64,000 bases of DNA from the NCBI RefSeq assembly GCF_019603315.1, contig NZ_CP080649.1, forward strand, positions 3,659,436 to 3,723,435. The letters are read 5' to 3'. The position numbers and the translations under genes were made by a program. Position 1 is the first letter of the stretch. Every line of letters starts with the position of its first letter. The DNA comes from Ruficoccus sp. ZRK36. GTDB lineage: Bacteria > Verrucomicrobiota > Verrucomicrobiia > Opitutales > Cerasicoccaceae. This document shows, one piece after another, positions 1 through 64,000 of this stretch. Below the pieces are notes generated by a model. That model had not been told where the DNA came from, searched no databases, and was given only the letters and a program-made list of their open reading frames with translations.

Positions 1-586
1 CAACCGACTCGGGCGTCGTCTTATACGAGGGCAGCGTGCGCTTGCCCAGGTCGTAGTGGACGGTACCGATCAGCCCGACGGTATCGGGTTCGTCGGCCAG
101 CAGATGCTGGGCGAGAAAGGCGACCGTGGTCTTGCCGTTGGTCCCGGTGATACCAAAGAGCTTCAGCTCGTCATCAGGGCGTCCGTAGTAGCGACGGGCG
201 ACTTCGGCCAGCGTCGCGCGGCAGTCCTTCACCTGCAGGTACGGCACCTGCCGGATGGACTCGGCCGGGCTCTCGGAGATGATCCCCACCGCACCGCGGT
301 CGATAGCCTCCTCGATGTAAAGGTTACCGTCGGTGCGCAGACCGCCCTGGGCAAAAAAGAGGGAACCGGGAGCTACACGGCGACTATCGGTAACGAGGGC
401 ACGCACGGCGGCCTTGCCTTCGCCGCGGGCATCCACGACGGGCAGGTCCTTGACGAGCTCATCAAGCGTGGGCCACTGAGGTCCCGTCGTTGATGAGCCG
501 CCTCCGGCCATCCCAAAAGAGCATACGAAAGGCCTGCGCCCGCTGCGCAGCCCCCCCAGTAGCAGTTCCATTCCCGGCAGTGCCAT
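1..586 (-). CDS. murE: UDP-N-acetylmuramoyl-tripeptide synthetase MurE, 5' part (cut by window edge)
   Basis: Translating the minus strand from an ATG at 586 gives 195 residues, open to the window edge. The N-terminal Mur-ligase region includes the uridine-binding stretch 'VTDSRRVAPGSLFFA' (about 65-79) and the ATP-binding P-loop 'GITGTNGKTT' (about 145-154), followed by 'LIGTVHY' and 'KTTPES', all typical of MurE. MurE adds the third peptide residue (meso-DAP in most Gram-negatives) to UDP-MurNAc-dipeptide in the cytoplasm. The gene lies 8 bp after the ftsI stop, as in dcw operons. A GGAG lies very close to the chosen ATG; in-frame ATGs at residues 6 and 26 are alternatives because the first 30 residues look weakly conserved. 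The central and C-terminal domains lie outside the window. Confidence 0.93.
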   Translation of the reverse strand, partial: MALPGMELLLGGLRSGRRPFVCSFGMAGGGSSTTGPQWPTLDELVKDLPVVDARGEGKAAVRALVTDSRRVAPGSLFFAQGGLRTDGNLYIEEAIDRGAVGIISESPAESIRQVPYLQVKDCRATLAEVARRYYGRPDDELKLFGITGTNGKTTVAFLAQHLLADEPDTVGLIGTVHYDLGKRTLPSYKTTPESV

Positions 587-594
587 TTCTCCAA

Positions 595-2370
595 TTACCT
601 TTCTGAAAGCGCCAGCATGGGTTTGTCCTCGCTCGGCGGGATGCCGAGGTAAGCCGCACACTTCTTCGCCAACTCGCTAAAAGCCGGGGCAGCGACAACG
701 CCGCCATAACCAATGCCGTCGAGCTGAGCGTCATCCACCACGACGGTGATGACCAGAGCCGGAGAAGAAGCCGGGAAAAACCCGCTGAAAGAACCTACGT
801 GATGGCGGCTGGAGTAGCGCCCGTTCACGATTTTTTGCGTCGTACCCGTCTTACCTGCGGCCTCATAGCCGGGGACGGCAGCCCGCCGTGCGGTGCCATC
901 GGGGGTACAGACTTTTGCCAGCATACCGGCCACGGTGCGTGCCGTATCGGATGAGACCACGCGGCGGCGGGCGACCGGATCGAAATTCACGGCAGTCTCG
1001 CCATGCTCGTCAAAGAGACGGCGCACGACCTGGGGCTTCATCAGCACTCCGCTGTTAGCCACAGTGGCCATGGCCATGTGTACCTGCATCGGTGTCGCGC
1101 CCACAGCGTGGCCCATCGGCAGGCGGCTGATCGTCAAGCCGTCCCAGCGGGCAGGCTCAGCCAACAGGCCGCGTGTCTCCCCGTTCAGACCGAGGTCGGT
1201 CTTTTCACCGTAACCAAAGGCACGGGCGTATTTGTAAAGACGGTCGTCACCCAGGCGCATACCCAGCAGCGCGGCACCGCGGTTGCTGGACTTAACCACG
1301 ACCTGCTCCATCGAGATTTTACCCAGATGGTGGTCGTCACGCGGCAGGCGCACCTCGCGGCCCTTGTACTCGACCGAACTCAGACCACAGTCGAGCTCGT
1401 CTTCGGGGCGGATAAGACGCTCTTCCAGAGTAGCCGCGGCGGCCACGATCTTAAAGGTGCTGCCCGGCTCGTAAACATCGGTCAGGGCACGATTACGGAG
1501 AGCCTCGGTGGGAGACTTCCAGAAGACATTCGGGTTGTAGGTCGGATAGTTGGCCAGCGCGAGGATGTAGCCGGTGGTCGGCTCACTCACGATGATCGTC
1601 GCCCCCTTGGGCTTGTACTGCTTGACCAGTTCGTTGAGCTGCTCTTCGGCAAAGTGCTGAATGACCATGTCGAGGGTCAGCTCGACATTCAGACCCGAGC
1701 GCGGCTGCACTTCGCGTGTCTGGAACTGCACCAGCTCGCGGCGGCGACCGTCACGCTCGGCTTCGCGCCATCCGTCCTGCCCGCGCAGGTAAAAGTCGAG
1801 CCACTGCTCCACTCCGGTCACGGCGGTGCCTTCTTTATTAATAAAGCCTACGGTGTGCGCAGCCAGCGAGGTCGAGGGGTAAACCCGGCGATACTGCGGG
1901 TTCCCGTAAACGGCCTTCATGTCCAGCTCGCGGATACGCATGAGCGCATCGCGGCTGATGTTGTCCGCCAGCTTGTGCCAGTGGATGTCGCGCAGCTCAG
2001 GGCCGTGCGGGCCGTTGACCTCACGCATCCGCGTATCGAACTTCTCACGGATCTCGCTCTCCGGCACACGCAGGATGGAGGCCAGAGCGGAAATCTTCTC
2101 GTAGTCTTCCTCCTTGATCGCGTGCGGGTCCACGCCGACCTGGTACACCTCGTGGGTGGTAGCCAGCAGCTCGCCACGCGCGTCTACGATGTCACCACGG
2201 CGGGCACTGATGACCTGAAAGGTCTTGCGGTTGCTCTCAACGATCCGGCTCAGCTTATCCTGGTCAATCACCTGCAGGTAAAACAGTCGACTGAAGACGA
2301 CGGCAAAACAAGCGACGATGCCAACGACGATCAGGATAAAGCGGAAGCTGGAGACGAAGGAGCGATTCAT
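595..2370 (-). CDS. ftsI: Peptidoglycan D,D-transpeptidase FtsI (penicillin-binding protein 3)
   Basis: 591 residues, the usual class B PBP length. One N-terminal membrane anchor (about 9-30) is followed by the PBP dimerisation domain and the transpeptidase domain. The three active-site motifs are present: SxxK as 'GSTFK' (about 300), SxN as 'SSN' (about 360) and KTG as 'AGKTGTTQK' (about 505). The protein cross-links septal peptidoglycan in the periplasm as part of the divisome. Its start codon overlaps the stop of the upstream FtsL-like gene (TGATG), so the two are translationally coupled, and murE follows directly. Position in the mraZ-rsmH-ftsL cluster supports FtsI rather than the elongation PBP2. 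Confidence 0.95.
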   Translation of the reverse strand: MNRSFVSSFRFILIVVGIVACFAVVFSRLFYLQVIDQDKLSRIVESNRKTFQVISARRGDIVDARGELLATTHEVYQVGVDPHAIKEEDYEKISALASILRVPESEIREKFDTRMREVNGPHGPELRDIHWHKLADNISRDALMRIRELDMKAVYGNPQYRRVYPSTSLAAHTVGFINKEGTAVTGVEQWLDFYLRGQDGWREAERDGRRRELVQFQTREVQPRSGLNVELTLDMVIQHFAEEQLNELVKQYKPKGATIIVSEPTTGYILALANYPTYNPNVFWKSPTEALRNRALTDVYEPGSTFKIVAAAATLEERLIRPEDELDCGLSSVEYKGREVRLPRDDHHLGKISMEQVVVKSSNRGAALLGMRLGDDRLYKYARAFGYGEKTDLGLNGETRGLLAEPARWDGLTISRLPMGHAVGATPMQVHMAMATVANSGVLMKPQVVRRLFDEHGETAVNFDPVARRRVVSSDTARTVAGMLAKVCTPDGTARRAAVPGYEAAGKTGTTQKIVNGRYSSRHHVGSFSGFFPASSPALVITVVVDDAQLDGIGYGGVVAAPAFSELAKKCAAYLGIPPSEDKPMLALSER

Positions 2371-2786
2371 CAGGGCTGCGGATCCCGAGGCTGGTTAAGG
2401 AGGGCGAGGTCGAAAGAAACGGAGGAGGAGCCGCTGGCAGCGACTTCTGCAGGAGCGCTCTGGCGCGCCTGCGCGAGATAGGAAGGCTGGGCACTGGCCT
2501 GAATCCAGACGATCTGGTTACCGCTGGTCGGGCGCAGACCGGCGGGCATATGAGTGATGAGAAACTCCGGGTTGTGGGCGCGGGCCATGCGCGCCGACAG
2601 CGTGGCGTTGTCGTTATCGAGGGCGCGCAGGTCGCGCTCCATCTGGGCCACATGCTTGGCGGTGCCGGTGATCTGGGTACGCATCCACACGATCCCGAGC
2701 GAGCCGCCCACGGCGACGAGCAGGATCATCAGGCACAGGCCGATCGAAAGCCAACGGTAGGAATTAAGATCTTTAAAATAATGCAT
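2370..2786 (-). CDS. FtsL-like division protein (small bitopic membrane protein)
   Basis: 138 residues: a short cytoplasmic N-terminus, one membrane segment (about 13-34) and a heptad-rich coiled coil (about 38-70), then a Pro/Ala/Ser-rich tail. FtsL proteins have this topology and almost no sequence conservation, so the call rests on architecture plus the position between rsmH and ftsI, where ftsL normally sits. The partners would be FtsB and FtsQ in the periplasm. The gene starts 3 bp after the rsmH stop and its own stop overlaps the ftsI start. The tail beyond the coiled coil is longer than in E. coli FtsL. Confidence 0.75.
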   Translation of the reverse strand: MHYFKDLNSYRWLSIGLCLMILLVAVGGSLGIVWMRTQITGTAKHVAQMERDLRALDNDNATLSARMARAHNPEFLITHMPAGLRPTSGNQIVWIQASAQPSYLAQARQSAPAEVAASGSSSVSFDLALLNQPRDPQP

Positions 2787-2789
2787 GGC

Positions 2790-3734
2790 TCAGGCTGGTT
2801 GAAGTTCTCCGACGGCGGGCAGCTTGCGCACAGCGCGTACCTTGGCCGAACGGCTCCGGGGGTTGGCGGTCAGTTCGTCTTCGCTCGGAGTGAGCGGGCG
2901 GCGGGTCAGCAGCTCAGCGAGCTTGGTCCGCTCGTCCTGCGGGCGGGAGTCACCGGCGTGCTCAGGACGGCCCGCCAGATGGTTGAAAAAGCGCTTCACG
3001 GGGCGGTCTTCGAGCGAGTGAAAAGTGATAATGGCCAGCACACCGCCGGGGGCCAGGCGCTCGAAAGCAGCCGGAAGCATGCGCTCAAGCACACCGAGCT
3101 CGTCGTTGACGGCCATCCGGATGCCCTGAAAGGTCCGCGTCGCCGGGTGGATACGCGAGGGCTTGCCGCCGCGCTGCGGGATGGCCGAGGCCACCAGAGT
3201 GGCCAGCGCATCAGTCCGGGCGAGCTTACCGGTGCCGCGCGCCTCGATAATGGCCCGGCACACCCGGCGCCAGGCTTTCTCCTCACCCAGATCACGCACC
3301 GCATGCGCCAACTCAGCCTCGGGAGCAGTCTCGAGGAAGTCGGCGGCGCTGATGCCGGTGCTGGGGTCCATACGCATGTCGGTGGGGGCGGGCTTGCCGA
3401 ACGAGAAACCGCGGGCGGCCTCGTCGAGCTGGAAAGAGGATACGCCGAGGTCGAAAAGAGCCCCGGCGTAATCGTGTTCAGTCAGTGTTTGTAGTTGAGA
3501 AAATTCCAGGTGGTAGAAATTGAAACGGTTGCCAAATTCCTCGCCCAGGTGCTGGGCGCGGAGGGCGGCGTCAGGGTCGCGATCGAGCGCGGTGAGCTTT
3601 ACCTCCGGGCTGGCCTCCAGAATGGCGCGGCTGTGGCCGCCGCCGCCGAAGGTCCCGTCCAGAAAGTGGCCGCCCCGCTGCGGAGCAAGCAGGTCGAGGA
3701 CCTCTCGCAGCATCACAGGCAGATGGCCGGCCAT
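2790..3734 (-). CDS. rsmH: 16S rRNA (cytosine-1402-N4)-methyltransferase RsmH (MraW)
   Basis: 314 residues from the ATG at 3734, the normal family length. The SAM-binding motif 'FLDGTFGGGGHSRAIL' follows the conserved N-terminus 'HLPVMLREVLDLL', and the family signatures 'GALFDLGVSSFQLD', 'GFSF', 'RMDPS' and 'ITFHSLEDRPVKRFF' are all present. It methylates C1402 of 16S rRNA in the P-site. The open frame continues upstream to 3944, but conservation starts at 'MAGHLPV', and the upstream stretch overlaps the small ORF at 3763-3969 in another frame. No strong Shine-Dalgarno precedes the chosen start. The gene belongs to the dcw operon. Confidence 0.94.
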   Translation of the reverse strand: MAGHLPVMLREVLDLLAPQRGGHFLDGTFGGGGHSRAILEASPEVKLTALDRDPDAALRAQHLGEEFGNRFNFYHLEFSQLQTLTEHDYAGALFDLGVSSFQLDEAARGFSFGKPAPTDMRMDPSTGISAADFLETAPEAELAHAVRDLGEEKAWRRVCRAIIEARGTGKLARTDALATLVASAIPQRGGKPSRIHPATRTFQGIRMAVNDELGVLERMLPAAFERLAPGGVLAIITFHSLEDRPVKRFFNHLAGRPEHAGDSRPQDERTKLAELLTRRPLTPSEDELTANPRSRSAKVRAVRKLPAVGELQPA

Positions 3735-3762
3735 CCTATTTAAGAGGGCTTCCGGTGCCTGC

Positions 3763-3969
3763 CTAGCGAAGGCGCAGCACATGGGAGAGAGCTCTCCATC
3801 CGCGAGCGTTGACCTTGGTAGACTGCTCGCGGCGCTGAAAGGCCTCGAACAGAGGACCGCCCTCGCCAAATCGCGGAGCGTGATCGGCGACCACCCGGAA
3901 GGTGGTCGGCTTGCGGGTTTCCTGATGCCCCAGGATACCGGCATTATAGAGTTCCTGGCTGATTCTCAT
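3763..3969 (-). CDS. Small uncharacterised protein inserted in the division/cell-wall operon
   Basis: 68 residues between mraZ and rsmH, co-directional with both (38 bp after mraZ, 28 bp before rsmH). I do not recognise a domain. The sequence is basic (many Arg/Lys, ending 'LRLR'), with no signal peptide or membrane segment. Codon use is GC-rich in third positions like its neighbours, which argues against a chance frame, and the fragment fills a space that in many genomes is nearly empty because rsmH follows mraZ closely. A short basic protein here could be a lineage-specific division or ribosome factor, but that is speculation. Confidence 0.55.
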   Translation of the reverse strand: MRISQELYNAGILGHQETRKPTTFRVVADHAPRFGEGGPLFEAFQRREQSTKVNARGWRALSHVLRLR

Positions 3970-4007
3970 GTTAGGTGTTCGGTTAAAAAAGATGAAAAAA
4001 GAAGAAG

Positions 4008-4463
4008 TTAGAGTCCGAGTTCGTTAAGAACGTCGCTGAGGTCGCCCTCGTCGTCCTCGGCCGAAATGTAGGCCTCGTAGCGCTCAGGCTCCCACAGATG
4101 AAATTTGTCAACGCCACCGACCAGCACGACCTCCTTGCTGATACCAGTCTGCTGATACAGACGCTCGCTCAGGTTGACTCGGCCATTCTTGTCGATGGTG
4201 AACTGGTCCGCGCCGCTGAACAGCTTCATGACCGCCCGTTGGGCCTTCTGGTCACCCAGCTTCAGCGACGAGAGCTTAGCCTTGAGCTGCTCCACCATCG
4301 CGGGCGGGTAAACGGTCACGCAGCCACAGGGGTTGCGGAAAGCGAGGTACAGAGCCTTCTCGTCCCCATCGAATCGCCACTTCGACGGGACCGTCAGACG
4401 CTTTTTGGCGTCCAGATTGTGCCGAAATTCACCGGCATAAAGGCCCTGTTCGAAAAGATTCAT
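4008..4463 (-). CDS. mraZ: Transcriptional regulator MraZ
   Basis: 151 residues from the ATG at 4463, the expected MraZ length. The two SpoVT/AbrB-like halves are visible: 'YAGEFRHNLDAKKRLTVPSKW' type motif near the N-terminus and the second copy around 'IDKNGRVNLSERL', each with the D-x-K/N-G/K-R signature. MraZ assembles as a ring and binds GTGGG-type direct repeats upstream of its own operon, repressing dcw genes in E. coli. Such repeats are present here (see 4489-4529). The frame extends upstream to 4607, but that would place the operator inside the coding region and lacks family similarity. No clear Shine-Dalgarno sequence precedes the start. Confidence 0.94.
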   Translation of the reverse strand: MNLFEQGLYAGEFRHNLDAKKRLTVPSKWRFDGDEKALYLAFRNPCGCVTVYPPAMVEQLKAKLSSLKLGDQKAQRAVMKLFSGADQFTIDKNGRVNLSERLYQQTGISKEVVLVGGVDKFHLWEPERYEAYISAEDDEGDLSDVLNELGL

Positions 4464-4488
4464 GGAGAGAAGAGAGAGGATATCCGTT

Positions 4489-4529
4489 CCACTTCGACCC
4501 ACATCACCCCACTTCGCCACCCCTGTCAA
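4489..4529 (-). promoter_or_regulatory. dcw operon promoter with MraZ-box direct repeats
   Basis: Read on the minus strand, TTGACA (plus 4524-4529) is followed after 17 bp by TGATGT (plus 4501-4506), a good -35 and a weak -10. Three GTGG repeats, complement at plus 4489-4492, 4499-4502 and 4509-4512, recur at exactly 10-bp spacing across and just downstream of the -10. MraZ boxes in other bacteria are GTGGG-like direct repeats with the same one-turn period. The arrangement fits autorepression of mraZ and the operon. The region also faces tlyA in the opposite direction. Confidence 0.75.
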
Positions 4530-4615
4530 CGTAAAAAATCCACCGCATCCCGCAATTTGACTCGGCATCCAGGCCGTTCCGTGTTTTTGGAAGATGCTCT
4601 CAACCAACTGTTAAA

Positions 4616-5368
4616 ATGGAAAAAACACGCGCCGACGACCTCCTCGTACGTGCCGGGCAGGCTGCCAGCCGCAGCCAGGCGCGCCGCCTCATCCTGGAGG
4701 GCCGGGTAAGCCTCTCCGGCGGCGAGCCCGTGACCAAACCGGGACGCTTCCTGCCCCCGGACACCGCCCTCGTGGTTGAGAACCCGCCCCGCTTCGTCAG
4801 CCGGGGGGGCGACAAGCTCGCCGCCTACCTGGAGCGGTTCCCCGAAGATATTTCCGGCGTCCACCTGCTGGACGTGGGGGCCTCCACCGGCGGCTTCACC
4901 GACTGCGCCCTGCAAATGGGCGCGACCAGCGCTACCTGTATCGACGTCGGCCACGGACAGCTCCACCCCAGCCTGCTGGAGGACCCGCGCGTGACAAATC
5001 TGGAGGGCATCAACGCCCGCCACCTCGACCCCTCCATCCTGCCCCACCCCTCCTATGGGCTGATCACGATGGACCTCTCCTTTATCTCGCTCACCCAGGT
5101 CCTGCCTGCCGTCTGGCCGGCGCTCACGCCAGGTGGGCTGCTCATCGCGCTCGTGAAGCCCCAGTTCGAGGCCGGGCCGGAGGAAACCCGCCGCACGAAG
5201 GGCATCATCCGCGACGACGCGGTACGCCAACGCACCCTCTCCACCGTCCGGCTCTTCGCCGAGGGCAACCTCCCCGGCGCGCACGTCGTCGGCGAGATGG
5301 ATTGCCCCGTCACCGGCGGCGACGGCAACCGGGAGTTTTTGCTTGGTCTGCGCCGGGCCGAAGCCTAG
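4616..5368 (+). CDS. tlyA: TlyA-family rRNA (2'-O) methyltransferase / hemolysin-like
   Basis: 250 residues. An N-terminal S4 RNA-binding domain ('[21 protein letters not shown]', about 3-60) precedes an FtsJ/RrmJ-type Rossmann methyltransferase with SAM motif '[16 protein letters not shown]' (about 84-99), 'DLSFISL' and 'LVKPQFEAG'. TlyA enzymes 2'-O-methylate rRNA (C1409 of 16S and, in some species, C1920 of 23S); the hemolysin label is historical. The stop lies about 20 bp before nadK and both point the same way, so they likely form an operon, a pairing seen in many bacteria. It is divergent from mraZ. Confidence 0.92.
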
Positions 5369-5390
5369 GCTCTCCCCTCACTCACGTCCG

Positions 5391-6227
5391 ATGAAGCCCA
5401 TCTCGAAAATCGCTCTGGTCGTTAACGCGCAAAAAGAGGGCGCGCACAAGCTGGGAGACATGCTCGCCTCACTCTGTGCGGACGCAGGTGTCGAGAGCCG
5501 ACTGACCACCAGCCACCCGCTGGAGAAGGACTTCCTCAAGGGCGTCGATGCCTGCTGCGTACTCGGAGGGGACGGCACCCTGCTCTCCGCCGTGCCCGAG
5601 TCGATGACCCACCAGGTGCCGGTCTTCGGGATCAATCAGGGTAAGCTCGGCTTTCTGGCCACCTTCTCCGTGGAGGAGGCGCAGTGGCAGTTCAAGCGCA
5701 TCCTCGAAGGCGAGTACATCATTGAGGAACGCTCGATCCTCGAGTGCACATCCGCCGGTGGCGAAGTCGCCTACGCGTTTAACGATGTCGTCCTGAAAAG
5801 CACTGACATCCAGCGGTTGATCGGACTGCGCGTCAGCTGCGATGGCGAGCTGGTCACCGACTACTGGGCCGACGGCCTGATCTTCTGCACCTCGACCGGC
5901 TCGACCGCCTACAACCTTTCCGCCGGGGGACCGATTATCCACCCGCACTCCAATGTCATCGGGATGACCCCCATCTGCGCGCACACCCTGACCAACCGCA
6001 GCATGATCTTCCCCTCGAAGTCGCAGCTCTGCATCAGCTGCTCCCCCAAGGGCAAGCCCCCCGTCATCTCAGTGGACGGGAACCTCGCCTTTCAGGGCTG
6101 CCAACTGCCCCTGAGCGTACGCCGGGCGGAGAAAACCGTCCCCCTGCTCCAACCGCCCAACTACTCGCACTTCCGCATCCTGCGCAGTAAGCTCATGTGG
6201 GGCGACGAGAAATCCATCGAATCCTGA
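5391..6227 (+). CDS. nadK: NAD kinase
   Basis: 278 residues from the ATG at 5391; an in-frame start at 5343 would overlap tlyA and lacks similarity. Contains the NAD-kinase ATP/NAD motif 'LGGDGTLLSA' (about 58-67), 'GINQGKLGFLA', 'DGLIFCTSTGSTAYNLSAGGPI' type segment (about 163-184) and the C-terminal 'SVDGN'. It phosphorylates NAD to NADP in the cytosol. It directly follows tlyA, with which it is probably co-transcribed. Nothing unusual is visible in the catalytic motifs. Confidence 0.95.
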   Translation: MKPISKIALVVNAQKEGAHKLGDMLASLCADAGVESRLTTSHPLEKDFLKGVDACCVLGGDGTLLSAVPESMTHQVPVFGINQGKLGFLATFSVEEAQWQFKRILEGEYIIEERSILECTSAGGEVAYAFNDVVLKSTDIQRLIGLRVSCDGELVTDYWADGLIFCTSTGSTAYNLSAGGPIIHPHSNVIGMTPICAHTLTNRSMIFPSKSQLCISCSPKGKPPVISVDGNLAFQGCQLPLSVRRAEKTVPLLQPPNYSHFRILRSKLMWGDEKSIES

Positions 6228-6320
6228 CCCGGCCCTGGCATCACGCATCAGCGAGGTCGTTGTTGTGATATCTGGTCTGCCCCTCGCATCTCGGCCAGGA
6301 GCCGCGACACACGCCGCCGT

Positions 6321-7715
6321 TTAGAAAATCACCTGGATCTGCCCGCGAAAGATATGCAGCCCGTAACCTGCTCCGGTGAATGACCCGCTCTCGGGATTAA
6401 CGGTACCCCCGTTGGGCATGTTGTACTGGCCCGAGTAGTCCAGATAGCTGTACCCGAACTGGAGTTTCAGGTCGTCGCCGAGGATGTACCAGTTAAAGCC
6501 GAGATAAAAGGACTGCGCCTCCTGAAAGAAGAGTCGGCCGACATCGGGAGCATTCGGCACCGTGCCGTCGATCTGCACACCGCGACCATCTGTATTGATG
6601 TAGGCATACTGAAAGACCACTTCGTAGTCGTCGAAGAAACGGTACGAGGGCGTGACGACTATCCCCCACGGAATAGCCTGGCTGGATGCCGTCACGTTAC
6701 CACCCGAGGCCGCACTGAGCTGTGCGTTGTCGTAGAGCTTCCCGTTCTCCACCCAGTTCATCAGGAACTCACCCGAAATCATAAACCCGTCCCACTGGAA
6801 AATCACGTAGGGGTTTACGCCGATGGAGCTGGCATCCGAGTCTGAATTACCGATGTAGAGGTTGGTCGCCGAGGCCGAAGCCCCGTTAGCGGTAGGCTGC
6901 CAGTAGGAGTTCCCGGAGGCTTGGTATCCGGTATTGATGCCAGCCTGCAGTTTCATCGTCTCACCCTCTTCCGATGACAGATCCCAGGAGCTGCGCAACT
7001 GCGCGTAAACGCCGATTTTATTCTGAAAGGTGTTCCCCGGTGAGGAAGAAGCGTAGCCGTTAACCAGGGCAAGCTCGGCCCCGAAGTTATCGTCGATCTT
7101 CCAGTCACCAAAGAGCCCCATGTGCTGGGCGGCAAAGCCGAGGTCGCCGTTGGCCTCCGTCCCTTCAGGGATCTGGTTCTCGGTCCCGGTATCGTTCCCC
7201 CAGTAGTCCGTCACCAGCGAACGCTCGATCGTGCGCAACTTCGAGGTCGAGGAATATTCTTCTTCATCGAAGCGCACCTTTCTCAGCCCCGCGTAAAACT
7301 TCATATCGGGGTTTTCGATCTCCTTGTAAACGTAGGCATGGTCGAGCCTCGCCTTGGCGTCTCCAAAGTTCGGCACGATAACCGCGCCGAAGCCGTCGCC
7401 GATCTTACCCTCCAGGGTGAGATAGGCCCGGCGTAGTTGAAAGTTGTTACGCGTTGCCGGGTTGGGTCCGCCACCGTTTTGCGCCTGCATGTAGTTATAC
7501 TGAAACTGCAGCAGCGCGCCCACGGTCAGCTCCTCTGTGCGCTTCGAGTTCGGTTTAAAGTCGAAGCTCCCGTCACTCTCGATAATCTCGTTCGCCTCCT
7601 TCTCGGAGAGGTAGCCTTTTTGCTCCAGCAAACGGATCAGCTCCTCGTCCGCGGCCTGGGCAAGCGGAGCAGCCAGCAGCAGCCCGAGCAGGGCGATGCG
7701 AGAGAGTAGCGGCAT
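6321..7715 (-). CDS. Outer-membrane porin of the phosphate-selective OprO/OprP type
   Basis: 464 residues. Signal peptide about 1-21 (cleavage near 'AQA|ADEE'), then a short helical segment ('ELIRLLEQKGYLSEKEANEI'), which is typical of OprP-family porins, and a long series of alternating amphipathic strands ending in an aromatic residue ('GQIQVIF'), the usual outer-membrane insertion signal. Pairs such as 'NNFQLRRAYLTLEGKIGDGF' match the OprO/P Pfam profile as I know it. Substrate cannot be read from sequence; the family includes phosphate and pyrophosphate channels but many members are generic. The gene stands alone between nadK and an epimerase gene. Confidence 0.85.
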   Translation of the reverse strand: MPLLSRIALLGLLLAAPLAQAADEELIRLLEQKGYLSEKEANEIIESDGSFDFKPNSKRTEELTVGALLQFQYNYMQAQNGGGPNPATRNNFQLRRAYLTLEGKIGDGFGAVIVPNFGDAKARLDHAYVYKEIENPDMKFYAGLRKVRFDEEEYSSTSKLRTIERSLVTDYWGNDTGTENQIPEGTEANGDLGFAAQHMGLFGDWKIDDNFGAELALVNGYASSSPGNTFQNKIGVYAQLRSSWDLSSEEGETMKLQAGINTGYQASGNSYWQPTANGASASATNLYIGNSDSDASSIGVNPYVIFQWDGFMISGEFLMNWVENGKLYDNAQLSAASGGNVTASSQAIPWGIVVTPSYRFFDDYEVVFQYAYINTDGRGVQIDGTVPNAPDVGRLFFQEAQSFYLGFNWYILGDDLKLQFGYSYLDYSGQYNMPNGGTVNPESGSFTGAGYGLHIFRGQIQVIF

Positions 7716-7757
7716 GGCTCGAACAAAGCCATAACCGCACCCGTACTGGCAAAACCT

Positions 7758-8672
7758 TTAGTGTAACAATCCCGTGAACCCGTCACGGAAATTTTTAAAA
7801 GCCGGTTGCCAGCCTAACTCACGCTCAATCAGCCCGGCATCAATCCGGCGATTCGGGAGCTTACCACCGCTTGAGCGGCGGCCACTGTCGCGGGCACTTG
7901 CCTGCTGCGGGGTAAAGGTCGGCGCCGATTGCCCGAGTTGCTCCGCGAGCCAGCCGATGATCTCGCCGCGCGAGGCAGGCTGCCCATCGACCACATTGTA
8001 CACGCGCTTGGCAATCTCCGCAGGTGCCTCAAAGGCCGCGAAAACCGCGCTGGCAATATCGTCGCGGTGGATCAGATTGAGCCATGATTCACCCGACCCC
8101 GGGAAGGTCGTGTCGCCCGTCCGGAGCTTGTCCACAAAGTAGTGACGATCGGGACCATAGATCCCACCCAGTCGCAGTACGAACCAGCGACTGATGCCCC
8201 GCGCGCCCTGCAGCAGAGACTCCGACTCCAGCAGCAGCGAGCCATGCTCAGAGGCTCCGTCCGTGGACGCAGACTCGTCCACCCACTCGCCCTCGGTCTG
8301 CGGGTAAACACTGGTCGCACTGGTGTAGACGTAGGTGCCGACGTGGCCATTGGCGGCCCACTTCAGGATGGACTGCTGCCCATCGATGTAGGACTTGCGA
8401 TAGCCGTCGATCCCGCCTCCGGCGGAGCTGACGCAGTTCAGGACAAAGTCCGGGTGCGGATCGAGCTGGTCATGCCAGGTATCCTCGTCGAGGTCGGCCA
8501 CTACGACCTGGGAGAGGCCGAGCTGACGCAGCTCGGCAGCCTTGTCCGGGTTGCGGGTCAGCGCGCGCACGTCCCAGCCCTTTTCCAGGGCCTGGCGGGC
8601 GACTTCACGGCCGACGTAGCCGCAGCCGAAGATGATGAGTTTCGGTTGGTGGGGATCAGTTTTATCAGACAC
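7758..8672 (-). CDS. NAD(P)-dependent epimerase/dehydratase (extended SDR, YeeZ-like)
   Basis: 304 residues. N-terminal Rossmann motif 'LIIFGCGYVGREVARQAL' (about 12-29; GxGxxG variant) followed by 'VRALTRNPDKAAEL'. The mid-region 'YVYTSATSVYPQ' holds the Ser/Tyr of an atypical SDR active site, and 'LRLGGIYGPDRH' and 'NLIHRDDIASAVFAA' are typical of SDR epimerases and the YeeZ group. It probably acts on a nucleotide sugar or related metabolite in the cytosol, but the substrate is unknown. It is co-directional with the porin downstream and the seven-helix protein upstream, with gaps of 42 and 69 bp. Confidence 0.85.
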   Translation of the reverse strand: MSDKTDPHQPKLIIFGCGYVGREVARQALEKGWDVRALTRNPDKAAELRQLGLSQVVVADLDEDTWHDQLDPHPDFVLNCVSSAGGGIDGYRKSYIDGQQSILKWAANGHVGTYVYTSATSVYPQTEGEWVDESASTDGASEHGSLLLESESLLQGARGISRWFVLRLGGIYGPDRHYFVDKLRTGDTTFPGSGESWLNLIHRDDIASAVFAAFEAPAEIAKRVYNVVDGQPASRGEIIGWLAEQLGQSAPTFTPQQASARDSGRRSSGGKLPNRRIDAGLIERELGWQPAFKNFRDGFTGLLH

Positions 8673-8741
8673 AGATAGATAAGGGGTTCAGGTGAGAGAG
8701 AACCCAAGCAAAAGGAAAGATGCACCGATGGCAAGCCGTGC

Positions 8742-9809
8742 TCAGTCTTCTTCGGGATCTTTCATCCGCTTGGCCGGGCGGCGGAACTTCGGCTTGGGCC
8801 GAGAAGCCTGATCATCATCGTCTCCGCCAACCGCTTCTTTCGGCTCCTCAGCGTAGGCAGCATCTTCATCGACCACCGGCTCTTCTTCCTCGATGATTTC
8901 CTCCACGCTCATGGTCGAGGGAGCGATGCGGGCCTTGTTGAAGACCGGCTTCATCATGATACGGGCAGCCTTGCGACCAGCCCCCTGATAGAAGCCATAG
9001 GCGATCAGCGAAACCGTGACCAGATCCACCAGGTTCAGCAGCATCGGATAGAGCGAGCTGCTCGGCAGGAAGCGCGAAAGCAGGTTGAGGAACGGATAGA
9101 GGAACCAGCCGCAGGCGATCACCAACACGATCGTCGTGATCCCGCGCCGCAGCTCCTCCGGCACGTCATCCTCAGGCAGCGAGCCGAGCGTGAAAAACAG
9201 CATGACGATCAAACTCGCCGAGCACGTAAACGAGCCCAACGCGAACACCATCTGAAAGCCCTGCGCCATGCCGGCGACATTTGAAAGCGCAATAAAGAAG
9301 AACAGCCCGGCGGCCATCCCGAACATCACCACGTACACGGGAAGGTCCTTTTTCGCCACGTGGATGAGGCGCGAAAGCATGAAGAACAGGAACGGTGCCA
9401 GAATCGTCCAGCAAATCCCGCGCACCAGCAAGTTGTAGGTATCCTCCGCTCCCCACAGGAAGTCTGCGTAGCGCATCTTTGCGATGAAGAAGCTCGCAGC
9501 CAGCACCATGAGGAAGGCCCCGAAGCCAACCATCGCACCGTAGTGCACGGATGCCTTGCGGCGGATAGCCTGAGTCAGGAAAAAACACCCCATCAAGCCG
9601 AAGACGATCAGGTCCAGCACGAAGGAGTAGTACGTCATGCGCTGGAAACCCGTGATCGTCACATCGTCGGGCCGGGGCACCTCAGTACGGCTCTCGGTAG
9701 CAGCCTCGCCCGTATGCAGGGGCGAGTAATCATGAGCGCGTAGGGGTGCCTGTGCATCGGCACCCTTAACGGGGGGGAGTTTATCAACGAGAACAGCTCT
9801 TTCTGACAT
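8742..9809 (-). CDS. Seven-helix membrane protein; microbial-rhodopsin homologue lacking the retinal lysine
   Basis: 355 residues: a soluble N-terminus (1-55), seven predicted membrane helices (about 58-80, 88-112, 126-149, 157-179, 185-208, 222-246, 251-275) and a charged 80-residue tail. Three helices carry type-1 rhodopsin landmarks with native spacing. Helix C has R130-x3-W134-x4-P139, matching RYIDWLLTVPL of proteorhodopsin but with Cys133 at the proton-acceptor Asp and Leu138-Ala138-type changes at the following positions. Helix F has 'GWFLYPF' (W235, Y238, P239). Helix G has 'NLVDLVTVSL' aligning with NLADFVNKIL: Asn259 and Asp262 are kept, but the Schiff-base Lys position is Val266. 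It therefore should not bind retinal covalently. Adjacent genes are an epimerase and a PIG-L gene; no carotenoid or retinal genes are visible. The rhodopsin assignment is my manual alignment, not a profile search. Confidence 0.7.
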   Translation of the reverse strand: MSERAVLVDKLPPVKGADAQAPLRAHDYSPLHTGEAATESRTEVPRPDDVTITGFQRMTYYSFVLDLIVFGLMGCFFLTQAIRRKASVHYGAMVGFGAFLMVLAASFFIAKMRYADFLWGAEDTYNLLVRGICWTILAPFLFFMLSRLIHVAKKDLPVYVVMFGMAAGLFFFIALSNVAGMAQGFQMVFALGSFTCSASLIVMLFFTLGSLPEDDVPEELRRGITTIVLVIACGWFLYPFLNLLSRFLPSSSLYPMLLNLVDLVTVSLIAYGFYQGAGRKAARIMMKPVFNKARIAPSTMSVEEIIEEEEPVVDEDAAYAEEPKEAVGGDDDDQASRPKPKFRRPAKRMKDPEED

Positions 9810-10039
9810 AGAAACCGGAGGGTTATCCCCCTACACAAACGGTCTTGATGCCTGATATCCAGCGCGAAGTTTGCAATTACCAGATGTTACAGCAGAATAT
9901 AAGGACTAAGCCTCATTCACAATGGGGCTGAATGCATATTGGTTAAACGAGTGCAGCTATCGTAGATTTTCAGCCAGATGGGCAATTCGCCCGAGGGCAT
10001 GCTTGCCAGCTCAGATATTTTCATCGAACCTCCCCTCTC

Positions 10040-10882
10040 ATGCCGCTTCAGCTTACCCATGCCGATCTGTATTTCCCCGGTGAGTCCACTAAGGCCTTCG
10101 GGCGCACGACGCATCTGGGTATCGGTGCTCACCAGGACGATCTCGAGTTCATGGCTTTGCACGGCATCCTGGCCGGGTACCAGTCGCGTGAGCGTGGCTT
10201 CGCCGGGGTGACGTGCACCGATGGCGGCGGCAGCGCGAGGGCGGGACGCTTTGCCGAGTACAGCGATGAGCAGATGAAGGCCGTCCGCATTGAGGAGCAG
10301 AAAGCTGCCGCCCGGCTGGGCGAGTACACGTTTATGGCGCAGTTGAAGCATCCCAGCTCCATCGCCAAGGAGAAAGACCTCCGCACTCCCCTCGTCGCGG
10401 ACCTCGTCGCAATCCTCAGAGAGTGCCATCCGAGCATCATCTATACGCACAACCCCTTTGATAAACACCGCACCCACGTCGGTGTGCTGATGGCCGTACT
10501 GGAGGCCATCCGGCAGCTGCCCCTCCGGCTGCGCCCGACTCAGGTGCTCGGCTGCGAGGTCTGGCGCGGGCTCGACTGGCTCCCCGACTCCCTCAAGCTC
10601 GTGCTCCCCGTCAGCGGGCATGACGAGCTGGCCCGCCAGCTCAGCGCGGTCTTTGAGTCACAGATCGAGGGCGGCAAACGCTACGACCTCGCCATCGAAG
10701 GCCGCCGACGCGCCAACGCCACCTTTCTAGAGTCACACGCAGTGGATCATGAGGAAGCCGTCAGCTACGCCATCGACCTGACCGCGCTCACCCGTGATGA
10801 CGCTCCCCCGCTCCAAGCCTGGGCGGACTCCGTCCTGACAAATTTCCGCCACGAGATCCTCGACAACCTGGCCGGGGAATAG
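10040..10882 (+). CDS. PIG-L / LmbE family deacetylase
   Basis: 280 residues. The N-terminal metal-binding signature 'GIGAHQDDLEFMALHG' (about 29-44) is the family's HPDDxE motif with Gln in place of Pro. The second zinc ligand lies in 'IIYTHNPFDKHRTHVGV' (about 133-149; H-x-D-H-x-x-H pattern). Members are zinc hydrolases that remove acetyl groups from N-acetyl sugars or related small molecules in the cytosol. The substrate is unknown. The gene is monocistronic, divergent from the seven-helix protein gene across a 230-bp region in which I see no other gene. Confidence 0.85.
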   Translation: MPLQLTHADLYFPGESTKAFGRTTHLGIGAHQDDLEFMALHGILAGYQSRERGFAGVTCTDGGGSARAGRFAEYSDEQMKAVRIEEQKAAARLGEYTFMAQLKHPSSIAKEKDLRTPLVADLVAILRECHPSIIYTHNPFDKHRTHVGVLMAVLEAIRQLPLRLRPTQVLGCEVWRGLDWLPDSLKLVLPVSGHDELARQLSAVFESQIEGGKRYDLAIEGRRRANATFLESHAVDHEEAVSYAIDLTALTRDDAPPLQAWADSVLTNFRHEILDNLAGE

Positions 10883-10914
10883 TGGCCTTCAAGCGACCAA
10901 GGCGGTAACCGACA

Positions 10915-11559
10915 CTAATCGCCGCTCGTCACGCGCTGCACGACTAAGTACAGGACCTCCTCACCCGCGCGGCTCAAGCCACCTGCACAGAAAAGCGGGT
11001 CCGGCACGCGGACCCTGGTGCGGGACTCCCGCGTTGCGAGGACGGGCAGCAGCACCGATGATCCCGGCTCCTGCGGCACCCAACTCTCCAGCGTGACATA
11101 ACTGATCTTCAGTTCGCAGCCGCGCGGATCATTTTCGTCGACGCGGATACTCGCGCTCAGCCCGACTGCGCGCTCCTCTGTGCCTGCGGGCTGGCCGTCG
11201 GTTTCCGGCATCTTGGCATAGCGTAGCGTGTAGGTCTGGTTAAGCTCCCACACCAGCGGCTCCGTTTGCGCCAGCTCACCGTAGGCCATCAAGGTCAGGC
11301 CATCCTCGCCGACACAGCTGATCATGACCTCAGCCAGTTCCAGATCCGCCTCTGGTGCGGGATACAGCTTTTGCGGTTTGCCGTCTGCGCCCACAAACTC
11401 AATCGGCTTCTGGTCACCCGCGGTATAGCCCTTAGCCTCCAGCCAGGCCGGAGTCGCGTAAAACACGTACACCTGAAAGGTGTCGGCACGGGCCGCCGCG
11501 AGGCAGCCGGTTAAAAGAACAAAGGCTAACAGCAAGGGGCGGGGCAGCATGCCCGCCAT
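10915..11559 (-). CDS. Secreted or lipid-anchored protein of unknown function
   Basis: About 214 residues from the ATG at 11559 (start codons at 11586 and 11550 are also possible; 11586 would overlap the upstream gene). The N-terminus is a signal peptide with a lipobox-like 'LLTGC' followed by 'LAAARADT', so it could be a lipoprotein (SPII) or be cut later at 'ARA|DT' (SPI). The mature part is beta-rich with no domain I recognise. It follows the nucleotidyltransferase gene almost without a gap, so the two may be co-transcribed, but no functional link is evident. Confidence 0.7.
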   Translation of the reverse strand: MAGMLPRPLLLAFVLLTGCLAAARADTFQVYVFYATPAWLEAKGYTAGDQKPIEFVGADGKPQKLYPAPEADLELAEVMISCVGEDGLTLMAYGELAQTEPLVWELNQTYTLRYAKMPETDGQPAGTEERAVGLSASIRVDENDPRGCELKISYVTLESWVPQEPGSSVLLPVLATRESRTRVRVPDPLFCAGGLSRAGEEVLYLVVQRVTSGD

Positions 11560-11572
11560 TAAGTAAGAATCA

Positions 11573-12448
11573 TCACGCCAGCGCAAGCAGTCTCTGCTGC
11601 ACGCGGGGCTTGTCCGCCGGGTAGGTCACCCCGAACCACTCCCCACTGGTGGGCAGGACGGTGCAGCGGGCACGCCCGGCACGGATCAGGTCGTCCACCA
11701 CGGTCGGGATGTAGCACTCGGACTTGAGTTCAGTCCCATGCGCCTTGAGGAAGGCTGTAAAATGCTCCTCCAGTACGTCAAAAACAGCCGGAATGAAGCC
11801 CCAGAAATTCATCGAAACCGGTGCCTCCTCAGGAATTTCTACCCGCTCACCCGCGAGGTTCACGCCACGCACCTTGCCGTCAGACTCTGCACAGATATCC
11901 GTGTGCTCCTCCACCGTGCGCAGGAGCTCACCGTCCAGCCGGCACACCCCGCGGTTCACACTCCCGTGCGGGGAGAGGGTGTTTTTCAGTGGATAGCCGA
12001 CCATGCACAGCTCGCTGGCGTCGGCAAGATCAAGCGCCAACAGATGCTTTAAAATACGCGCGTAGGCATCCGCCCCGTAGTAGTCATCCGCATTGATGGC
12101 GATAAAGGGATCGCTCACTGCATCTCGCGCGGCACGAATCGCATGCGCCGTGCCCCATGGCTTCACGCGCCCCTCGGGCACACTGAAACCGGCAGGCAGA
12201 TCGTCCAACGCCTGAAAGGCGTAGTCCACCTCCATGAAGGCCGCAGCCTTGTCCCCCACTCCCTGGCGGAAAGCCTCCTCGAAATCCCGACGGATGACAA
12301 AGACGGCCTTCTCGAAGCCTGCCTCGCGGGCATCACGCAGGGAGTAGTCCAGCAGGGTTTCCCCCTGCGGCCCCATCGGGTCGAGTTGCTTCAGGCCGCC
12401 ATAGCGGCTACCCATGCCAGCGGCGAGGACGAGGAGAGTCGGTTTCAT
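11573..12448 (-). CDS. Sugar-phosphate nucleotidyltransferase family protein
   Basis: 291 residues. The N-terminus 'LLVLAAGMGSRYGGLKQLDP' (about 4-23) is the nucleotide-binding GxGxR loop plus the catalytic Lys region of NTP-transferase enzymes, followed by 'AFIAINADDYYG' (about 115-126), whose Asp residues hold Mg2+. This group transfers nucleotidyl groups to sugar or sugar-alcohol phosphates in the cytosol. The sugar cannot be told from sequence. It is followed by the lipoprotein gene at 10915-11559. Upstream lies a repeat-rich gap that separates it from rnr. Confidence 0.85.
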   Translation of the reverse strand: MKPTLLVLAAGMGSRYGGLKQLDPMGPQGETLLDYSLRDAREAGFEKAVFVIRRDFEEAFRQGVGDKAAAFMEVDYAFQALDDLPAGFSVPEGRVKPWGTAHAIRAARDAVSDPFIAINADDYYGADAYARILKHLLALDLADASELCMVGYPLKNTLSPHGSVNRGVCRLDGELLRTVEEHTDICAESDGKVRGVNLAGERVEIPEEAPVSMNFWGFIPAVFDVLEEHFTAFLKAHGTELKSECYIPTVVDDLIRAGRARCTVLPTSGEWFGVTYPADKPRVQQRLLALA

Positions 12449-12489
12449 AAGTCAGCCTGGGAGCATCGCCACCGCCCCTTGCTTTGGCA

Positions 12490-12735
12490 ACCCGCGAATC
12501 CAACAAACGCTCGGCGTTTGATCCGATTAATGGGGCTCCGCCCCATGTCAGCGGATAGTGGAAACTGGACCGTCCCATGAACAGTGTGCGGGAAAATAGC
12601 CATTGTGGACAAGCCACCCAAGGAGAACCTCAAAGTCGGTCCAGCGTTTGGGTGAGGCCCGGACGCTGGACCGAAAGTGCAGGCTTCGCCCTGGCGGGGG
12701 TTGGGGGCGCATAGCCCCAAACAGCATTCCCATCC
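12490..12735. repeat. Mosaic mini-hairpin element, copy 1 (nucleotidyltransferase/rnr gap)
   Basis: The 383-bp gap 12449-12831 holds no gene but several perfect hairpins: GGGGC-tcc-GCCCC (about 12532), an 11-bp stem at 12637-12647 / 12663-12673, CAGGC-ttc-GCCCTG (imperfect) and GGGGC-gcata-GCCCC (about 12705). Linker words recur in the copies near 56.5 kb, including CGGCGTTTGATCCGATT and AAAGTGCAGG. These are therefore related dispersed elements rather than a terminator or chance palindromes. The rnr promoter must lie within or just after the element. Confidence 0.75.
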
Positions 12736-12831
12736 CTAAAACAAATCCCTTCTGTGGCTTGAAAAGCCCTTCGGTCGGGGCGTTATTCTTTCCACTCGCT
12801 ACCGCCCTTGGTCAGCGTGTATATTTACCTT

Positions 12832-15231
12832 ATGGATCTCGAAAGCAAGATCATCGAAGCCCTCAGCCGGCCCGACTACGTCCCCCTCAATCAACCCGAC
12901 CTCTCCAAAGCTCTCGACCTCAGCAAGCGCGAGAGCAAGCAGTTTCGCCGCACCCTGCACAAGCTGCTCGACGACGGCCTCATCGCCAAGGTCAAGGGAG
13001 ACCGCTTTGTCCGCCCCCACGATGCAGACCTGGTCAGCGGTACGATCAAGTTTCGACAAAGTGGCCGCGCGCTCCTGCTGCCCGACCGCCAGCCGGGCAA
13101 GCCACCGCGCGAGCCTCTCACCATCCTCGCTGAGGATACCGGTGTCGCCCTGCACGAGGACAAGGTACTCGTCCGCCTCCACGACGAAAAGTCGCGCCGC
13201 CAGCGTGGCCGTGACAAGCGCAACCGCCTCCGCGATGGAGAGACCCTGGCCCGCGTCATCCGCGTGCTCCAGCGCGCCCACCCCACCCTGACCGGCACGC
13301 TCAAGCAGTCCCGCATGTACCACCACGTCGTGCCGGACGATCCCCGCATCATCCACGACATCCTCGTCCCCCCGCCCGAGCGCGCCGAGGTCTTCCCCAA
13401 GCCCAAGGAGGGCGACAAAGTCGTTGTCCGCCTGCTGGAGTGGAAGATGCGCCACCTCAACCCCGAGGGGGTCATCACCGAGGTCTTGGGAAAAACCCAT
13501 GAGCCCGGCGCCGAGTTCAAGGCAATCCTCCACAAGTACAAGCTGGACACGACCTTTCCGGATGCCGTCCTCGCCGAAGTTTCCAAGGTGCCCGCCCAAG
13601 TCTCCTCGCGCGAGGTCAAGGGGCGGCTGGACTGCCGTAAAAAGTTCACCCTCACCATCGACCCGGACGACGCCAAGGACTTTGATGATGCCCTCTCCTA
13701 CGAGGAGACCGCCAAGGGCGGCTGCCGCATCGGCATCCACATCGCCGACGTGTCCGCCTACGTCAAGCCCGGCTCCCAGCTCGACAAGGAGGCCCGCCGC
13801 CGGGGGAACTCCACCTATCTAGTCGGCTGCGTCATCCCGATGCTTCCGCAGGCGCTCTCCAACGGTATCTGCTCACTGGTTGAGAACGAGGACCGCCTGA
13901 CCAAGGCCGTCTTTCTGGACTTCGACCGCAACGGCAAGCACACCGGCACCACCTTTGCCAACACCGTCATCCGCTCCAGTAAGCGCCTGACGTATCGGCA
14001 GGCCTACGCATTCCTCAAAAAGGACGACATCGCCGAGATCCGTGGCACCCCGCTGCCGCCCGCGCACCAGACCGGCTCCACCGGTCGCGCCCTCACCGAG
14101 CTCGACGACCGCGAGATGCACAAAATCCAGAAGACGATCCGTCGCTGCTGGGACATCGCCGACAAGCTCCGCAAGGCTCGCATGCAAAAGGGTAGCCTCG
14201 ACCTCGATATGTCCGAGGTGAAAATCTTCGTCGATGAAAACGGCTACGCCGACCGCATCGAGAGCATCGTCAACGACGAGAGCCACCAGCTCATTGAGGA
14301 GTTTATGCTCGCCGCTAACGAGGCCGTGGCCAAGGCCTTGTTCGAGGCAGCCATCCCCTTTATCTCGCGCGTGCACGACGAGCCCGACCCCGAAAAGCTC
14401 TACGAACTGCGCGACCACATGATGACCGTCGGCATCGCGGTGGGCGATCTCACCAACCGCCCCGAGGTCACGCGCCTACTCAAGAAGATCAACGACCACC
14501 CGCAGAACTACCCGCTGAAAATCCAGTTCCTGCGCAGTCTCAAGCAGGCCTGCTACCGGGCGCAAACAGACGGCCACTACGGGCTCTACAAAACCTTTTA
14601 CGCGCACTTCACCTCGCCCATCCGCCGCTATGCGGACCTCGTCGTCCACCGCATCTTTGACTACTACCTGGCCAAGCACGGGCTCGACACCGCCCCGGCG
14701 CGCGCGTCCATGAAGTACACCAAGGGCGACCTCGACGGCATCGCCGATCACCTCACCCTGACCGAGCAGAACTCAACCGAGGCCGAGCGCGAGTCCGTCA
14801 AGATCAAGCTGCTGGAGTTCTTCGAGCGTGAAGCCAATCGCAAGAAGCCCTCGGTCTTCGAGGCCATCGTCACCGACGTCAAAAACCACGGCATGTTCAT
14901 CGAGCTGACTGAGTCGATGGCCTTTGGGATGGTGCACGTATCCACGCTGAAGGACGACCTCTACACCCTCTCGGACGATGGCACCGCCCTGCAAGGGCGC
15001 CGACGCCGCAAGCAGTACGTGCTCGGGCAGACCATCAAGGTCGCCGTTGAGCGCGTGGACCGCTTCAAGCGCCAGATCGATTTCCATATCGTCGAGGACG
15101 AGGAAAAGGACTACGGCCTCGGCCCGGACTCCGCGAAGTTTATCGCACGAGATAAACCTGTGCCGAAGCTCAAAAAGGCGCGCAAACCCTCCAACCCGAA
15201 GAAAAAGCAACGCAGAAAGCGCAACCGATGA
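12832..15231 (+). CDS. rnr: Ribonuclease R (RNB-family 3'-5' exoribonuclease)
   Basis: 799 residues from the ATG at 12832. Order: N-terminal winged helix (about 1-65), cold-shock/OB domains, RNB catalytic domain with 'LTIDPDDAKDFDDALSY' (about 278-294; the Asp cluster binding two Mg2+) and 'HFTSPIRRYADLVVHR' (about 592-607), then an S1 domain and a Lys/Arg-rich tail ('KKKQRRKRNR'). RNase R degrades structured RNA, including rRNA and mRNA fragments. The stop overlaps the next gene (ATGA), indicating translational coupling. An in-frame start 24 bp upstream is less likely. Confidence 0.95.
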   Translation: MDLESKIIEALSRPDYVPLNQPDLSKALDLSKRESKQFRRTLHKLLDDGLIAKVKGDRFVRPHDADLVSGTIKFRQSGRALLLPDRQPGKPPREPLTILAEDTGVALHEDKVLVRLHDEKSRRQRGRDKRNRLRDGETLARVIRVLQRAHPTLTGTLKQSRMYHHVVPDDPRIIHDILVPPPERAEVFPKPKEGDKVVVRLLEWKMRHLNPEGVITEVLGKTHEPGAEFKAILHKYKLDTTFPDAVLAEVSKVPAQVSSREVKGRLDCRKKFTLTIDPDDAKDFDDALSYEETAKGGCRIGIHIADVSAYVKPGSQLDKEARRRGNSTYLVGCVIPMLPQALSNGICSLVENEDRLTKAVFLDFDRNGKHTGTTFANTVIRSSKRLTYRQAYAFLKKDDIAEIRGTPLPPAHQTGSTGRALTELDDREMHKIQKTIRRCWDIADKLRKARMQKGSLDLDMSEVKIFVDENGYADRIESIVNDESHQLIEEFMLAANEAVAKALFEAAIPFISRVHDEPDPEKLYELRDHMMTVGIAVGDLTNRPEVTRLLKKINDHPQNYPLKIQFLRSLKQACYRAQTDGHYGLYKTFYAHFTSPIRRYADLVVHRIFDYYLAKHGLDTAPARASMKYTKGDLDGIADHLTLTEQNSTEAERESVKIKLLEFFEREANRKKPSVFEAIVTDVKNHGMFIELTESMAFGMVHVSTLKDDLYTLSDDGTALQGRRRRKQYVLGQTIKVAVERVDRFKRQIDFHIVEDEEKDYGLGPDSAKFIARDKPVPKLKKARKPSNPKKKQRRKRNR

Positions 15232-15758
15232 AACACTACGACTACCAGAAACACCTGCACAGCATCTGGGAAAAAGCGGTCACGCAATACGAAGGCGGCC
15301 AGCGCGACGCCCAGACCTATTTCGACACAGACGAGGAGATGTGGCTGCGTGCCAACGGCATCACCCCGCAGGAGATCTACGACTTCGCCGAGGACTACGT
15401 CAGCTCCGGCGAGCCAGACTTCGCGACCTTTGCCATGATCTGCGACGTGCGCCGCAACTATTTCTTCGAGAAGATGAAGGGCAAAGCGAGCGGTAAGATC
15501 GTATCCAACGACAGCTACACGCCCAAGGACGCGGAGGTCGACGGCATCCGCTGGCTGCCCCGCATCATCGAAAAGGCAAAGGCAAAGCTCCACGGCGAAC
15601 TCGACGACGACACCATGTACGGCTGTGGCGGCGACCGCGCCTTTCTCAAGGAGCATGACATCCACCCGGCCGAGTTCCTGCGCATCGTAGCCGAGCACGA
15701 GGACGACGACCGCGCCGTCATCGACTGGGTCAAACAGCGCTCCGCCGCCAAGGCATAA
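15228..15758 (+). CDS. DUF5069 domain protein coupled to rnr
   Basis: 176 residues, soluble, no signal peptide. The C-terminal half 'RWLPRIIEKAKAKLHGELDD' with 'GGDRAFLKEHDIHPAEFLRIV' matches the DUF5069 pattern as I remember it from Verrucomicrobia and Planctomycetes. The N-terminal half is acidic and helical. No enzymatic motif is evident and the function is unknown. The start codon overlaps the rnr stop by 4 bp, suggesting co-translation with RNase R and perhaps a role in RNA turnover, but this is only genomic context. Confidence 0.8.
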   Translation: MKHYDYQKHLHSIWEKAVTQYEGGQRDAQTYFDTDEEMWLRANGITPQEIYDFAEDYVSSGEPDFATFAMICDVRRNYFFEKMKGKASGKIVSNDSYTPKDAEVDGIRWLPRIIEKAKAKLHGELDDDTMYGCGGDRAFLKEHDIHPAEFLRIVAEHEDDDRAVIDWVKQRSAAKA

Positions 15759-15790
15759 ATGTCTAATGGGGGCTAAGCGCCCTCACTCAT

Positions 15791-17941
15791 TTACAGCAGC
15801 TCGGTCTGTTCACTCTGGCTGGGCAGAAACTCCGCGTAGCGTTTTTCCCAGTCGTCGAGTTTCTTCAGGTAGGCATCGGCGTTATACGGGCAGTCTTTTG
15901 AGTCAAAGCCTTCCAGTGGGCGCGCCACCTGCCAGTCCGGCGTTCGCTTCTTTTCCCCATAGGTGAGGAAGTACGTCACTTGCTCGCCCATACGCGGCTG
16001 CGGGTCCATTTTTAGCGCAACCTCCAGTGAGGCCCGGCGAGGCTTCTTCGAGGTCTCCACACTCTTGCGGTACACCTCGGGGTTCATAGACAGATACTCA
16101 CGCTTGGCCAGCTCCTCGACCGGCATCTCGCCGGACGTAATGGATTTTCGATACGTATCGAGCAGCGCCTGGGGAGGCTCCGCATCCATCCCCAGCAGAT
16201 AGCGAATGAGCTGGTCGGTCAGCGCCTTGAGGTAGGGCTCGATACCGCGCGAGCGCAGCGCCGACCCACGGATGCGCAGCTGCTCGCCGTCGTACAGGGC
16301 ATAGTTTTTGGCCTTGTAGCAGAGCATGGCCGGATAGCTCCCGTCGTACTCCAGATCGATGCCGACTGGCATATCCCCGGCGACGCGTTTGAGCAGCCCC
16401 TCGGGATTTGCGAAATCCTTTTCCGAGCTCACGTAGATACCGTCGGTATCGGCCTCAAGCACGGTGCAGCCCTCCTGCTCGAAGGCCTCGATCAACTTGA
16501 TCAACAGCTCGCGACCGCGCCGGGTGACCTCCGCCGCCAGTTCGCTGTCCGCGAAGCGCGCCCCGCCAAAACCCAGGTAACCGTAGAAAGAGTTGATGAG
16601 GATCTTAAAGCTCGCCTGCCGCGCCTGGTACTCGGCCCGCAGCTCGGCGCTCTCGGCCTCGCGGGCGAGCGCCTTGTACCGCAGGCGTTCCTCACGCAGC
16701 TCCTTTAGCATGGGGATAAAAATACCGAGCGAATCGCCAGCCGGGTTGCGGCCGATGTGCAGCAGCAGGCTCGGGTAGAGCGAGGCCACGTCATAGTGGA
16801 GCACATGTTTATACACGCCGGTGACAAAGCTGCGCGAGTACGCCCCCTCGAAGCGGTCCACCGGCGGCGGATCGGGCAGCGCCTGCCCGGCGTGGAAATA
16901 CTTTTCCAGAAACAGCAGATCCACCTTACCACCCGTGCCGCGCAGGCAGGTCTCCTGCAGCGTCATAGGAAAGCTCTTGATCTGCGCCACATAGGTGGGC
17001 AGCAGCAGCGCAGCCACGCCCTCGGTCTCGCGCAGGTCGTCCCCGAGATAGCTCAGAAATGTTTCCCGATCCTCAGCGAACGCCTTCTGGATGTCATGAG
17101 CTTTCAGATACGTGCGCGTCTCGCGGTCAGAGATGCCGAGGTGGACGGCGACCTCTTTCAGAGAATACGAGGCCAGATCGCGCGTGGTCACATCGTAGAT
17201 CTGAATCATCAGATAGGTATCGAAAACAGTGCGCCCCGGCAGGTCGCAACGCGGAAAGTCGATCCAGCGCTCGGCAATGCGGATACGGCTGTTGCGGAAC
17301 GAAGCCTCCTGGCCAAAGCGTCCCCATCGGCACGGCACCTTGAAGCGGCCACAACGCCGCCGCAGATACTCCAGATCGAACTTGAAAATATTGTGCCCCT
17401 CGATGACATCGGGGTCCAACTCCTCCAGCGCGTCGTTGAGCGACTTCAGCAGCACGCGCTCGGCCGCATCCGTCATCTCCTCCAGCACGAGCGTATGATC
17501 CTCGCCCCCCATGCTCAGCCCGATGGCCAGCACGCGGTCCTCCTTGCGGCGTGGGCTGGGGAACCCGCCCTCCTCTGAGCAGGCCGTCTCGATATCGAGC
17601 TGGCAGCGGCGCAACTGGTCAAAGCGCAGCCCACCGAAAAGCCGGTCACGGGTCTCCAGCAGATACTGCTGCTCCAGCGGTTTGACCGCCACCACGTCCT
17701 CACGCGGGGTCTCTTTTAAAAACGCCTGATAATCCTCCGTATCCTCGAAATGCTCCAGCCGGTCAAAGCTCCCCTTTCCCGCCAGCGGCTCACCGCTACC
17801 CCTGCGGCACCAGGCGTAGGGGCTAAAGTCCACGCGGCGAACCGTGCGCGTCCCGTCTGCGCTGGCTTCAGCCAGGTGGATGCCGCCCTCGGGATCAGCC
17901 CACAGGCCGCACAGGGAAGGTTTTTCAGAGGTATCAGACAT
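15791..17941 (-). CDS. Family B DNA polymerase (DNA polymerase II-like)
   Basis: 716 residues. The 3'-5' exonuclease motifs are present: Exo I 'CQLDIET' (about 133-139), Exo II 'GHNIFKFDLEYL' (about 190) and a 'YLGDD' candidate for Exo III. The polymerase motifs follow: A 'DVASLYPSLLL' (about 390), B 'KILINSFYGYLGF' (about 455) and C 'EADTDGIYV' (about 503). All catalytic acids are intact, so it should be an active proofreading polymerase. Bacterial family B enzymes usually act in damage tolerance. The gene is convergent with the DUF5069 gene and is not near other repair genes; no LexA box was recognised. Confidence 0.93.
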   Translation of the reverse strand: MSDTSEKPSLCGLWADPEGGIHLAEASADGTRTVRRVDFSPYAWCRRGSGEPLAGKGSFDRLEHFEDTEDYQAFLKETPREDVVAVKPLEQQYLLETRDRLFGGLRFDQLRRCQLDIETACSEEGGFPSPRRKEDRVLAIGLSMGGEDHTLVLEEMTDAAERVLLKSLNDALEELDPDVIEGHNIFKFDLEYLRRRCGRFKVPCRWGRFGQEASFRNSRIRIAERWIDFPRCDLPGRTVFDTYLMIQIYDVTTRDLASYSLKEVAVHLGISDRETRTYLKAHDIQKAFAEDRETFLSYLGDDLRETEGVAALLLPTYVAQIKSFPMTLQETCLRGTGGKVDLLFLEKYFHAGQALPDPPPVDRFEGAYSRSFVTGVYKHVLHYDVASLYPSLLLHIGRNPAGDSLGIFIPMLKELREERLRYKALAREAESAELRAEYQARQASFKILINSFYGYLGFGGARFADSELAAEVTRRGRELLIKLIEAFEQEGCTVLEADTDGIYVSSEKDFANPEGLLKRVAGDMPVGIDLEYDGSYPAMLCYKAKNYALYDGEQLRIRGSALRSRGIEPYLKALTDQLIRYLLGMDAEPPQALLDTYRKSITSGEMPVEELAKREYLSMNPEVYRKSVETSKKPRRASLEVALKMDPQPRMGEQVTYFLTYGEKKRTPDWQVARPLEGFDSKDCPYNADAYLKKLDDWEKRYAEFLPSQSEQTELL

Positions 17942-18087
17942 GCTCCGCCCACGCTGACTGCCGCCGCCGCGAAGTTCAACCCGTAAGCGACCTGCTTGGT
18001 GTGATTACCGGCCAGTGATACGGCCAACCGCGCGCTCATCGGTGATTGGGCTTGATGAGTCCGGCTGCGAGCCGCTTAAATCGGGGC

Positions 18088-18945
18088 ATGATTTTTTCCA
18101 AATACCACGCTCTCGGTAATGACTACCTCGTGCTCGACCCGCAGGACTGCCCGCAGTGCCCCTCCCCCGAGGACACGGTCAAGATCTGCCACCGCAACTT
18201 CGGGCTCGGCTCGGACGGCATCCTCTACGGCCCCGAAAAGACCGACGAGGCGGACTTCGCGCTGCGCATCCTCAATCCGGACGGCAGCGAGGCTGAGAAA
18301 AGCGGAAACGGCCTGCGCATTTTTTCGCGCTACCTCTTCGACACCGGTCGCGTCAGCGGTGAACCTTTTACCGTGAAAACGCTGGGCGGCATCGTCACCT
18401 GCGAGGTGCGTGACGGCGGCGATGAGATCGAAGTCGAGATGGGCAAGGTCAGCTTTGACAGCGAAAAGATCCCCGTCATCGGCGAGCCACGTGAGGTACT
18501 CGACGAGCCGATTGAAATCAAGGGTAAGACCTGGACGAGCTACGCCGCCACTATCGGTAACCCGCACGTCGTGCTGCCGATGGAAAAAGTCACCAAGGAG
18601 CTGGCCTGCGAAATCGGACCGATCCTTGAGACCATGATCGGCCGCTTCCCCAACCGCACGAACGTACAGCTGCTTCAGATCATCGACCGCAACAACATCA
18701 AGATCGAGATCTGGGAGCGCGGCGCGGGCTACACCCTCGCCTCCGGCTCCAGCAGCAGCGCCGCCGCCGCCGTCGCCCACAAGATGGGTGCCTGCGACAG
18801 CGACATCACCGTGCACTGCCCCGGCGGCGACATCGGCATCCGCATCGGCGAGGACTTCGCCATCAACATGGTCGGCCCCGCCACCCGCGTCGGCCGCTAT
18901 GAGATGGACGAGGCCGTCCTCAAGCAGACCCTGCCTGAGGCGTAG
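18088..18945 (+). CDS. dapF: Diaminopimelate epimerase-like protein lacking both catalytic cysteines
   Basis: 285 residues from the ATG at 18088. Fold signatures of DapF are clear: 'FSKYHALGNDYLVLDP' at the N-terminus, 'RILNPDGSEAEKSGNGLRIF' type first active-site region, 'TIGNPHVVLPM' and 'ERGAGYTLASGSSSSAA' second region. In DapF the two racemising residues are Cys in CGNG and ACGSG. Here both are Ser ('KSGNG' and 'LASGS'). It may be a divergent DapF subgroup using serine, a different epimerase, or a non-catalytic homologue. LL-DAP to meso-DAP is the reaction of the canonical enzyme and should not be assumed. Confidence 0.82.
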   Translation: MIFSKYHALGNDYLVLDPQDCPQCPSPEDTVKICHRNFGLGSDGILYGPEKTDEADFALRILNPDGSEAEKSGNGLRIFSRYLFDTGRVSGEPFTVKTLGGIVTCEVRDGGDEIEVEMGKVSFDSEKIPVIGEPREVLDEPIEIKGKTWTSYAATIGNPHVVLPMEKVTKELACEIGPILETMIGRFPNRTNVQLLQIIDRNNIKIEIWERGAGYTLASGSSSSAAAAVAHKMGACDSDITVHCPGGDIGIRIGEDFAINMVGPATRVGRYEMDEAVLKQTLPEA

Positions 18946-19125
18946 TTATGCTTTGGGGCTCTGCACCCCCATACCCCGCAGTGCGTGACCGCACTGGACA
19001 TTGATGGGGCGTTGCCCCATTGCACGCAGTCAATGGTAATTGGCCCACAAAGTTGCCCCTCCCGGAAGAGAGGCGAGCTGACTTTGTGTGTGTTGGCGTC
19101 AATCGCCACTACCCATACCGACGCG
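18946..19125. repeat. Mosaic mini-hairpin element, copy 2 (dapF/oxyR gap)
   Basis: Directly after the dapF stop are GGGGC-tctgca-CCCCC-type, CAGTGCG-tgac-CGCACTG and TGGGGC-gtt-GCCCCA hairpins, joined by the linker ACCCCGCA also seen, with changes, in the other copies. A longer arm pair CACAAAGT ... ACTTTGTG spans about 19048-19089. The order of a GGGGC hairpin, an ACCCCGC linker, a variable hairpin and a second GGGGC hairpin matches the element near 56.6 kb. The gap holds no gene; it may serve as a terminator for the convergent dapF and oxyR genes. Confidence 0.65.
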
Positions 19126-19151
19126 TTGGCGGCGACATCAGTGGTGCAGGA

Positions 19152-20036
19152 CTATGTCCTGCTAGCCGCAGCTTCGTCGCGGAAGGCCTGCTGCGTACGG
19201 GTAAGGCTGCCCGCCCCCGACCAGACGAGCACGATGTCGCGGCTCACCGGCTTCGGGGAGACGGAGTGAAACCCGACCTGCCGGTGCTCCATCTGTGTGG
19301 CGGCCATTTTAGGGATAAAGGAAAAACCCAGCCCGCTCTCCACGAGCGAGACGACGGTCTCCAGCTGTGAGCTTTCGATCGAGACTTTCGGGCTCAATCC
19401 GGAGGACTCACACAGGGAGATACTCTGCCGTCCCAGGCAGTGCATGTCTTTCATCACGATCATCGAATGCTCGGCGAGATCGTCGAGCTTGATGCGGCGG
19501 CGCTTATTCAGAGGACTGTTTTTAGCCACGGTGACGAGGAGCTCGTCCTCGAAAAGCGTGATGGCCTCCAGCTCATCCTCCCACGGAAAAGGTCGGCTCA
19601 TCAGAGCGAAGTCCAGTCGTCCATTTCGCAGCGCGGCGACAAGATCATTCGTGGTGTCCTCGACGAGTGAGAGCTGCATCTGCGGGTACTTCTCCAGGCA
19701 GCGCTCCATCAGCGACGGCAGTAAAAAAGGTGCGATCGTCGGGATGGCCCCGAGGTTGATTTTTCCGCAGGTCTGGTCGTTCTGGGCCTGCGCCTCGTCG
19801 CGGATGCACTCGGCCTCCAGGAGGATGCGCCGGGCGCGCGGGAGCATCGCCTCCCCAAAGTGCGTGAGCAGTGCGCCCTTGCGGGTCCGGTGGATGAGCG
19901 GCTGCCCCAGCTCGTCCTCCAGCTTCATAATCTGCTGGCTCAGCGAAGGCTGGGACACGTAGCACGCCGCCGCCGCCCGCGAGAAATTTCCCTGCCGGGC
20001 CAGCTCGACGAAGTAGCGCAGCTGATGCATTTCCAT
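19152..20036 (-). CDS. oxyR: Peroxide-sensing LysR-type regulator OxyR
   Basis: 294 residues. N-terminal winged HTH (about 4-62, 'NFSRAAAACYVSQPSLSQQI') and C-terminal LysR substrate domain. The redox pair of OxyR is present as Cys200 and Cys209 in 'MHCLGRQSISLC', with eight residues between, exactly as Cys199-Cys208 of E. coli OxyR. Peroxide should oxidise the pair to a disulfide and activate transcription. The gene is divergent from katA. Its start (20036, or an ATG six bases downstream) lies 1 bp from an OxyR box, which predicts autorepression. No Shine-Dalgarno is obvious. Confidence 0.93.
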   Translation of the reverse strand: MEMHQLRYFVELARQGNFSRAAAACYVSQPSLSQQIMKLEDELGQPLIHRTRKGALLTHFGEAMLPRARRILLEAECIRDEAQAQNDQTCGKINLGAIPTIAPFLLPSLMERCLEKYPQMQLSLVEDTTNDLVAALRNGRLDFALMSRPFPWEDELEAITLFEDELLVTVAKNSPLNKRRRIKLDDLAEHSMIVMKDMHCLGRQSISLCESSGLSPKVSIESSQLETVVSLVESGLGFSFIPKMAATQMEHRQVGFHSVSPKPVSRDIVLVWSGAGSLTRTQQAFRDEAAASRT

Positions 20037-20037
20037 A

Positions 20038-20074
20038 ATAGTCTTAAACTATGAAGCGTATAATAACTATGTAT
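20038..20074. promoter_or_regulatory. OxyR tetramer binding site between oxyR and katA
   Basis: Four quarter-sites at exact OxyR spacing: ATAG (20038), 7 nt, CTAT (20049), 7 nt, ATAA (20060), 7 nt, GTAT (20071). The consensus is ATAG-N7-CTAT-N7-ATAG-N7-CTAT, so 14 of 16 defining bases match. It ends immediately upstream of the presumed katA -35 and begins 1 bp from the oxyR start codon, the classical geometry for activating katA while repressing oxyR. Confidence 0.85.
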
Positions 20075-20103
20075 TTCCCCAATGGAAGTTTTTTCACTAT
20101 AGT
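20075..20103 (+). promoter_or_regulatory. Presumed katA promoter
   Basis: A good -10, TATAGT, at 20098-20103 is preceded at 17-18 bp by only a weak -35 (TTCCCC region, 20075-20080) that abuts the OxyR box. A weak -35 next to an activator site is what one expects of an OxyR-dependent promoter. The 56 bp down to the katA ATG form the leader. Confidence 0.6.
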
Positions 20104-20159
20104 CTGCGTTAACAAACCAACCGTTAAACGTCATCTAACCCCAGCTACTCGATAAAACT

Positions 20160-21608
20160 ATGGCCAAACGACTGACCACCTCCGCCGGCAATCCCATCGC
20201 CGACAACCAGAACTCCCTCACGGCCGGCGCACGCGGCCCCCTGCTGATGCAGGACTACCAGCTGCTGGAAAAGCTCGCCCACCAGAACCGCGAGCGCATC
20301 CCTGAGCGCGTCGTCCACGCCAAGGGCTGGGGAGCCTTCGGGACATTTACCGTCACCCATGACATCACCCAGTACACCCGCGCCAAGGTCTTCTCCGAGG
20401 TCGGGAAAAAGACAGAGATGCTGGCCCGCTTCTCGACCGTGGCCGGGGAGATGGGTGCCGCCGATGCCGAGCGCGACGTGCGCGGCTTTGCCCTGAAGTT
20501 TTACACAGAGGAAGGCAACTGGGACCTGGTCGGTAACAACACCCCCGTGTTCTTCGTACGCGACGCCTACAAGTTCCCGGACTTCATCCACACGCAGAAG
20601 CGCCACCCGCGCACCAACCTGCGCTCCCCCACCGCGATGTGGGACTTCTGGTCGCTCTCGCCGGAGAGCCTGCACCAGGTCACCATCCTCATGAGCGACC
20701 GCGGCCTGCCTGTCTCGCCCATGCACATGAACGGCTATGGCTCGCACACCTACAGTTTCTGGAATGACAAGGGCGAACGCTTCTGGGTAAAGTTCCACTT
20801 CAAGACCCAGCAGGGTCACAAGCACCTGACCAACGCCGAGGCCGCCAAGGTCGTGGGCGAAACCCGTGAGAGCTATCAGGAGGCCCTCTACGGTGCCATC
20901 GAGGAGAAGAACTTCCCGAAGTGGGATGTGAAGGTGCAGATCATGCCCGAGAAGGACGCTGAAAAGACGCCCTACAATCCCTTTGATCTGACCAAGGTTT
21001 GGCCACACGGCGACTACCCGCTGATCGACGTCGGCGTAATGGAGCTCAACCGCAACCCGGAGAACTACTTCACCGACATCGAGCTGGCGGCCTTCTCGCC
21101 CTCAAACATCGTGCCCGGCATCAGCTACTCACCGGACAAGATGCTCCAGGCCCGCGTCTTCTCCTACGCCGACGCGCACCGCTACCGTCTGGGCACACAC
21201 TATGAGGCCCTGCCGGTCAACCGCCCGAAGAGCGCCGTGAACCACTACCACAAGGACGGCTCCATGCGGTTCTTTGACAACTTCAATGAAAACCCGGACG
21301 CCTACTACGAGCCCAACTCCATGAACGGCCCGCAGGAAGACCCGTCCGTGGCCGAGCCGCCTCTGCGCATCGACGGCGATGCCGACCGGTACAACCACCG
21401 CGAAGGCAACGACGACTACACGCAGGCGGGCGATCTCTTCCGCCTCTTCAACGACGAGCAGAAGCAGCGCCTCTTCAGCAATATCGCCGAGGCCATGGAC
21501 GGCGTGCCCGACGAAATCAAGCTGCGCCAGATCAGCCACTTTGCAAAGGCTGACCCGGCCTATGGTGAAGGCGTGGCCAAGGCCGTCGGGCTGAGTGTCC
21601 CCTCCTGA
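20160..21608 (+). CDS. katA: Monofunctional haem catalase
   Basis: 482 residues, small-subunit clade size. Distal His53 is in '[12 protein letters not shown]', the distal Asn region in '[16 protein letters not shown]', and the proximal haem Tyr (about 335) in '[14 protein letters not shown]'. It converts hydrogen peroxide to water and oxygen in the cytosol. No signal peptide is present. Regulation by the divergent OxyR is strongly implied by the binding site upstream. An ankyrin gene follows 56 bp downstream, as in Pseudomonas katB-ankB. Confidence 0.96.
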
Positions 21609-21664
21609 TCAGGGGGCAGAGCTTCGCGCAACCACCAACGACAGAGACCGAACCCTTTCGTCAT

Positions 21665-22171
21665 ATGCAGACCGAGACCGACAACCCCGCCCCAGCCGTC
21701 CTGAGTGAAGCCGAAGAGGCCCGCTATGCGGAGCTTCAGCGGCAGGCGCTCGACTTCGCACGCCATGGTGAGACCGAGACGCTCCAGCTCATGGTCGAGG
21801 CGGGGCTGCCGGTCAATCTCTGCGACCACAAGGGCCAATCCCTGCTCATGCTCGCCAGCTACAACGGCAACCTCGAAACGACCGAGATGCTGCTTGCACA
21901 AGGAGCAGAGGTGGACCGCTGCAACGACCGCGGCCAGACACCGCTCGGAGGCGTCGCCTTCAAGGGCTATCTGGATATCGTCCGGCTGCTGGTCGAGCAC
22001 GGTGCGGATATCCACGCGGACAACGGCGGCGGCATGACGCCGATTTCGTTCGCCGCTATGTTCGGGCAGCGTGACGTAGTCGAGTTCCTGAAATCAAAAG
22101 GTGCCAAACTGCGCATGCGCGACCACTTCCTCGGGCTGGGCGGGTCCTTGCTCAAGCGGGTCGTCAACTAA
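21665..22171 (+). CDS. Ankyrin-repeat protein downstream of catalase (AnkB-like)
   Basis: 168 residues with about four ankyrin repeats ('GETETLQLMVEAGLPVNLCD', 'GQSLLMLASYNGNLETTEML', 'GQTPLGGVAFKGYLDIVRLL', 'GMTPISFAAMFGQRDVVEFL') and a short capping tail. No signal peptide, so it is cytosolic here. The same-strand position right behind katA mirrors katB-ankB in Pseudomonas aeruginosa, where AnkB is needed for full catalase activity. A role in catalase assembly or haem protection is inferred from this context. Confidence 0.9.
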   Translation: MQTETDNPAPAVLSEAEEARYAELQRQALDFARHGETETLQLMVEAGLPVNLCDHKGQSLLMLASYNGNLETTEMLLAQGAEVDRCNDRGQTPLGGVAFKGYLDIVRLLVEHGADIHADNGGGMTPISFAAMFGQRDVVEFLKSKGAKLRMRDHFLGLGGSLLKRVVN

Positions 22172-22207
22172 CGCGAGCAGGCACCCGGCCGCATCGTGGA
22201 TAACGTC

Positions 22208-23683
22208 TCACTTACGGCGACGGGGAGCGGATGGCTTTAGCCTACCCTGCTCCAGCTCGCGCACAAGGCGGGCCAGCGTGCGTATCGATTTCTGGATACG
22301 TTCATCATAGGGATAGCCGCAGCTGATGCGAATCCGATTACGGATATCCGTGTGCGGGCAAAATATCTGCCCCGGCGCGATGTAGATAGACTCCTCGGCA
22401 GCCATGCGGTGGAGATCCAGCGCATCCACACCCTCGGGCAGCTGCACCCACAGGTAAAAACCGCCCGTGGGTCGACTCAGGGCCGTACCGGAGGGAAACG
22501 TCTCAAGAATGGCTTCGCTGACCTGCTCCACCTGCGTGCGAAAAGCCTGGCGGAGCTTACGCAGATGACGCTCCATCGCCGCAGATTCCAGATAGCGCGC
22601 GATAGCCATCTGATTGATAGCGGGCGTGGTCGTGCTGGAGATATACTTCAGCCGACGGGCCTGCTCCGTATAGCGACCGGCAGCCACCCAGCCCACACGC
22701 AGCCCCGGTGAGAGTATCTTTGAGAAAGAACCGCAGTACAGCACCTGCCCGTCTCGGTCGAATGCCTTGACCGGTCGCGGGCGCTCGGGGCCGAAGTGGA
22801 GATCGCCGTAGACATCGTCCTCCACCAGCGGAATATCGTGGTCCGCCAGCAGGGCCATCAGGCGTTGACGACCGGCCAGGCTCATGCAGCCGCCACCGGG
22901 ATTACTGAAGCTGGGCACGATAGCCACGGCCTTGACCCGATGGCGTTCGATCGCTGCCTCCAGTAGGTCCAGATCGATCCCCTCCTCACAGGTGCCGGGA
23001 ATCGGCAGCGCACGCAGCCCGAGGCTCTCCAGCAGCTCCAGGATGCCAAAGTAACAGGGCGACTCCACCGCCACGATATCACCGGGCCGGGTGACGGCGC
23101 GTATCGCGATATTCAGCGCCTCCATCGCCCCGCAGGTCACGACGATCTCCTCCTGCGGGACCGGGCAGCCGCAGGCCGCGAAGCGCTGCGCCAGCTGCCG
23201 CAGCAGATCAGGATGCCCGGGTAAAATATCGTAGCGTCCCAGACGCTCGGGCTGCTCGCGCGCCACCTGTGCCAGACAACGCGAAAGCCGCTCTGCCGGC
23301 AGCAGCGAGGGATCCGGTAAGGCCGCGCCGAGTGGGACCATCTTCGGATCACCAGCCTGCCGAAAGACCTCGGCCACGATGTCGGACACTCCGACCGTGC
23401 TGGGCTCCAGCGTACAGACAGAGGGACGCGGCTGCGGTGCCTGCTCTACCCGACGGGGACGTACGAAGAAACCGGACTTAGGACGGGCCTCCACCAGCCC
23501 CCGTGCCTCCAGCAGGGAAAGCGCCTGCATCGCACTGGAGGCGCTGACCCGCTCGCGTGCGCACAGCTGGCGCACCGAGGGCAGACGCTCGCCGACCCGA
23601 AAGACCCCCTCGCGGATCTGCGCGTCGAGTTGCCGGGCGATACGCTCGTACAGGCATTCACTGTCCTGCGCTTCAACGTTCAT
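22208..23683 (-). CDS. MocR/PdxR-type GntR regulator with aminotransferase-like domain
   Basis: 491 residues. N-terminal GntR winged helix ('YERIARQLDAQIREGVFRVGERLPSVRQL', about 12-40) joined to a fold-type I PLP aminotransferase domain. The PLP Lys is in 'YCGSFSKILSPGLRVGWV' (about 320), with 'VVTCGAMEALNIAIRAV' and 'SFSNPGGGCMS' also typical. MocR proteins sense PLP-linked ligands such as amino acids, taurine or GABA and bind direct repeats in front of their own and neighbouring genes. Such repeats are present at 23711-23752. The controlled target may be the MFS gene at 24299 or a gene outside the window. Confidence 0.92.
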   Translation of the reverse strand: MNVEAQDSECLYERIARQLDAQIREGVFRVGERLPSVRQLCARERVSASSAMQALSLLEARGLVEARPKSGFFVRPRRVEQAPQPRPSVCTLEPSTVGVSDIVAEVFRQAGDPKMVPLGAALPDPSLLPAERLSRCLAQVAREQPERLGRYDILPGHPDLLRQLAQRFAACGCPVPQEEIVVTCGAMEALNIAIRAVTRPGDIVAVESPCYFGILELLESLGLRALPIPGTCEEGIDLDLLEAAIERHRVKAVAIVPSFSNPGGGCMSLAGRQRLMALLADHDIPLVEDDVYGDLHFGPERPRPVKAFDRDGQVLYCGSFSKILSPGLRVGWVAAGRYTEQARRLKYISSTTTPAINQMAIARYLESAAMERHLRKLRQAFRTQVEQVSEAILETFPSGTALSRPTGGFYLWVQLPEGVDALDLHRMAAEESIYIAPGQIFCPHTDIRNRIRISCGYPYDERIQKSIRTLARLVRELEQGRLKPSAPRRRK

Positions 23684-23710
23684 ATCTACACGGTAACAGA
23701 TTCATCGAAA

Positions 23711-23752
23711 CAGTACAGATACAGTTTTAACAAAATCAAACCAGTACAGATA
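23711..23752. promoter_or_regulatory. Candidate MocR operator: two direct repeats CAGTACAGATA
   Basis: The 11-mer CAGTACAGATA occurs at 23711-23721 and again at 23742-23752, exactly 31 bp (three helical turns) apart, 28 bp upstream of the mocR start. Long-spaced direct repeats on one helix face are how GntR/MocR dimers bind. The site most likely mediates autoregulation. Confidence 0.6.
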
Positions 23753-23831
23753 GCCACAACCGAACTGTGCCGGTAGCATTTCCCAGCGGCTGCCTCTGTG
23801 CCGCTACTGCCCAATCTGTCATACTCGGGGC

Positions 23832-24077
23832 ATGAACTCACTGCTGAGCAAGATCCTGTTCCTGCGCCCACGTCAAAGCTCCGCCTCAGGAGAAAAGCGA
23901 CGTGTCTGCACGCATGCGGTGAGTTCAGCCAAAGCTCCTCAGGCACGCACGACTTTGATCGATACTCCTGAGCAGCTGCGTACCCGCCCCAGGGGCAGAC
24001 GCCTCGTACTCTGCGCTAGTCGCTGCCTGACGATTTCCCTCACCGAGGGAGAAGATAACCCCGATGCCGAAAGATGA
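23832..24077 (+). CDS. Doubtful small ORF in the mocR/MFS gap
   Basis: 81 residues, 'MNSLLSKILFLRPRQ...', very rich in Arg and Ser, no recognised domain or membrane segment. It lies alone in the 615-bp space 23684-24298, which is otherwise free of convincing genes. The start lacks a clear ribosome-binding site. Codon use is only loosely like the neighbours. I keep it because it is the only plausible frame in this gap and sits next to the MocR operator; it may well be spurious. Confidence 0.25.
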   Translation: MNSLLSKILFLRPRQSSASGEKRRVCTHAVSSAKAPQARTTLIDTPEQLRTRPRGRRLVLCASRCLTISLTEGEDNPDAER

Positions 24078-24137
24078 ATCTGTAAAGGTGAATGCCGCTA
24101 ACTCGATTCACCGATAGACCCATACAGCTTCTGATGT

Positions 24138-24158
24138 TGTATCCTTGCAGTGGATACA
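24138..24158. promoter_or_regulatory. Inverted repeat TGTATCC-N7-GGATACA upstream of the MFS gene
   Basis: Perfect 7-bp arms separated by 7 nt, about 140 bp upstream of the MFS start. The half-site TGTATC also appears (as its complement) in the first MocR repeat. It could be an operator; no T-run follows it, so it is not a terminator. Confidence 0.4.
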
Positions 24159-24298
24159 TCGCTCCGAGGGCAGTATCTTTAATACAAAGGAGCTGGTGGA
24201 TTATTTTACCTGAATATGGGTATTTATCGCGGATCGGTCAGGTATCTGCTGGCCATGGGGCAGGATTTGCCACAAGCTCATCCTCACCACGTTAAAGC

Positions 24299-25603
24299 AT
24301 GTCTGGTCCAGTCACAGGAAAAACCTACGCTGAGGGTGAAGGCCCTCCCGGAAACTGGCGTTCATGGCTGATCTGGGGCAGTGCCGCGGTCTTCTATTTA
24401 TACGAGTTTTTCGTGCGTGTCGGCCCCTCTGTGATGGAGAAGGACCTGCAGGATGTCTACGGTGTCAGTGCCGGGATATTCGGCTTTGCGACGGGCATCT
24501 ACTACTACATTTACGCACCCATGCAGATCGCCGTCGGCCTGCTGCTGGATAAGCTCGGCGTCAGGCGTGTGCTCGTACCCGCCGCCATCTTGTGCTTCCT
24601 CGGCTGCCTGCTGACGGTCCTCGTGCCAGACATTGTCGGCTTCGGACTGGGGCGCGCGCTCATGGGCTTTGGGTCGGCCTTCGCCTTTGTCGGGTGTATG
24701 CATCTGGCCACTGTCTGGTTTCCCGGGAATCGTGTGGCCCTGCTCTCCGGGCTGACTACCACGCTCGGGATGGCCGGTGCCATCTTCGCCCAGCGGCCTC
24801 TGGTCGAGCTTTTCAACGCGGTCGGCTGGCGTGAGACCTGGGCCTTTTGTGGCCTCGGTGGTGTCCTCATCGCGTTCGCCATGTGGATCCTGATCCCGAA
24901 GCCCCCGCCCTGGGTGGTCCCCGAGGATGAAGAGGCCAGCACCGTCCTCAACGGTCTGAAGGCCGTGGTCAAAAATCCGCAGAGCTGGATCATCGGCTTG
25001 ATTGGCTCAGCCCTCTTTTTCAACCTCAGCGTCTTCGGTGCTCTGTGGGGCGATGAGTATGTGGAAACCCTGACCGGGGCCGATGACCGCAGTGCCGCCA
25101 ACGCCATTTCGTTCCTCTACGTGGGCTGGGCCGTAGGGGGTCCGCTCATGGGTGCCATCTCCGACCGGCTGGGCAAGCGTAAGCCCGTGCTGATGGTCTC
25201 GCTCATCGCCACCGCGGCCGTGAGCGCGCTCATGCTGACCGTCAGCCACATGAGTATGTGGGAGTGCAGCGCACTACTACTGCTGCTCGGGCTCGTCTCC
25301 AGCGCGCAGGTCATCTGCTTTGTCTGTAGTCTGGAGCATAACCCGGACTGGGCCTCGGCGACCGCCATATCCTTCTGCAACCTCGTGGTCATGCTCATCG
25401 GCGGCATTTTCCAGCCGATTGTGGGCTGGATTCTCGACCTGCGCACAGAGGGAGCGCTTCACCCGGTCTACACGGTAACGGACTTCCGGGTGGCCCTGCT
25501 GAGCATGCCCATCATCGCCGTCATCGGTATCGTGGCCGCCCTCTTCCTCAAAGAATCCTACGGGATCAAAGAGGATACCTTCGAAGCTCTCGGCGAGGAG
25601 TAG
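24299..25603 (+). CDS. Major facilitator superfamily transporter
   Basis: 434 residues with twelve predicted helices in two six-helix halves. The loop between helices 2 and 3 has the MFS signature 'GLLLDKLGVRRVLVPAA' and the cognate loop in the second half is 'GAISDRLGKRKPVLM'. It is an inner-membrane secondary transporter. The substrate is not recognisable. The mocR gene is divergent upstream, and MocR regulators often control uptake or export of amino acids and related compounds, which is a weak hint only. Confidence 0.88.
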   Translation: MSGPVTGKTYAEGEGPPGNWRSWLIWGSAAVFYLYEFFVRVGPSVMEKDLQDVYGVSAGIFGFATGIYYYIYAPMQIAVGLLLDKLGVRRVLVPAAILCFLGCLLTVLVPDIVGFGLGRALMGFGSAFAFVGCMHLATVWFPGNRVALLSGLTTTLGMAGAIFAQRPLVELFNAVGWRETWAFCGLGGVLIAFAMWILIPKPPPWVVPEDEEASTVLNGLKAVVKNPQSWIIGLIGSALFFNLSVFGALWGDEYVETLTGADDRSAANAISFLYVGWAVGGPLMGAISDRLGKRKPVLMVSLIATAAVSALMLTVSHMSMWECSALLLLLGLVSSAQVICFVCSLEHNPDWASATAISFCNLVVMLIGGIFQPIVGWILDLRTEGALHPVYTVTDFRVALLSMPIIAVIGIVAALFLKESYGIKEDTFEALGEE

Positions 25604-25629
25604 CCGATACCACCGAAGCGCACAAATGC

Positions 25630-26964
25630 TCAGGGCTGCGGCTCTTCAGCGGACGAAGTATCGACTGACCACACCGGCCACTTACCGCTGTAGTCCTTCT
25701 TCTCCTGACCGATTTTGAGCTGGCTCATCAGGATGTCTACCTCGGGCCGGGCGTTATCGATAAAGCCCATCGACCAGGTGCGGTCTGCGCCGTTGTCATA
25801 CGGGATTTCCCGCTCAAAGGTTTTCACCCATGGGTCGCCTCGGTGCTGCTGTTCACGGATCTCGACCTTCACCTGTGTACCGGGTGCAAGCAGCAGGCGA
25901 TGCGAGCCGTCAGGCATGCGCTCCAGGTCCTTGGCATACAGGTCAGCGATCTGCTCGTGCTTCCAGGCACCATCCTCCCAGACGGCGAGCCAGGAGTTTT
26001 TACGCAGGTTGTAGACCACAAAGGGCGTGCCATCCGGATACCAGGACACCAGCACACGGTTGATCAGGCGCTCCTCGGTCTGCGGTCCGGTGTCCACCAG
26101 CACGCAGTGCGCAAGCATTTCATCGAAGTCGATTAGCTCGCCCAGATCGGTGCCATCGGCAGACTGCCAGGTGCCGCTCTCGGGCAGAAAGGTCGCGAAG
26201 TACGCATTGCGGGAGCCCATGTTGTGGCCATTGGGGCCACCACGCATCACCCACACGAAGTGCACGCGGTCGGGGTGCTCGCCATCGGCAGGCTGCAGGA
26301 TATCGTGAAAAGCGTACACCTCGTCAATCCGGTCGGGGTCCTGCTGGGCCGAGTCAATCGCCGGGATATGCTTTGACCAGGTGCGGCCACTATCATCTGA
26401 GTAGACATACCCGAAGGGGCGATACGGCCAGTGAATGTCCTTGGTCTGGCTGTAGAAAATATAGACCCGCTCACCCACGGTGATGATCATCGGGTAGCAG
26501 TTGTTCTCCTCCTCGATGAGTTGATACTCCCAATCCCCTTCCATCTCGTGCGGAGCCGGGGAGCGAGCCAGTTGCAGGTTGTCACTGTGGTCCGCCCAGG
26601 TGACGAGCAGGCTGCCGTCCGGAGCCTGAGCCATATTTGGGTAGTTGTGGTAGTCCCAGGTGCCGTAGTACTCCAGGCGGTGAATCTCCTGCTCGGGCGT
26701 CCACTGGCCGGTGGCATGATCGTAGCTGCGCCCCATCACGCTCATGCCCGGGCCGTTCCAGCAGACAAAGGTCTTATCGACGACCGGGTCATAGAGCCCG
26801 TAGCCGTGCGGACGGCGGCAGCCATAGGTAGCATCAGAGGCCAGCCGCGTAAAAGCCGCGTCCGGCGGTGTAGCAGGCGCCTCAGCGGCACGGGTGGTGC
26901 TAAAGGGGAACAACATTGCAAAAGCCAGCAAAGCCAGCCCTGCGGGGGTACGAGCGGTCTTCAT
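25630..26964 (-). CDS. Secreted BNR-4 type beta-propeller protein (possible polysaccharide lyase or sialidase-like)
   Basis: 444 residues from the ATG at 26964; upstream in-frame codons to 27204 lack a signal and look non-coding. Signal peptide about 1-29 ('LLAFAMLFPFSTTRA|AEA'). The mature part shows BNR-type repeats with Asp-box-like turns ('YSDDSGRTWSKHI', 'WYPDGTPFVVYNL') and conserved 'YPNMAQAPDGSLLVTWADHSD'. The BNR-4 family includes seven-bladed propellers among ulvan lyases and uncharacterised glycan enzymes. Substrate unknown. The gene lies downstream of the IclR-like regulator (same strand), with a sulfatase divergent from that regulator, suggesting sulfated glycan use. Confidence 0.75.
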   Translation of the reverse strand: MKTARTPAGLALLAFAMLFPFSTTRAAEAPATPPDAAFTRLASDATYGCRRPHGYGLYDPVVDKTFVCWNGPGMSVMGRSYDHATGQWTPEQEIHRLEYYGTWDYHNYPNMAQAPDGSLLVTWADHSDNLQLARSPAPHEMEGDWEYQLIEEENNCYPMIITVGERVYIFYSQTKDIHWPYRPFGYVYSDDSGRTWSKHIPAIDSAQQDPDRIDEVYAFHDILQPADGEHPDRVHFVWVMRGGPNGHNMGSRNAYFATFLPESGTWQSADGTDLGELIDFDEMLAHCVLVDTGPQTEERLINRVLVSWYPDGTPFVVYNLRKNSWLAVWEDGAWKHEQIADLYAKDLERMPDGSHRLLLAPGTQVKVEIREQQHRGDPWVKTFEREIPYDNGADRTWSMGFIDNARPEVDILMSQLKIGQEKKDYSGKWPVWSVDTSSAEEPQP

Positions 26965-27088
26965 TGCGAGCAGTGTAGAACAAACGCGCCGGGTTTGTCC
27001 GCACCGGAAAAAACGACATTCATTCAAACGCATTGAATCGCAACACCGCTGTGGCAATTTACCGAATGGCCGCGCAGACGCGCCCCCT

Positions 27089-27883
27089 TCAACGCTTTCC
27101 CGAGCGGGGCTCGAGGGTGAACCGAAAGGCCGGGACCCGTCCGTCGAGGATCTCCCGCAGCGCATCAGCGGCCTCGCACAGCGCTGCCTGCCAGGCGTCC
27201 ACATCCAGCAGGTAAATAAACCGCGCCACCAGCCCGACCGAGAAGCAGACCGGCCCCTGCCCCGAGAGCATCACGGGGACGGCCAGGCGCAGGATGGCGG
27301 AGTTCTCCTCCTGATACTCCAGTGCGTAGCCGCGTTTGCGGATCAGGCGAAGCTGGCGCTCATAGGCACTCCAGTCCTGCTCATAGAGCTCGGGGCGCAG
27401 CTGCATCCACCACCGGCTATGACATTGCTTGGCGATCCCCTCCTCGGCATAAGCGATAAAGATCTTGGCGAAGCCGTGAAAGGGCACCAGCGGCCACTCG
27501 TAGCCGGCGGGCGAGAATTGCCAGTCTGAGTCCACCGGGCGAAACTCGTCCAGAATCTTCATCGTCATCACCCCCACCCGCGCAAAGAGCGCGCTGGCGT
27601 GGCCCGTGCGGGCGCTCAACTCCACCAACACCGGATGCGTCTGCGCCCGCAACGCTGTAGGCAGGGCATAGATATTTGTACCGGTGGCCAGACGGCTCCC
27701 CGCACCGGGCAGGTAAAGCCGTTCCCGGTGCTCGACCTCTCCCTCGCGCTCCAGCTCGTCCAGCAGCGCCGAGACCGTCGTGCGCGAGACCGGGCTGAGC
27801 AGCGCGACCAACTCCTCGAAGCGGGCGGGCCCCTGCTCCTTCAGGTGTCGCATCACTACCAACGCACGGCTCAGTTGTCCCAT
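27089..27883 (-). CDS. IclR-like winged-helix transcriptional regulator
   Basis: 264 residues from the ATG at 27883; a GTG about 40 bases upstream is an alternative. N-terminal winged helix (about 1-60, 'QLSRALVVMRHLKEQGPARFEELVALLSPVSRTTVSALL' region) followed by an IclR-type ligand domain with 'VPFHGFAKIFIAYAEEGI' in the place where IclR proteins have the G-x-x-K/A-A-L-A motif. IclR proteins bind small carboxylates or sugars. It is divergent from the sulfatase gene and reads toward the BNR-4 gene, so it probably controls both. A symmetrical site lies between the divergent genes. Confidence 0.75.
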   Translation of the reverse strand: MGQLSRALVVMRHLKEQGPARFEELVALLSPVSRTTVSALLDELEREGEVEHRERLYLPGAGSRLATGTNIYALPTALRAQTHPVLVELSARTGHASALFARVGVMTMKILDEFRPVDSDWQFSPAGYEWPLVPFHGFAKIFIAYAEEGIAKQCHSRWWMQLRPELYEQDWSAYERQLRLIRKRGYALEYQEENSAILRLAVPVMLSGQGPVCFSVGLVARFIYLLDVDAWQAALCEAADALREILDGRVPAFRFTLEPRSGKR

Positions 27884-27894
27884 CTCGGTATTAG

Positions 27895-27910
27895 GTCCAT
27901 TTTTCTGGAC
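27895..27910. promoter_or_regulatory. Candidate operator GTCCA-N6-TGGAC between regulator and sulfatase
   Basis: A perfect 5-bp inverted repeat with a 6-nt AT-rich centre, 12 bp upstream of the regulator start and 74 bp from the sulfatase start. IclR-family operators are short AT-centred palindromes, so this is a reasonable autoregulatory site. Confidence 0.45.
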
Positions 27911-27983
27911 TTTTACAAGCTTCACTTGACTTTGCCCCTCCACGGGCTGGACCACCCTGAACGATCCGGACAGCGTTCTCTCC

Positions 27984-29468
27984 ATGGCCCAGCAACGCCC
28001 CTTGAACATCCTCCATCTCTTCGCCGACCAGCAGCGCTTCGATACTATCGGAGCGCTTGGCAATACCCTGATCCGCACGCCCAACCTCGACCGCCTCGCC
28101 AACGAGGGACTGGCCTTCACCCGGGCCTACTCGCCCAGCCCGGAATGCGTCCCGGCGCGCGCCAGCATGATCACTGGCCACTACCCCGGCCGCACCGGCT
28201 GCTACGGGAACCGCCATACCATGCCCTCCAACGAGGAGCAGCCCTCCTTTATGGAGCGTCTGAAACAGGCCGGCTACCACACCCACGGCGTGGGTAAGTG
28301 CCACTTCAACCCCGACCGCTTCGCGCTCCGGGGCTTCTGCGCGCGTGAAACACAGGAGGAGATCCCCCAGCGCCGTGAGGATGACGACTACGCAAGCGGC
28401 CTGCTGGAGCATGGCTATGACTGGCTGCTCGAGCCGCACGGCATCCGGGGAGAGATGTACTACATCCCCCAGCCCAGCGTGCTGCCCCCGCACGAGCACC
28501 CCACCCACTGGATCGGGGACCGCACCGCCGCCTATATCCGGGACAACGCCAATTCTTCCGAGCCCTGGTACCTTTATGGCAGCTTCATCCACCCGCATCC
28601 GCCCTTCGCCCCGCCCGTCCCCTGGCACAAGCTCTACCGCGCCCCGGACATGCCCCTACCCATGATCCCGGAGGACCGCGACGATCTGATCGTTTACATC
28701 AACCGTTATCAAAACCGCGCCAAATACCGCGACAACGGCGGAATCGACCTCAACCTCGTGCGCTGCCAGCGCGCCTACTACTACGCCTGCATCAGCTTCA
28801 TCGACATGCAGGTCGGGCGTATCCTGCAGGCGCTGGAAGAGACCGGCCAGCTCGCCAACACCCTCATCCTTTACGGGGCCGACCACGGTGAATACCTCGG
28901 CGACTACGGCTGCTTCGGCAAGCGCGGCATGCATGATGTGTCCGCCCGTGTGCCGCTGCTGGTGCGCTGGCCGGACGGATACCGCGCCGGCGAGCGCTGC
29001 GACACCCCGGCCAGCCTGGTGGACTTCGCGCCGACCTTTGTTCAGGCCGCCGGGCTCGACACCTCCGAAGGCGAGTACGACGGGCTTCCGCTGCGTGACC
29101 TCGCCAGTGGAAAGGTGCACCGTGAGCGCGTTTACTCGCAGCTCGACTGCGCGGACATGGGGCTCTACATGGCCGTCGAGCACGATTGGAAATTCGTCTA
29201 CAGCGCGCCAGACCAGAAGGAGTACCTCTTCGACCTCAAAAACGACCCGCGCGAAACCGCCAACCTCGCGACCCGCAACCCCGACCACCCGCAGCTCCAG
29301 CGTCTGCGCGGAGAATGTCAGGCATGGATCCGCGGTACCGGCCAGACCGAAGAGGTATCCGCCGATGGCCAGTGGAAACCCTATGAGCCGAAGCGCATGC
29401 CCAACGACCCTGACCAGGGCCTGATCTTTCAGGACCCGCCCTGGTGGGACGGCAAGCCCCCGGTCTGA
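27984..29468 (+). CDS. Type I (formylglycine-dependent) sulfatase
   Basis: 494 residues. The sulfatase signature C-x-P-x-R occurs as 'CVPARASMITG' (about 55-65), where Cys is converted to formylglycine; metal ligands are in 'LHLFADQQRFDT' (about 10-21) and in 'ILYGADHGEYLGDYG'. It hydrolyses sulfate esters, probably on a carbohydrate. There is no signal peptide, so it would act in the cytosol on imported oligosaccharides, or a different start is used. It is divergent from the IclR-like regulator and probably part of the same regulon as the BNR-4 propeller. No maturase is present in the window. Confidence 0.92.
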   Translation: MAQQRPLNILHLFADQQRFDTIGALGNTLIRTPNLDRLANEGLAFTRAYSPSPECVPARASMITGHYPGRTGCYGNRHTMPSNEEQPSFMERLKQAGYHTHGVGKCHFNPDRFALRGFCARETQEEIPQRREDDDYASGLLEHGYDWLLEPHGIRGEMYYIPQPSVLPPHEHPTHWIGDRTAAYIRDNANSSEPWYLYGSFIHPHPPFAPPVPWHKLYRAPDMPLPMIPEDRDDLIVYINRYQNRAKYRDNGGIDLNLVRCQRAYYYACISFIDMQVGRILQALEETGQLANTLILYGADHGEYLGDYGCFGKRGMHDVSARVPLLVRWPDGYRAGERCDTPASLVDFAPTFVQAAGLDTSEGEYDGLPLRDLASGKVHRERVYSQLDCADMGLYMAVEHDWKFVYSAPDQKEYLFDLKNDPRETANLATRNPDHPQLQRLRGECQAWIRGTGQTEEVSADGQWKPYEPKRMPNDPDQGLIFQDPPWWDGKPPV

Positions 29469-29645
29469 CCCTGAGCCAGGCGACAAAACTGCACGACAAG
29501 CAACTACCCCGCTCGCTCCGGAGCGCGGGTCGAAGGTTATTATCGTAGCGCGGAGGGAAGAGAGTTTCCCCTGTATTCCTGTTCGCTAACACCCAGCGCC
29601 CAGCTAGACGGGAGCACGCGCAACACAGAGTCGGGCGCGCCGGAA

Positions 29646-30854
29646 CTAAACGTCGCCGGTGATCTCGACGGCGAGCAGCGTCACGTCGTCCATGCGCGGA
29701 GCCTTCCCCCGGAAGGCACGGACACGTTTATTGATACCGGCAGCCATCTCTTCGACCGGTGTTTCCAGCTCAGCCGTAAATGCCTCAATCAGCCGGTCCA
29801 GCTCAAACTCCTCGGCGCACTCGTTGACCGTCTCCACTACCCCGTCGGTGTAAAAGAGCAAGCGGTCACCAATGGCCAGATCGAAACACTCGCCGTGGCG
29901 CTCACGGCCAGTCGCGAAGCCAATCGCGTCCTGCGGCTTCAGGCGGATGACGTCGACCTTACCGCTGTCCTTGTGGTAGTGAAGGATGTCTGGATGCCCC
30001 GCATGGGCGACCTCGAGCACGTATTTGCCATCCTTGTTGCGGATGCGTGCGGCCACCATGGTCACATAGTTGGGGCGGATCAGGTCGGCGATATCCTTCT
30101 GGACCTGCTCCATGGCATCCTCCAGGCGATCGACATGGTCGATCACGGCCTGGTCAGCCACGTGCTTGACCAGCAAAGTATAGAGCGCAGCAGAAATACC
30201 ATGCCCGCAGACATCGCCCAAAAGGGCCAGAAAATCTCCCGATTGCCCCATCGGGAAGCTCATAACGTCACCGCCAACGGCCTCCAGCGGGTTATAGAGG
30301 ACTGAGTACTTCAGAAAGCTGCAGGGCTGCGACTCACCGGGGATCAGGGCACTCTGCACACGCCGGGCGTTGTCGTAGTCGATCTGGAGGATGCGGTTCT
30401 TTTCACGCAGGCGCCGCTCGGAGTCCTCCAGCTTGTCCAGAGCGAGCTTCTCGCGGGTGATGTCACGGGAGATGCCCAGAATGCCCACCAGCTTCCCCGA
30501 GTTCAGGTGCAGCGGGATCTTGGTCGAGGTGACCCAGGTGATGTGTCCATCGGCCCAGGTTTCCTTTTCAGTCTCGTTGATCAGGGGCTTACCAGAGCGG
30601 AGGATCTCCTGCTCGTCGTCGTAGGCCTGCCGGGCGTGCTCTTCGGTAAAGAAGTCGAAATCCGTCTTACCCACGATCTCGTCCAGCTTACTGACACCGA
30701 ACTTCTGCGCGTGGCGGTGGCTGACGTACACGAAGCGGCACTTCATGTCCTTAAAGTAGATACAGTCCTCGGACTCCTTTAAGAGCGCGTCAAAGAGCGC
30801 CGGAATGCTCATCCGGTAGATGTCCTGTACCTGCTTGACTTCGTCTGATTTCAT
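29646..30854 (-). CDS. PAS-domain SpoIIE/RsbU-type serine phosphatase
   Basis: 402 residues from the ATG at 30854, preceded by a good GGAGG Shine-Dalgarno nine bases upstream. An N-terminal PAS domain with PAC tail (about 15-135, 'GILGISRDITREKL') leads through a coiled-coil linker (about 137-165) to a PP2C-like SpoIIE domain with metal-binding 'AVGGDVMSF' (about 193), 'LLGDVCGHGISAAL' and C-terminal 'RMDDVTLLAVEI'. Such proteins dephosphorylate anti-sigma-factor antagonists. No partner gene (STAS or anti-sigma) lies next to it, so the target is elsewhere. Confidence 0.92.
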   Translation of the reverse strand: MKSDEVKQVQDIYRMSIPALFDALLKESEDCIYFKDMKCRFVYVSHRHAQKFGVSKLDEIVGKTDFDFFTEEHARQAYDDEQEILRSGKPLINETEKETWADGHITWVTSTKIPLHLNSGKLVGILGISRDITREKLALDKLEDSERRLREKNRILQIDYDNARRVQSALIPGESQPCSFLKYSVLYNPLEAVGGDVMSFPMGQSGDFLALLGDVCGHGISAALYTLLVKHVADQAVIDHVDRLEDAMEQVQKDIADLIRPNYVTMVAARIRNKDGKYVLEVAHAGHPDILHYHKDSGKVDVIRLKPQDAIGFATGRERHGECFDLAIGDRLLFYTDGVVETVNECAEEFELDRLIEAFTAELETPVEEMAAGINKRVRAFRGKAPRMDDVTLLAVEITGDV

Positions 30855-31016
30855 GGCCGTCAACCTCCCACACTTCGGCTGTCCATGAACCGTCATACAG
30901 GTATGCATTGGCTAAGGTCCAGCGCGAAACTTACACGTGAGTGTTTTTCTCACCCACGGGGTCCCGCTGCGGTATAGACACAGTACCTCAAAACCGACCA
31001 ACACGCCAGCAGACAT

Positions 31017-31052
31017 AAAAAAACGCCCGCCCGGATTGTACCGGAGCGGGCG
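31017..31052 (-). terminator. Rho-independent terminator of the Gfo/Idh/MocA gene
   Basis: On the minus strand a GC-rich stem (CGCCCGC pairing with GCGGGCG, plus a CCGG/CCGG extension past a one-base bulge) with a six-base loop is followed by seven T. It lies 35 bp beyond the stop of the oxidoreductase gene. Confidence 0.85.
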
Positions 31053-31087
31053 CCCGCAAAAGCGGTCCAAACCTATAAATAAAGGTG

Positions 31088-32173
31088 CTACTTCTTGCCC
31101 TTCAGCAGATTGACGGGGGCGTTTTTCCCATCGGAGACGTAGCAGCTATCCAGAACCTTCTGCAGCTCCGCTCCGCGGACGAAATCAGGCTGGTCCTGCA
31201 CACCGGTACGGATGCTCTTGATAAAGCGCGCGTAGTTGTTCGGCGTTTTCTTCGCCTTACACTCCTTCCACGTGGCTTTTTCGAGGTTACGGCCCAGGCT
31301 GGTACGATAAATATCGTTACCCCAGTCGGTGTCGATAGCCGCGCTGCCCGTCGTACCGGCAATCTTCAGATACAGACGGTTCGCGTGCCCACCGCACCAG
31401 CGTGTGGTGTGGATGGCCCCGAGAGCGCCATTGGTGAACTCGACCGTCATGGCCGCACTGTCGTTCGCGTCGAGGTTGTACTCGCCGATCTTGTCGCCGG
31501 GAGCCTTGTGGAAGACCTTCAGCTTGCAGAAGATGTCCTTCAGCGAGCCGACCGGGAAGGTCGCAAAGTCCAGGATGTGGACGCCGACATCCCCGAGGAC
31601 GCCCTTGCTGCCATGAGAGCTGGACAGACGCCACAGCCAACGCGGCTCGGTCTGCCAGTCGCCCCAGACCTTGCTGGGGAGCCAGGACTGCAGATAGCTG
31701 GCCTCGACGTGACGAATGTCACCGAGCTTACCGTCAGCGATCAGCTTGGCCACCGCCTGCAGGCTCGGCATGTCACGATAAGAGAGGTTGACCATGTTGA
31801 TCACCCCGGCCTTTTCGGCAGCCTTGACCATGCGCTGCGCATCCGCGTGGTTGACGGCCAGTGGCTTCTCGCAGAGCACGTGCTTGCCTGCTTTCAGGCA
31901 TTCAATAGCGACGGCGGCATGGAACGAATCCGGCACGACGACCGAGACGGCATCCACCTGTGATTGAGCCAGCATATCAGACACAGAGTCGTAGACTTCA
32001 GGAATGTCGAACTCGGCTGCGAAAGCCTCAACCAGCTTGCGGTTCATATCAACCGCAGCGACGAGCTTACAGCCAGGAATCTCCTGATAACGGCGGGCAT
32101 GCTGCTTGCCCATGTTTCCGGTACCAATAATGGCCAGACGAACAGGCCCCGAACGACGGGTAGTCTTTTTCAT
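31088..32173 (-). CDS. Gfo/Idh/MocA family oxidoreductase
   Basis: 361 residues. N-terminal Rossmann fold with 'LAIIGTGNMGKQHARRY' (about 13-29), then the family's 'EKPLAVNHADA' (about 101-111), whose Lys is catalytic in many members, and the C-terminal alpha/beta domain. No signal peptide, so it acts in the cytosol on sugars, inositols or similar polyols with NAD(P). It follows the ThuA-domain gene by 91 bp on the same strand, a pairing common in carbohydrate loci of Verrucomicrobia. An efficient terminator follows the stop. Confidence 0.92.
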   Translation of the reverse strand: MKKTTRRSGPVRLAIIGTGNMGKQHARRYQEIPGCKLVAAVDMNRKLVEAFAAEFDIPEVYDSVSDMLAQSQVDAVSVVVPDSFHAAVAIECLKAGKHVLCEKPLAVNHADAQRMVKAAEKAGVINMVNLSYRDMPSLQAVAKLIADGKLGDIRHVEASYLQSWLPSKVWGDWQTEPRWLWRLSSSHGSKGVLGDVGVHILDFATFPVGSLKDIFCKLKVFHKAPGDKIGEYNLDANDSAAMTVEFTNGALGAIHTTRWCGGHANRLYLKIAGTTGSAAIDTDWGNDIYRTSLGRNLEKATWKECKAKKTPNNYARFIKSIRTGVQDQPDFVRGAELQKVLDSCYVSDGKNAPVNLLKGKK

Positions 32174-32264
32174 GGTGAAAGGGATAGGATGGTTTTTATC
32201 CGGCCCGGGAGTCCATACCCGGACCGGACAGATTAAATGGAGTGAAGGTTAGTCAAGAAGCGGC

Positions 32265-33035
32265 TTACTTGTGGCCGATCTTCGAGCGGGAGGCGGCCTC
32301 CGGGTCTTCCGGCAGGGGCTCCAGCGCGGGAGAGTTCGGGCATACATCGGGGATGCGGACGCCTGACATCGCCCAGCGAACGGCGTTGGTGATGATCGTC
32401 TGCACCTCGTCCTGATGGTAGGTCGGGTAGGTCTCGTGACCCGGACGGAAGTAAAAGACCCGGCCATAGCCGCGGTACCAGGTGGCCGCACTGCGGAAGA
32501 CCTCACCGCCTGTGAACCAGGAGACCATCAGCAGCTCGTCGGGAGCGGGGATGCCGAAAGGCTCACCGTACATCTCCTCCTGCGGGATCTCAAAGTAGTC
32601 GCCGATGCCCTTCATGATCGGGTGCGAGGGCATCATGTTCCAGAGGCGTTCCTTGTCGGTGGATTCGCGCCACTTGAGCGAGCAGGTCGTCCCCATCAGG
32701 CTCTTGAAAATCTTCGAGTAGTGACCGGAGTGCAGGACGATCAACCCCATGCCCTCAAGCACGCGGGTCTTCACCTTGGCAACGATCTCGTCGGAGACCT
32801 CCTTGTGGGCCATGTGGCCCCACCACACCATCACATCGGTCTCATCCAGCACGCTGCCACCCAGCCCGTGCTCGGGCTCGTCCAGCGTAGCGGTGCGGAC
32901 GGTGATGTCGGCATCCTTGCCGAGAAAACCGGCAATCGTGTTATGCATCCCATCGGGATAGATTTCGGCAACTTTGGGGTTCTTTTTCTCGTGGCGAAAT
33001 TCACCCCAAACGGTGACGCGGATCGGTGTGCTCAT
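32265..33035 (-). CDS. ThuA-domain protein (glutamine-amidotransferase-like fold)
   Basis: 256 residues from the ATG at 33035. '[24 protein letters not shown]' region at the N-terminus, '[21 protein letters not shown]' and '[16 protein letters not shown]' are typical of ThuA, as is the C-terminal '[18 protein letters not shown]'. ThuA was named for trehalose utilisation in Rhizobium; the catalytic role is still unclear. Co-directional with and upstream of a Gfo/Idh/MocA gene, and divergent from an AraC regulator, which likely controls the pair. An in-frame extension to 33173 lacks family similarity. Confidence 0.9.
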
Positions 33036-33193
33036 GATTGTATAGGGAGTATTGGGCGCGGACAGCCGCGCAGGTTCATGGATTAAACGATGTGTCCAAC
33101 CTGTCCCTACCCTTTGGTTTTGACAAGCGGGCAGAGTCGTATTGATTCGAGCTTTATAGTACAAATCCGGCATAGCCCTACCAAACCATTCCC

Positions 33194-34063
33194 ATGCCTA
33201 CCTCCCACTCTGAGCTCAAGGACATCCAGGCCGTCCTGGCACGCATGCGCTCAGGCAAGCTCAAGATCCACCTGCCCCAGCGGCGTGAGCTCCACCGTAA
33301 GCGCCCGAAGTCCCACTTTCACGCCATTCCTGAGCTCTTTATACAGACAGGGGGCGCCACGGATTTCGACTGCGCTGGCGAGTGCTTCCGCCTGCTCACC
33401 GGGGATATCTGTGTCATGCCGCGCGGGGTGCCGCACCGGGAGACACCGGTCGATCTGGCCACGCCCTACAGCATCATATGCATCTGCGGATTCCGGGACG
33501 GAGTACAGCTGCGCCGGGCGCAGTCAGACATATCCGGCAAGATCTACGGCTACAATGCCGACAGCTACACCGGCAAGCGCTTCAACACGCTCCTGAGCTA
33601 CCTCGATGATATTTCCCGTAAAGACAACCTGGCTCCGAAGTTCCGCAAGCCCTACATGCAGGGCTTGCTGGAGGCCTATTTCTGCGCCTTGTGCTCAGAG
33701 CTGGCCCAGCCGCGCACACCCGAGCCCAACCCGGCTCCACACCTGGTAGCCGAAGCGGAGAAATACGTACACGGTCGCCTTAGCGACTCCGGGCTGACGG
33801 TGGCTGGCATTGCGACGACCCTTAACTGCACAGCCGACCATTTATCCCGCCAGTTCCACCGCGTCCGGGGGCTTACCCTGACGAGCTGGATCGCGCAGGA
33901 GCGCATCGCTCAAGCCTGCAACCTGCTCGAAGATCCGGGCTATAACATCTCGGAAATCGGCTGGGCCTGCGGCTTTAACGAGCCCTCCTACTTTATACGC
34001 ATCTTCAAGCGCCACATGGGCATGACGCCGCGCCAGTTCCGGCTCACGACCAACAAGCCATGA
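33194..34063 (+). CDS. AraC-family transcriptional regulator with cupin sensor domain
   Basis: 289 residues. An N-terminal cupin-like domain ('[16 protein letters not shown]', '[16 protein letters not shown]', about 38-95) precedes a C-terminal AraC double HTH ('[22 protein letters not shown]' and '[29 protein letters not shown]', about 192-282). It is divergent from the ThuA/Gfo pair, with 158 bp between the starts, so it is probably their sugar-responsive activator. It is convergent with the sucrose genes and ends 2 bp from them. Confidence 0.92.
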
Positions 34064-34065
34064 GC

Positions 34066-36150
34066 CTAAACATCGTCGACCAGGCCGATCTCGTGGCAGG
34101 CGGCGATGTACTCGCTACATGACCAGGCCTGATAGGCCTTCCCCATGGGCTTACCGGTCAGGCCATGCGCCCACTCGTTAAACTCCCATTCGTAAAAAGC
34201 ACCGGCGTGGTTCAGCTCGGCGAGTTTGACCAGCTGCTCGCAGGCCAGCTCGCGCAGCCCGAGGCGGTTCAGGAAGCGCACCCAGACGCCACCCACCAGC
34301 GGCCAGATGCCGCCGTTGTGATAGTGCTGCGGCAGGTTGAGCAGATTCACCGTGTAGTAGCGCTTCCAGTTCGGGTCTCCCGACTCGACGGGCGGGTACA
34401 GGTTTTTGACAGGGAAGGGCTCATTGACCCCCGAGCCCCACATAAAGCGGAACGCAGTCTGCGCGTGCTCGTGGTCGATGACATTGAAGAGGAAAGCCAG
34501 CGCATTACCGTACACATCGCAGCGCCAGTCGTGGTCAAAGGGCGTGATCTGCGCCAGCAGGTAGCTGGTGTCCCCCATGGAGGCCTGTGAATCCGCAAAG
34601 GTGTAGTTGAGCTCACCCGCGGCATTCACCGACGGCCAGAACTCACGGAAGATTTTCTTTTTGATCGAACCGGCCCAGCGCAGGTAGTCCCCTGCCCGCT
34701 TGCGGTCGCCGAGATATTCCAGCAGGCGTCCAAATGCGATGTTGGCGCGGAACCACAGCACCTCGTCAATCAGCACGTGGTAGCTGCGCCCAAACAAATC
34801 GGTCCAGTCGCCGGCCTCGGGTATCTCCAGCAGCGCGTCGTTGTTACTGTCGTGCGCACTGAGCCAGTCCATCGCCTTTTGCAGTGAGTCGATATGGCTC
34901 CGCAAAAACCCAAAGTCCTGCGTGGCGCGGATAAACTCCGCGAAGGCGATAATCACCCATAAGCCGCTGTCGATGGAGCAAATGCCGCCCACCCCGGAGT
35001 AATCGGGCTCACCCGTATCTAGGCTGACATTGGCAGGGATCTGGCCGGTCGGCGTCATGCAGTTGATCAGAGTATCCAGCGTGGCGCGCTGGCAGGCCCG
35101 GATATCGGGATCGTCCAGCTCAATCGTACCAACAATGGTCACCGCACCATCGCGCGCCCACACGCTGCGGTAGTTCGCATCGGTGCCGCGCGTATTATTG
35201 TCTTCGAGCGAACAGGCCGAGAAGCCCTTCGGTGTAATGTTGCGGCGGATACCGTCGATCGCGTGCCGATAGCCCTCCTGGATAAAGGCCAGGTCGCTCT
35301 CACTGAGCGGGCTGGTGTGCTCCTCCTCGACCAGGTGCTGAATCTCGGGCGCATGGCTGAGAGCCTCCTCCGGGTCACCTTCTACGATTTCGCTGATGAC
35401 GCCATAGTGCATCAAGCCCTCAAGCACGCCGTCCGCACAGGTGCCGTGTGCGCGGTACATGCCGTTGCGGCCGACCATTCGCTCCAGCAGCTCCGGTTGC
35501 GCATTCGCGACAATGATGCCACGCACCCCGCGCTTGAGGAACATCGCATTATCGTTGCCGGTATCCCCGGCCACGAGGCACTGCTCACGAGCGATGCCGA
35601 GCCGCTTGAGCAGCCAGACCAAGGCATTACCCTTGTCGGCGAATTTCGGGAGCACGTCCAGGTCGCGACCGCTGGAGTAGACGACATTGACCTGCAGGCC
35701 CGTGTCGCTGAGCCGGTCTTCCAGCGCATCCAGCTCCGGCTGCTCGCAGTGGGCATACCAGCTGGTTTTGTACGGGCTCTGAAAATGCTCGGGCTGGCGC
35801 ACAGCCTCGGGCATACAGTCGCGGACGACCTCCTCGGCTTTTGCCAAATCCCAACCGTCCTCCAGGACGACGGAGAAGGCCTTGATGCACTCGGACTTTC
35901 GATAGTCGTAGATGACCGTGCCCACTCCGCAGATGCAGTAGTCGGGCACTGGCAGGCGCTTCTTTTTGATCAGGCGCTGCACATCCTCGAGCAGGCGTCC
36001 GGTATTATACACGAGCAGGGGCCGCTGCTTCTCAGGCAGCGACTCCCAGGTGCGGGCAAAGGCCACGGCAGCGTCAGCTTTGCCGAGGAGCGTTCCGTCG
36101 ATATCCGAGCACAGGAGCCGGACGGGCGGGTTCTTATCTTTTGCGGCCAT
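34066..36150 (-). CDS. Fusion: sucrose-phosphate phosphatase-like HAD domain + GH100 neutral-invertase-like domain
   Basis: 694 residues. N-terminal HAD phosphatase (about 8-265) has motif I 'LCSDIDGTLLG' and motif III/IV 'AGDTGNDNAMF', as in sucrose-6-phosphate phosphatase. The C-terminal half (about 285-694) resembles neutral/alkaline invertases: 'RGTDANYRSVWARDG', 'SIDSGLWVI' (Asp about 391, at the position of the catalytic Asp), 'HYHNGGIWP' and 'NEWAHG' (Glu about 662, near the general-acid Glu). No signal peptide. One chain could both dephosphorylate sucrose phosphate and hydrolyse sucrose, or the second domain could act on another glucoside. The synthase-like gene follows upstream by 53 bp. 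Domain assignments are from motif recognition. Confidence 0.78.
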   Translation of the reverse strand: MAAKDKNPPVRLLCSDIDGTLLGKADAAVAFARTWESLPEKQRPLLVYNTGRLLEDVQRLIKKKRLPVPDYCICGVGTVIYDYRKSECIKAFSVVLEDGWDLAKAEEVVRDCMPEAVRQPEHFQSPYKTSWYAHCEQPELDALEDRLSDTGLQVNVVYSSGRDLDVLPKFADKGNALVWLLKRLGIAREQCLVAGDTGNDNAMFLKRGVRGIIVANAQPELLERMVGRNGMYRAHGTCADGVLEGLMHYGVISEIVEGDPEEALSHAPEIQHLVEEEHTSPLSESDLAFIQEGYRHAIDGIRRNITPKGFSACSLEDNNTRGTDANYRSVWARDGAVTIVGTIELDDPDIRACQRATLDTLINCMTPTGQIPANVSLDTGEPDYSGVGGICSIDSGLWVIIAFAEFIRATQDFGFLRSHIDSLQKAMDWLSAHDSNNDALLEIPEAGDWTDLFGRSYHVLIDEVLWFRANIAFGRLLEYLGDRKRAGDYLRWAGSIKKKIFREFWPSVNAAGELNYTFADSQASMGDTSYLLAQITPFDHDWRCDVYGNALAFLFNVIDHEHAQTAFRFMWGSGVNEPFPVKNLYPPVESGDPNWKRYYTVNLLNLPQHYHNGGIWPLVGGVWVRFLNRLGLRELACEQLVKLAELNHAGAFYEWEFNEWAHGLTGKPMGKAYQAWSCSEYIAACHEIGLVDDV

Positions 36151-36203
36151 ATTCAGGTACGCAGTCAGTTACTAGTCAGTCCGTATGCAAACATGGTGCC
36201 AGA

Positions 36204-37556
36204 TCAACCGGCATCGGTGATTTCGAGGCGAGGCGCGTTGCGGCCTTCGACGATCTTCAGCAGCTGCTGAGCGATCCCCGTCCAGGTGAACAGGCTGCGG
36301 ACCTTGTGCGCGCCACCATAGGCCAGGCGATTATGAATCGCCGGGTGGCGAAGGGCTTTCAGGATCGTGTATCCAAAATCACCCGCATCAAAGCTGTCCG
36401 CATAGAGCGCATCCATGCCGTATGTCAGGGTACGATACAGGCCACCATGCGTGGTAACGACGGTCGGCGTACCACAGGCCATGGCCTCGATAGCCGTCAT
36501 CCCAAAAGGCTCATAGCGGCTGGGCAGACAGAAGACATCCGCAGCGCGATAAAAGTCGGGCATATCGGGATCGTCCAGCGAGCCACTCAGGACAACGCGC
36601 TCCTGGATGCCGTAGTCCTTGATCTTGTTGACGAGCTCCTGCAGCATCGGGTCTTCCATCGTCTGCTCGTTCTCCGTACCGACAGCCAGACGCAGGACCA
36701 CATTGTCCATGTGCTTGGCCACGATCGCAAACGCATCCACCAGCAAGTCGAAGCCCTTGTTACGGGACAGGCGACCGATGGAGGAAACGACCTTGAAATT
36801 CGGATCGTACTGGAGCGACTCGCGGATGGAGGTGCGGGTCGCCTCACTCACCGGGAAGAAGCGGTTATCATCATAGCCCGGGGGGATCATCTTCACCTTG
36901 TCAGCGGGCAGCCCGTAGTCGGCCTTGAACATATCGAGCTGGATCGGGGAAGTCGCCACCACCATGTCGCACTCGCGATAAAGTGTGCTCTCGTGGTGGA
37001 TACGCCGGGAGAAGTTATACGTCTCCTCCAGCGACTTTTCATCGTCGGGATAATCCTCGCGCATGAGGCGCTGCTTCCAGGTGCCGATCGAGTGCGGTGT
37101 GTGAATGTGGGGCACGCCCAGCTCCTCAGCCATATGCTGCCCGGCCAGTCCGGCGTCCCAGTAGTGCGAGTTGATAAACTGGTAGTTGTAGCGCTTCTTC
37201 GCGATGTAGCGCAGGGCGTTCTCGGTCCACTCCGGGAGCTTCTTATAGAGATACTCCTTTGGGATAAATTCCTTACCGCCGCAGCGCATGCGAATAATCC
37301 GTACGTGGTCATCGACCTCCTCGCGCTCGGGCTGATCCTCGAAACGGCGCGTCCAGATATCCACCTCGTATCCTAGCTGGGCCAGTTTTTTAGCCAACTC
37401 GATCACATAGACGACTTGTCCTCCAGTGTCGGGGAGCCCCAAGGGGGGCTCAGCGGCGACGTAGCCATGGGTGGATACCATAGCGATACGCTCGCGCTTA
37501 CGGGCGCGGCGTGTGCGTTTAACCTCGGGCGGCTTCAGGTATACTTCCTCTGCCAT
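36204..37556 (-). CDS. Sucrose-phosphate-synthase-like GT4 glycosyltransferase
   Basis: 450 residues. GT-B fold: N-terminal 'MVSTHGYVAAEPPLGLPDTGGQ' type region with the acceptor-binding 'DTGGQVVYVIELAKKL' seen in sucrose synthases and sucrose-phosphate synthases; 'THPSIGTWK' equivalent 'HTPHSIGTWK'; and the C-terminal nucleotide-sugar motif 'PSRYEPFGMTAIEAMACGTPTVVT' (E-x7-E). With the HAD-phosphatase downstream, the likely product is sucrose phosphate, then sucrose (or a related disaccharide such as mannosylfructose). Sucrose is a common compatible solute in halotolerant bacteria. The pair is presumably an operon. Confidence 0.82.
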   Translation of the reverse strand: MAEEVYLKPPEVKRTRRARKRERIAMVSTHGYVAAEPPLGLPDTGGQVVYVIELAKKLAQLGYEVDIWTRRFEDQPEREEVDDHVRIIRMRCGGKEFIPKEYLYKKLPEWTENALRYIAKKRYNYQFINSHYWDAGLAGQHMAEELGVPHIHTPHSIGTWKQRLMREDYPDDEKSLEETYNFSRRIHHESTLYRECDMVVATSPIQLDMFKADYGLPADKVKMIPPGYDDNRFFPVSEATRTSIRESLQYDPNFKVVSSIGRLSRNKGFDLLVDAFAIVAKHMDNVVLRLAVGTENEQTMEDPMLQELVNKIKDYGIQERVVLSGSLDDPDMPDFYRAADVFCLPSRYEPFGMTAIEAMACGTPTVVTTHGGLYRTLTYGMDALYADSFDAGDFGYTILKALRHPAIHNRLAYGGAHKVRSLFTWTGIAQQLLKIVEGRNAPRLEITDAG

Positions 37557-37668
37557 CCTATGAAGGATAGCTAATTAACCAATCAACGCAACGTTTCATC
37601 CGAAAAGGTTTCTATCTGAGCGTTACGACGAGGTAAAAACATGCCCAAATTCGCGACCATATCCGCAC

Positions 37669-37704
37669 AAAAAAAAGCCCTCCCCGAAAACGCTGGGAGG
37701 GCTT
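37669..37704 (-). terminator. Rho-independent terminator of the malonyl-CoA decarboxylase gene
   Basis: Minus strand: AAGCCCTCCC pairs with GGGAGGGCTT (10 bp, ten-base loop) and is followed by eight T. It lies 23 bp beyond the decarboxylase stop. Confidence 0.88.
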
Positions 37705-37726
37705 TGTCATGAAAATCGGATACAGG

Positions 37727-39154
37727 CTAAGAGCGTGTCTTCGCAGCCGGGCTCTTGGTGCGCAGGGCCTTTACCGCCGAGGACGTATAGACGACCCCAC
37801 GGTGCAGATAGTCCTCATGATGTTTCTCGATGCGCTCCAGCTTGTAGCGGTAGTTTACCATCAGCCCGAAGGACTCACGCAGCCCGCGCGGGGTGACATT
37901 CGCCACCCAGTTAATCTGCTCGATGCGGGCGCCGTTGTTGAGGTGGAAGTGGGCAACCGGATCCAACGCCGTCGGGTTATTACCACGCTTGGCCTCGCCG
38001 AGGTAGCGCACGCAGAGTCCCTTGAGCAGCATCTTAAAATCTTCGCTCATCGACTCGGGATGCTCCCAGTCAAGTCCTGCCAGGTACTCGGCAAAGTTCT
38101 CCGGCGCACTCAGTCCGGGCGCGGCAGCGGCGAGCTTTTTCGGGTCGAGCCCCTTGAGCATTTCCAGACCGCCCTCGCCTTCCATCCACTTGCGGAAGCC
38201 GGGGATCGGCGAGAGCGTGATGAACTTGCGGATGTTCGGCACGTCATGTCGCAAGCGGTCTACGACCTGCTTGATGAGGAAGCCCCCAAAGGGAATCCCG
38301 CCCAGGCCCTTCTGCGTATTGGAAATGGAATAGAAGACCGCGGTATCGGCATCGCTGGGCTTGAGAGCCGGGGCCGAGGTATCGAGCAGTTTCTGCACGT
38401 TGTCGGCCACGCCCTTGTGCAGGGCCACCTCGATAAAGATCAGCGGCTCGTTCGGCATGTTTGGATGGAAGAACGCGAAGCAGCGCCGGTCGACATTGAG
38501 CCGGTGCTTCAGGTCCTCCCAGCTCTCGATCTCGTGCACGGCCTCGTAGGCGATCAGCTTCTCCAGCAGGGCAGCGGGAGAGTTCCAGCTGATGGACTGG
38601 AGCTGGAGGATGCCGACGTTGAAGAGCGAGGAGAGCATCTCCTTGAGGTCGGTGCTCAATGGCTTGAACCGCGGCTCTTCCCTCATCAGGGCGAAGACAT
38701 CGCGGCGCATGTCCACCAGGAACTTCACCCCGGCGGGGAGAAGCGTCCAGCGGCGCAGTAACTCAGCCCGTGCGGGCACGAGAGCCTTGCGGAGCGCCTG
38801 GCAAGCGTTCCGCAGTTCTTCGCCGGTCACATTACCGGCGGCCTGCAGCGCCTCCTGCACCTGGGCTTCGTTAAAATCAAAATCATCCAGCAAGAGCGCG
38901 AGGAACCGGCGCTTACCGGCCTCGTCCCACTGGCTATAATCCTCGGCGAGGCGGGCCGCCTGCTGCGAAGACGACACCGGACCGCCGCGCTGGGCGATGC
39001 AGGCCTCGATCTGCTCGCGCAGGGTTTTGGCATCAGCCTGCACGAGCGCCCCCTCGGGGGTCATTTCTTTTCCCTTGCGGGTCAGGCCCAAGACCTTGGG
39101 CAGGCGGGACCAGTTGCGTTTGCCCCGCTGGATCACTTCTGTGGCAATATTCAT
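37727..39154 (-). CDS. Malonyl-CoA decarboxylase
   Basis: 475 residues from the ATG at 39154, which has an AGGAGA about eight bases upstream; the open frame continues to 39385 but overlaps the divergent transporter. Family signatures are 'FFHPNMPNEPLIFIEVAL', 'VFYSISNTQKGLGGIPFGGFLIKQV' and 'ITLSPIPGFRKWM' in the catalytic domain, which has a GNAT-like fold, after a helical N-terminal domain. It converts malonyl-CoA to acetyl-CoA and CO2 in the cytosol. No malonate transporter or malonyl-CoA synthetase is adjacent; it stands as a single gene with its own terminator. Confidence 0.92.
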   Translation of the reverse strand: MNIATEVIQRGKRNWSRLPKVLGLTRKGKEMTPEGALVQADAKTLREQIEACIAQRGGPVSSSQQAARLAEDYSQWDEAGKRRFLALLLDDFDFNEAQVQEALQAAGNVTGEELRNACQALRKALVPARAELLRRWTLLPAGVKFLVDMRRDVFALMREEPRFKPLSTDLKEMLSSLFNVGILQLQSISWNSPAALLEKLIAYEAVHEIESWEDLKHRLNVDRRCFAFFHPNMPNEPLIFIEVALHKGVADNVQKLLDTSAPALKPSDADTAVFYSISNTQKGLGGIPFGGFLIKQVVDRLRHDVPNIRKFITLSPIPGFRKWMEGEGGLEMLKGLDPKKLAAAAPGLSAPENFAEYLAGLDWEHPESMSEDFKMLLKGLCVRYLGEAKRGNNPTALDPVAHFHLNNGARIEQINWVANVTPRGLRESFGLMVNYRYKLERIEKHHEDYLHRGVVYTSSAVKALRTKSPAAKTRS

Positions 39155-39325
39155 ACGTTCTATCTCCTCTCTCGGTGGAGAGTATACACCCGGTCGCCGC
39201 ACACCATCAACTATGTTTATACAAGCGTAACCGAAAATTAGCATTGTTAAAGACAGGTGTAAATGCCTGCGGTTCCCTAAGCACTGCCGTGCTTTTCGCA
39301 TAAGAGGCTTCACCCCGCGCGACGG

Positions 39326-42175
39326 ATGACTAAAACTGTGCCCATGCCCATCGCCGCGTTTCCCCGCCTCTCCCATCGCTGCCACCTGCGGCGCTGGCTG
39401 CGCGGGGCGATCGCAGGGTTGGTGCTAGGTGCAGGCGGGCACGCTGCGGCTCAGCCAGAGCCATCCCCCCAACCCGCCTCCAGTGCAAGCTCGACCGAGC
39501 CGGTCGCCATCGTGGTGGAAAACCTGCCCCAGCCGGGCGAAGTCACCGTAGACGCGCTGGCAAAGCGCGAGGTCGTGCGCGCCTTTCTGGAAGCCAACCC
39601 CGACGTGCGGATCAAGTCCTTTGCCATGCCCGTCATCGGGGTGGACGACGCGCGCGACTCTGGCTCGCTCATGGCCATCGCCGCCGGGATGGGCGCGAAC
39701 GCCATCTATGTGAACTTCCGCCAATCGGCGACCTACAATGAGCACGGTTTTCTCCTGCCGCTGGAGACGCTGCTGGCGCGTGTCTTGAGCGACGACCCGA
39801 CAGTTCGCCAGACCGATGGCAAAGGCCGTTGGCTCGCCGACCCGAGCGAGGCTGAGGTCGCTGCTGCCCTCGCCCTGATTAAAGAACGTGTCCCTGAGCG
39901 GGCCTGGCCCGTCGTTTACCGGGAGGACCTGAGCGGGCGCTTCGAGGGCCGCCATGTCTGGACGCTGCCGACCTCCACCCTCGTGCGCGCCCTTTTCTAC
40001 CGCAAGGACCACTTTCAGGCCGCCGGGCTCGACCCGAGCCGCCCCCCGCAGACCTGGGACGAGCTGCTGAGTACGGCACGTCAACTGCACGCTCCCGAGC
40101 AGCGCCGCTACGCCATGGCCTTCTCGCCCGGCGAGGGCATCAGCTACCAGGCCTACCAGTTTCTCATGAACGGCGGCACTCGCGCCATGACGCGTGATAA
40201 AGACGGCCCGTGGCGAGCCTCGTTCGCTACCCCCGAGGCGACAGAGGGTATCCTGTTTTTCTGGCAACTGCTGCGCGAGCCCTACACCTACGGCGACCAG
40301 ACCCACGCAGGAGCCGCCACCCTGCGCCCGGACTTTAACCTGCTGTGGAAGTACGGACAGGTCAGCATGAGCTTTGGTTCGCTCGATGACCAGATGCTCG
40401 CCGCCATCAACCCGCAACTCGTCGGCATCGCTCCCCTACCCGCCGGCCCCGATGGCGAGCGCGGCAGCCTCCTCAACGCGCGCATGCTCGGGGTCTTCAG
40501 CCAGAGTAGCCCGGCCCAGCAGCTCGCGACGATGCGGTACCTGTGGTTCGTCACCGGCGAGCAGGCGCAGCAGATCCGCACCCAGCTCTTTGTAGACCGT
40601 GGCTACGGTGCCTTCGTCAACCCGGACCTGCTCACGAAATTCGGGTACACCGACCTCTTAAAAAAAGTTCCGCCCGGCTGGAAAGAAACCTATGAGACCG
40701 CCCTGTCCGGGGGCGTCCCAGAGCCCTATGGCCAAGGCACGCAGTTCATCTACCGGATGCTCTCCGAGCCGATCAACCAGGCGCTGGAGCGCGACTACTC
40801 CAGCATGACCCCCGAGGAGGCACAGGCTGACATCCTCCAGCTCCTGCAAGCCGCAGAGCGCGAGGTCAACGCGCGCGCACTCGGCCAGATCGATCCGGCT
40901 GAGCTGAGTAAACGCCGCTGGGTGGCGGGTGCCGTCCTCGCGGCGCTGGCAGCGGCATTTACGCTCGGCATCGGAGCGGTGTGGAGAAGCTTCGGGCGCG
41001 CGGGACCCGTCTATGAATCCAGCCGCGCCACCCACCGCCGCAACCTGCTGCGGGGATGGGCGCTGCTGCTGCCGGCCTTTGGGCTGATCCTGTTTTGGCA
41101 GTACCTGCCGCTGGTGCTGGGCGGAGCGAGCCTGACCTTCATGGACTACGAGCTGGTCCTGCCCAGCCACTGGGTGGGGGTGGATAACTTCGCACGCATC
41201 CTCTACGACCCGCGCTTCTGGCAGGCACTCTGGCGGGAGTTTTACTACGTGGCGCTCATGGTAGGCCTGGGCTTCTGGCCACCGATCCTGCTGGCGATTC
41301 TCCTGCAGGAGGTACCCACCACCTTTGCCAAGGTCTTCTTCCGGACGGTCTTTTATCTGCCCGCCGTGCTGGCCGGGGTCGTGGTGCTCTTTCTGTGGAT
41401 GCAGCTTTACGATCCCTCCCCTGCCGGAACCTTCAACCAGCTCCTGCTCGCGCTCAACGCCCTCGGAGCGGTGCCCGCGACGCTGATCAAGCTCACCCTG
41501 CTGCTGGTGTGGCTCACGCTCGTGACCGGCCTGCTCGCCCTGCCCTTTAAACTCACGGAGCTGGGCGCGGGGCTGAAACTCCTCCTCGGCGCGCTCGGGC
41601 TGGGGCTGCTCGCGGTTACAATGGCTCCGCTCGTCAATGCCTGGATGGCGGGTGGCATCAGCAGCACCATGGAAACGCTCGGTGCGCTGGCCGGACGCTT
41701 CCAGATCGAGCCGCAACGCTGGCTGCAAGACCCGCGCATGGCCATGCTCTGTCTGGTCATCCCTACCGTCTGGGCCACGAGCGGTCCGGGCTGCCTGATC
41801 TATCTGGCCGGGCTCAAGAGCATCCCCGATGAGCTCTACGAGGCTGCCGCCATCGACGGGGCGGGCTTCTGGCACAAGGTCTTTTACATCACCCTACCGA
41901 GGATGAAGTTCCTCATCGTGATCAACCTGATTGCGGCCATGGTCGCCGCCTTCAAGGGCGGGGCGGACCAGATCCTGGTCATGACCGGAGGTGGCCCCAA
42001 CGGCGCGACCAACACCCTCTCACTTGCCATTTTCTACCGCACCTTTATGGATCTCGACTACGGAGCGGGCACCGCCATGGCGTGGATTATGGGCGGCATC
42101 CTGATCGGCTTCACCGCCTACCAGATGCGCCTGCTCGCACGCTCGGAGTTCAAAGCAGGAGGGAGCGGAAGCTGA
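39326..42175 (+). CDS. Sugar ABC transporter: binding-protein/permease fusion (MalE-MalF type)
   Basis: 949 residues. A signal-anchor-like N-terminus (about 22-45) precedes a family 1 extracellular sugar-binding domain (about 50-525; 'LPTSTLVRALFYRKDHFQAAGLDP' and 'PQTWDELLSTARQL' are typical). A membrane segment (about 533-555) and a MalF-type permease follow, with several helices and the ATPase-contact EAA loop 'ELYEAAAIDGAGFWHKV' (about 835). So binding protein and permease are one polypeptide, tethering the receptor to the channel. The second permease follows 6 bp downstream. No ATPase gene lies in the window. Confidence 0.85.
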   Translation: MTKTVPMPIAAFPRLSHRCHLRRWLRGAIAGLVLGAGGHAAAQPEPSPQPASSASSTEPVAIVVENLPQPGEVTVDALAKREVVRAFLEANPDVRIKSFAMPVIGVDDARDSGSLMAIAAGMGANAIYVNFRQSATYNEHGFLLPLETLLARVLSDDPTVRQTDGKGRWLADPSEAEVAAALALIKERVPERAWPVVYREDLSGRFEGRHVWTLPTSTLVRALFYRKDHFQAAGLDPSRPPQTWDELLSTARQLHAPEQRRYAMAFSPGEGISYQAYQFLMNGGTRAMTRDKDGPWRASFATPEATEGILFFWQLLREPYTYGDQTHAGAATLRPDFNLLWKYGQVSMSFGSLDDQMLAAINPQLVGIAPLPAGPDGERGSLLNARMLGVFSQSSPAQQLATMRYLWFVTGEQAQQIRTQLFVDRGYGAFVNPDLLTKFGYTDLLKKVPPGWKETYETALSGGVPEPYGQGTQFIYRMLSEPINQALERDYSSMTPEEAQADILQLLQAAEREVNARALGQIDPAELSKRRWVAGAVLAALAAAFTLGIGAVWRSFGRAGPVYESSRATHRRNLLRGWALLLPAFGLILFWQYLPLVLGGASLTFMDYELVLPSHWVGVDNFARILYDPRFWQALWREFYYVALMVGLGFWPPILLAILLQEVPTTFAKVFFRTVFYLPAVLAGVVVLFLWMQLYDPSPAGTFNQLLLALNALGAVPATLIKLTLLLVWLTLVTGLLALPFKLTELGAGLKLLLGALGLGLLAVTMAPLVNAWMAGGISSTMETLGALAGRFQIEPQRWLQDPRMAMLCLVIPTVWATSGPGCLIYLAGLKSIPDELYEAAAIDGAGFWHKVFYITLPRMKFLIVINLIAAMVAAFKGGADQILVMTGGGPNGATNTLSLAIFYRTFMDLDYGAGTAMAWIMGGILIGFTAYQMRLLARSEFKAGGSGS

Positions 42176-42181
42176 CGCGCC

Positions 42182-44053
42182 ATGCCGATCTTTACGCCAG
42201 TCGAATCCAAGTCTACCGCCGGGCGGCTTTTCCACGCGGGGATTTTTATCCTGCTCACTCTCGGAGCAGTGACGATGCTCTACCCGCTGCTGCTGATGGT
42301 CTCCGGGGCCTTCCGCAGTGAGATCGACGAAAACGAACTCGGCCTGATCCCCGCCTACCTGACCGATGACGACGCGCTCTACCGCAAGTTTCTCGAATAC
42401 AAGTACGAGCAGCGCATCGGCGAGCTCAACGCCGCTCACCTCAGCCGCGACTACGCCTTTTCCCAAATCAAGCCCCCTGCCACGCTGAACGAAACGGCGG
42501 TCCGCGATTTGCGCGCCTTTATCGCGGAGGGTAACCTGCCGCTACACTGGCAGGCGCTGGGCGGAAGCTCCGGCATGCTGACCATCCCGAAGAATCTGCG
42601 CACCCTGCGCCAGCGCGTACAGGAGCGCTTCGGGGGCGATGTGGAGGCCTTTGCCAAGGGAACCGGCACCGCCATCACAAGCTGGACACAAGTCACCCTG
42701 CCCCCGCCGGAGTGGCTATCATCACGCTACGATTTCGAGAGCAACGCCCTGCATGCCGAGTACCTCAAGCTGCTCCAGGCATCCCCTCCGGCCGAGCTCC
42801 GCCTCGTCACGCCCACCGGCACCTTTCTCGTCCAGATCGCCTATCCGCGCTACGGATCGCTGGAGCGTTTCAACGAGGCACTGCGGCTCAACCTGAAAAG
42901 TTTTTCCGAGTTCCGGCTACCCCGGCGGGTTCCACCGCAGGAGCAGGCGGCATTCCGAAGCGTGTGGCTGGAGTATGTCGGCAGCGAGCTCAACCCGTCC
43001 TTTATTTTGACCAAGAGCGTAGAGCCTGCCACTTACCAAAGATTTCTCTCCAAGCGCTATGGCGCTGACATCGGCACACTTAACCAAGCCTGGGGGGAAA
43101 CGGTCTACGCAGATTTTTCGGGCATCACCCTGCCCCATGGCGAATACCTCTCGGGGCAGCAGCGCCGTGACTACCGAGCCTTTCTCGACACACTACCTCC
43201 CGAGAGCTGGGAGCTAACCGGCCCGGAATACGCATGGGCGGACTGGCTCCGCCAGCAATACAAAACCGGAGAGACTCTTTCGCAAGCGTACGGCGGCTCG
43301 TATTCAAATACTGAATACGCATGGCCACCACAGGATCAGCTTGAGTATCAGTACACACGCGAGCATGCCGGCCAGCTTCGGCGGCAGTTCGCAGCACGAA
43401 ACTTCGTCAATGTGATTGATGCGGTCGCCCTGGAGGGGCGCGTCCTCTGGAACACTATCATCTTCTGCACCCTCTCGGTCCTGGCCGCGATCATCCTGAA
43501 CCCGTTGGCAGCCTACGCGCTCTCGCGCTTCCGACTGCCGGGTACCTATAAGGTGCTGCTCATCATGATGGCCGTGATGGCCTTCCCGCCCATGGTGACG
43601 ACGATCCCGATCTTTCTCATGCTCCAGAAGCTCAGCCTGATGAATACTTTCATCGGGCTGCTGCTGCCGACCATTGCGAACGGCTACCTGATATTTTTGC
43701 TCAAGGGCTTCTTTGATTCGCTACCCCGCGAGCTATACGAGGCCGCGCAGTTGGAGGGAGCCTCGGAGGGACGGATGTTTTTCACCATCACGATGGCGCT
43801 GAGCAAGCCGATCCTGGCAGTGGTGGCGCTGACCGCCTTTAACACCGCGTACACGCTGTTCATGTTCGCGATCATCGTCGCTCCAGAGCAGGACATGTGG
43901 CTGCTCCCAGTGTGGCTGTACCAGTACCGCGAGACGGTGACCAGCGGAGGCGTCTACGCCTCGGTGCTCCTGGCGGCCATCCCGCCGCTGGTGGTCTTCC
44001 TCTTCGCCCAGAAGCTCATCCTGCGCGGCATCGTGGTGCCCACGGAGAAATAA
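42182..44053 (+). CDS. Sugar ABC transporter permease (MalG type) with large repetitive extracytoplasmic insert
   Basis: 623 residues, about twice the usual MalG length (280-300). Helix 1 (about 16-42) is followed by a soluble region of roughly 375 residues (43-420), then five helices (421-616) with EAA loop 'ELYEAAQLEGASEG' (about 517). The insert contains five copies, spaced about 70 residues apart, of a module like 'YQRFLSKRYGADIGTLNQAW' (283-302), with relatives starting near 64, 140, 214 and 350. The KYG...LNxAWG pattern resembles part of GH42 beta-galactosidases, but no catalytic domain is complete. The insert presumably folds in the periplasm and may present substrate to the transporter. 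Confidence 0.85.
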   Translation: MPIFTPVESKSTAGRLFHAGIFILLTLGAVTMLYPLLLMVSGAFRSEIDENELGLIPAYLTDDDALYRKFLEYKYEQRIGELNAAHLSRDYAFSQIKPPATLNETAVRDLRAFIAEGNLPLHWQALGGSSGMLTIPKNLRTLRQRVQERFGGDVEAFAKGTGTAITSWTQVTLPPPEWLSSRYDFESNALHAEYLKLLQASPPAELRLVTPTGTFLVQIAYPRYGSLERFNEALRLNLKSFSEFRLPRRVPPQEQAAFRSVWLEYVGSELNPSFILTKSVEPATYQRFLSKRYGADIGTLNQAWGETVYADFSGITLPHGEYLSGQQRRDYRAFLDTLPPESWELTGPEYAWADWLRQQYKTGETLSQAYGGSYSNTEYAWPPQDQLEYQYTREHAGQLRRQFAARNFVNVIDAVALEGRVLWNTIIFCTLSVLAAIILNPLAAYALSRFRLPGTYKVLLIMMAVMAFPPMVTTIPIFLMLQKLSLMNTFIGLLLPTIANGYLIFLLKGFFDSLPRELYEAAQLEGASEGRMFFTITMALSKPILAVVALTAFNTAYTLFMFAIIVAPEQDMWLLPVWLYQYRETVTSGGVYASVLLAAIPPLVVFLFAQKLILRGIVVPTEK

Positions 44054-44065
44054 GGACGCCGCGGC

Positions 44066-47000
44066 TTACTTGAACGTGATGTCCACGTCCATGCTCTTGC
44101 GCTGAAAGTACCAGCGTTCGAGGCAACGCTGCAGAGCCTCGACCTGCATGGGCTTGGGGAGGTGGTCATCCATGCCCGCCAGGAGGCACTTTTCGGCATC
44201 GCCGGGCAGGACGTTAGCGGTCAGCGCGACAATGAAGGGACGCTCAATTTCTTCGCCCTGCTCCGTGCGCAGCGAGTGATACTCGCGGATGCGCCGGGTG
44301 GCCTCGTAGCCGTCCATGGTCGGCATCTGGCAGTCCATGAAAATGATCGGATAGCTTTTGCTCTCCCAGGCCTCAATGGCCTCAGCACCATCATGAGCCG
44401 TATCGGACTGGATGCCGAGCTTACGCAGGAGCAGGACCATGACCTTGAGGTTGACAGAGTTATCATCAACAACCAGCACACGAATCCCCCCGTAGGCCGA
44501 GGACGCGGGAAGCTGCTCAGCACCCTCATCAGGCACGATAGCCGCAGACTCCGGCTCCTGCCGGGGCGAGAAGACTCTCATGAGTAAATCCAGGAGGCGC
44601 GAGGGCGTGAGGGGCTTACGCTCCCAGTCGTCAATACCGGCAGCAGTGGCTTCATCATCGCTCAGACTCAGGCCGACGGATTTCAGCAAAACAACGGCAG
44701 GAGAGCTCCCAATTTTACGCCCATAGAGACCTGCCTCACGGGTCAGAGTGGCGACATCGCCGTTATCGATATCCGAATCGAGCAGGACCATGTCAAAGGC
44801 ACCCTGTTCGCTAGCCAGCAGCTCACGCGCCCCCCACAGGGAGTAGACGGAACGGCTCTTAACACCCCAACGGCGCAAGCGGCGCTCGATAAGTTTGGCA
44901 GCAGTCGGGCTGTGCAGCAGGAGCAGGGATCGCTTTTCTTTCAGGATATCTGTGTGGTCCTGCGGGCGTGGCTCATCCGGATCCGCCTCGGGCACCCCAA
45001 ACTCAAGCGAGAACGAGAATGTCGAGCCCTTACCCAGCACACTGCTGACCTGGATATCCCCACCCATGACACCAATGATTTTCTGCGAGATGGATAGGCC
45101 CAGTCCGGTGCCCCCATACTTACGGGAGGTGGAGCCGTCAGCCTGCACGAAGGGTTGAAAGATCTCTGCGCATTGCTTGGGCGTCATACCGATACCCGAG
45201 TCATGCACCTCGAAGCGTAGCACGCGGCAGTCTTTGCGTTCGTTTGCCGTGGAAACCAGCAAGCTGACTTCCCCTTGATCGGTGAACTTGATGGCGTTAC
45301 CGAGCAGATTCATCAGTACCTGTCGTAGGCGGCCAGGGTCGCCGACCAGTTCAATCGGGCCGTCAACATCCGTCCACACCAGCAACTCGATCTTCTTGCG
45401 AACGGCCAGCGGAGCCAGCAGCTCGACAGTGCCCGTCAGGAGGTCGGACAGGTAGAAAGGCACGCTCTCGAGCTTCATCTTCTTCGCCTCGATCTTGGAG
45501 TAGTCGAGGATGTCGTTGATGAGGGAGAGCAGCACATCCGCGCTCTCGCGAATCGTGTCCACACACTCCAGTTGCTCACGGTCGAGCTTGGTATCGAGGA
45601 GGATCGTAGCCATGCCGATGACACCGTTCATCGGCGTGCGAATCTCATGGCTCATGTTGGCGAGGAACTGGCTTTTGAGGCGGTTGGCCTCCTCTGCCCG
45701 CTCACGCATCGCGTCGATCTCCTGCTCGTGCTCCACCTCGTGGGTGATGTCCTCGGTAAACATCATGATGCCGCCGATATCACCGTCCGGCTCAAACCAT
45801 GGGCGCACCTCCCAGCGCAAATACTGGTCATGGTCCCAGCCCTCCGGCCGCCAGCAATCGCGGTCGCAGCTCTCCACATCGCCCTGCATGCAGCGCTGGT
45901 GGATACGCTTCCACTCATCAGATATATTCGGGAAGACGTCGTAGTGACAGCGTCCGATCACCTCGATTTCTTCCAGCGCATAATCCTTGAGCCAGCAATT
46001 ACTAACCGCGATAAAACGCACCTCCCGGTCAAACATGGCAACCGCCGCCGGGGCGTGTTGAACAAAGGCCGCCAGCTGCGCCTTTTCGCGAGAGAGTTCC
46101 CACTGCGTCTCCCGGATTTTCTCCAGCCGGGACCGCCCAAGCTGCAGAGAATAAGTCACAAAAGCCAGCAGCGTGGCAAAGCCCAGCCCTCCCAGCAGGA
46201 AGAAGTTGTGAAGGCGGTAATTGATCCCCACCAGCCGGGTCGGATCCACGATAACCTTCCAGTAAATATCCGGTGAGATCGCGACATAGCTGACCCCCTT
46301 CTGGCTGTCATCCGGAACACTCGGATCAATCGAGAAGCCGATATGCACAGCCTCCGGATCCTGACCAATGGCGTCCAGACTGTTGGCGATCAGGATGTGC
46401 CAGTCGATAACAGCCGTGACCTGAACGCCTTGGCCGTTGGTGGCATTGTAGGCCATCACTTCCCAGCACAGGCCCTCCTCGCCGTCGCCAAACTCAACCG
46501 GATGCACTTCGACCAGACGGCTGTTCTCTTCGGGGAACTCGACCGAGGTGGAATCAAGCAAGTCCCCGGGCACCGCCCCCTCGGGATAGGCCCAGTTCAC
46601 ACCCGCATCTGGTTTGCGCAGGAAGATATACCGCAAAGAGGGAAAATCTTTGGACAGAAACTCGATATCCTCATCCCATGTATCGGGGTTGGGAGTATCC
46701 TCCCCCAGGACCTGACGAGCCTGGCGCGCCAGTGTGCCGTTAAACTCGTATAGGCGGGTGCTCAACAGGCCCGAGATCAGGTCCGAGCGTAACTGAGCAA
46801 AACGAATCCGGCTCTGCATCGCCTGCGTATGCAGCCCCAAATAGACGGCCAGCACGAAAAACGTCGTACCCACAAAGACCGGCACCCACACCCAGGGCAG
46901 GGAACGCTCCCTCAGGATATTACTACAGCGAAAACGATGGGTAATCAGTCCGACGGAGAGCAGAAAGAAAGCCAGTGATGTGTGGACGGCCATCTCCGAG

Positions 47001-47566
47001 AGCCGGTACTCAAGCCAGAGCAAAGGCGGCATCCCGAGGGCATAGCGAAACAGAGAGGAACCGGATATACCTGCCAGCGCACAGGCCAACACCAGAATGA
47101 CAATCGCCTTCCGTGTTCCCTGCCTGCGAGCACAGGCCAGGACCATGGCCACGCCTCCAAATAAAAAGCATATGCTCGTCAGCGCAGACATCCGCCCCGG
47201 AGCCGGAGAGCGATCTGTCACAAATGGCTTAGCAAAGAGCGTGTCGATCCACAGATTAATGCCAAAGACGTGCTGGGCCAGATTAATGCCGCCCCATACC
47301 AACAGCCCGATACTAAACCACAGCTTAAGATTCCACCGGTTTCTCGTCTTGTTCACCGACAGGCACAGGAGTGAACCTGCAAACAAAATAAAGCCGATCG
47401 CCGTCGTGGCCTGCATCGGGGCCAATCCCGGCATGATCTGGACCAGTACCGGAATCTGCAGCAGCCAACCAGCATAGACTGAGCAGGCAATCCCCCCTAC
47501 AAGTACCGATGCGATCACTGCCAGCGGACAGATGCGACGCAAGGGGGTATCCGGGCCGTTTACCAT
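44066..47566 (-). CDS. Hybrid sensor histidine kinase with tandem receiver domains
   Basis: 1166 residues. About seven N-terminal membrane helices (to about residue 255), a CHASE-like extracytoplasmic region (about 260-455), an eighth helix, a PAS domain (about 505-630), HisKA with '[15 protein letters not shown]' (about 655), HATPase ('[13 protein letters not shown]', '[11 protein letters not shown]'), a first, degenerate receiver ('[20 protein letters not shown]'), and a canonical receiver with phospho-Asp in '[20 protein letters not shown]'. It lies between the sugar transporter and an AraC gene, so it may sense a carbohydrate or envelope signal. A DNA-binding output is absent, so a phosphorelay partner is needed. 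Confidence 0.92.
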
Positions 47567-47575
47567 GTATGGTAA
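47560..47575. promoter_or_regulatory. Palindrome TTACCAT-N2-ATGGTAA at the hybrid kinase start
   Basis: Perfect 7-bp arms around a 2-nt centre, with one arm holding the start codon of the kinase gene. It could be a regulator half-site or an mRNA hairpin hiding the start. A short palindrome of this kind can also arise by chance. Confidence 0.35.
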
Positions 47576-47767
47576 CTTATACGAGAATACGTGTGAGCAA
47601 GTCGAACCAATAGATTAAATCCACCCAGAGCGCACTATCACGAAAAATTAAGGACATCCCTTCATGCGCACCATGGACCAGCCTACGAAAAAATTAAAGA
47701 ATCCGAGACGACAAGCAGCCCATCAAAAGCACATAAGGCATTTAGACTTCAATAAGTTACAATAAAG

Positions 47768-48565
47768 CTATGACCTGACATAATCCCGCTGAAACTGCTG
47801 GGGGCTCATCCCCGTACTTCTCCGGAAAGCACGCGAAAAGCTGTTCGCGTCCGTATAGCCGCAATTCGCGGCAATTTGGGCAATGGAGCTAAACTGCATC
47901 CCGAGCAGGTCCTGAGCCTTGCGCATGCGCAGCTCCTGGCAGAACGCGCCGGGGCTCACCCCATATCGCTCCCGAAAGGCTCGCGTCAGGTGTTCCCGGC
48001 TCAGCCCCACGTAGTCGGCGACTTCCTTCTGGGACAGCGGCTCGCTAAAACGCGTGCGAATACACTCGTGCGCAGCGGCCACCGGATCGCTCATCAGGAC
48101 CCCCTGCGAGACCTGCCTCAGCATCACCATCAACAGCTCGTACACGCACTGGGACTCGTGGAATCTATCCCGGAAACGACGGTCGCGATGGTGGTAAGCC
48201 ACGGTTTGAAAAGCCGCCAATGTCTCCGAGTGAGGAGCGAGCGATACCCGGGAGCCACCCCGCTCACGAATAACCTCAAACAGCTCCGAAACACCTCCCA
48301 AGGCCAGAAAGGCGAGCTTGTAGGGGCCCGTCGCATCTTGGGGATACCCATAACAGGAGTCTTCCCCATGGCGAAACAGCATGGCATAGCCAGGCCCTAC
48401 CCGGAACTCACCATGCCTATCCTTAAAAAAACCCTCCCCCTCGATTGTTTGCTGAATCACACATACCCCTTCCTCACCTTCAGACCTGTTCTTATTCTCC
48501 CAGTAGTAGCGAGGCGAGTAACGCGTCTCGTTATCGTAAAAAAGGGACTTCATGAGGGTAGGCAT
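47768..48565 (-). CDS. AraC-family transcriptional regulator
   Basis: 265 residues; starts at 48565 or 48553. The N-terminal sensor region ('RYSPRYYWENKNRSEGEEGVC', 'FRHGEDSCYGYP') is an AraC-binding cupin type. The C-terminal double HTH is clear ('SQKEVADYVGLSREHLTRAFRERYGVSPGAF' and 'SIAQIAANCGYTDANSFSRAFRRSTGMSPQQF', about 175-262). It is divergent from the GH4 alpha-galactosidase gene, from which a 331-bp gap with an inverted-repeat element separates it, so it is a candidate regulator of the galactoside genes. Confidence 0.92.
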   Translation of the reverse strand: MPTLMKSLFYDNETRYSPRYYWENKNRSEGEEGVCVIQQTIEGEGFFKDRHGEFRVGPGYAMLFRHGEDSCYGYPQDATGPYKLAFLALGGVSELFEVIRERGGSRVSLAPHSETLAAFQTVAYHHRDRRFRDRFHESQCVYELLMVMLRQVSQGVLMSDPVAAAHECIRTRFSEPLSQKEVADYVGLSREHLTRAFRERYGVSPGAFCQELRMRKAQDLLGMQFSSIAQIAANCGYTDANSFSRAFRRSTGMSPQQFQRDYVRS

Positions 48566-48659
48566 GAAGCATCATCTAGAATTAGCCTCCGAGCCTGTCG
48601 ATCACAAATTGCATAACATTAATCACAACAGACGCCTTGATGCAGACAAGCGAGCAAGG

Positions 48660-48827
48660 CTAGGCTGTGTGGACAAAATACGGAACGAGCCCGCGAAGGC
48701 CGATTTTGAGGACGTTTTTTGGGCTTCGAGGCGAGGCAATTTTGAGAATTGTCGAGCCGAGGACACGAAAAACGAACCAAAATCCGGCCAAGTGGGCGAC
48801 CTGAGTTATTTTGTCCACGTAGCCTAG
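48660..48827. repeat. 168-bp symmetrical inverted repeat, MITE-like, between araC and GH4 genes
   Basis: The 331-bp gap 48566-48896 has no gene but holds this element. Both ends read inward as CTAGGCT-N2-GTGGACAAAATA, 19 of 21 matching. The arms continue as an imperfect palindrome (GGCCG...ATTTTG, CGTTTTT, CTCGGCTCGA relatives) to a centre CAATTTTGAGAATTG at 48737-48751, which is the exact midpoint. No transposase lies near. It would form a long cruciform or RNA hairpin and separates the regulator from its possible target. Mobility is suspected from structure, not shown. Confidence 0.72.
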
Positions 48828-48896
48828 TGTCTGAGACAATCACATACCTTCCGGACATCCACAAACCGACCGGACCACCCAATAATCACACCACCC

Positions 48897-51089
48897 ATGC
48901 CCTGCAAAATCACCCTCATCGGAGCCGGCTCAGTCGTCTTCGCTAAAACCCTCATCGGCGATATCCTGCGATTCCCCGAACTGGCTGATGCCACCATCTG
49001 CCTGATGGACATCGACCCGGCCCGCCTCAAGGTGGCCGACGTGATGATGAAGCGCATCGCGCAGAAGCTCGGCGTGCCCGCTCGTATCGAGTCCACCATG
49101 GATCAGCGTGAGGCCGTCCGCGACGCCAACTACGTCATCTGCACCATTCAGGTCGGCGGCTTCAAGCCCGGCACGGTGACCGACTTTGAGATCCCGGCTA
49201 AGTACGGGCTCAAGCAGACCATCGCCGACACGCTGGGCGTGGGGGGTGTCTTCCGCGCCCTGCGCACCATCCCGGTCATCAACGGTATCGCCCGCGACAT
49301 CGCCGATGTCGGCCGCCCCGGCTGTCTGTTGCTGAACTACACCAACCCGATGGCCATGAACTGCTGGGCCGTCGAGGAAGCCGTCGGCATCCCGCATGTG
49401 GGCCTCTGCCACTCGGTCTTTGGCACCGCCAACCTGCTCAGCCGCTTCGCCAAGCTGCCCGCTGAGGATGTGAACTACCTCGTGGCCGGGATCAACCACA
49501 TGGCCTTTTTCCTGAAGTTCCAGTACAAGGGCCAGGACGCCTACCCGCTCCTCTACAAGGCCCTCGAAGACCCCGAGCGCCGGCACGAGCTGGTGCGCTT
49601 CGAGATGATGCGCCGCACCGGCTACTTCGTCACCGAGTCCAGTGAGCACCAGAGCGAGTACGTCCCGTACTTCATCAAGCACGGCGAGGAGATGATCGAG
49701 CGCTTCAGCATCCCGATCAACGAGTACATCCGCCGCTGCGAGGCCATTGTCAGCACCTGGAAGGAAACCGAGGCCAACCTGCTGGGCAAGGACGGGGACA
49801 TCGAAATCAAGCCGCAGTCCCATGAGTACGGCTCGTACATCATCCACTCACTGGAGAGCGGCCAACCGCGCACCGTTTACGGCAATATCCCGAACAAGGG
49901 CACCATCGCGAACCTGCCCGACCGCTGTAATGTCGAGGTCCCCTGCCTCGTGGACGGCACTGGCCTGCACCCGGTCAAGGTCGGCGCACTGCCTCCGCAG
50001 CTTGCCGCCATCTGCATGAGCAACATCAACGTGCAGGAGTTGACCGTGAAGGCCGCCCTCACCGGCAAGCGCGAGCACATCTACCACGCCGTCATGATGG
50101 ACCCCAACGCGGCCTCCACCCTCTCTCTCGACAACATCTGGGCCATGTGCGACGAGATGATCGAGGAGCACCAGCAAAACGGCCTGCTGGGCGAGTTCAG
50201 CCCTGTACTGAAAAACACCGGGCGCGGCTTCACAGGGATCGGTGACCGCGTCATCGCCCGCCTCGACGCCAAGGGCGCCTTTGCCACTGCCGAAGGCGGC
50301 GTAAACACGCTCAGCCTGAGCATTGAGAATCCGACCGACGAGCCCTTCGAGGTCGCCTTTACCCTGCGCCCGCAGGACGCGCGCATGCGCCTCAACGGCG
50401 ACGAAAATGTCTCGCTCACCATCCCGGCCCAAAGCACCGAGACAGCCGAGTTTACCACTGAGAACGTGGAGCCCATCAATGAGCCCTACCGTGTCGCGCT
50501 GAAGAACGACGATCTGCAGGTGCTCGCCATCGGCGCCTACCTGCAGCCACGTGTGATGCTCGAAAACGACGAGGACGGCTGCGCCCACTTCGCCATGAAG
50601 CTGTCGGGCTTCGACGCAGTGGAAGGCTCGCTCGCCAAGGACGGCGACAACCTGCGCGTCTCGATCAAGGTCCACGACTCCGACATCAAGGAGTGTCTCG
50701 ACCACCGCAAGAACGGCTCCTATGTGCGCCTGCTCTTCGCAGACCCGGCCCACTCTGACAGGATTGAGGAGGCGGTGCTGCGGCCGGGCTACGACGGCGG
50801 CGATCCGGTCTTGCTGGACGGAGCGAGCAAAACGATCGAGGGAGCAAGCGTCACTCAGCGGACGACCCCGATGTACTACGAAGCCGACCTTACGCTACCG
50901 TTGGTCGGGCTGAACCTGGACCCATCGCTGGACGGCCTGCTCTTCGACTGTATCTGCAACCTCGGTGCCCTGGGCGATGCCCACTCCGGCGGCCAGACCA
51001 GCCTCGGCGGAAAGGTAGAATGGAACCCCACCAGCGGACATTTCGCCTGGGCCCAGCTCGCCTCCGCCACGGCGGGCGCACCGGCCTGA
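48897..51089 (+). CDS. melA: GH4 family alpha-galactosidase (MelA type) with long C-terminal extension
   Basis: 730 residues against about 450 for MelA. The N-terminal NAD-binding 'ITLIGAGSVVFAKTLIGDIL' (about 5-24) and the metal-site 'GLCHSVFG' (Cys about 175) and 'GINHMAFF' (about 201) mark GH4 glycosidases, which use NAD and Mn2+ in an oxidation-elimination mechanism. A C-terminal part of about 270 residues (from about 460) is beta-rich, with 'LSIENPTDEPFEVAF' and 'YYEADLTLPL' segments that suggest two Ig- or CBM-like domains. It is cytosolic. A galactokinase gene follows on the opposite strand, supporting alpha-galactoside metabolism. Confidence 0.88.
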   Translation: MPCKITLIGAGSVVFAKTLIGDILRFPELADATICLMDIDPARLKVADVMMKRIAQKLGVPARIESTMDQREAVRDANYVICTIQVGGFKPGTVTDFEIPAKYGLKQTIADTLGVGGVFRALRTIPVINGIARDIADVGRPGCLLLNYTNPMAMNCWAVEEAVGIPHVGLCHSVFGTANLLSRFAKLPAEDVNYLVAGINHMAFFLKFQYKGQDAYPLLYKALEDPERRHELVRFEMMRRTGYFVTESSEHQSEYVPYFIKHGEEMIERFSIPINEYIRRCEAIVSTWKETEANLLGKDGDIEIKPQSHEYGSYIIHSLESGQPRTVYGNIPNKGTIANLPDRCNVEVPCLVDGTGLHPVKVGALPPQLAAICMSNINVQELTVKAALTGKREHIYHAVMMDPNAASTLSLDNIWAMCDEMIEEHQQNGLLGEFSPVLKNTGRGFTGIGDRVIARLDAKGAFATAEGGVNTLSLSIENPTDEPFEVAFTLRPQDARMRLNGDENVSLTIPAQSTETAEFTTENVEPINEPYRVALKNDDLQVLAIGAYLQPRVMLENDEDGCAHFAMKLSGFDAVEGSLAKDGDNLRVSIKVHDSDIKECLDHRKNGSYVRLLFADPAHSDRIEEAVLRPGYDGGDPVLLDGASKTIEGASVTQRTTPMYYEADLTLPLVGLNLDPSLDGLLFDCICNLGALGDAHSGGQTSLGGKVEWNPTSGHFAWAQLASATAGAPA

Positions 51090-51138
51090 GTCTGATGTAA
51101 CGCCTGCAAACCCTTCACCGGGTCTTCGCGACCCACAA

Positions 51139-51171
51139 AGAAAGCCGGACGGGAAACCGTCCGGCTTTTTG
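51139..51171. terminator. Bidirectional terminator between GH4 and galK
   Basis: An 11-bp perfect stem AAGCCGGACGG / CCGTCCGGCTT with a GAAA loop is followed by TTTTT on the plus strand and bounded by an A-rich run on the other side. It serves the convergent GH4 and galK genes. Confidence 0.92.
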
Positions 51172-51203
51172 CTGTCGTAAATACGATGCTCGCAGCGAGA
51201 GGC

Positions 51204-52370
51204 TCACACCCCTGCCGGGGCGACGATGTGCGCGCCCTCGCCAGTACGGGTATGGAAGACCTTCGGGCTGTGTCCGAAGCGCTCATTGTAACGGGCGCAG
51301 GCTTCCTCGGCGATCGCCTCAGAGAAGGTCCCATCGGTCACGGCCATAACGGCCCCGCCGAAACCACCGCCGGTCAAACGGGCGCCATGGACGCCGGGGA
51401 GGTTCTTCAGCTCGTCCACGAGGAAGTCCAGCTCGTCGCAGCTGTTTTCAAAGTCATGCCGCGAGCTTTCGTGCGAAGCGATGAGCAGGTTCCCCATGCG
51501 CTCGAGATCGCCGTCCTGCAGGGCTGAAGCCATCTCATGCACACGCATGCTCTCGGTGATGACGTGGCGGGCGCGCTTGAGAAGGATTTCGGACATCTGC
51601 CCGGACACGCTGTCGAGCTGCAGCAGCGAGGCATCAGCCAGACACTCCAGCTCGGGGTACTTGACCTTCAGGATGTCGTACGCCTCCATGCACTCCTTGT
51701 GACGGTCGGCGTAGAAAGAGTCGATCAGCGCGTGCTTTTTCTGGGAGTTGAAGACCCAGAAGTGGACACCGGCGGGCATGGGCACGCGGTCAAAGGTCTC
51801 GGTCTTGCAGTCGATGGTGACGATGTGGTCCTTTTCACCGAAGGCGCTGACGCCCTGGTCGAGGATGCCACAGGGCATACCGACAAACTCGTTCTCGGCC
51901 TTGCGGCCAAAGCGGGCCATCTGCTTGCGGTCGGCGTCAAAGCCGAAGGCGGACTTGTAGGCGTAGGCAGCGGCCAGCTCAAAGGCAGCGCTGCTGCTCA
52001 TGCCCGCGCCGGGAGGCAGCGTGCTGGCGAGCGCCATCTTGAAGCCGCCCGGCATATCGAGCCCGCTCTCACGCATGGCGTTAAAGACGCCCAGCGGGTA
52101 GTTGGCCCAGCTGTTGTTACCCTCCAGCGGCTTCAGATCGGTGAGGTCGACGACGACCTGCCCCTCGAGCTTACGGTCTACCAGTACCGCTGTCGGCTCC
52201 GGAGTACGCGTGAGCGCGATCGAGATCACACAGTCCACAGCCACGCCCATCACGGGCCCGCCATTATAGTCGGTGTGATTGCCGATGAATTCCAGACGAC
52301 CGGGAGCCATGGCGAGATGCTCGGGCTCTTCGCCAAAGTGTTCTTTAAAGCAGGTGACGACTTCTTTCAT
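51204..52370 (-). CDS. galK: Galactokinase (GHMP family)
   Basis: 388 residues. N-terminal galactokinase signature 'GRLEFIGNHTDYNGG' (about 24-38), GHMP ATP motif 'LPPGAGMSSSAAFELAA' (about 118-134) and C-terminal 'ARLTGGGFGGAVMA'. In characterised galactokinases the first motif reads GRVNLIGEHTDY; here Glu27 replaces Asn and Asn31 replaces the sugar-contacting Glu. It phosphorylates galactose at C1 in the cytosol, though the changes could shift sugar preference. The start codon lies just beyond the hup terminator and has no visible Shine-Dalgarno, which is odd. Confidence 0.92.
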   Translation of the reverse strand: MKEVVTCFKEHFGEEPEHLAMAPGRLEFIGNHTDYNGGPVMGVAVDCVISIALTRTPEPTAVLVDRKLEGQVVVDLTDLKPLEGNNSWANYPLGVFNAMRESGLDMPGGFKMALASTLPPGAGMSSSAAFELAAAYAYKSAFGFDADRKQMARFGRKAENEFVGMPCGILDQGVSAFGEKDHIVTIDCKTETFDRVPMPAGVHFWVFNSQKKHALIDSFYADRHKECMEAYDILKVKYPELECLADASLLQLDSVSGQMSEILLKRARHVITESMRVHEMASALQDGDLERMGNLLIASHESSRHDFENSCDELDFLVDELKNLPGVHGARLTGGGFGGAVMAVTDGTFSEAIAEEACARYNERFGHSPKVFHTRTGEGAHIVAPAGV

Positions 52371-52375
52371 GGTAC

Positions 52376-52405
52376 AAAGAAAAAGCCCGCAGTTACTGCG
52401 GGCTT
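52376..52405 (-). terminator. Terminator after hup, immediately upstream of galK
   Basis: Minus strand: GCCCGCAG-taa-CTGCGGGC followed by TTTTTCTTT. Stem of 8 bp, three-base loop. It ends about 9 nt before the galK start, so galK must be expressed by read-through or from a promoter within the hup region. Confidence 0.9.
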
Positions 52406-52431
52406 TCTCAAGTCTAAAATGACGGAACAGA

Positions 52432-52707
52432 TTAGAGAATGCCCTTCAGGCCGGCACCCGGCTTGAACTTGACAGTCTTGGAAGCGGCAATCTTGATCTT
52501 CTCACCCGTCTTCGGGTTGACGCCGGTGCGGGCGGCACGCTTGGTGACGGAGAAAGTACCGAAACCGATGAGCTGAACAGCCTTATCCTTTTTCACGCCC
52601 TTTTTGACAGCGTCGAGAAAGGCGTCAACGGCACGTTCGGCCTGAGCCTTGGAAGTGTCTTTACCGAGTTGCTTTTGCACTTCGATAACAAGCTCTGCTT
52701 TATTCAT
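52432..52707 (-). CDS. hup: HU-family nucleoid DNA-binding protein
   Basis: 91 residues from the ATG at 52707, the HU length. 'MNKAELVIEVQKQLGKDTSKAQAERAV' type helical part and the beta-arm signature 'GFGTFSVTKRAARTGVNPKTGE' with the intercalating Pro in 'GVNPKTG' are intact. HU dimers bend and compact DNA. It is upstream of galK, separated by the terminator at 52376-52405. The in-frame codons to 52749 lack similarity and are unlikely to be used. Confidence 0.95.
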   Translation of the reverse strand: MNKAELVIEVQKQLGKDTSKAQAERAVDAFLDAVKKGVKKDKAVQLIGFGTFSVTKRAARTGVNPKTGEKIKIAASKTVKFKPGAGLKGIL

Positions 52708-52782
52708 ATTGGTATAGATGTATTGGATGTTTACGGTTTGAGAATACAATGCCGATTAGGTAGGTGTCAGCTATGCACCGTC

Positions 52783-52799
52783 AACCCAAATATTGGGTT
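52783..52799. promoter_or_regulatory. AACCCAA-N3-TTGGGTT palindrome in the hup promoter region
   Basis: Perfect 7-bp arms. Its minus-strand downstream edge overlaps TTGACG, a possible -35 for hup; a matching -10 is not convincing. No T-run follows, so it is not a terminator of the small gene upstream. Confidence 0.35.
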
Positions 52800-52831
52800 C
52801 AACCGGCCTTTTTTTGAGGTTTCGTGCGGGT

Positions 52832-53053
52832 TCAGCCCTTTTCTGGCGGGGGATCGGTCCAAACCTCCCCCTGTCGCCCCCTGACCATCAGCCTCAGAAG
52901 GTGGTCCATGGCCTCAACCTGCTTGATATTGCGTTCGAGGGCAATTTGCTCCGAACGTTTCCATAATTGACGGGCCATAACGGGGGCCTGCTCAGGGCTC
53001 GCTCCAAGGTTCTCGCAAAGCTTTTCCAGCTTTGATAGGTCCTGATCCGTCAT
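52832..53053 (-). CDS. Small uncharacterised helical protein coupled to ygfZ
   Basis: 73 residues, predicted mainly helical ('DLSKLEKLCENLGASPEQAPVMARQLWKRSEQIA...'), hydrophilic, no signal peptide. Its start overlaps the ygfZ stop by 4 bp (ATGA), so translational coupling makes it a real gene. I recognise no domain. Ygfz works in iron-sulfur cluster maturation, so a helper role is conceivable, but no evidence is in the sequence itself. Confidence 0.65.
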   Translation of the reverse strand: MTDQDLSKLEKLCENLGASPEQAPVMARQLWKRSEQIALERNIKQVEAMDHLLRLMVRGRQGEVWTDPPPEKG

Positions 53054-53943
53054 CCCAGTGCCCCCCTGACCGTAACTGCCCCAGCCCCGACAACGCTCAA
53101 CGCAGTCCCTTCGGTCAGCGCGCGCTTTTTCAGCATGGCCAATCCGATGACGGAACCCTCGCGGGCTGCAGCCGAGCGCAGCTCGCCCACAGCCTTACCT
53201 TCGGAATTAAGTATCTCTACTGGGAGGGATTCCGGAAGCTTCTCCAAGTCAATCTGATGCAGCGCCCGCTGGGTCCGCCCCATCGCGTGCAGGCGGGCCA
53301 TCACCTCCTGCCCCAGATAGCAGCCCTTATTAAATGAGACAGCGACTTTCTCCAGCCCGCCCTCCTGCGGCAGGTCGCCGGGGCCGATATCCACCGGCAC
53401 CAGCGGGACACCCGCCGCGATACGCTCGTAGGCGAGGATCGAGGGGTCGGCGTTGAGCTCCAGGCCCTCCGGCAGGCTGTAGAGCCAGAGGGTCTCGCGG
53501 TCTGGACTCCGGGAATGCCGACCCGCGAAACACACCGCGGCGGGTGTACTCTTACCAGCGGGCCTCGGTGTCACAGGGATAAAGATCCCATCGGCAGGCA
53601 CATCATTCTCATCCAGGCCGATTTCAACCACCAGGCAGGCAGTTTCCGTTAAATCCTCAATCTCGACCTCGTCGGCGATGATGTTCTCCTCCAGCTTGGC
53701 GATGAGGGAATCCGCCGGGCAGCCATAGCTCAGCAGCAGGTAGTCTTCCGGGCCGAGCCAAAAGATCAGGCTGTCAGCGCAGACCTTGCCCTTGCGGTCG
53801 AGCCAGAGCCCGTAGCAGTATTGGCCACGCTGGAGGTTACGTAAGTCGTTGGAGCACTGGCTCTGCAGGTAGTCGGGAGCATCTTCGCCCGTCACCCGCA
53901 GGACGGCGGCAGGCTGGAATTTGGTGGTGAGAGGAGTCGGCAT
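53050..53943 (-). CDS. ygfZ: YgfZ/GcvT-fold folate-binding protein
   Basis: 297 residues. The family signature K-G-C-x-x-G-Q-E occurs as 'KGCYLGQEVMARLHAMG' (about 205-221), and the N-terminal 'VTGEDAPDYLQSQCSNDL' is typical. YgfZ binds tetrahydrofolate and assists repair or assembly of certain iron-sulfur enzymes such as MiaB; the motif Cys is required in E. coli. The protein is cytosolic. It overlaps the small helical gene downstream and is divergent from aroG. Confidence 0.9.
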   Translation of the reverse strand: MPTPLTTKFQPAAVLRVTGEDAPDYLQSQCSNDLRNLQRGQYCYGLWLDRKGKVCADSLIFWLGPEDYLLLSYGCPADSLIAKLEENIIADEVEIEDLTETACLVVEIGLDENDVPADGIFIPVTPRPAGKSTPAAVCFAGRHSRSPDRETLWLYSLPEGLELNADPSILAYERIAAGVPLVPVDIGPGDLPQEGGLEKVAVSFNKGCYLGQEVMARLHAMGRTQRALHQIDLEKLPESLPVEILNSEGKAVGELRSAAAREGSVIGLAMLKKRALTEGTALSVVGAGAVTVRGALG

Positions 53944-54052
53944 AAGGAGAAATTTGTAAAAAAGCTGAACCGGATTAAACGGAGGTTGTCCAAGAATAGC
54001 CTTGAAAAGACCGCCCGCGTCAAACGTGATATGACCTTTTTATATAGATCCC

Positions 54053-55117
<1,065 letters not shown>

Positions 55118-55205
55118 TCTGAATCAGTAATCATTATCTCATCCCGTTATCCAAATGAGCGCAACTAATGTCCTTTATAAAGGTAACCCGTATCGAAGCA
55201 AAACC

Positions 55206-56192
55206 ATGAGCAAAGCACCTATTCGTGTCGCAGTCACTGGCGCCGCCGGTCAAATCGGCTACGCCCTCCTCTTCCGCATCGCATCTGGCCAGATGTTCGG
55301 CCCCGACCAGCCGGTCGCCCTGAACCTGATCGAAATTGAACCCGGCATGAACGCCCTCAAGGGTGTCGCCATGGAGCTGGAAGACTGTGCCTTCCCGCTG
55401 CTGACCGAGGTCGTCCAGACCTCCGACCTGAACGTCGGCTTCAAGGACGTCAACTGGGCCCTGCTCGTCGGTAGTGTGCCGCGCAAGAAGGGCATGGAGC
55501 GCGCTGAGCTGCTCGGCATCAACGGCAAGATCTTCGTCGGCCAGGGTAAGGCCATCAACGACAACGCCGCCAAGGATGTGCGCGTACTCGTCGTGGGTAA
55601 CCCCTGCAACACGAACTGCCTGATCGCCATGCAGAACGCCCCGGACGTCCCCAACGACCGCTTCTTCGCGATGACCCGCCTGGACGAAAACCGCGCCAAG
55701 AGCCAGCTCGCCGTCAAGGCCGGCGTGCCCGTCAGCGCCGTCTCCAACCTCTGCGTGTGGGGCAACCACTCCCCGACCATGTTCGCCGACTTCACCAACG
55801 CGAAGATCGACGGCAAGCCCGCCACCGAAGTCATCACCGACAAGGAATGGCTCGAAGAAACCTTCCTGCCCGTCGTCGGCAAGCGTGGCGCCGCCATCAT
55901 CGAAGCCCGTGGTGCCTCCTCCGCTGCCTCCGCCGCCAACGCCGTCGTTGACACCGTGGTCAGCCTGACCACCCCGACCGCTCCCGGCGACTTCCACAGC
56001 GTCTGCGTCTGCTCCAGCGGCGAATACGGTGCCCCCAAGGACATCATCACCTCCCTGCCGATCAAGAGCGACGGCACCAAGTGGGAAGTGGTCAAGGGCA
56101 TCCAGCTGAACGACTTCGCCAAGGCCAAGATCCAGGTCTCCATCGACGAGCTGACCTCCGAGAAGGAAACCGCCATGTCCGCCCTCGCCTAA
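55206..56192 (+). CDS. mdh: NAD-dependent malate dehydrogenase
   Basis: 328 residues from the ATG at 55206 (an upstream ATG at 55155 is possible but less conserved). '[20 protein letters not shown]' (about 6-25) is the Rossmann NAD loop; '[18 protein letters not shown]' carries the substrate Arg residues and '[12 protein letters not shown]' the catalytic His. It is of the MDH type shared with proteobacteria and eukaryote cytosol. It oxidises malate to oxaloacetate in the TCA cycle. It follows aroG by 88 bp and is probably a separate unit, ended by the terminator at 56255-56286. Confidence 0.96.
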
Positions 56193-56254
56193 AGCGAGCG
56201 CCCCACGGTATCCAATCCAAATAACGCACGCGGCCCTCACGCCGCACCCTTTTC

Positions 56255-56286
56255 AAGCCCGGCAGCAATGCCGGGCTTTTTGTTTT
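56255..56286 (+). terminator. Rho-independent terminator after mdh
   Basis: AAGCCCGGCA-gcaa-TGCCGGGCTT followed by TTTTGTTTTT: a 10-bp stem with a four-base loop. Confidence 0.92.
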
Positions 56287-56370
56287 TCCGGGGCTGCGCG
56301 CCCCGGACCCGCGGCAGGCAGAGCCTGCACTTTCGATTCAGGACTCGTGCTACGCACAAGTCCTGAATCG
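56287..56370. repeat. Mosaic mini-hairpin element, copy 3 (after mdh)
   Basis: GGGGC-tgcgc-GCCCC (about 56290) and GCAGGC-aga-GCCTGC are followed by CACTTTCG and a 17-bp stem at 56334-56350 / 56354-56370 with one mismatch (position 46/58) and a TAC loop. The linker GACCCGCGGCA is shared with copy 5. The 469-bp gap 56193-56661 contains, besides this, the mdh terminator and copy 4, and no gene. Confidence 0.78.
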
Positions 56371-56395
56371 TCATTGAGCTCGGTCCTGTCGCACC

Positions 56396-56640
56396 TCAGT
56401 TCCCAATTAACGCTTCATCGCCATAAAGAATGGTGTCGACCCAGTTTTGATATTCGTATCTCAGCGTTTGTGCAAAGCAGAGCCTCTGCTTTGCACAAAC
56501 GCTGACACGATGCGCAGCATCGAAAGTGCAGGTCCGGCTGGACCAGCAATCTTCAAGGAGCGTAGGGGCAGAGCCCCTCAATCGGATCAAACGCCGTGCG
56601 TTTGCTGCGGGGCGTGGGGGTGCATAACCCCCCACAAAAA
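56396..56640 (-). repeat. Mosaic mini-hairpin element, copy 4, inverted relative to copy 5
   Basis: Contains a 22-bp perfect hairpin with a one-base loop (56461-56482 / 56484-56505), CGATGC-gca-GCATCG (56508-56522), AGGGGC-aga-GCCCCT (about 56563-56577) and GGGGGT-gcata-ACCCCC near 56625. The word TGGTGTCGACCCAGTTTTGAT (56431-56451) reappears reverse-complemented with one change at 57411-57431 in copy 5, and the CGATGC hairpin with its TTTCG flank is also shared. The linker CGGCGTTTGATCCGATT is shared with copy 1. Confidence 0.8.
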
Positions 56641-56661
56641 AACCTCTCCCTCCCCTGCCCT

Positions 56662-57258
56662 TCAGAAATCGCGGCGGCCGTCGAGGGCGCTTTTGAGAGT
56701 GGCGGAGTCGGCGTAGGTGATGCCGCCGCCGCTAGGCAGCCCAAAGCCGATGCGCGATAGGCGGATGTCTTCGCGCCCGGCCAGGAGCTCGTCCTGAATG
56801 TAGTGGCAGGTGGCCTCCCCCTCGATGTCGTTAGACAGGGCGAGGATCATTTCCTGCACTTCGCCGTCGTCGATGCGCTTGCGCAGGCTGGCGAAGTTCA
56901 GGTCGCCGGGGCCGACACCGTGCAGCGGCGAGAGCTTACCGTGGAGCACATGGTAAACGCCCCGGAACACACCCGAACGCTCGATCGCGAGCAAATCAGG
57001 GACGGTCTCGACGACACACGTCACCTCCCGGTGACGCGCCGGATCAGCGTAAATGGCGCAGGTGTCGGACTCGGTCAGGTTGCCGGTGATGGGGCAACGG
57101 CGCAGATTGGCAGCCGCCTGCTGAAGCGCCTCGATCAATGGCTCCAGTCGCTCTGGCTTCTCCACCAGCAGGTGCAGCGCGATGCGCTCAGCCGAGCGGT
57201 AACCCAGCCCCGGCAACTGCTTTAAAAGCTGCTCCACCTTTTCCAGTGATTCCGACAT
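56662..57258 (-). CDS. recR: Recombination protein RecR with incomplete zinc finger
   Basis: 198 residues from the ATG at 57258. Helix-hairpin-helix N-terminus ('LPGLGYRSAERIALHLL', about 15-31), then a zinc-finger region, a TOPRIM domain ('VVETVPDLLAIERSGVFRGVYHVL') and the C-terminal Walker-like 'GFGLPSGGGITYAD'. RecR works with RecO and RecF in gap repair. In the C-x2-C-x8-C-x2-C finger (Cys57/60/69/72 in E. coli numbering) only Cys55 and Cys67 remain here; the partners are Thr58 and Tyr70. The DNA-clamp fold may persist without zinc. It is downstream of ybaB, the usual pairing, but mosaic repeats lie in between. Confidence 0.94.
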   Translation of the reverse strand: MSESLEKVEQLLKQLPGLGYRSAERIALHLLVEKPERLEPLIEALQQAAANLRRCPITGNLTESDTCAIYADPARHREVTCVVETVPDLLAIERSGVFRGVYHVLHGKLSPLHGVGPGDLNFASLRKRIDDGEVQEMILALSNDIEGEATCHYIQDELLAGREDIRLSRIGFGLPSGGGITYADSATLKSALDGRRDF

Positions 57259-57289
57259 GAGAGTTGATTGGATTTGGAGTGGTTTTGGG

Positions 57290-57540
57290 GGATAGCTGGG
57301 GCTGCGCGCCCCAGACCCGCGGCAAGCAGAGCTTGCATTTTCGATGCTGCGCATCGTGTCAGTGATTGGCGAAAAGAGCTAGGCTCTTTTCGCCAATCAC
57401 TGAGCAAAGCATCAAAACTGGGTCGCCACCAGTACTTCATCCAGCGGGGCAGCGAACGCAGTGAGCGATGGGGCAAAGCCCCATCCAGATGCGAAACATC
57501 TGCGGTGCAGGGCTGCGTCCTGCCTACATGAAGCCGGGCA
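57290..57540 (+). repeat. Mosaic mini-hairpin element, copy 5 (ybaB/recR gap)
   Basis: Ordered modules: CTGGGGC-tgcgc-GCCCCAG (57296-57314), linker, GCAAGC-aga-GCTTGC (57322-57336), CGATGC-tgc-GCATCG (57342-57356), a perfect 21-bp hairpin with TAG loop (57359-57379 / 57383-57403), the 21-nt word at 57411-57431 shared with copy 4, GATGGGGC-aaa-GCCCCATC and CAGATG-cgaaa-CATCTG. It runs into the last codons of ybaB. The stem sequence differs from that in copy 4 yet is self-complementary in both. Confidence 0.82.
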
Positions 57541-57832
57541 TCTGGAAGCCAGCAGTGGCCTCAGACATTTTTTCCTCGTTGAGGGCCTTGGCCTTGGCGG
57601 CGGCGTCTTTGATGGCTTCGAGGAGGGTTTCCTGGACGATCTCGGCGTCCTCCTTGATAAACTCGGGGTCGATCTTCAGGTCGAGGAACTCGCCCTGGCC
57701 GTTGACCTTGACGGTCACAGCGCCACCACCGGCCGACACTTCCAGCTCGGTCGCAGTCAGCTCCTCCTGGATCTGCTCGACCTTTTGCTGCATTTTCTTC
57801 GCTTGCTTGAGTAATTTACCGACTCCTGCCAT
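57524..57832 (-). CDS. ybaB: YbaB/EbfC nucleoid-associated protein
   Basis: 102 residues, the family size. 'KLLKQAKKMQQKVEQIQEELTATE' N-terminal helix and 'VKVNGQGEFLDLKIDPEFI' beta region are typical, with Gly/Met-rich C-terminus. YbaB dimers bind DNA and are usually encoded between dnaX and recR. Here recR follows, but dnaX is not in the window; the DUF1015 gene is divergent. The C-terminal codons lie inside a mosaic repeat. Confidence 0.93.
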   Translation of the reverse strand: MAGVGKLLKQAKKMQQKVEQIQEELTATELEVSAGGGAVTVKVNGQGEFLDLKIDPEFIKEDAEIVQETLLEAIKDAAAKAKALNEEKMSEATAGFQMPGFM

Positions 57833-57944
57833 AAGGCCACGAAGTGAAGGCGAAATTCCCGCCCCTGTAAAGGTCAGTTTTTGGTAAGCATTACCGGGAA
57901 TTTCCCTTGCCTTGAGGGGCGCGGGCGGCTTGCTTGGACGGCCT

Positions 57945-59156
57945 ATGCGTATTCGAGCTTTTCAAGGACTGCGGCCCACTCCCGAGTCGGCCACGAAAAT
58001 CGCCTCTCTGCCCTACGACGTGGTCAACACCGCCGAAGCGCGTGAGCTGGCCGCGGGGAACCCGCTGAGCTTCCTGCACGTGGTGCGTGCGGAGATCGAC
58101 CTGCCCGAGGGCACCGACCCGTACTCGCCAGAGGTGTACGCCCAGGCCAAGGCAGCCCTCACCCGTCTCGAAGCCGAGGGTGGCCTGCAGCGCGAGTCTG
58201 AGCCCTGCCTGTACCTTTACCGCCAGCAGATGGGCGAGCACGTCCAGACCGGCGTCGTCGGTGTCTTCAACATCGAGGACTACGAGAACAACCTGATCAA
58301 GAAGCACGAAAAGACCCGCAAGGCCAAGGAAGACGACCGCACCGCGCTCAACCGCACGCTGTCGGCCCACCCCGGCCCGGTCTTCCTCACCTACAAGGGC
58401 GAGCAGGCCATCGACGGTATCGTTGACAAGATCACCGCGGAAAAGCCCTTTGTGCAGTTCACGGCCCCGGACGGCGTCGAGCACACCGTCTGGCGCGTCC
58501 CCGGTGGCAGCGAGCTAGTCGAAGCCTTTAAGACCGTCCCTGTGGCCTACGTGGCCGACGGTCACCACCGCAGCGCCAGCGCTGCCCGCGTCGGAGCCGA
58601 GCGCCGCGCCGCCAACCCTTCCCACACTGGGGATGAGGACTACAACTGGTTCCTCGCGGTGGCCTTCCCCGGCGACCAGCTCAACGTCCTGCCCTACAAC
58701 CGCTACGTCCACGACCTCAACGGCCGCACCCCCGAGCAGCTGATCGCCGAGATCAGTAAGGTCTGCGAAGTGACCGAGGGCGCCAGCCCTGAGCCCGCCG
58801 CCTACGGCGATGTCTCCATGTACCTCGACGGTAAGTGGTACGGCCTAAAATTCCCCGGCGGTGAGAGCGACCCGATTTCCCGGCTCGATGTTTCGCGCCT
58901 GCAGGACCACATTCTGGCCCCGCTGCTCGACATCGACGACCCGCGCACCAGCGAAAAGATCGACTTCATCGGCGGTATTCGCGGCACGAAGGAACTCGTC
59001 AAGCTCGTCGATAACGGCGGCGGCGTGGCCTTCTCCGTTTACCCGGTGACCGTGGACCAGCTGATCGACATCGCCGACGCCGACGCCATCATGCCCCCCA
59101 AGAGCACGTGGTTCGAGCCGAAGCTGCGCAGCGGCCTCTTCATCCACACCTTCTAG
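57945..59156 (+). CDS. DUF1015 family protein
   Basis: 403 residues from the ATG at 57945. 'FQGLRPTPESATKIASLPYDVV' and the central 'YVADGHHRSASAARV' (about 203-217) are the family signatures; the D-G-H-H-R motif recalls the ParB/sulfiredoxin fold, which includes an archaeal serine kinase. A nucleotide-dependent phosphotransfer is therefore possible but unproven. The protein is cytosolic. Its stop codon is followed at once by a mosaic hairpin. It is divergent from ybaB, with 112 bp between starts. Confidence 0.9.
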   Translation: MRIRAFQGLRPTPESATKIASLPYDVVNTAEARELAAGNPLSFLHVVRAEIDLPEGTDPYSPEVYAQAKAALTRLEAEGGLQRESEPCLYLYRQQMGEHVQTGVVGVFNIEDYENNLIKKHEKTRKAKEDDRTALNRTLSAHPGPVFLTYKGEQAIDGIVDKITAEKPFVQFTAPDGVEHTVWRVPGGSELVEAFKTVPVAYVADGHHRSASAARVGAERRAANPSHTGDEDYNWFLAVAFPGDQLNVLPYNRYVHDLNGRTPEQLIAEISKVCEVTEGASPEPAAYGDVSMYLDGKWYGLKFPGGESDPISRLDVSRLQDHILAPLLDIDDPRTSEKIDFIGGIRGTKELVKLVDNGGGVAFSVYPVTVDQLIDIADADAIMPPKSTWFEPKLRSGLFIHTF

Positions 59157-59390
59157 CAGGGCAAGCCCTGCACCCTCGGTGCTACGCACCGGGATGGCCT
59201 TTCCTGGAGAAAGGCCATGGGCCAATAGACTAAACGCCTACTTCTTTAACTTACCAGCTGCGCGGGCATACTCGCGCAGCTTTTTTATATGCTTGCGAGA
59301 GGTAAGCTTCACCCATGGCTCCGCCTTGGCGGATACATCAATGCCACCGGGTGCAACCCGGTGCAGGGCTCGCCCTGCTCTGCCTGCCTA
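59157..59390. repeat. Mosaic mini-hairpin element, copy 6 (after DUF1015)
   Basis: CAGGGC-aa-GCCCTG starts with the first base after the DUF1015 stop; CGGTGC-tac-GCACCG, ATGGCCTTTC-ctgga-GAAAGGCCAT, ACCGGGT-gca-ACCCGGT and GCAGGGC-tc-GCCCTGC follow. The region ends at the 3' end of the hypothetical gene on the other strand, so it could act as the shared terminator of the convergent pair. No linker words are shared with the other copies except short GCCTGC-type motifs, so membership is likely rather than certain. Confidence 0.6.
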
Positions 59391-60059
59391 CTCGTCGGCG
59401 TCGGTTTCAGAGCCGTTGCGCTGGAAGGGGCTGCGGAAGAGCTGACCGGGGTCGCCGCTTTCGCCATCAGGGGAGACGGTACTGACCGCGCCGTGGCTGT
59501 CCCGCATCTGCATCGGGATGGACTCCAGCTGGCCCTCACCGGTGCGCTGGACGGGGATCCCCTCGTCGGTCTTGTTACGCTCAAACATGAAGCGGTTGAC
59601 CTCGCGCAGGTTCACCTGATCGATGTAGTTCTGCATCCGGCGCCCCTCGGGTGAGGTTATCTCGGCACCCTGAAATTTACCCGCCATGAGGTTTTCCATC
59701 GCGTAGTTCCAGTTACGCGGTTGGGTCATCTTGCGGTTACCGGCGGCCATCTCGGTGTTGCGCATTTTCATATCCATGGTCGAGTACTCCTTTTTCTCGC
59801 CACTGAAGCGGTCGGCCTCGGAGAGCATGGTAGACTTTTTCTGCCCGAGGGTGGAGAACTGCGTGTGCCACTCGGTCAAGTCCATGCGGGTGCCCCCGAA
59901 CTGGGTGTTCAGCTCCGGCTTTTGCACACTGGTGTCCAGGCCCTCAGCCTTTTGGTTCTCGATGTTACTGCGCTGACCGTAGTTGATCTTTTTTAACCCG
60001 GCAGACAGCGGCAGCGTCACGGCCACGGAAAGAAAGATGTAGGGGAGCCAACGAAACAT
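59388..60059 (-). CDS. Secreted or membrane-anchored protein of unknown function
   Basis: 223 residues. A short N-terminal hydrophobic segment (about 5-21) is a signal peptide or anchor. The remainder is polar and rich in Gln, Asn, Met and Glu, with no recognised domain; helical stretches around 60-110 and a Pro/Gly-rich disordered C-terminus. It resembles no family I know and may be lineage-specific. It is convergent with the DUF1015 gene and divergent from thyA, sharing a short promoter space with it. Confidence 0.7.
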   Translation of the reverse strand: MFRWLPYIFLSVAVTLPLSAGLKKINYGQRSNIENQKAEGLDTSVQKPELNTQFGGTRMDLTEWHTQFSTLGQKKSTMLSEADRFSGEKKEYSTMDMKMRNTEMAAGNRKMTQPRNWNYAMENLMAGKFQGAEITSPEGRRMQNYIDQVNLREVNRFMFERNKTDEGIPVQRTGEGQLESIPMQMRDSHGAVSTVSPDGESGDPGQLFRSPFQRNGSETDADE

Positions 60060-60195
60060 AAGCTTCTATTATCACCTAAATCGGCGCCCAATGCAATAGG
60101 GCAATTTACCGAGGAGACGGGGGTGCAACCAACCATTTCGGGGCAAAGCTCACGCCGTCGTTGACTTTGACGGGGTTTGGTCGAAATCTGTCCCC

Positions 60196-61032
60196 ATGCA
60201 AGGCTACCTCGATCTGCTGCGGCTCGTCATGGACAAGGGTGAAGACCGACCGGACCGCACCGGTGTGGGCACGCGTGGCGTATTCGGGGCACAGGCCCGC
60301 TTCGATCTGGAGAAGTCTTTCCCTCTCCTGACCACCAAGAAAATCCATTGGCGTTCAGTCGTTTACGAGCTTTTGTGGTTCCTCAAGGGCGACACAAACA
60401 TCCGCTACCTGAACGAAAACAAGGTCTCCATCTGGGATGAGTGGGCCGACGAATCCGGCAGCCTCGGCCCCGTTTATGGAGCGCAGTGGACCCGCTGGCA
60501 GTGCCCCGACGGACGCCAGATCAACCAGCTCGACGAGCTGATCGAAAACCTCCGCACGAAGCCCCACAGCCGCCGCCACATCGTCTCGGCCTGGAACGTC
60601 GCGGACCTGCCCGACGAGTCGCGTCCGCCGCATGTGAACGCCGCCGAGGGCAAGATGGCACTGCCGCCGTGCCACACGATGTTCCAGTTCTACGTCTCGC
60701 AGGACGGCGGCCTCAGCTGCCAGCTTTACCAGCGCAGCGCAGACCTTTTCCTCGGTGTGCCCTTCAACATCGCCTCCTACGCCCTGTTCACCTGCATGGT
60801 CGCCCAGGTCGCCGGTCTGCGGCCCAAGGAGTTTATCCACACCTTTGGCGACCTGCACCTGTACCGCAACCACTCCGAGCAGGTGGCCACCCAGCTCGCC
60901 CGCGAGCCGCGCCCCCTGCCGCAGGTAAAACTCAACCCCGCGATCAAGCGCCTGGCAGACTTTGACTACAGCGACGTGGAGCTGATCGGCTACGATCCGC
61001 ACCCCTCGATCAAGGCCCCCATCGCGGTCTAA
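60196..61032 (+). CDS. thyA: Thymidylate synthase
   Basis: 278 residues. Active-site Cys lies in '[12 protein letters not shown]' (about 154-165), the N-terminal '[19 protein letters not shown]' and 'SYNADVYHFG'-type dUMP site ('[18 protein letters not shown]') are intact, and '[11 protein letters not shown]' ends the protein as usual. It methylates dUMP to dTMP using methylene-THF, yielding DHF. It heads a likely operon with folA (18 bp downstream) and yjbQ. Confidence 0.97.
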
Positions 61033-61050
61033 CCCTCTTCTCTCACCGCC

Positions 61051-61551
61051 ATGCCTTTACCCGCCGACGCCATCAAGCCCTGGAAAGCCATCGTTGCCAT
61101 GGCCGATAAAAACCGCGCCATCGGCCTAAACGGCGGGCTGCCCTGGCGCCTGCCCGAGGATCTCGCATTCTTCAAGCAGATGACGACCGGCCATACCGTT
61201 GTCATGGGCCGCAAGACCATGGACGAGATCAAGAAGCCCCTCCCGCGCCGCCTGAATGTCGTGCTGACCAACCAGCAGGATCTCGTCGCTCCGGGCTTCA
61301 CGATCGCTCATACCCTGGCTGATCTCGACGAGGTCGCGGTCAAAGGTGACCTGTTCATCATTGGCGGGGCACAGCTCTTCGCGGTCACTCTGCCGCAGTG
61401 CTGCGAGCTGTTTCTCACGCACGTCAAAGGTGACTACGACGGTGACACCTTTCTGCCGCCCTTCGAGCACCTCTTCTCGGCTGTTGAGACACTACGGGAA
61501 AACGACGACCTGCGCATCGTCCGCTACCGCAACAAGGCGCTCCCCGCTTAA
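61051..61551 (+). CDS. folA: Dihydrofolate reductase
   Basis: 166 residues. '[28 protein letters not shown]' type N-terminus with catalytic Glu/Asp ('[23 protein letters not shown]'), 'NVVLTNQQ' and 'FIIGGAQLF' are conserved. It regenerates THF from the DHF made by ThyA; the two genes are adjacent as in many bacteria. The third gene of the unit is yjbQ. Confidence 0.96.
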
Positions 61552-61583
61552 CCCAGCTTTCATTTCAACCAATCGGGCGCAGC

Positions 61584-62000
61584 ATGAAATCATACCGCAA
61601 GGAACTCTGGTTCAACATCCCGCAACGTCGCCAGCTGATCAACATCACCAGCGAGGTTGAGGCCGCCCTGCGCGAAAGCGGCATCCAGGAAGGGCTGTGC
61701 CTGGTCAACGCCATGCACATCAGCGCCAGCGTCTTTATCAACGACGACGAGTCCGGCCTGCATGGCGACTTCGAGCGCTGGCTGGAGAAGCTCGCCCCCG
61801 AAAAACCCTACGACCAGTACGCCCATAACGGCTACGAGGACAACGCCGACGCCCACCTCAAGCGCACCATCATGGGCCGGGATGTCACGGTCGCCGTCAC
61901 GGGCGGGCAACTGGACTTCGGGCCGTGGGAGCAGATCTTTTACGGGGAGTTTGACGGTAAGCGCAAAAAGCGAGCCCTCGTTAAAATCATCGGCGAGTAA
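61584..62000 (+). CDS. yjbQ: YjbQ / UPF0047 family protein
   Basis: 138 residues, the family length. '[31 protein letters not shown]' and '[37 protein letters not shown]' carry the conserved residues. Members of UPF0047 have shown weak thiamine-phosphate synthase-like and other activities, and the true role is unsettled. Co-directional with folA (32 bp) and followed 39 bp later by the propeller gene. Confidence 0.92.
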
Positions 62001-62039
62001 AGAAGGCGCCCCTCCCCTCACCCCTATGCGTGTCCACCG

Positions 62040-63365
62040 ATGAATGCGAATCTGGACCGGCACTTCCCCCGCTACGAGCAGTACGACCCCAAGGTCCCGA
62101 TCTGGTGCATCACCCCGCATAAAGGGCACTGCACGCACCGCTTTTTTGACACCTCGCCCCTGAGCCCGTCCGGGCGCTACGCTGCGCTCCTGCGTTTTCC
62201 GTTCGAGGATCGTCTGGCCACCCCCGGTGAAGCAGCCGAGGTCATCCTCGTCGATCTGGAGACCGGCTCGGAGAAAACACTGGCTGAGACCCGCGGTTGG
62301 GAGTTTCAGCTGGGGGCGAATATAAACTGGGGAGGCTCCGACCATGAGCTGTTTTTTAACGATGTCGATGTCTCCACATGGACACCGTTTGCGTGGAAGC
62401 TCGATCCCCTCTTCGGCACCCGACAGCGCCTGGAGGGCTGCGTCTACCATGCCTCTCCCGACGGTCGCTGGCTCATCTGCGCAAACATCGCCACCCTCCG
62501 CAAAACCCAATGCGGCTACGGCGTATGCCTGCCCGACGCGGTGCTACCGCCCCTGCGCGTAGGCCCGCAGGCAGACGATGGTTTCTGGCTGACCGACACC
62601 CACAGCGGAGCCACCCGACTGCTGATCTCCACGCGGGAGATATTCGAGCGACTGGCCTCGGAGCTGACCGCCACCGGGGTTGATCCCGCCCGCTGCGAGA
62701 TCACGGGCTTCCACAGTAAGTTCAACCCGCAGGGTGACGCGCTCATGCTCAGCCTGCGCTGGTTCCCCACCGGCAGTGAGCCCGGCTGGGACATGTTCGT
62801 GAAGGATTTTCAATCGGTCCTCTTCGCCTGGGTCACGCTGAGCCTGAACCCTGCCACCGGCGAACCTGACCTGTCCACCCTGCGCTGCGCGACCGGGCCG
62901 GAGCTGTGGCAATACGGTGGCCACCATGCCACCTGGTTCCCCGATGGACGCCACATTTCGCAAAACCTTCCCATCAGCAAAATCCCCGATGACCTGCTCT
63001 TCGTCCAGGTCAACGCCGACGGCTCGGAGCTTGGGATCATCCCCCAGACCGGGCACCTCGCTGGCTCCGGGCACCCCACCGTGCACCCCGACGGGCACCA
63101 TCTCATCACCGACGCCTACACCTATGAGCCCGTGGCCTACGGTGATGGCACCGTGCCGCTGCGATGGATCGACCTGCACACCGGCGAGGAAACCCATCTC
63201 GCCCGCGTCAACGCACTCAACCCCGCAGCAAGCATTCACTCCGTGCTGCGCTGCGACCCGCACCCGGCCTGGGACCGCAAGAGCCGCTTCATCACCTTCA
63301 ACGCCATGGACGGTAACACGCGGCGCGTTTATCTGGCAGACTTGAGCAGCATCTTGGTAAATTGA
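62040..63365 (+). CDS. Oligogalacturonate-lyase-like seven-bladed beta-propeller protein
   Basis: 441 residues. The repeated 'LSPSGRYAALLRF', 'ASPDGRWLICA', 'FNPQGDALMLSLRW', 'WFPDGRHISQNL' and 'VHPDGHHLITDA' strand-turn motifs form propeller blades, and the protein matches the length and blade pattern of the PL22 oligogalacturonate lyase family as I know it. No signal peptide, consistent with cytosolic PL22 enzymes that cleave unsaturated digalacturonate. Catalytic His/Mn2+ residues are only partly identifiable ('GGHHATWFPD', 'HPAWD'), so another carbohydrate role is possible. Downstream of yjbQ on the same strand. Confidence 0.72.
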   Translation: MNANLDRHFPRYEQYDPKVPIWCITPHKGHCTHRFFDTSPLSPSGRYAALLRFPFEDRLATPGEAAEVILVDLETGSEKTLAETRGWEFQLGANINWGGSDHELFFNDVDVSTWTPFAWKLDPLFGTRQRLEGCVYHASPDGRWLICANIATLRKTQCGYGVCLPDAVLPPLRVGPQADDGFWLTDTHSGATRLLISTREIFERLASELTATGVDPARCEITGFHSKFNPQGDALMLSLRWFPTGSEPGWDMFVKDFQSVLFAWVTLSLNPATGEPDLSTLRCATGPELWQYGGHHATWFPDGRHISQNLPISKIPDDLLFVQVNADGSELGIIPQTGHLAGSGHPTVHPDGHHLITDAYTYEPVAYGDGTVPLRWIDLHTGEETHLARVNALNPAASIHSVLRCDPHPAWDRKSRFITFNAMDGNTRRVYLADLSSILVN

Positions 63366-63400
63366 GCGCTTACATTTCATTCTCAGCAAGCTCACAAAGC

Positions 63401-63967
63401 TTATGCTGACGACGACAACGGACGCCTGCAATAGATACGCGCCAGAGCCAGAAAACTAAACACAGGTGCCATGAAATAAGCCACAAGCTGGGTCGTCTGG
63501 GTAATAAGAATCCCTGTCGTAGAATCTGGATACCAGCTCATTGGGAAAGGCAGTAGACTGTGCTGCAAAAGCCACGGAGCGAGGCGGCCAGCGGTAACGC
63601 AGACAACCTCCAGCGCAAGAACCACCACCAGCACCGACGTTAAAACCGCTCTAGTCCCAGCCTTTACCCGACTCCCCCAACGTGCCGCCGCATACATTAG
63701 GTAGCCCAGCACCATGCCCGGCCCGAAAGTAGCCATCATCGCGAAACAAACGGCTAATAGTGTGATGTTCGCCGTGGGAAAATACTGCGGATGGTAGACC
63801 GTAAAGTGCCGCTCGCACACACGAATCAAGTATTGATCGTGCAGAATCCCGTAGGCGACAACGATCGCTGCTGTCCCCAATACGATCTTGAAGAAGACCG
63901 GGTACTCCTCTTTCGGGATCAAGGGCATGACTGCATCGTGACGCAGTTTCCCTAAGGGCGTAAACAC
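63401..63967 (-). CDS. Multi-pass membrane protein of unknown function
   Basis: 188 residues with four predicted helices (about 28-46, 68-92, 105-126, 152-172); the conserved-looking parts are 'AYGILHDQYLIRVCERHF' and 'TAGRLAPWLLQHSLLPF'. I know no family. The frame starts at a GTG at 63967 with a GGAAAAGAG just upstream; an ATG at 63928 is an alternative, and the frame stays open to the window edge so a longer gene cannot be excluded. It is convergent with the propeller gene. Confidence 0.65.
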   Translation of the reverse strand: MFTPLGKLRHDAVMPLIPKEEYPVFFKIVLGTAAIVVAYGILHDQYLIRVCERHFTVYHPQYFPTANITLLAVCFAMMATFGPGMVLGYLMYAAARWGSRVKAGTRAVLTSVLVVVLALEVVCVTAGRLAPWLLQHSLLPFPMSWYPDSTTGILITQTTQLVAYFMAPVFSFLALARIYCRRPLSSSA

Positions 63968-64000
63968 CCAAAACTCTTTTCCAACACCACGAACTCCGGA

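Follow-up and report, generated by a model that had tools for sequence, protein, structure and literature searches.

Type-1 rhodopsins (PF01036), which include proteorhodopsin, xanthorhodopsin and bacteriorhodopsin, share with the proteins described here a common fold, the distribution of loop charges and, in the family to which the analysed DNA belongs, seven landmark residues. The proteins described here differ from them in having neither the retinal-binding lysine nor the helix C aspartate, in matching the Pfam family below its threshold, and in carrying long tails with conserved end motifs. Opsins without the lysine are already on record. According to Becker et al. (2016; PMC4915679), 48 of 170 haloarchaeal opsins lack the lysine and fungi also possess such proteins; these opsin-related proteins are likewise opsin homologues for which a role other than light sensing has been proposed, but they are linked to chemotaxis transducers, whereas our proteins are bacterial, long-tailed and, in the family f11, encoded next to ParA and kinase genes. 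Lysine-less type-1 opsins have also been described in betaproteobacteria and among freshwater flotillin-associated rhodopsins (FArhodopsins; PMC10308929), and they make up about 600 of the 5,558 known genes, with Guillardia among the carriers, according to PMC7714340. The betaproteobacterial Rh-noK (Yamauchi et al., 2019, as cited by others) is reported to be related to xanthorhodopsin and to occur in tandem with a working rhodopsin. It resembles the present proteins in being bacterial and in having lost the lysine, but our proteins fall below the Pfam cut-off and mostly occur in genomes in which no lysine-bearing rhodopsin was detected. FArhodopsins (PMC10308929; PDB 9r21) are bacterial as well, are supposed to work without retinal, include members without the lysine and have been proposed to act as scaffolds; they have a flotillin partner and belong to the proteorhodopsin family, whereas the proteins studied here are distant in sequence and associated with ParA and kinase genes. 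The initial annotation regarded lysine-less homologues as chiefly fungal, a view that is outdated, as haloarchaea, betaproteobacteria and FArhodopsins have been reported too.

Lysine-less opsins are numerous and their work is largely obscure, partly because surveys retain only lysine-bearing sequences. A survey of Verrucomicrobiota rhodopsins (PMC10284914) selected lysine-bearing sequences only, the 2022 'kaleidoscope' survey (PMC9601134) did likewise, and PMC11561045 mentions the lysine as present. A search of the open-licence literature gave, among the matches listed, no description of the lysine-less family or of a link between an opsin and ParA. Lysine-less opsins as such are known from elsewhere, and the search suggests that the Verrucomicrobiota family and its ParA link are new. 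The family supplies a decay series within one order together with candidate partners, and the role of an opsin without retinal becomes testable since the family is present in culture-collection strains.

The window (the whole stretch of 64,000 nucleotides that was analysed) encodes a lysine-less homologue of microbial rhodopsins of 355 amino acids (8742..9809, reverse strand, ATG start). Both the position of this open reading frame and its seven helices agree with the initial annotation. In an AlphaFold2 model of the window protein the helices span residues 54-83, 90-118, 128-149, 153-176, 183-209, 218-247 and 253-277, and the seven-helix opsin core as a whole (residues 54-277; 8979..9650, reverse strand) is also supported by fold matches and profile comparison. 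Block means of pLDDT are 77-95 in the helices and below 50 across most of both tails. The N-terminal tail of about 53 amino acids is disordered and the C-terminal tail (residues 281-355; 8745..8969, reverse strand) is charged and mostly disordered. All landmarks were found where they had been placed, on the reverse strand in each case. The helix C motif R130-x2-C133-W134-x4-P139 (9393..9422) corresponds to rhodopsin R82, the D85 position, W86 and P91, and the helix F motif W235-x2-Y238-P239, with F and L as the intervening residues (9093..9107), corresponds to W182, Y185 and P186. In helix G, the segment N259-V266 (9012..9035) begins with N259-L-V-D262, where D262 is the retained equivalent of D212, and has Val266 at the position of the Schiff-base lysine. 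Rhodopsin residues (R82, D85, W86, P91, W182, Y185, P186, D212) are given in bacteriorhodopsin numbering.

Both tails are long and variable, and their end motifs are conserved in most members. The conserved N-terminal motif of the window protein, MSERAVLVDKLPPV (residues 1-14; 9768..9809, reverse strand), has the typical form M-[AS]-E-K-x-x-L-[VI]-[DE]-K-L-P-P; M1, E3, L11, P12 and P13 are invariant in all ten rows of alignment A1, and M, E and P-P-V in all nine rows of alignment A4. The C-terminal tail carries the basic element KPKFRRPAKRMKD near its end, and a KPxF[RK][RK]P element is found near the C-terminal end in eight of the ten A1 rows, those of L007 and L010 being without it. Among nine members of the window's family, net charges are +2 to +4 for the AB loop, 0 to +2 for the CD loop and +2 to +7 for the C-terminal tail, against -2 to 0 for the BC loop and -3 to -1 for the segment preceding helix A, while the DE, EF and FG loops do not discriminate between the two sides. 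These loop charges favour an orientation with the N-terminus outside and the C-terminus inside, as in rhodopsins, so that the N-terminal motif is predicted to lie on the outer side and the basic element on the inner side. A long outer N-terminal tail without an obvious signal peptide (as judged by eye) is unusual.

The relationship to rhodopsins is visible only faintly when the window protein is searched by itself. The Pfam model Bac_rhodopsin (PF01036) gave E 0.018 and 15 bits, below the gathering score of 24.6; in a family scan a weak rhodopsin match was obtained for three of the ten A1 members, the window's included. No NCBIfam family matches the protein, and a single-sequence search of solved structures returned two rhodopsins at E 0.3 and 0.44, with a mannosyltransferase scoring better at 0.25. 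Alignment A1 consists of ten rows, with nine relatives from 54 genomes among which is the window's own. Its profile retrieved lysine-bearing rhodopsins from genomes of the order at 3.9e-14, 5.9e-14 and 2.6e-4, and among solved structures it placed a rhodopsin on top (E 0.0077), with dopamine-transporter entries among those that followed. When A1 was compared using hhalign with an alignment of 14 lysine-bearing rhodopsins of the order (A7, picked by hand from 32 frames so as to exclude near-duplicates, frames that were short and one that was not a rhodopsin), the probability was 96.9 and E 1.6e-10 over 223 columns covering helices A to G. The profile of the core alone scored 73.8 against the same 14 rhodopsins, compared to 13.8 +/- 2.1 (maximum 20.8) for 60 column-shuffled profiles and 15.8 for the reversed core. 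VIA-align of the window model gave Z 21.6-23.4 over the best 50 solved structures listed, each of them a microbial rhodopsin or a design or fusion built on one. All 18 Foldseek matches at E <=0.001 are microbial rhodopsins; one of them, 5jsi, is titled just 'membrane protein' and is named bacteriorhodopsin in the profile search of the structure database. A match of one A1 member to EpsG (8.9e-4) was dropped, as the fold matches listed are rhodopsins. The profile comparison with lysine-bearing rhodopsins, the shuffled null and the predicted fold together settle the relationship, and it is almost certain that the window protein is a non-retinal opsin homologue. Of the checks proposed in the initial annotation, the Pfam search remained below threshold (15 against 24.6 bits), the profile comparison was positive (E 1.6e-10) and the predicted structure superposes on rhodopsins (Z about 23, with rhodopsins as the matches listed).

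Among 322 genomes of the order (Opitutales in GTDB), the A1 profile matched in 21; the matches in G061 and G210 are lysine-bearing rhodopsins. A lysine-less protein was found in 19 of the 322 genomes, nine of them in the window's family, one in f3 and nine in f11. A further genome, G114, was added through a wider profile and has its opsin gene in two frames. In a sample of the class (384 genomes) all 11 matches lie inside the order, and in a sample of the phylum (387 genomes), which overlaps with the former, ten of 11 do. The eleventh (G719, E 7e-4) covers the tail part of the model alone and was counted as chance. In the samples searched, the lysine-less family was seen in one order of Verrucomicrobiota only, and a search with the f11 profile gave no relative in viral contigs. 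A single-sequence search of genome contigs gave no match; a search with the alignment returned five loci, in Cerasicoccus arenae KCTC 12870, C. maritimus NBRC 105382, C. frondis NBRC 105381 and two Verrucomicrobiota MAGs (the order of Cerasicoccus is named Puniceicoccales by NCBI).

The Schiff-base lysine position is occupied by V, L, M or I in all 19 aligned lysine-less proteins, so the loss seen in the window extends through the clade and the protein is indeed a bacterial lysine-less opsin. The set of 19 leaves out the two-frame gene of G114, a remnant in G234 and the one-helix protein of G210 described below. At the position of the helix C aspartate (D85; C133 in the window) the same 19 proteins have C, T, S, L, V or G, and the absence of a carboxylate acceptor in every member agrees with the earlier view that the protein is not a pump. 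R82, W86, P91, W182, Y185, P186 and D212 are kept in all nine proteins of the window's family, and in a joint alignment of five of these nine with seven lysine-bearing rhodopsins (A8) the invariant columns are exactly these seven. Across the 19 proteins W86 is kept throughout and P91 in 18. R82 is present in 9/9 of the window's family but in 2/9 of f11, and the rhodopsin residues in general fade in f3 and f11, where the placement of helices F and G is less sure in f11. None of the nine opsin genes in the window's family, the window's included, is disrupted (a stop inside the G003 match is the gene's own terminal stop), and in the seven pairs compared (of 45) dN of the seven-helix part is well below dS, pointing to purifying selection; for G000 and G001, for instance, dN is 0.10 and dS 0.77, and the linkers drift. 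Because the gene is intact in nine genomes and dN lies well below dS, Val266 is not a sequencing slip, the alternative that had been raised for it. In a midpoint-rooted tree that does not include haloarchaeal sequences, a branch with 100/100 support, at which long branches meet, separates the lysine-less rows from the others. A single loss of the retinal lysine within the order is favoured by this topology.

In f11 the opsin gene is the first of a five-gene operon with the order opsin, kinase homologue, fam5, ParA-like ATPase, fam3. The gaps are 10-84 nt at all eight loci measured, with one 50-nt overlap at a start that was called too early. The core of the f11 proteins is only weakly connected to lysine-bearing rhodopsins directly (E 0.005, score 26.7 against a shuffled maximum of 17.4), and matches the core of the window's family at E 5.7e-15 (score 101; shuffled mean 13.5, maximum 20.2). 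Modelled from f11 sequences only, the f11 protein has the rhodopsin fold, with Z 21.7-23.8 over the best 50 structures listed; the best Foldseek E was 2.4e-4 and three GPCR entries were among its best 50. The f11 proteins are identified as opsins by way of their link to the window's family and by their own fold model. The ATPase has the KGGVGKT motif and matches AAA_31 at 7.9e-36. The kinase homologue is of the Hanks type (PF00069, 8.8e-29), with Glu for the Asp of DFG in 9/9, and with the catalytic-loop Asp replaced by Asn in 2/9 (L042:6588-7544 and relatives); the kinase relative in G030 is also without the catalytic-loop Asp. Judged by these residues, the f11 kinase family is probably a pseudokinase family. 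No known family was matched by fam5 or fam3.

The genomes of the window's family contain fam5, fam3 and the ParA gene in 10/10 cases, away from the opsin gene. In nine genomes the three genes share a single other locus (in the window's genome on C1, about 689-692 kb), and in G001 they are divided between two contig ends. fam5 is present in 25 of the 322 genomes of the order, yet in 18 of the 19 with an opsin (Fisher p 7e-23, a value that ignores ancestry, for a pattern that spans two families). The exceptions are G011, which has an opsin without fam5, and G005, G030 and G145, which have fam5 without a detected opsin; in the stretch from G145 no ParA, kinase or fam3 gene was found beside fam5. 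An ortholog of the f11 kinase was not found in the window's family, where the best matches were at 3e-30 to 5e-21, mostly to frames of about 900-1,100 amino acids, compared to 6e-183 and 2e-197 within f11.

Two further features of these loci were observed. A gene of the uracil-DNA-glycosylase superfamily lies divergent to the opsin operon at seven of nine f11 loci (L042:9028-10026; the Pfam assignment was made on L042 only). In G030, a multi-helix protein with a basic tail (L134:8972-9925) is encoded at the place of the opsin before an operon of kinase-like, fam5, ParA and fam3 genes; profile comparison from this one sequence gave no link to opsins.

A single f11 genome, G210, carries a one-helix variant. 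At the same locus (L136:9664-10461) a protein is encoded that has one hydrophobic segment instead of seven. The two end motifs are still present, MSEKATLLTPIAPV N-terminally and KAPSKPKKRF C-terminally; its profile match covers the last 77 columns (E 2.5e-13). Since one and seven are both odd, the two ends would still be on opposite sides of the membrane. In G200 and G234, fam5 and ParA are kept, but neither the opsin core nor the kinase ortholog nor fam3 was found; G234 has a remnant with the N-terminal motif. From the G210 variant and the losses in G200 and G234 it would seem that the f11 module depends above all on the tails and on the side of the membrane on which each lies, and that the opsin core and the kinase tend to go together. 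The order thus contains a decay series that runs from a nearly full residue set without the lysine (window's family) over partial motifs (G230, G270) and little that is left (other f11 members) to no opsin core at all (G210).

Relatives cluster with genes for a ParA-type ATPase and for a kinase that is probably inactive, which points to the reuse of a light-driven protein as a membrane anchor or receptor. ParA/MinD-type positioning systems have a KGGVGKT-type ATPase (deviant Walker motif) beside small partner proteins, as is the case here, and differ from the present module in that here a seven-helix opsin is the candidate membrane partner. We know of no described ParA/MinD-type system with such a partner. 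The explanation that we consider best, whose chance as a whole we put a little short of even, is that an opsin which lost its lysine now serves as tether or receptor of a ParA/pseudokinase module. A microbial rhodopsin of an ancestor in the order would have lost the retinal lysine and the helix C aspartate while the seven-helix fold stayed, leaving a membrane protein with its N-terminus outside and its C-terminus inside that presumably no longer senses light. This protein would be the candidate membrane tether or receptor for the ATPase module: its inner tail may recruit, or be recognised by, the ATPase, the small partner and, in f11, the pseudokinase, and the module would thereby be localised, or switched, at membrane sites. 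We infer the tether or receptor mechanism, tentatively, because of the operon linkage, the co-occurrence and the one-helix variant. Membership of the module is favoured by the f11 operon and, in the window's family, by the joint presence of the genes at separate loci; counting against the mechanism are the location of the module away from the opsin in the window's family and the fact that two families represent few independent events. The missing kinase ortholog in the window's family, the genomes that break the co-occurrence (G011, G005, G030, G145, G200, G234), the restriction of the one-helix variant to one genome, the unusual outer N-terminal tail and the lack of the basic element in L007 and L010 count against it too. 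It is possible, if doubtful, that the opsin fold was domesticated as a ParA-system membrane receptor, with the function residing in the tails and a single helix able to stand in for the core. If the ParA link is true, positioning systems would have a new membrane component. The initial annotation had proposed a sensor, scaffold or helper. A tether or receptor is favoured by the ParA/kinase linkage, the end motifs and the one-helix case, and a helper of a co-resident rhodopsin is disfavoured, no lysine-bearing rhodopsin having been detected in 16 of the 19 genomes.

The main rival to a tether is a ligand-binding pocket in the window's family. As has been proposed for the haloarchaeal proteins, and by analogy with GPCRs, the emptied pocket might bind another small molecule and signal through the tails. 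The seven residues retained in 9/9 despite the loss of the lysine, together with purifying selection on the seven-helix part, speak for such a chemosensor; they leave room for a ligand, and the retention of the pocket residues R, W, Y, P and D suggests a function of the core beyond anchoring. Most f11 members, however, lack most of the pocket residues and keep the operon, G210 has no pocket at all, and there is no methyl-accepting transducer among the neighbours run through Pfam, so that we regard a chemosensor as rather unlikely.

Downstream of the opsin in the window lies a gene for an NAD-dependent epimerase/dehydratase-like protein (7758..8672, reverse strand; PF01370, 2.6e-16), and in 9/9 cases (8/8 relatives and the window) the opsin has such a gene behind it in the same orientation. 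The opsin might have a metabolic role tied to this oxidoreductase-like neighbour, the ParA link being a speciality of f11, and the location of the ParA module elsewhere in the window's family would fit this. The neighbour gene is absent from the f11 operons, though, and both families share the end motifs as well as the ParA module, which makes such a metabolic role improbable. The other neighbours assigned by Pfam in the window are a PIG-L-like gene and porin, cell-wall, RNase, nucleotidyltransferase and polymerase genes, the last including a family B DNA polymerase, here on a bacterial chromosome (window 15791-17941; PF00136, 2.8e-20, with an exonuclease domain). Neither a flotillin nor a methyl-accepting transducer is among the window neighbours run through Pfam, to which few neighbours in relatives were added. 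The opsin could also organise membrane domains or handle lipids like the flotillin-associated rhodopsins, which are proposed to act in membrane microdomains (PMC10308929), and PsFAR, one of these rhodopsins, is among the nearest solved folds listed. Fold matches within Z 1 are tied, however, so that the match to PsFAR is unspecific, and with no flotillin among those neighbours we consider this analogy distinctly improbable.

Continued light sensing through non-covalently bound retinal or another chromophore would draw on the equivalents of Trp86, Trp182, Tyr185 and Asp212 kept in the window's family, but with the lysine and the helix C aspartate gone in 19/19 it is very improbable. The initial annotation had remarked that no retinal gene is nearby; this holds for the whole genome of the window, where neither PF15461, the family of retinal-forming dioxygenases, nor Bac_rhodopsin gave a match, the latter search being positive in 39 other genomes of the order. 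PF15461 was found in two of the 19 lysine-less genomes (G007, G294) and gave no match in the other 17. A regulatory partnership with a co-resident light-driven rhodopsin, as has been suggested for the betaproteobacterial Rh-noK, would fit G007, G270 and G294, which have a lysine-bearing rhodopsin, and is scarcely credible on genome counts, on which it was rejected: none was detected in 16/19, the window's included, and no retinal dioxygenase in 17/19, some of these genomes being incomplete.

Lysine-bearing rhodopsins as such were found in 39 of the order's 322 genomes. In the f11 genomes G210 and G294, three small conserved genes, none of which matches a Pfam family, lie directly before the lysine-bearing rhodopsin (L051:5432-7024 and L052:7919-9498). 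G294, which also has a lysine-less opsin, contains two Bac_rhodopsin matches of different kinds within about 3.5 kb (L052:4614-5366 and 7160-7882), and this pair lies near a gene of the retinal dioxygenase family and genes that appear by eye to be carotenoid-forming.
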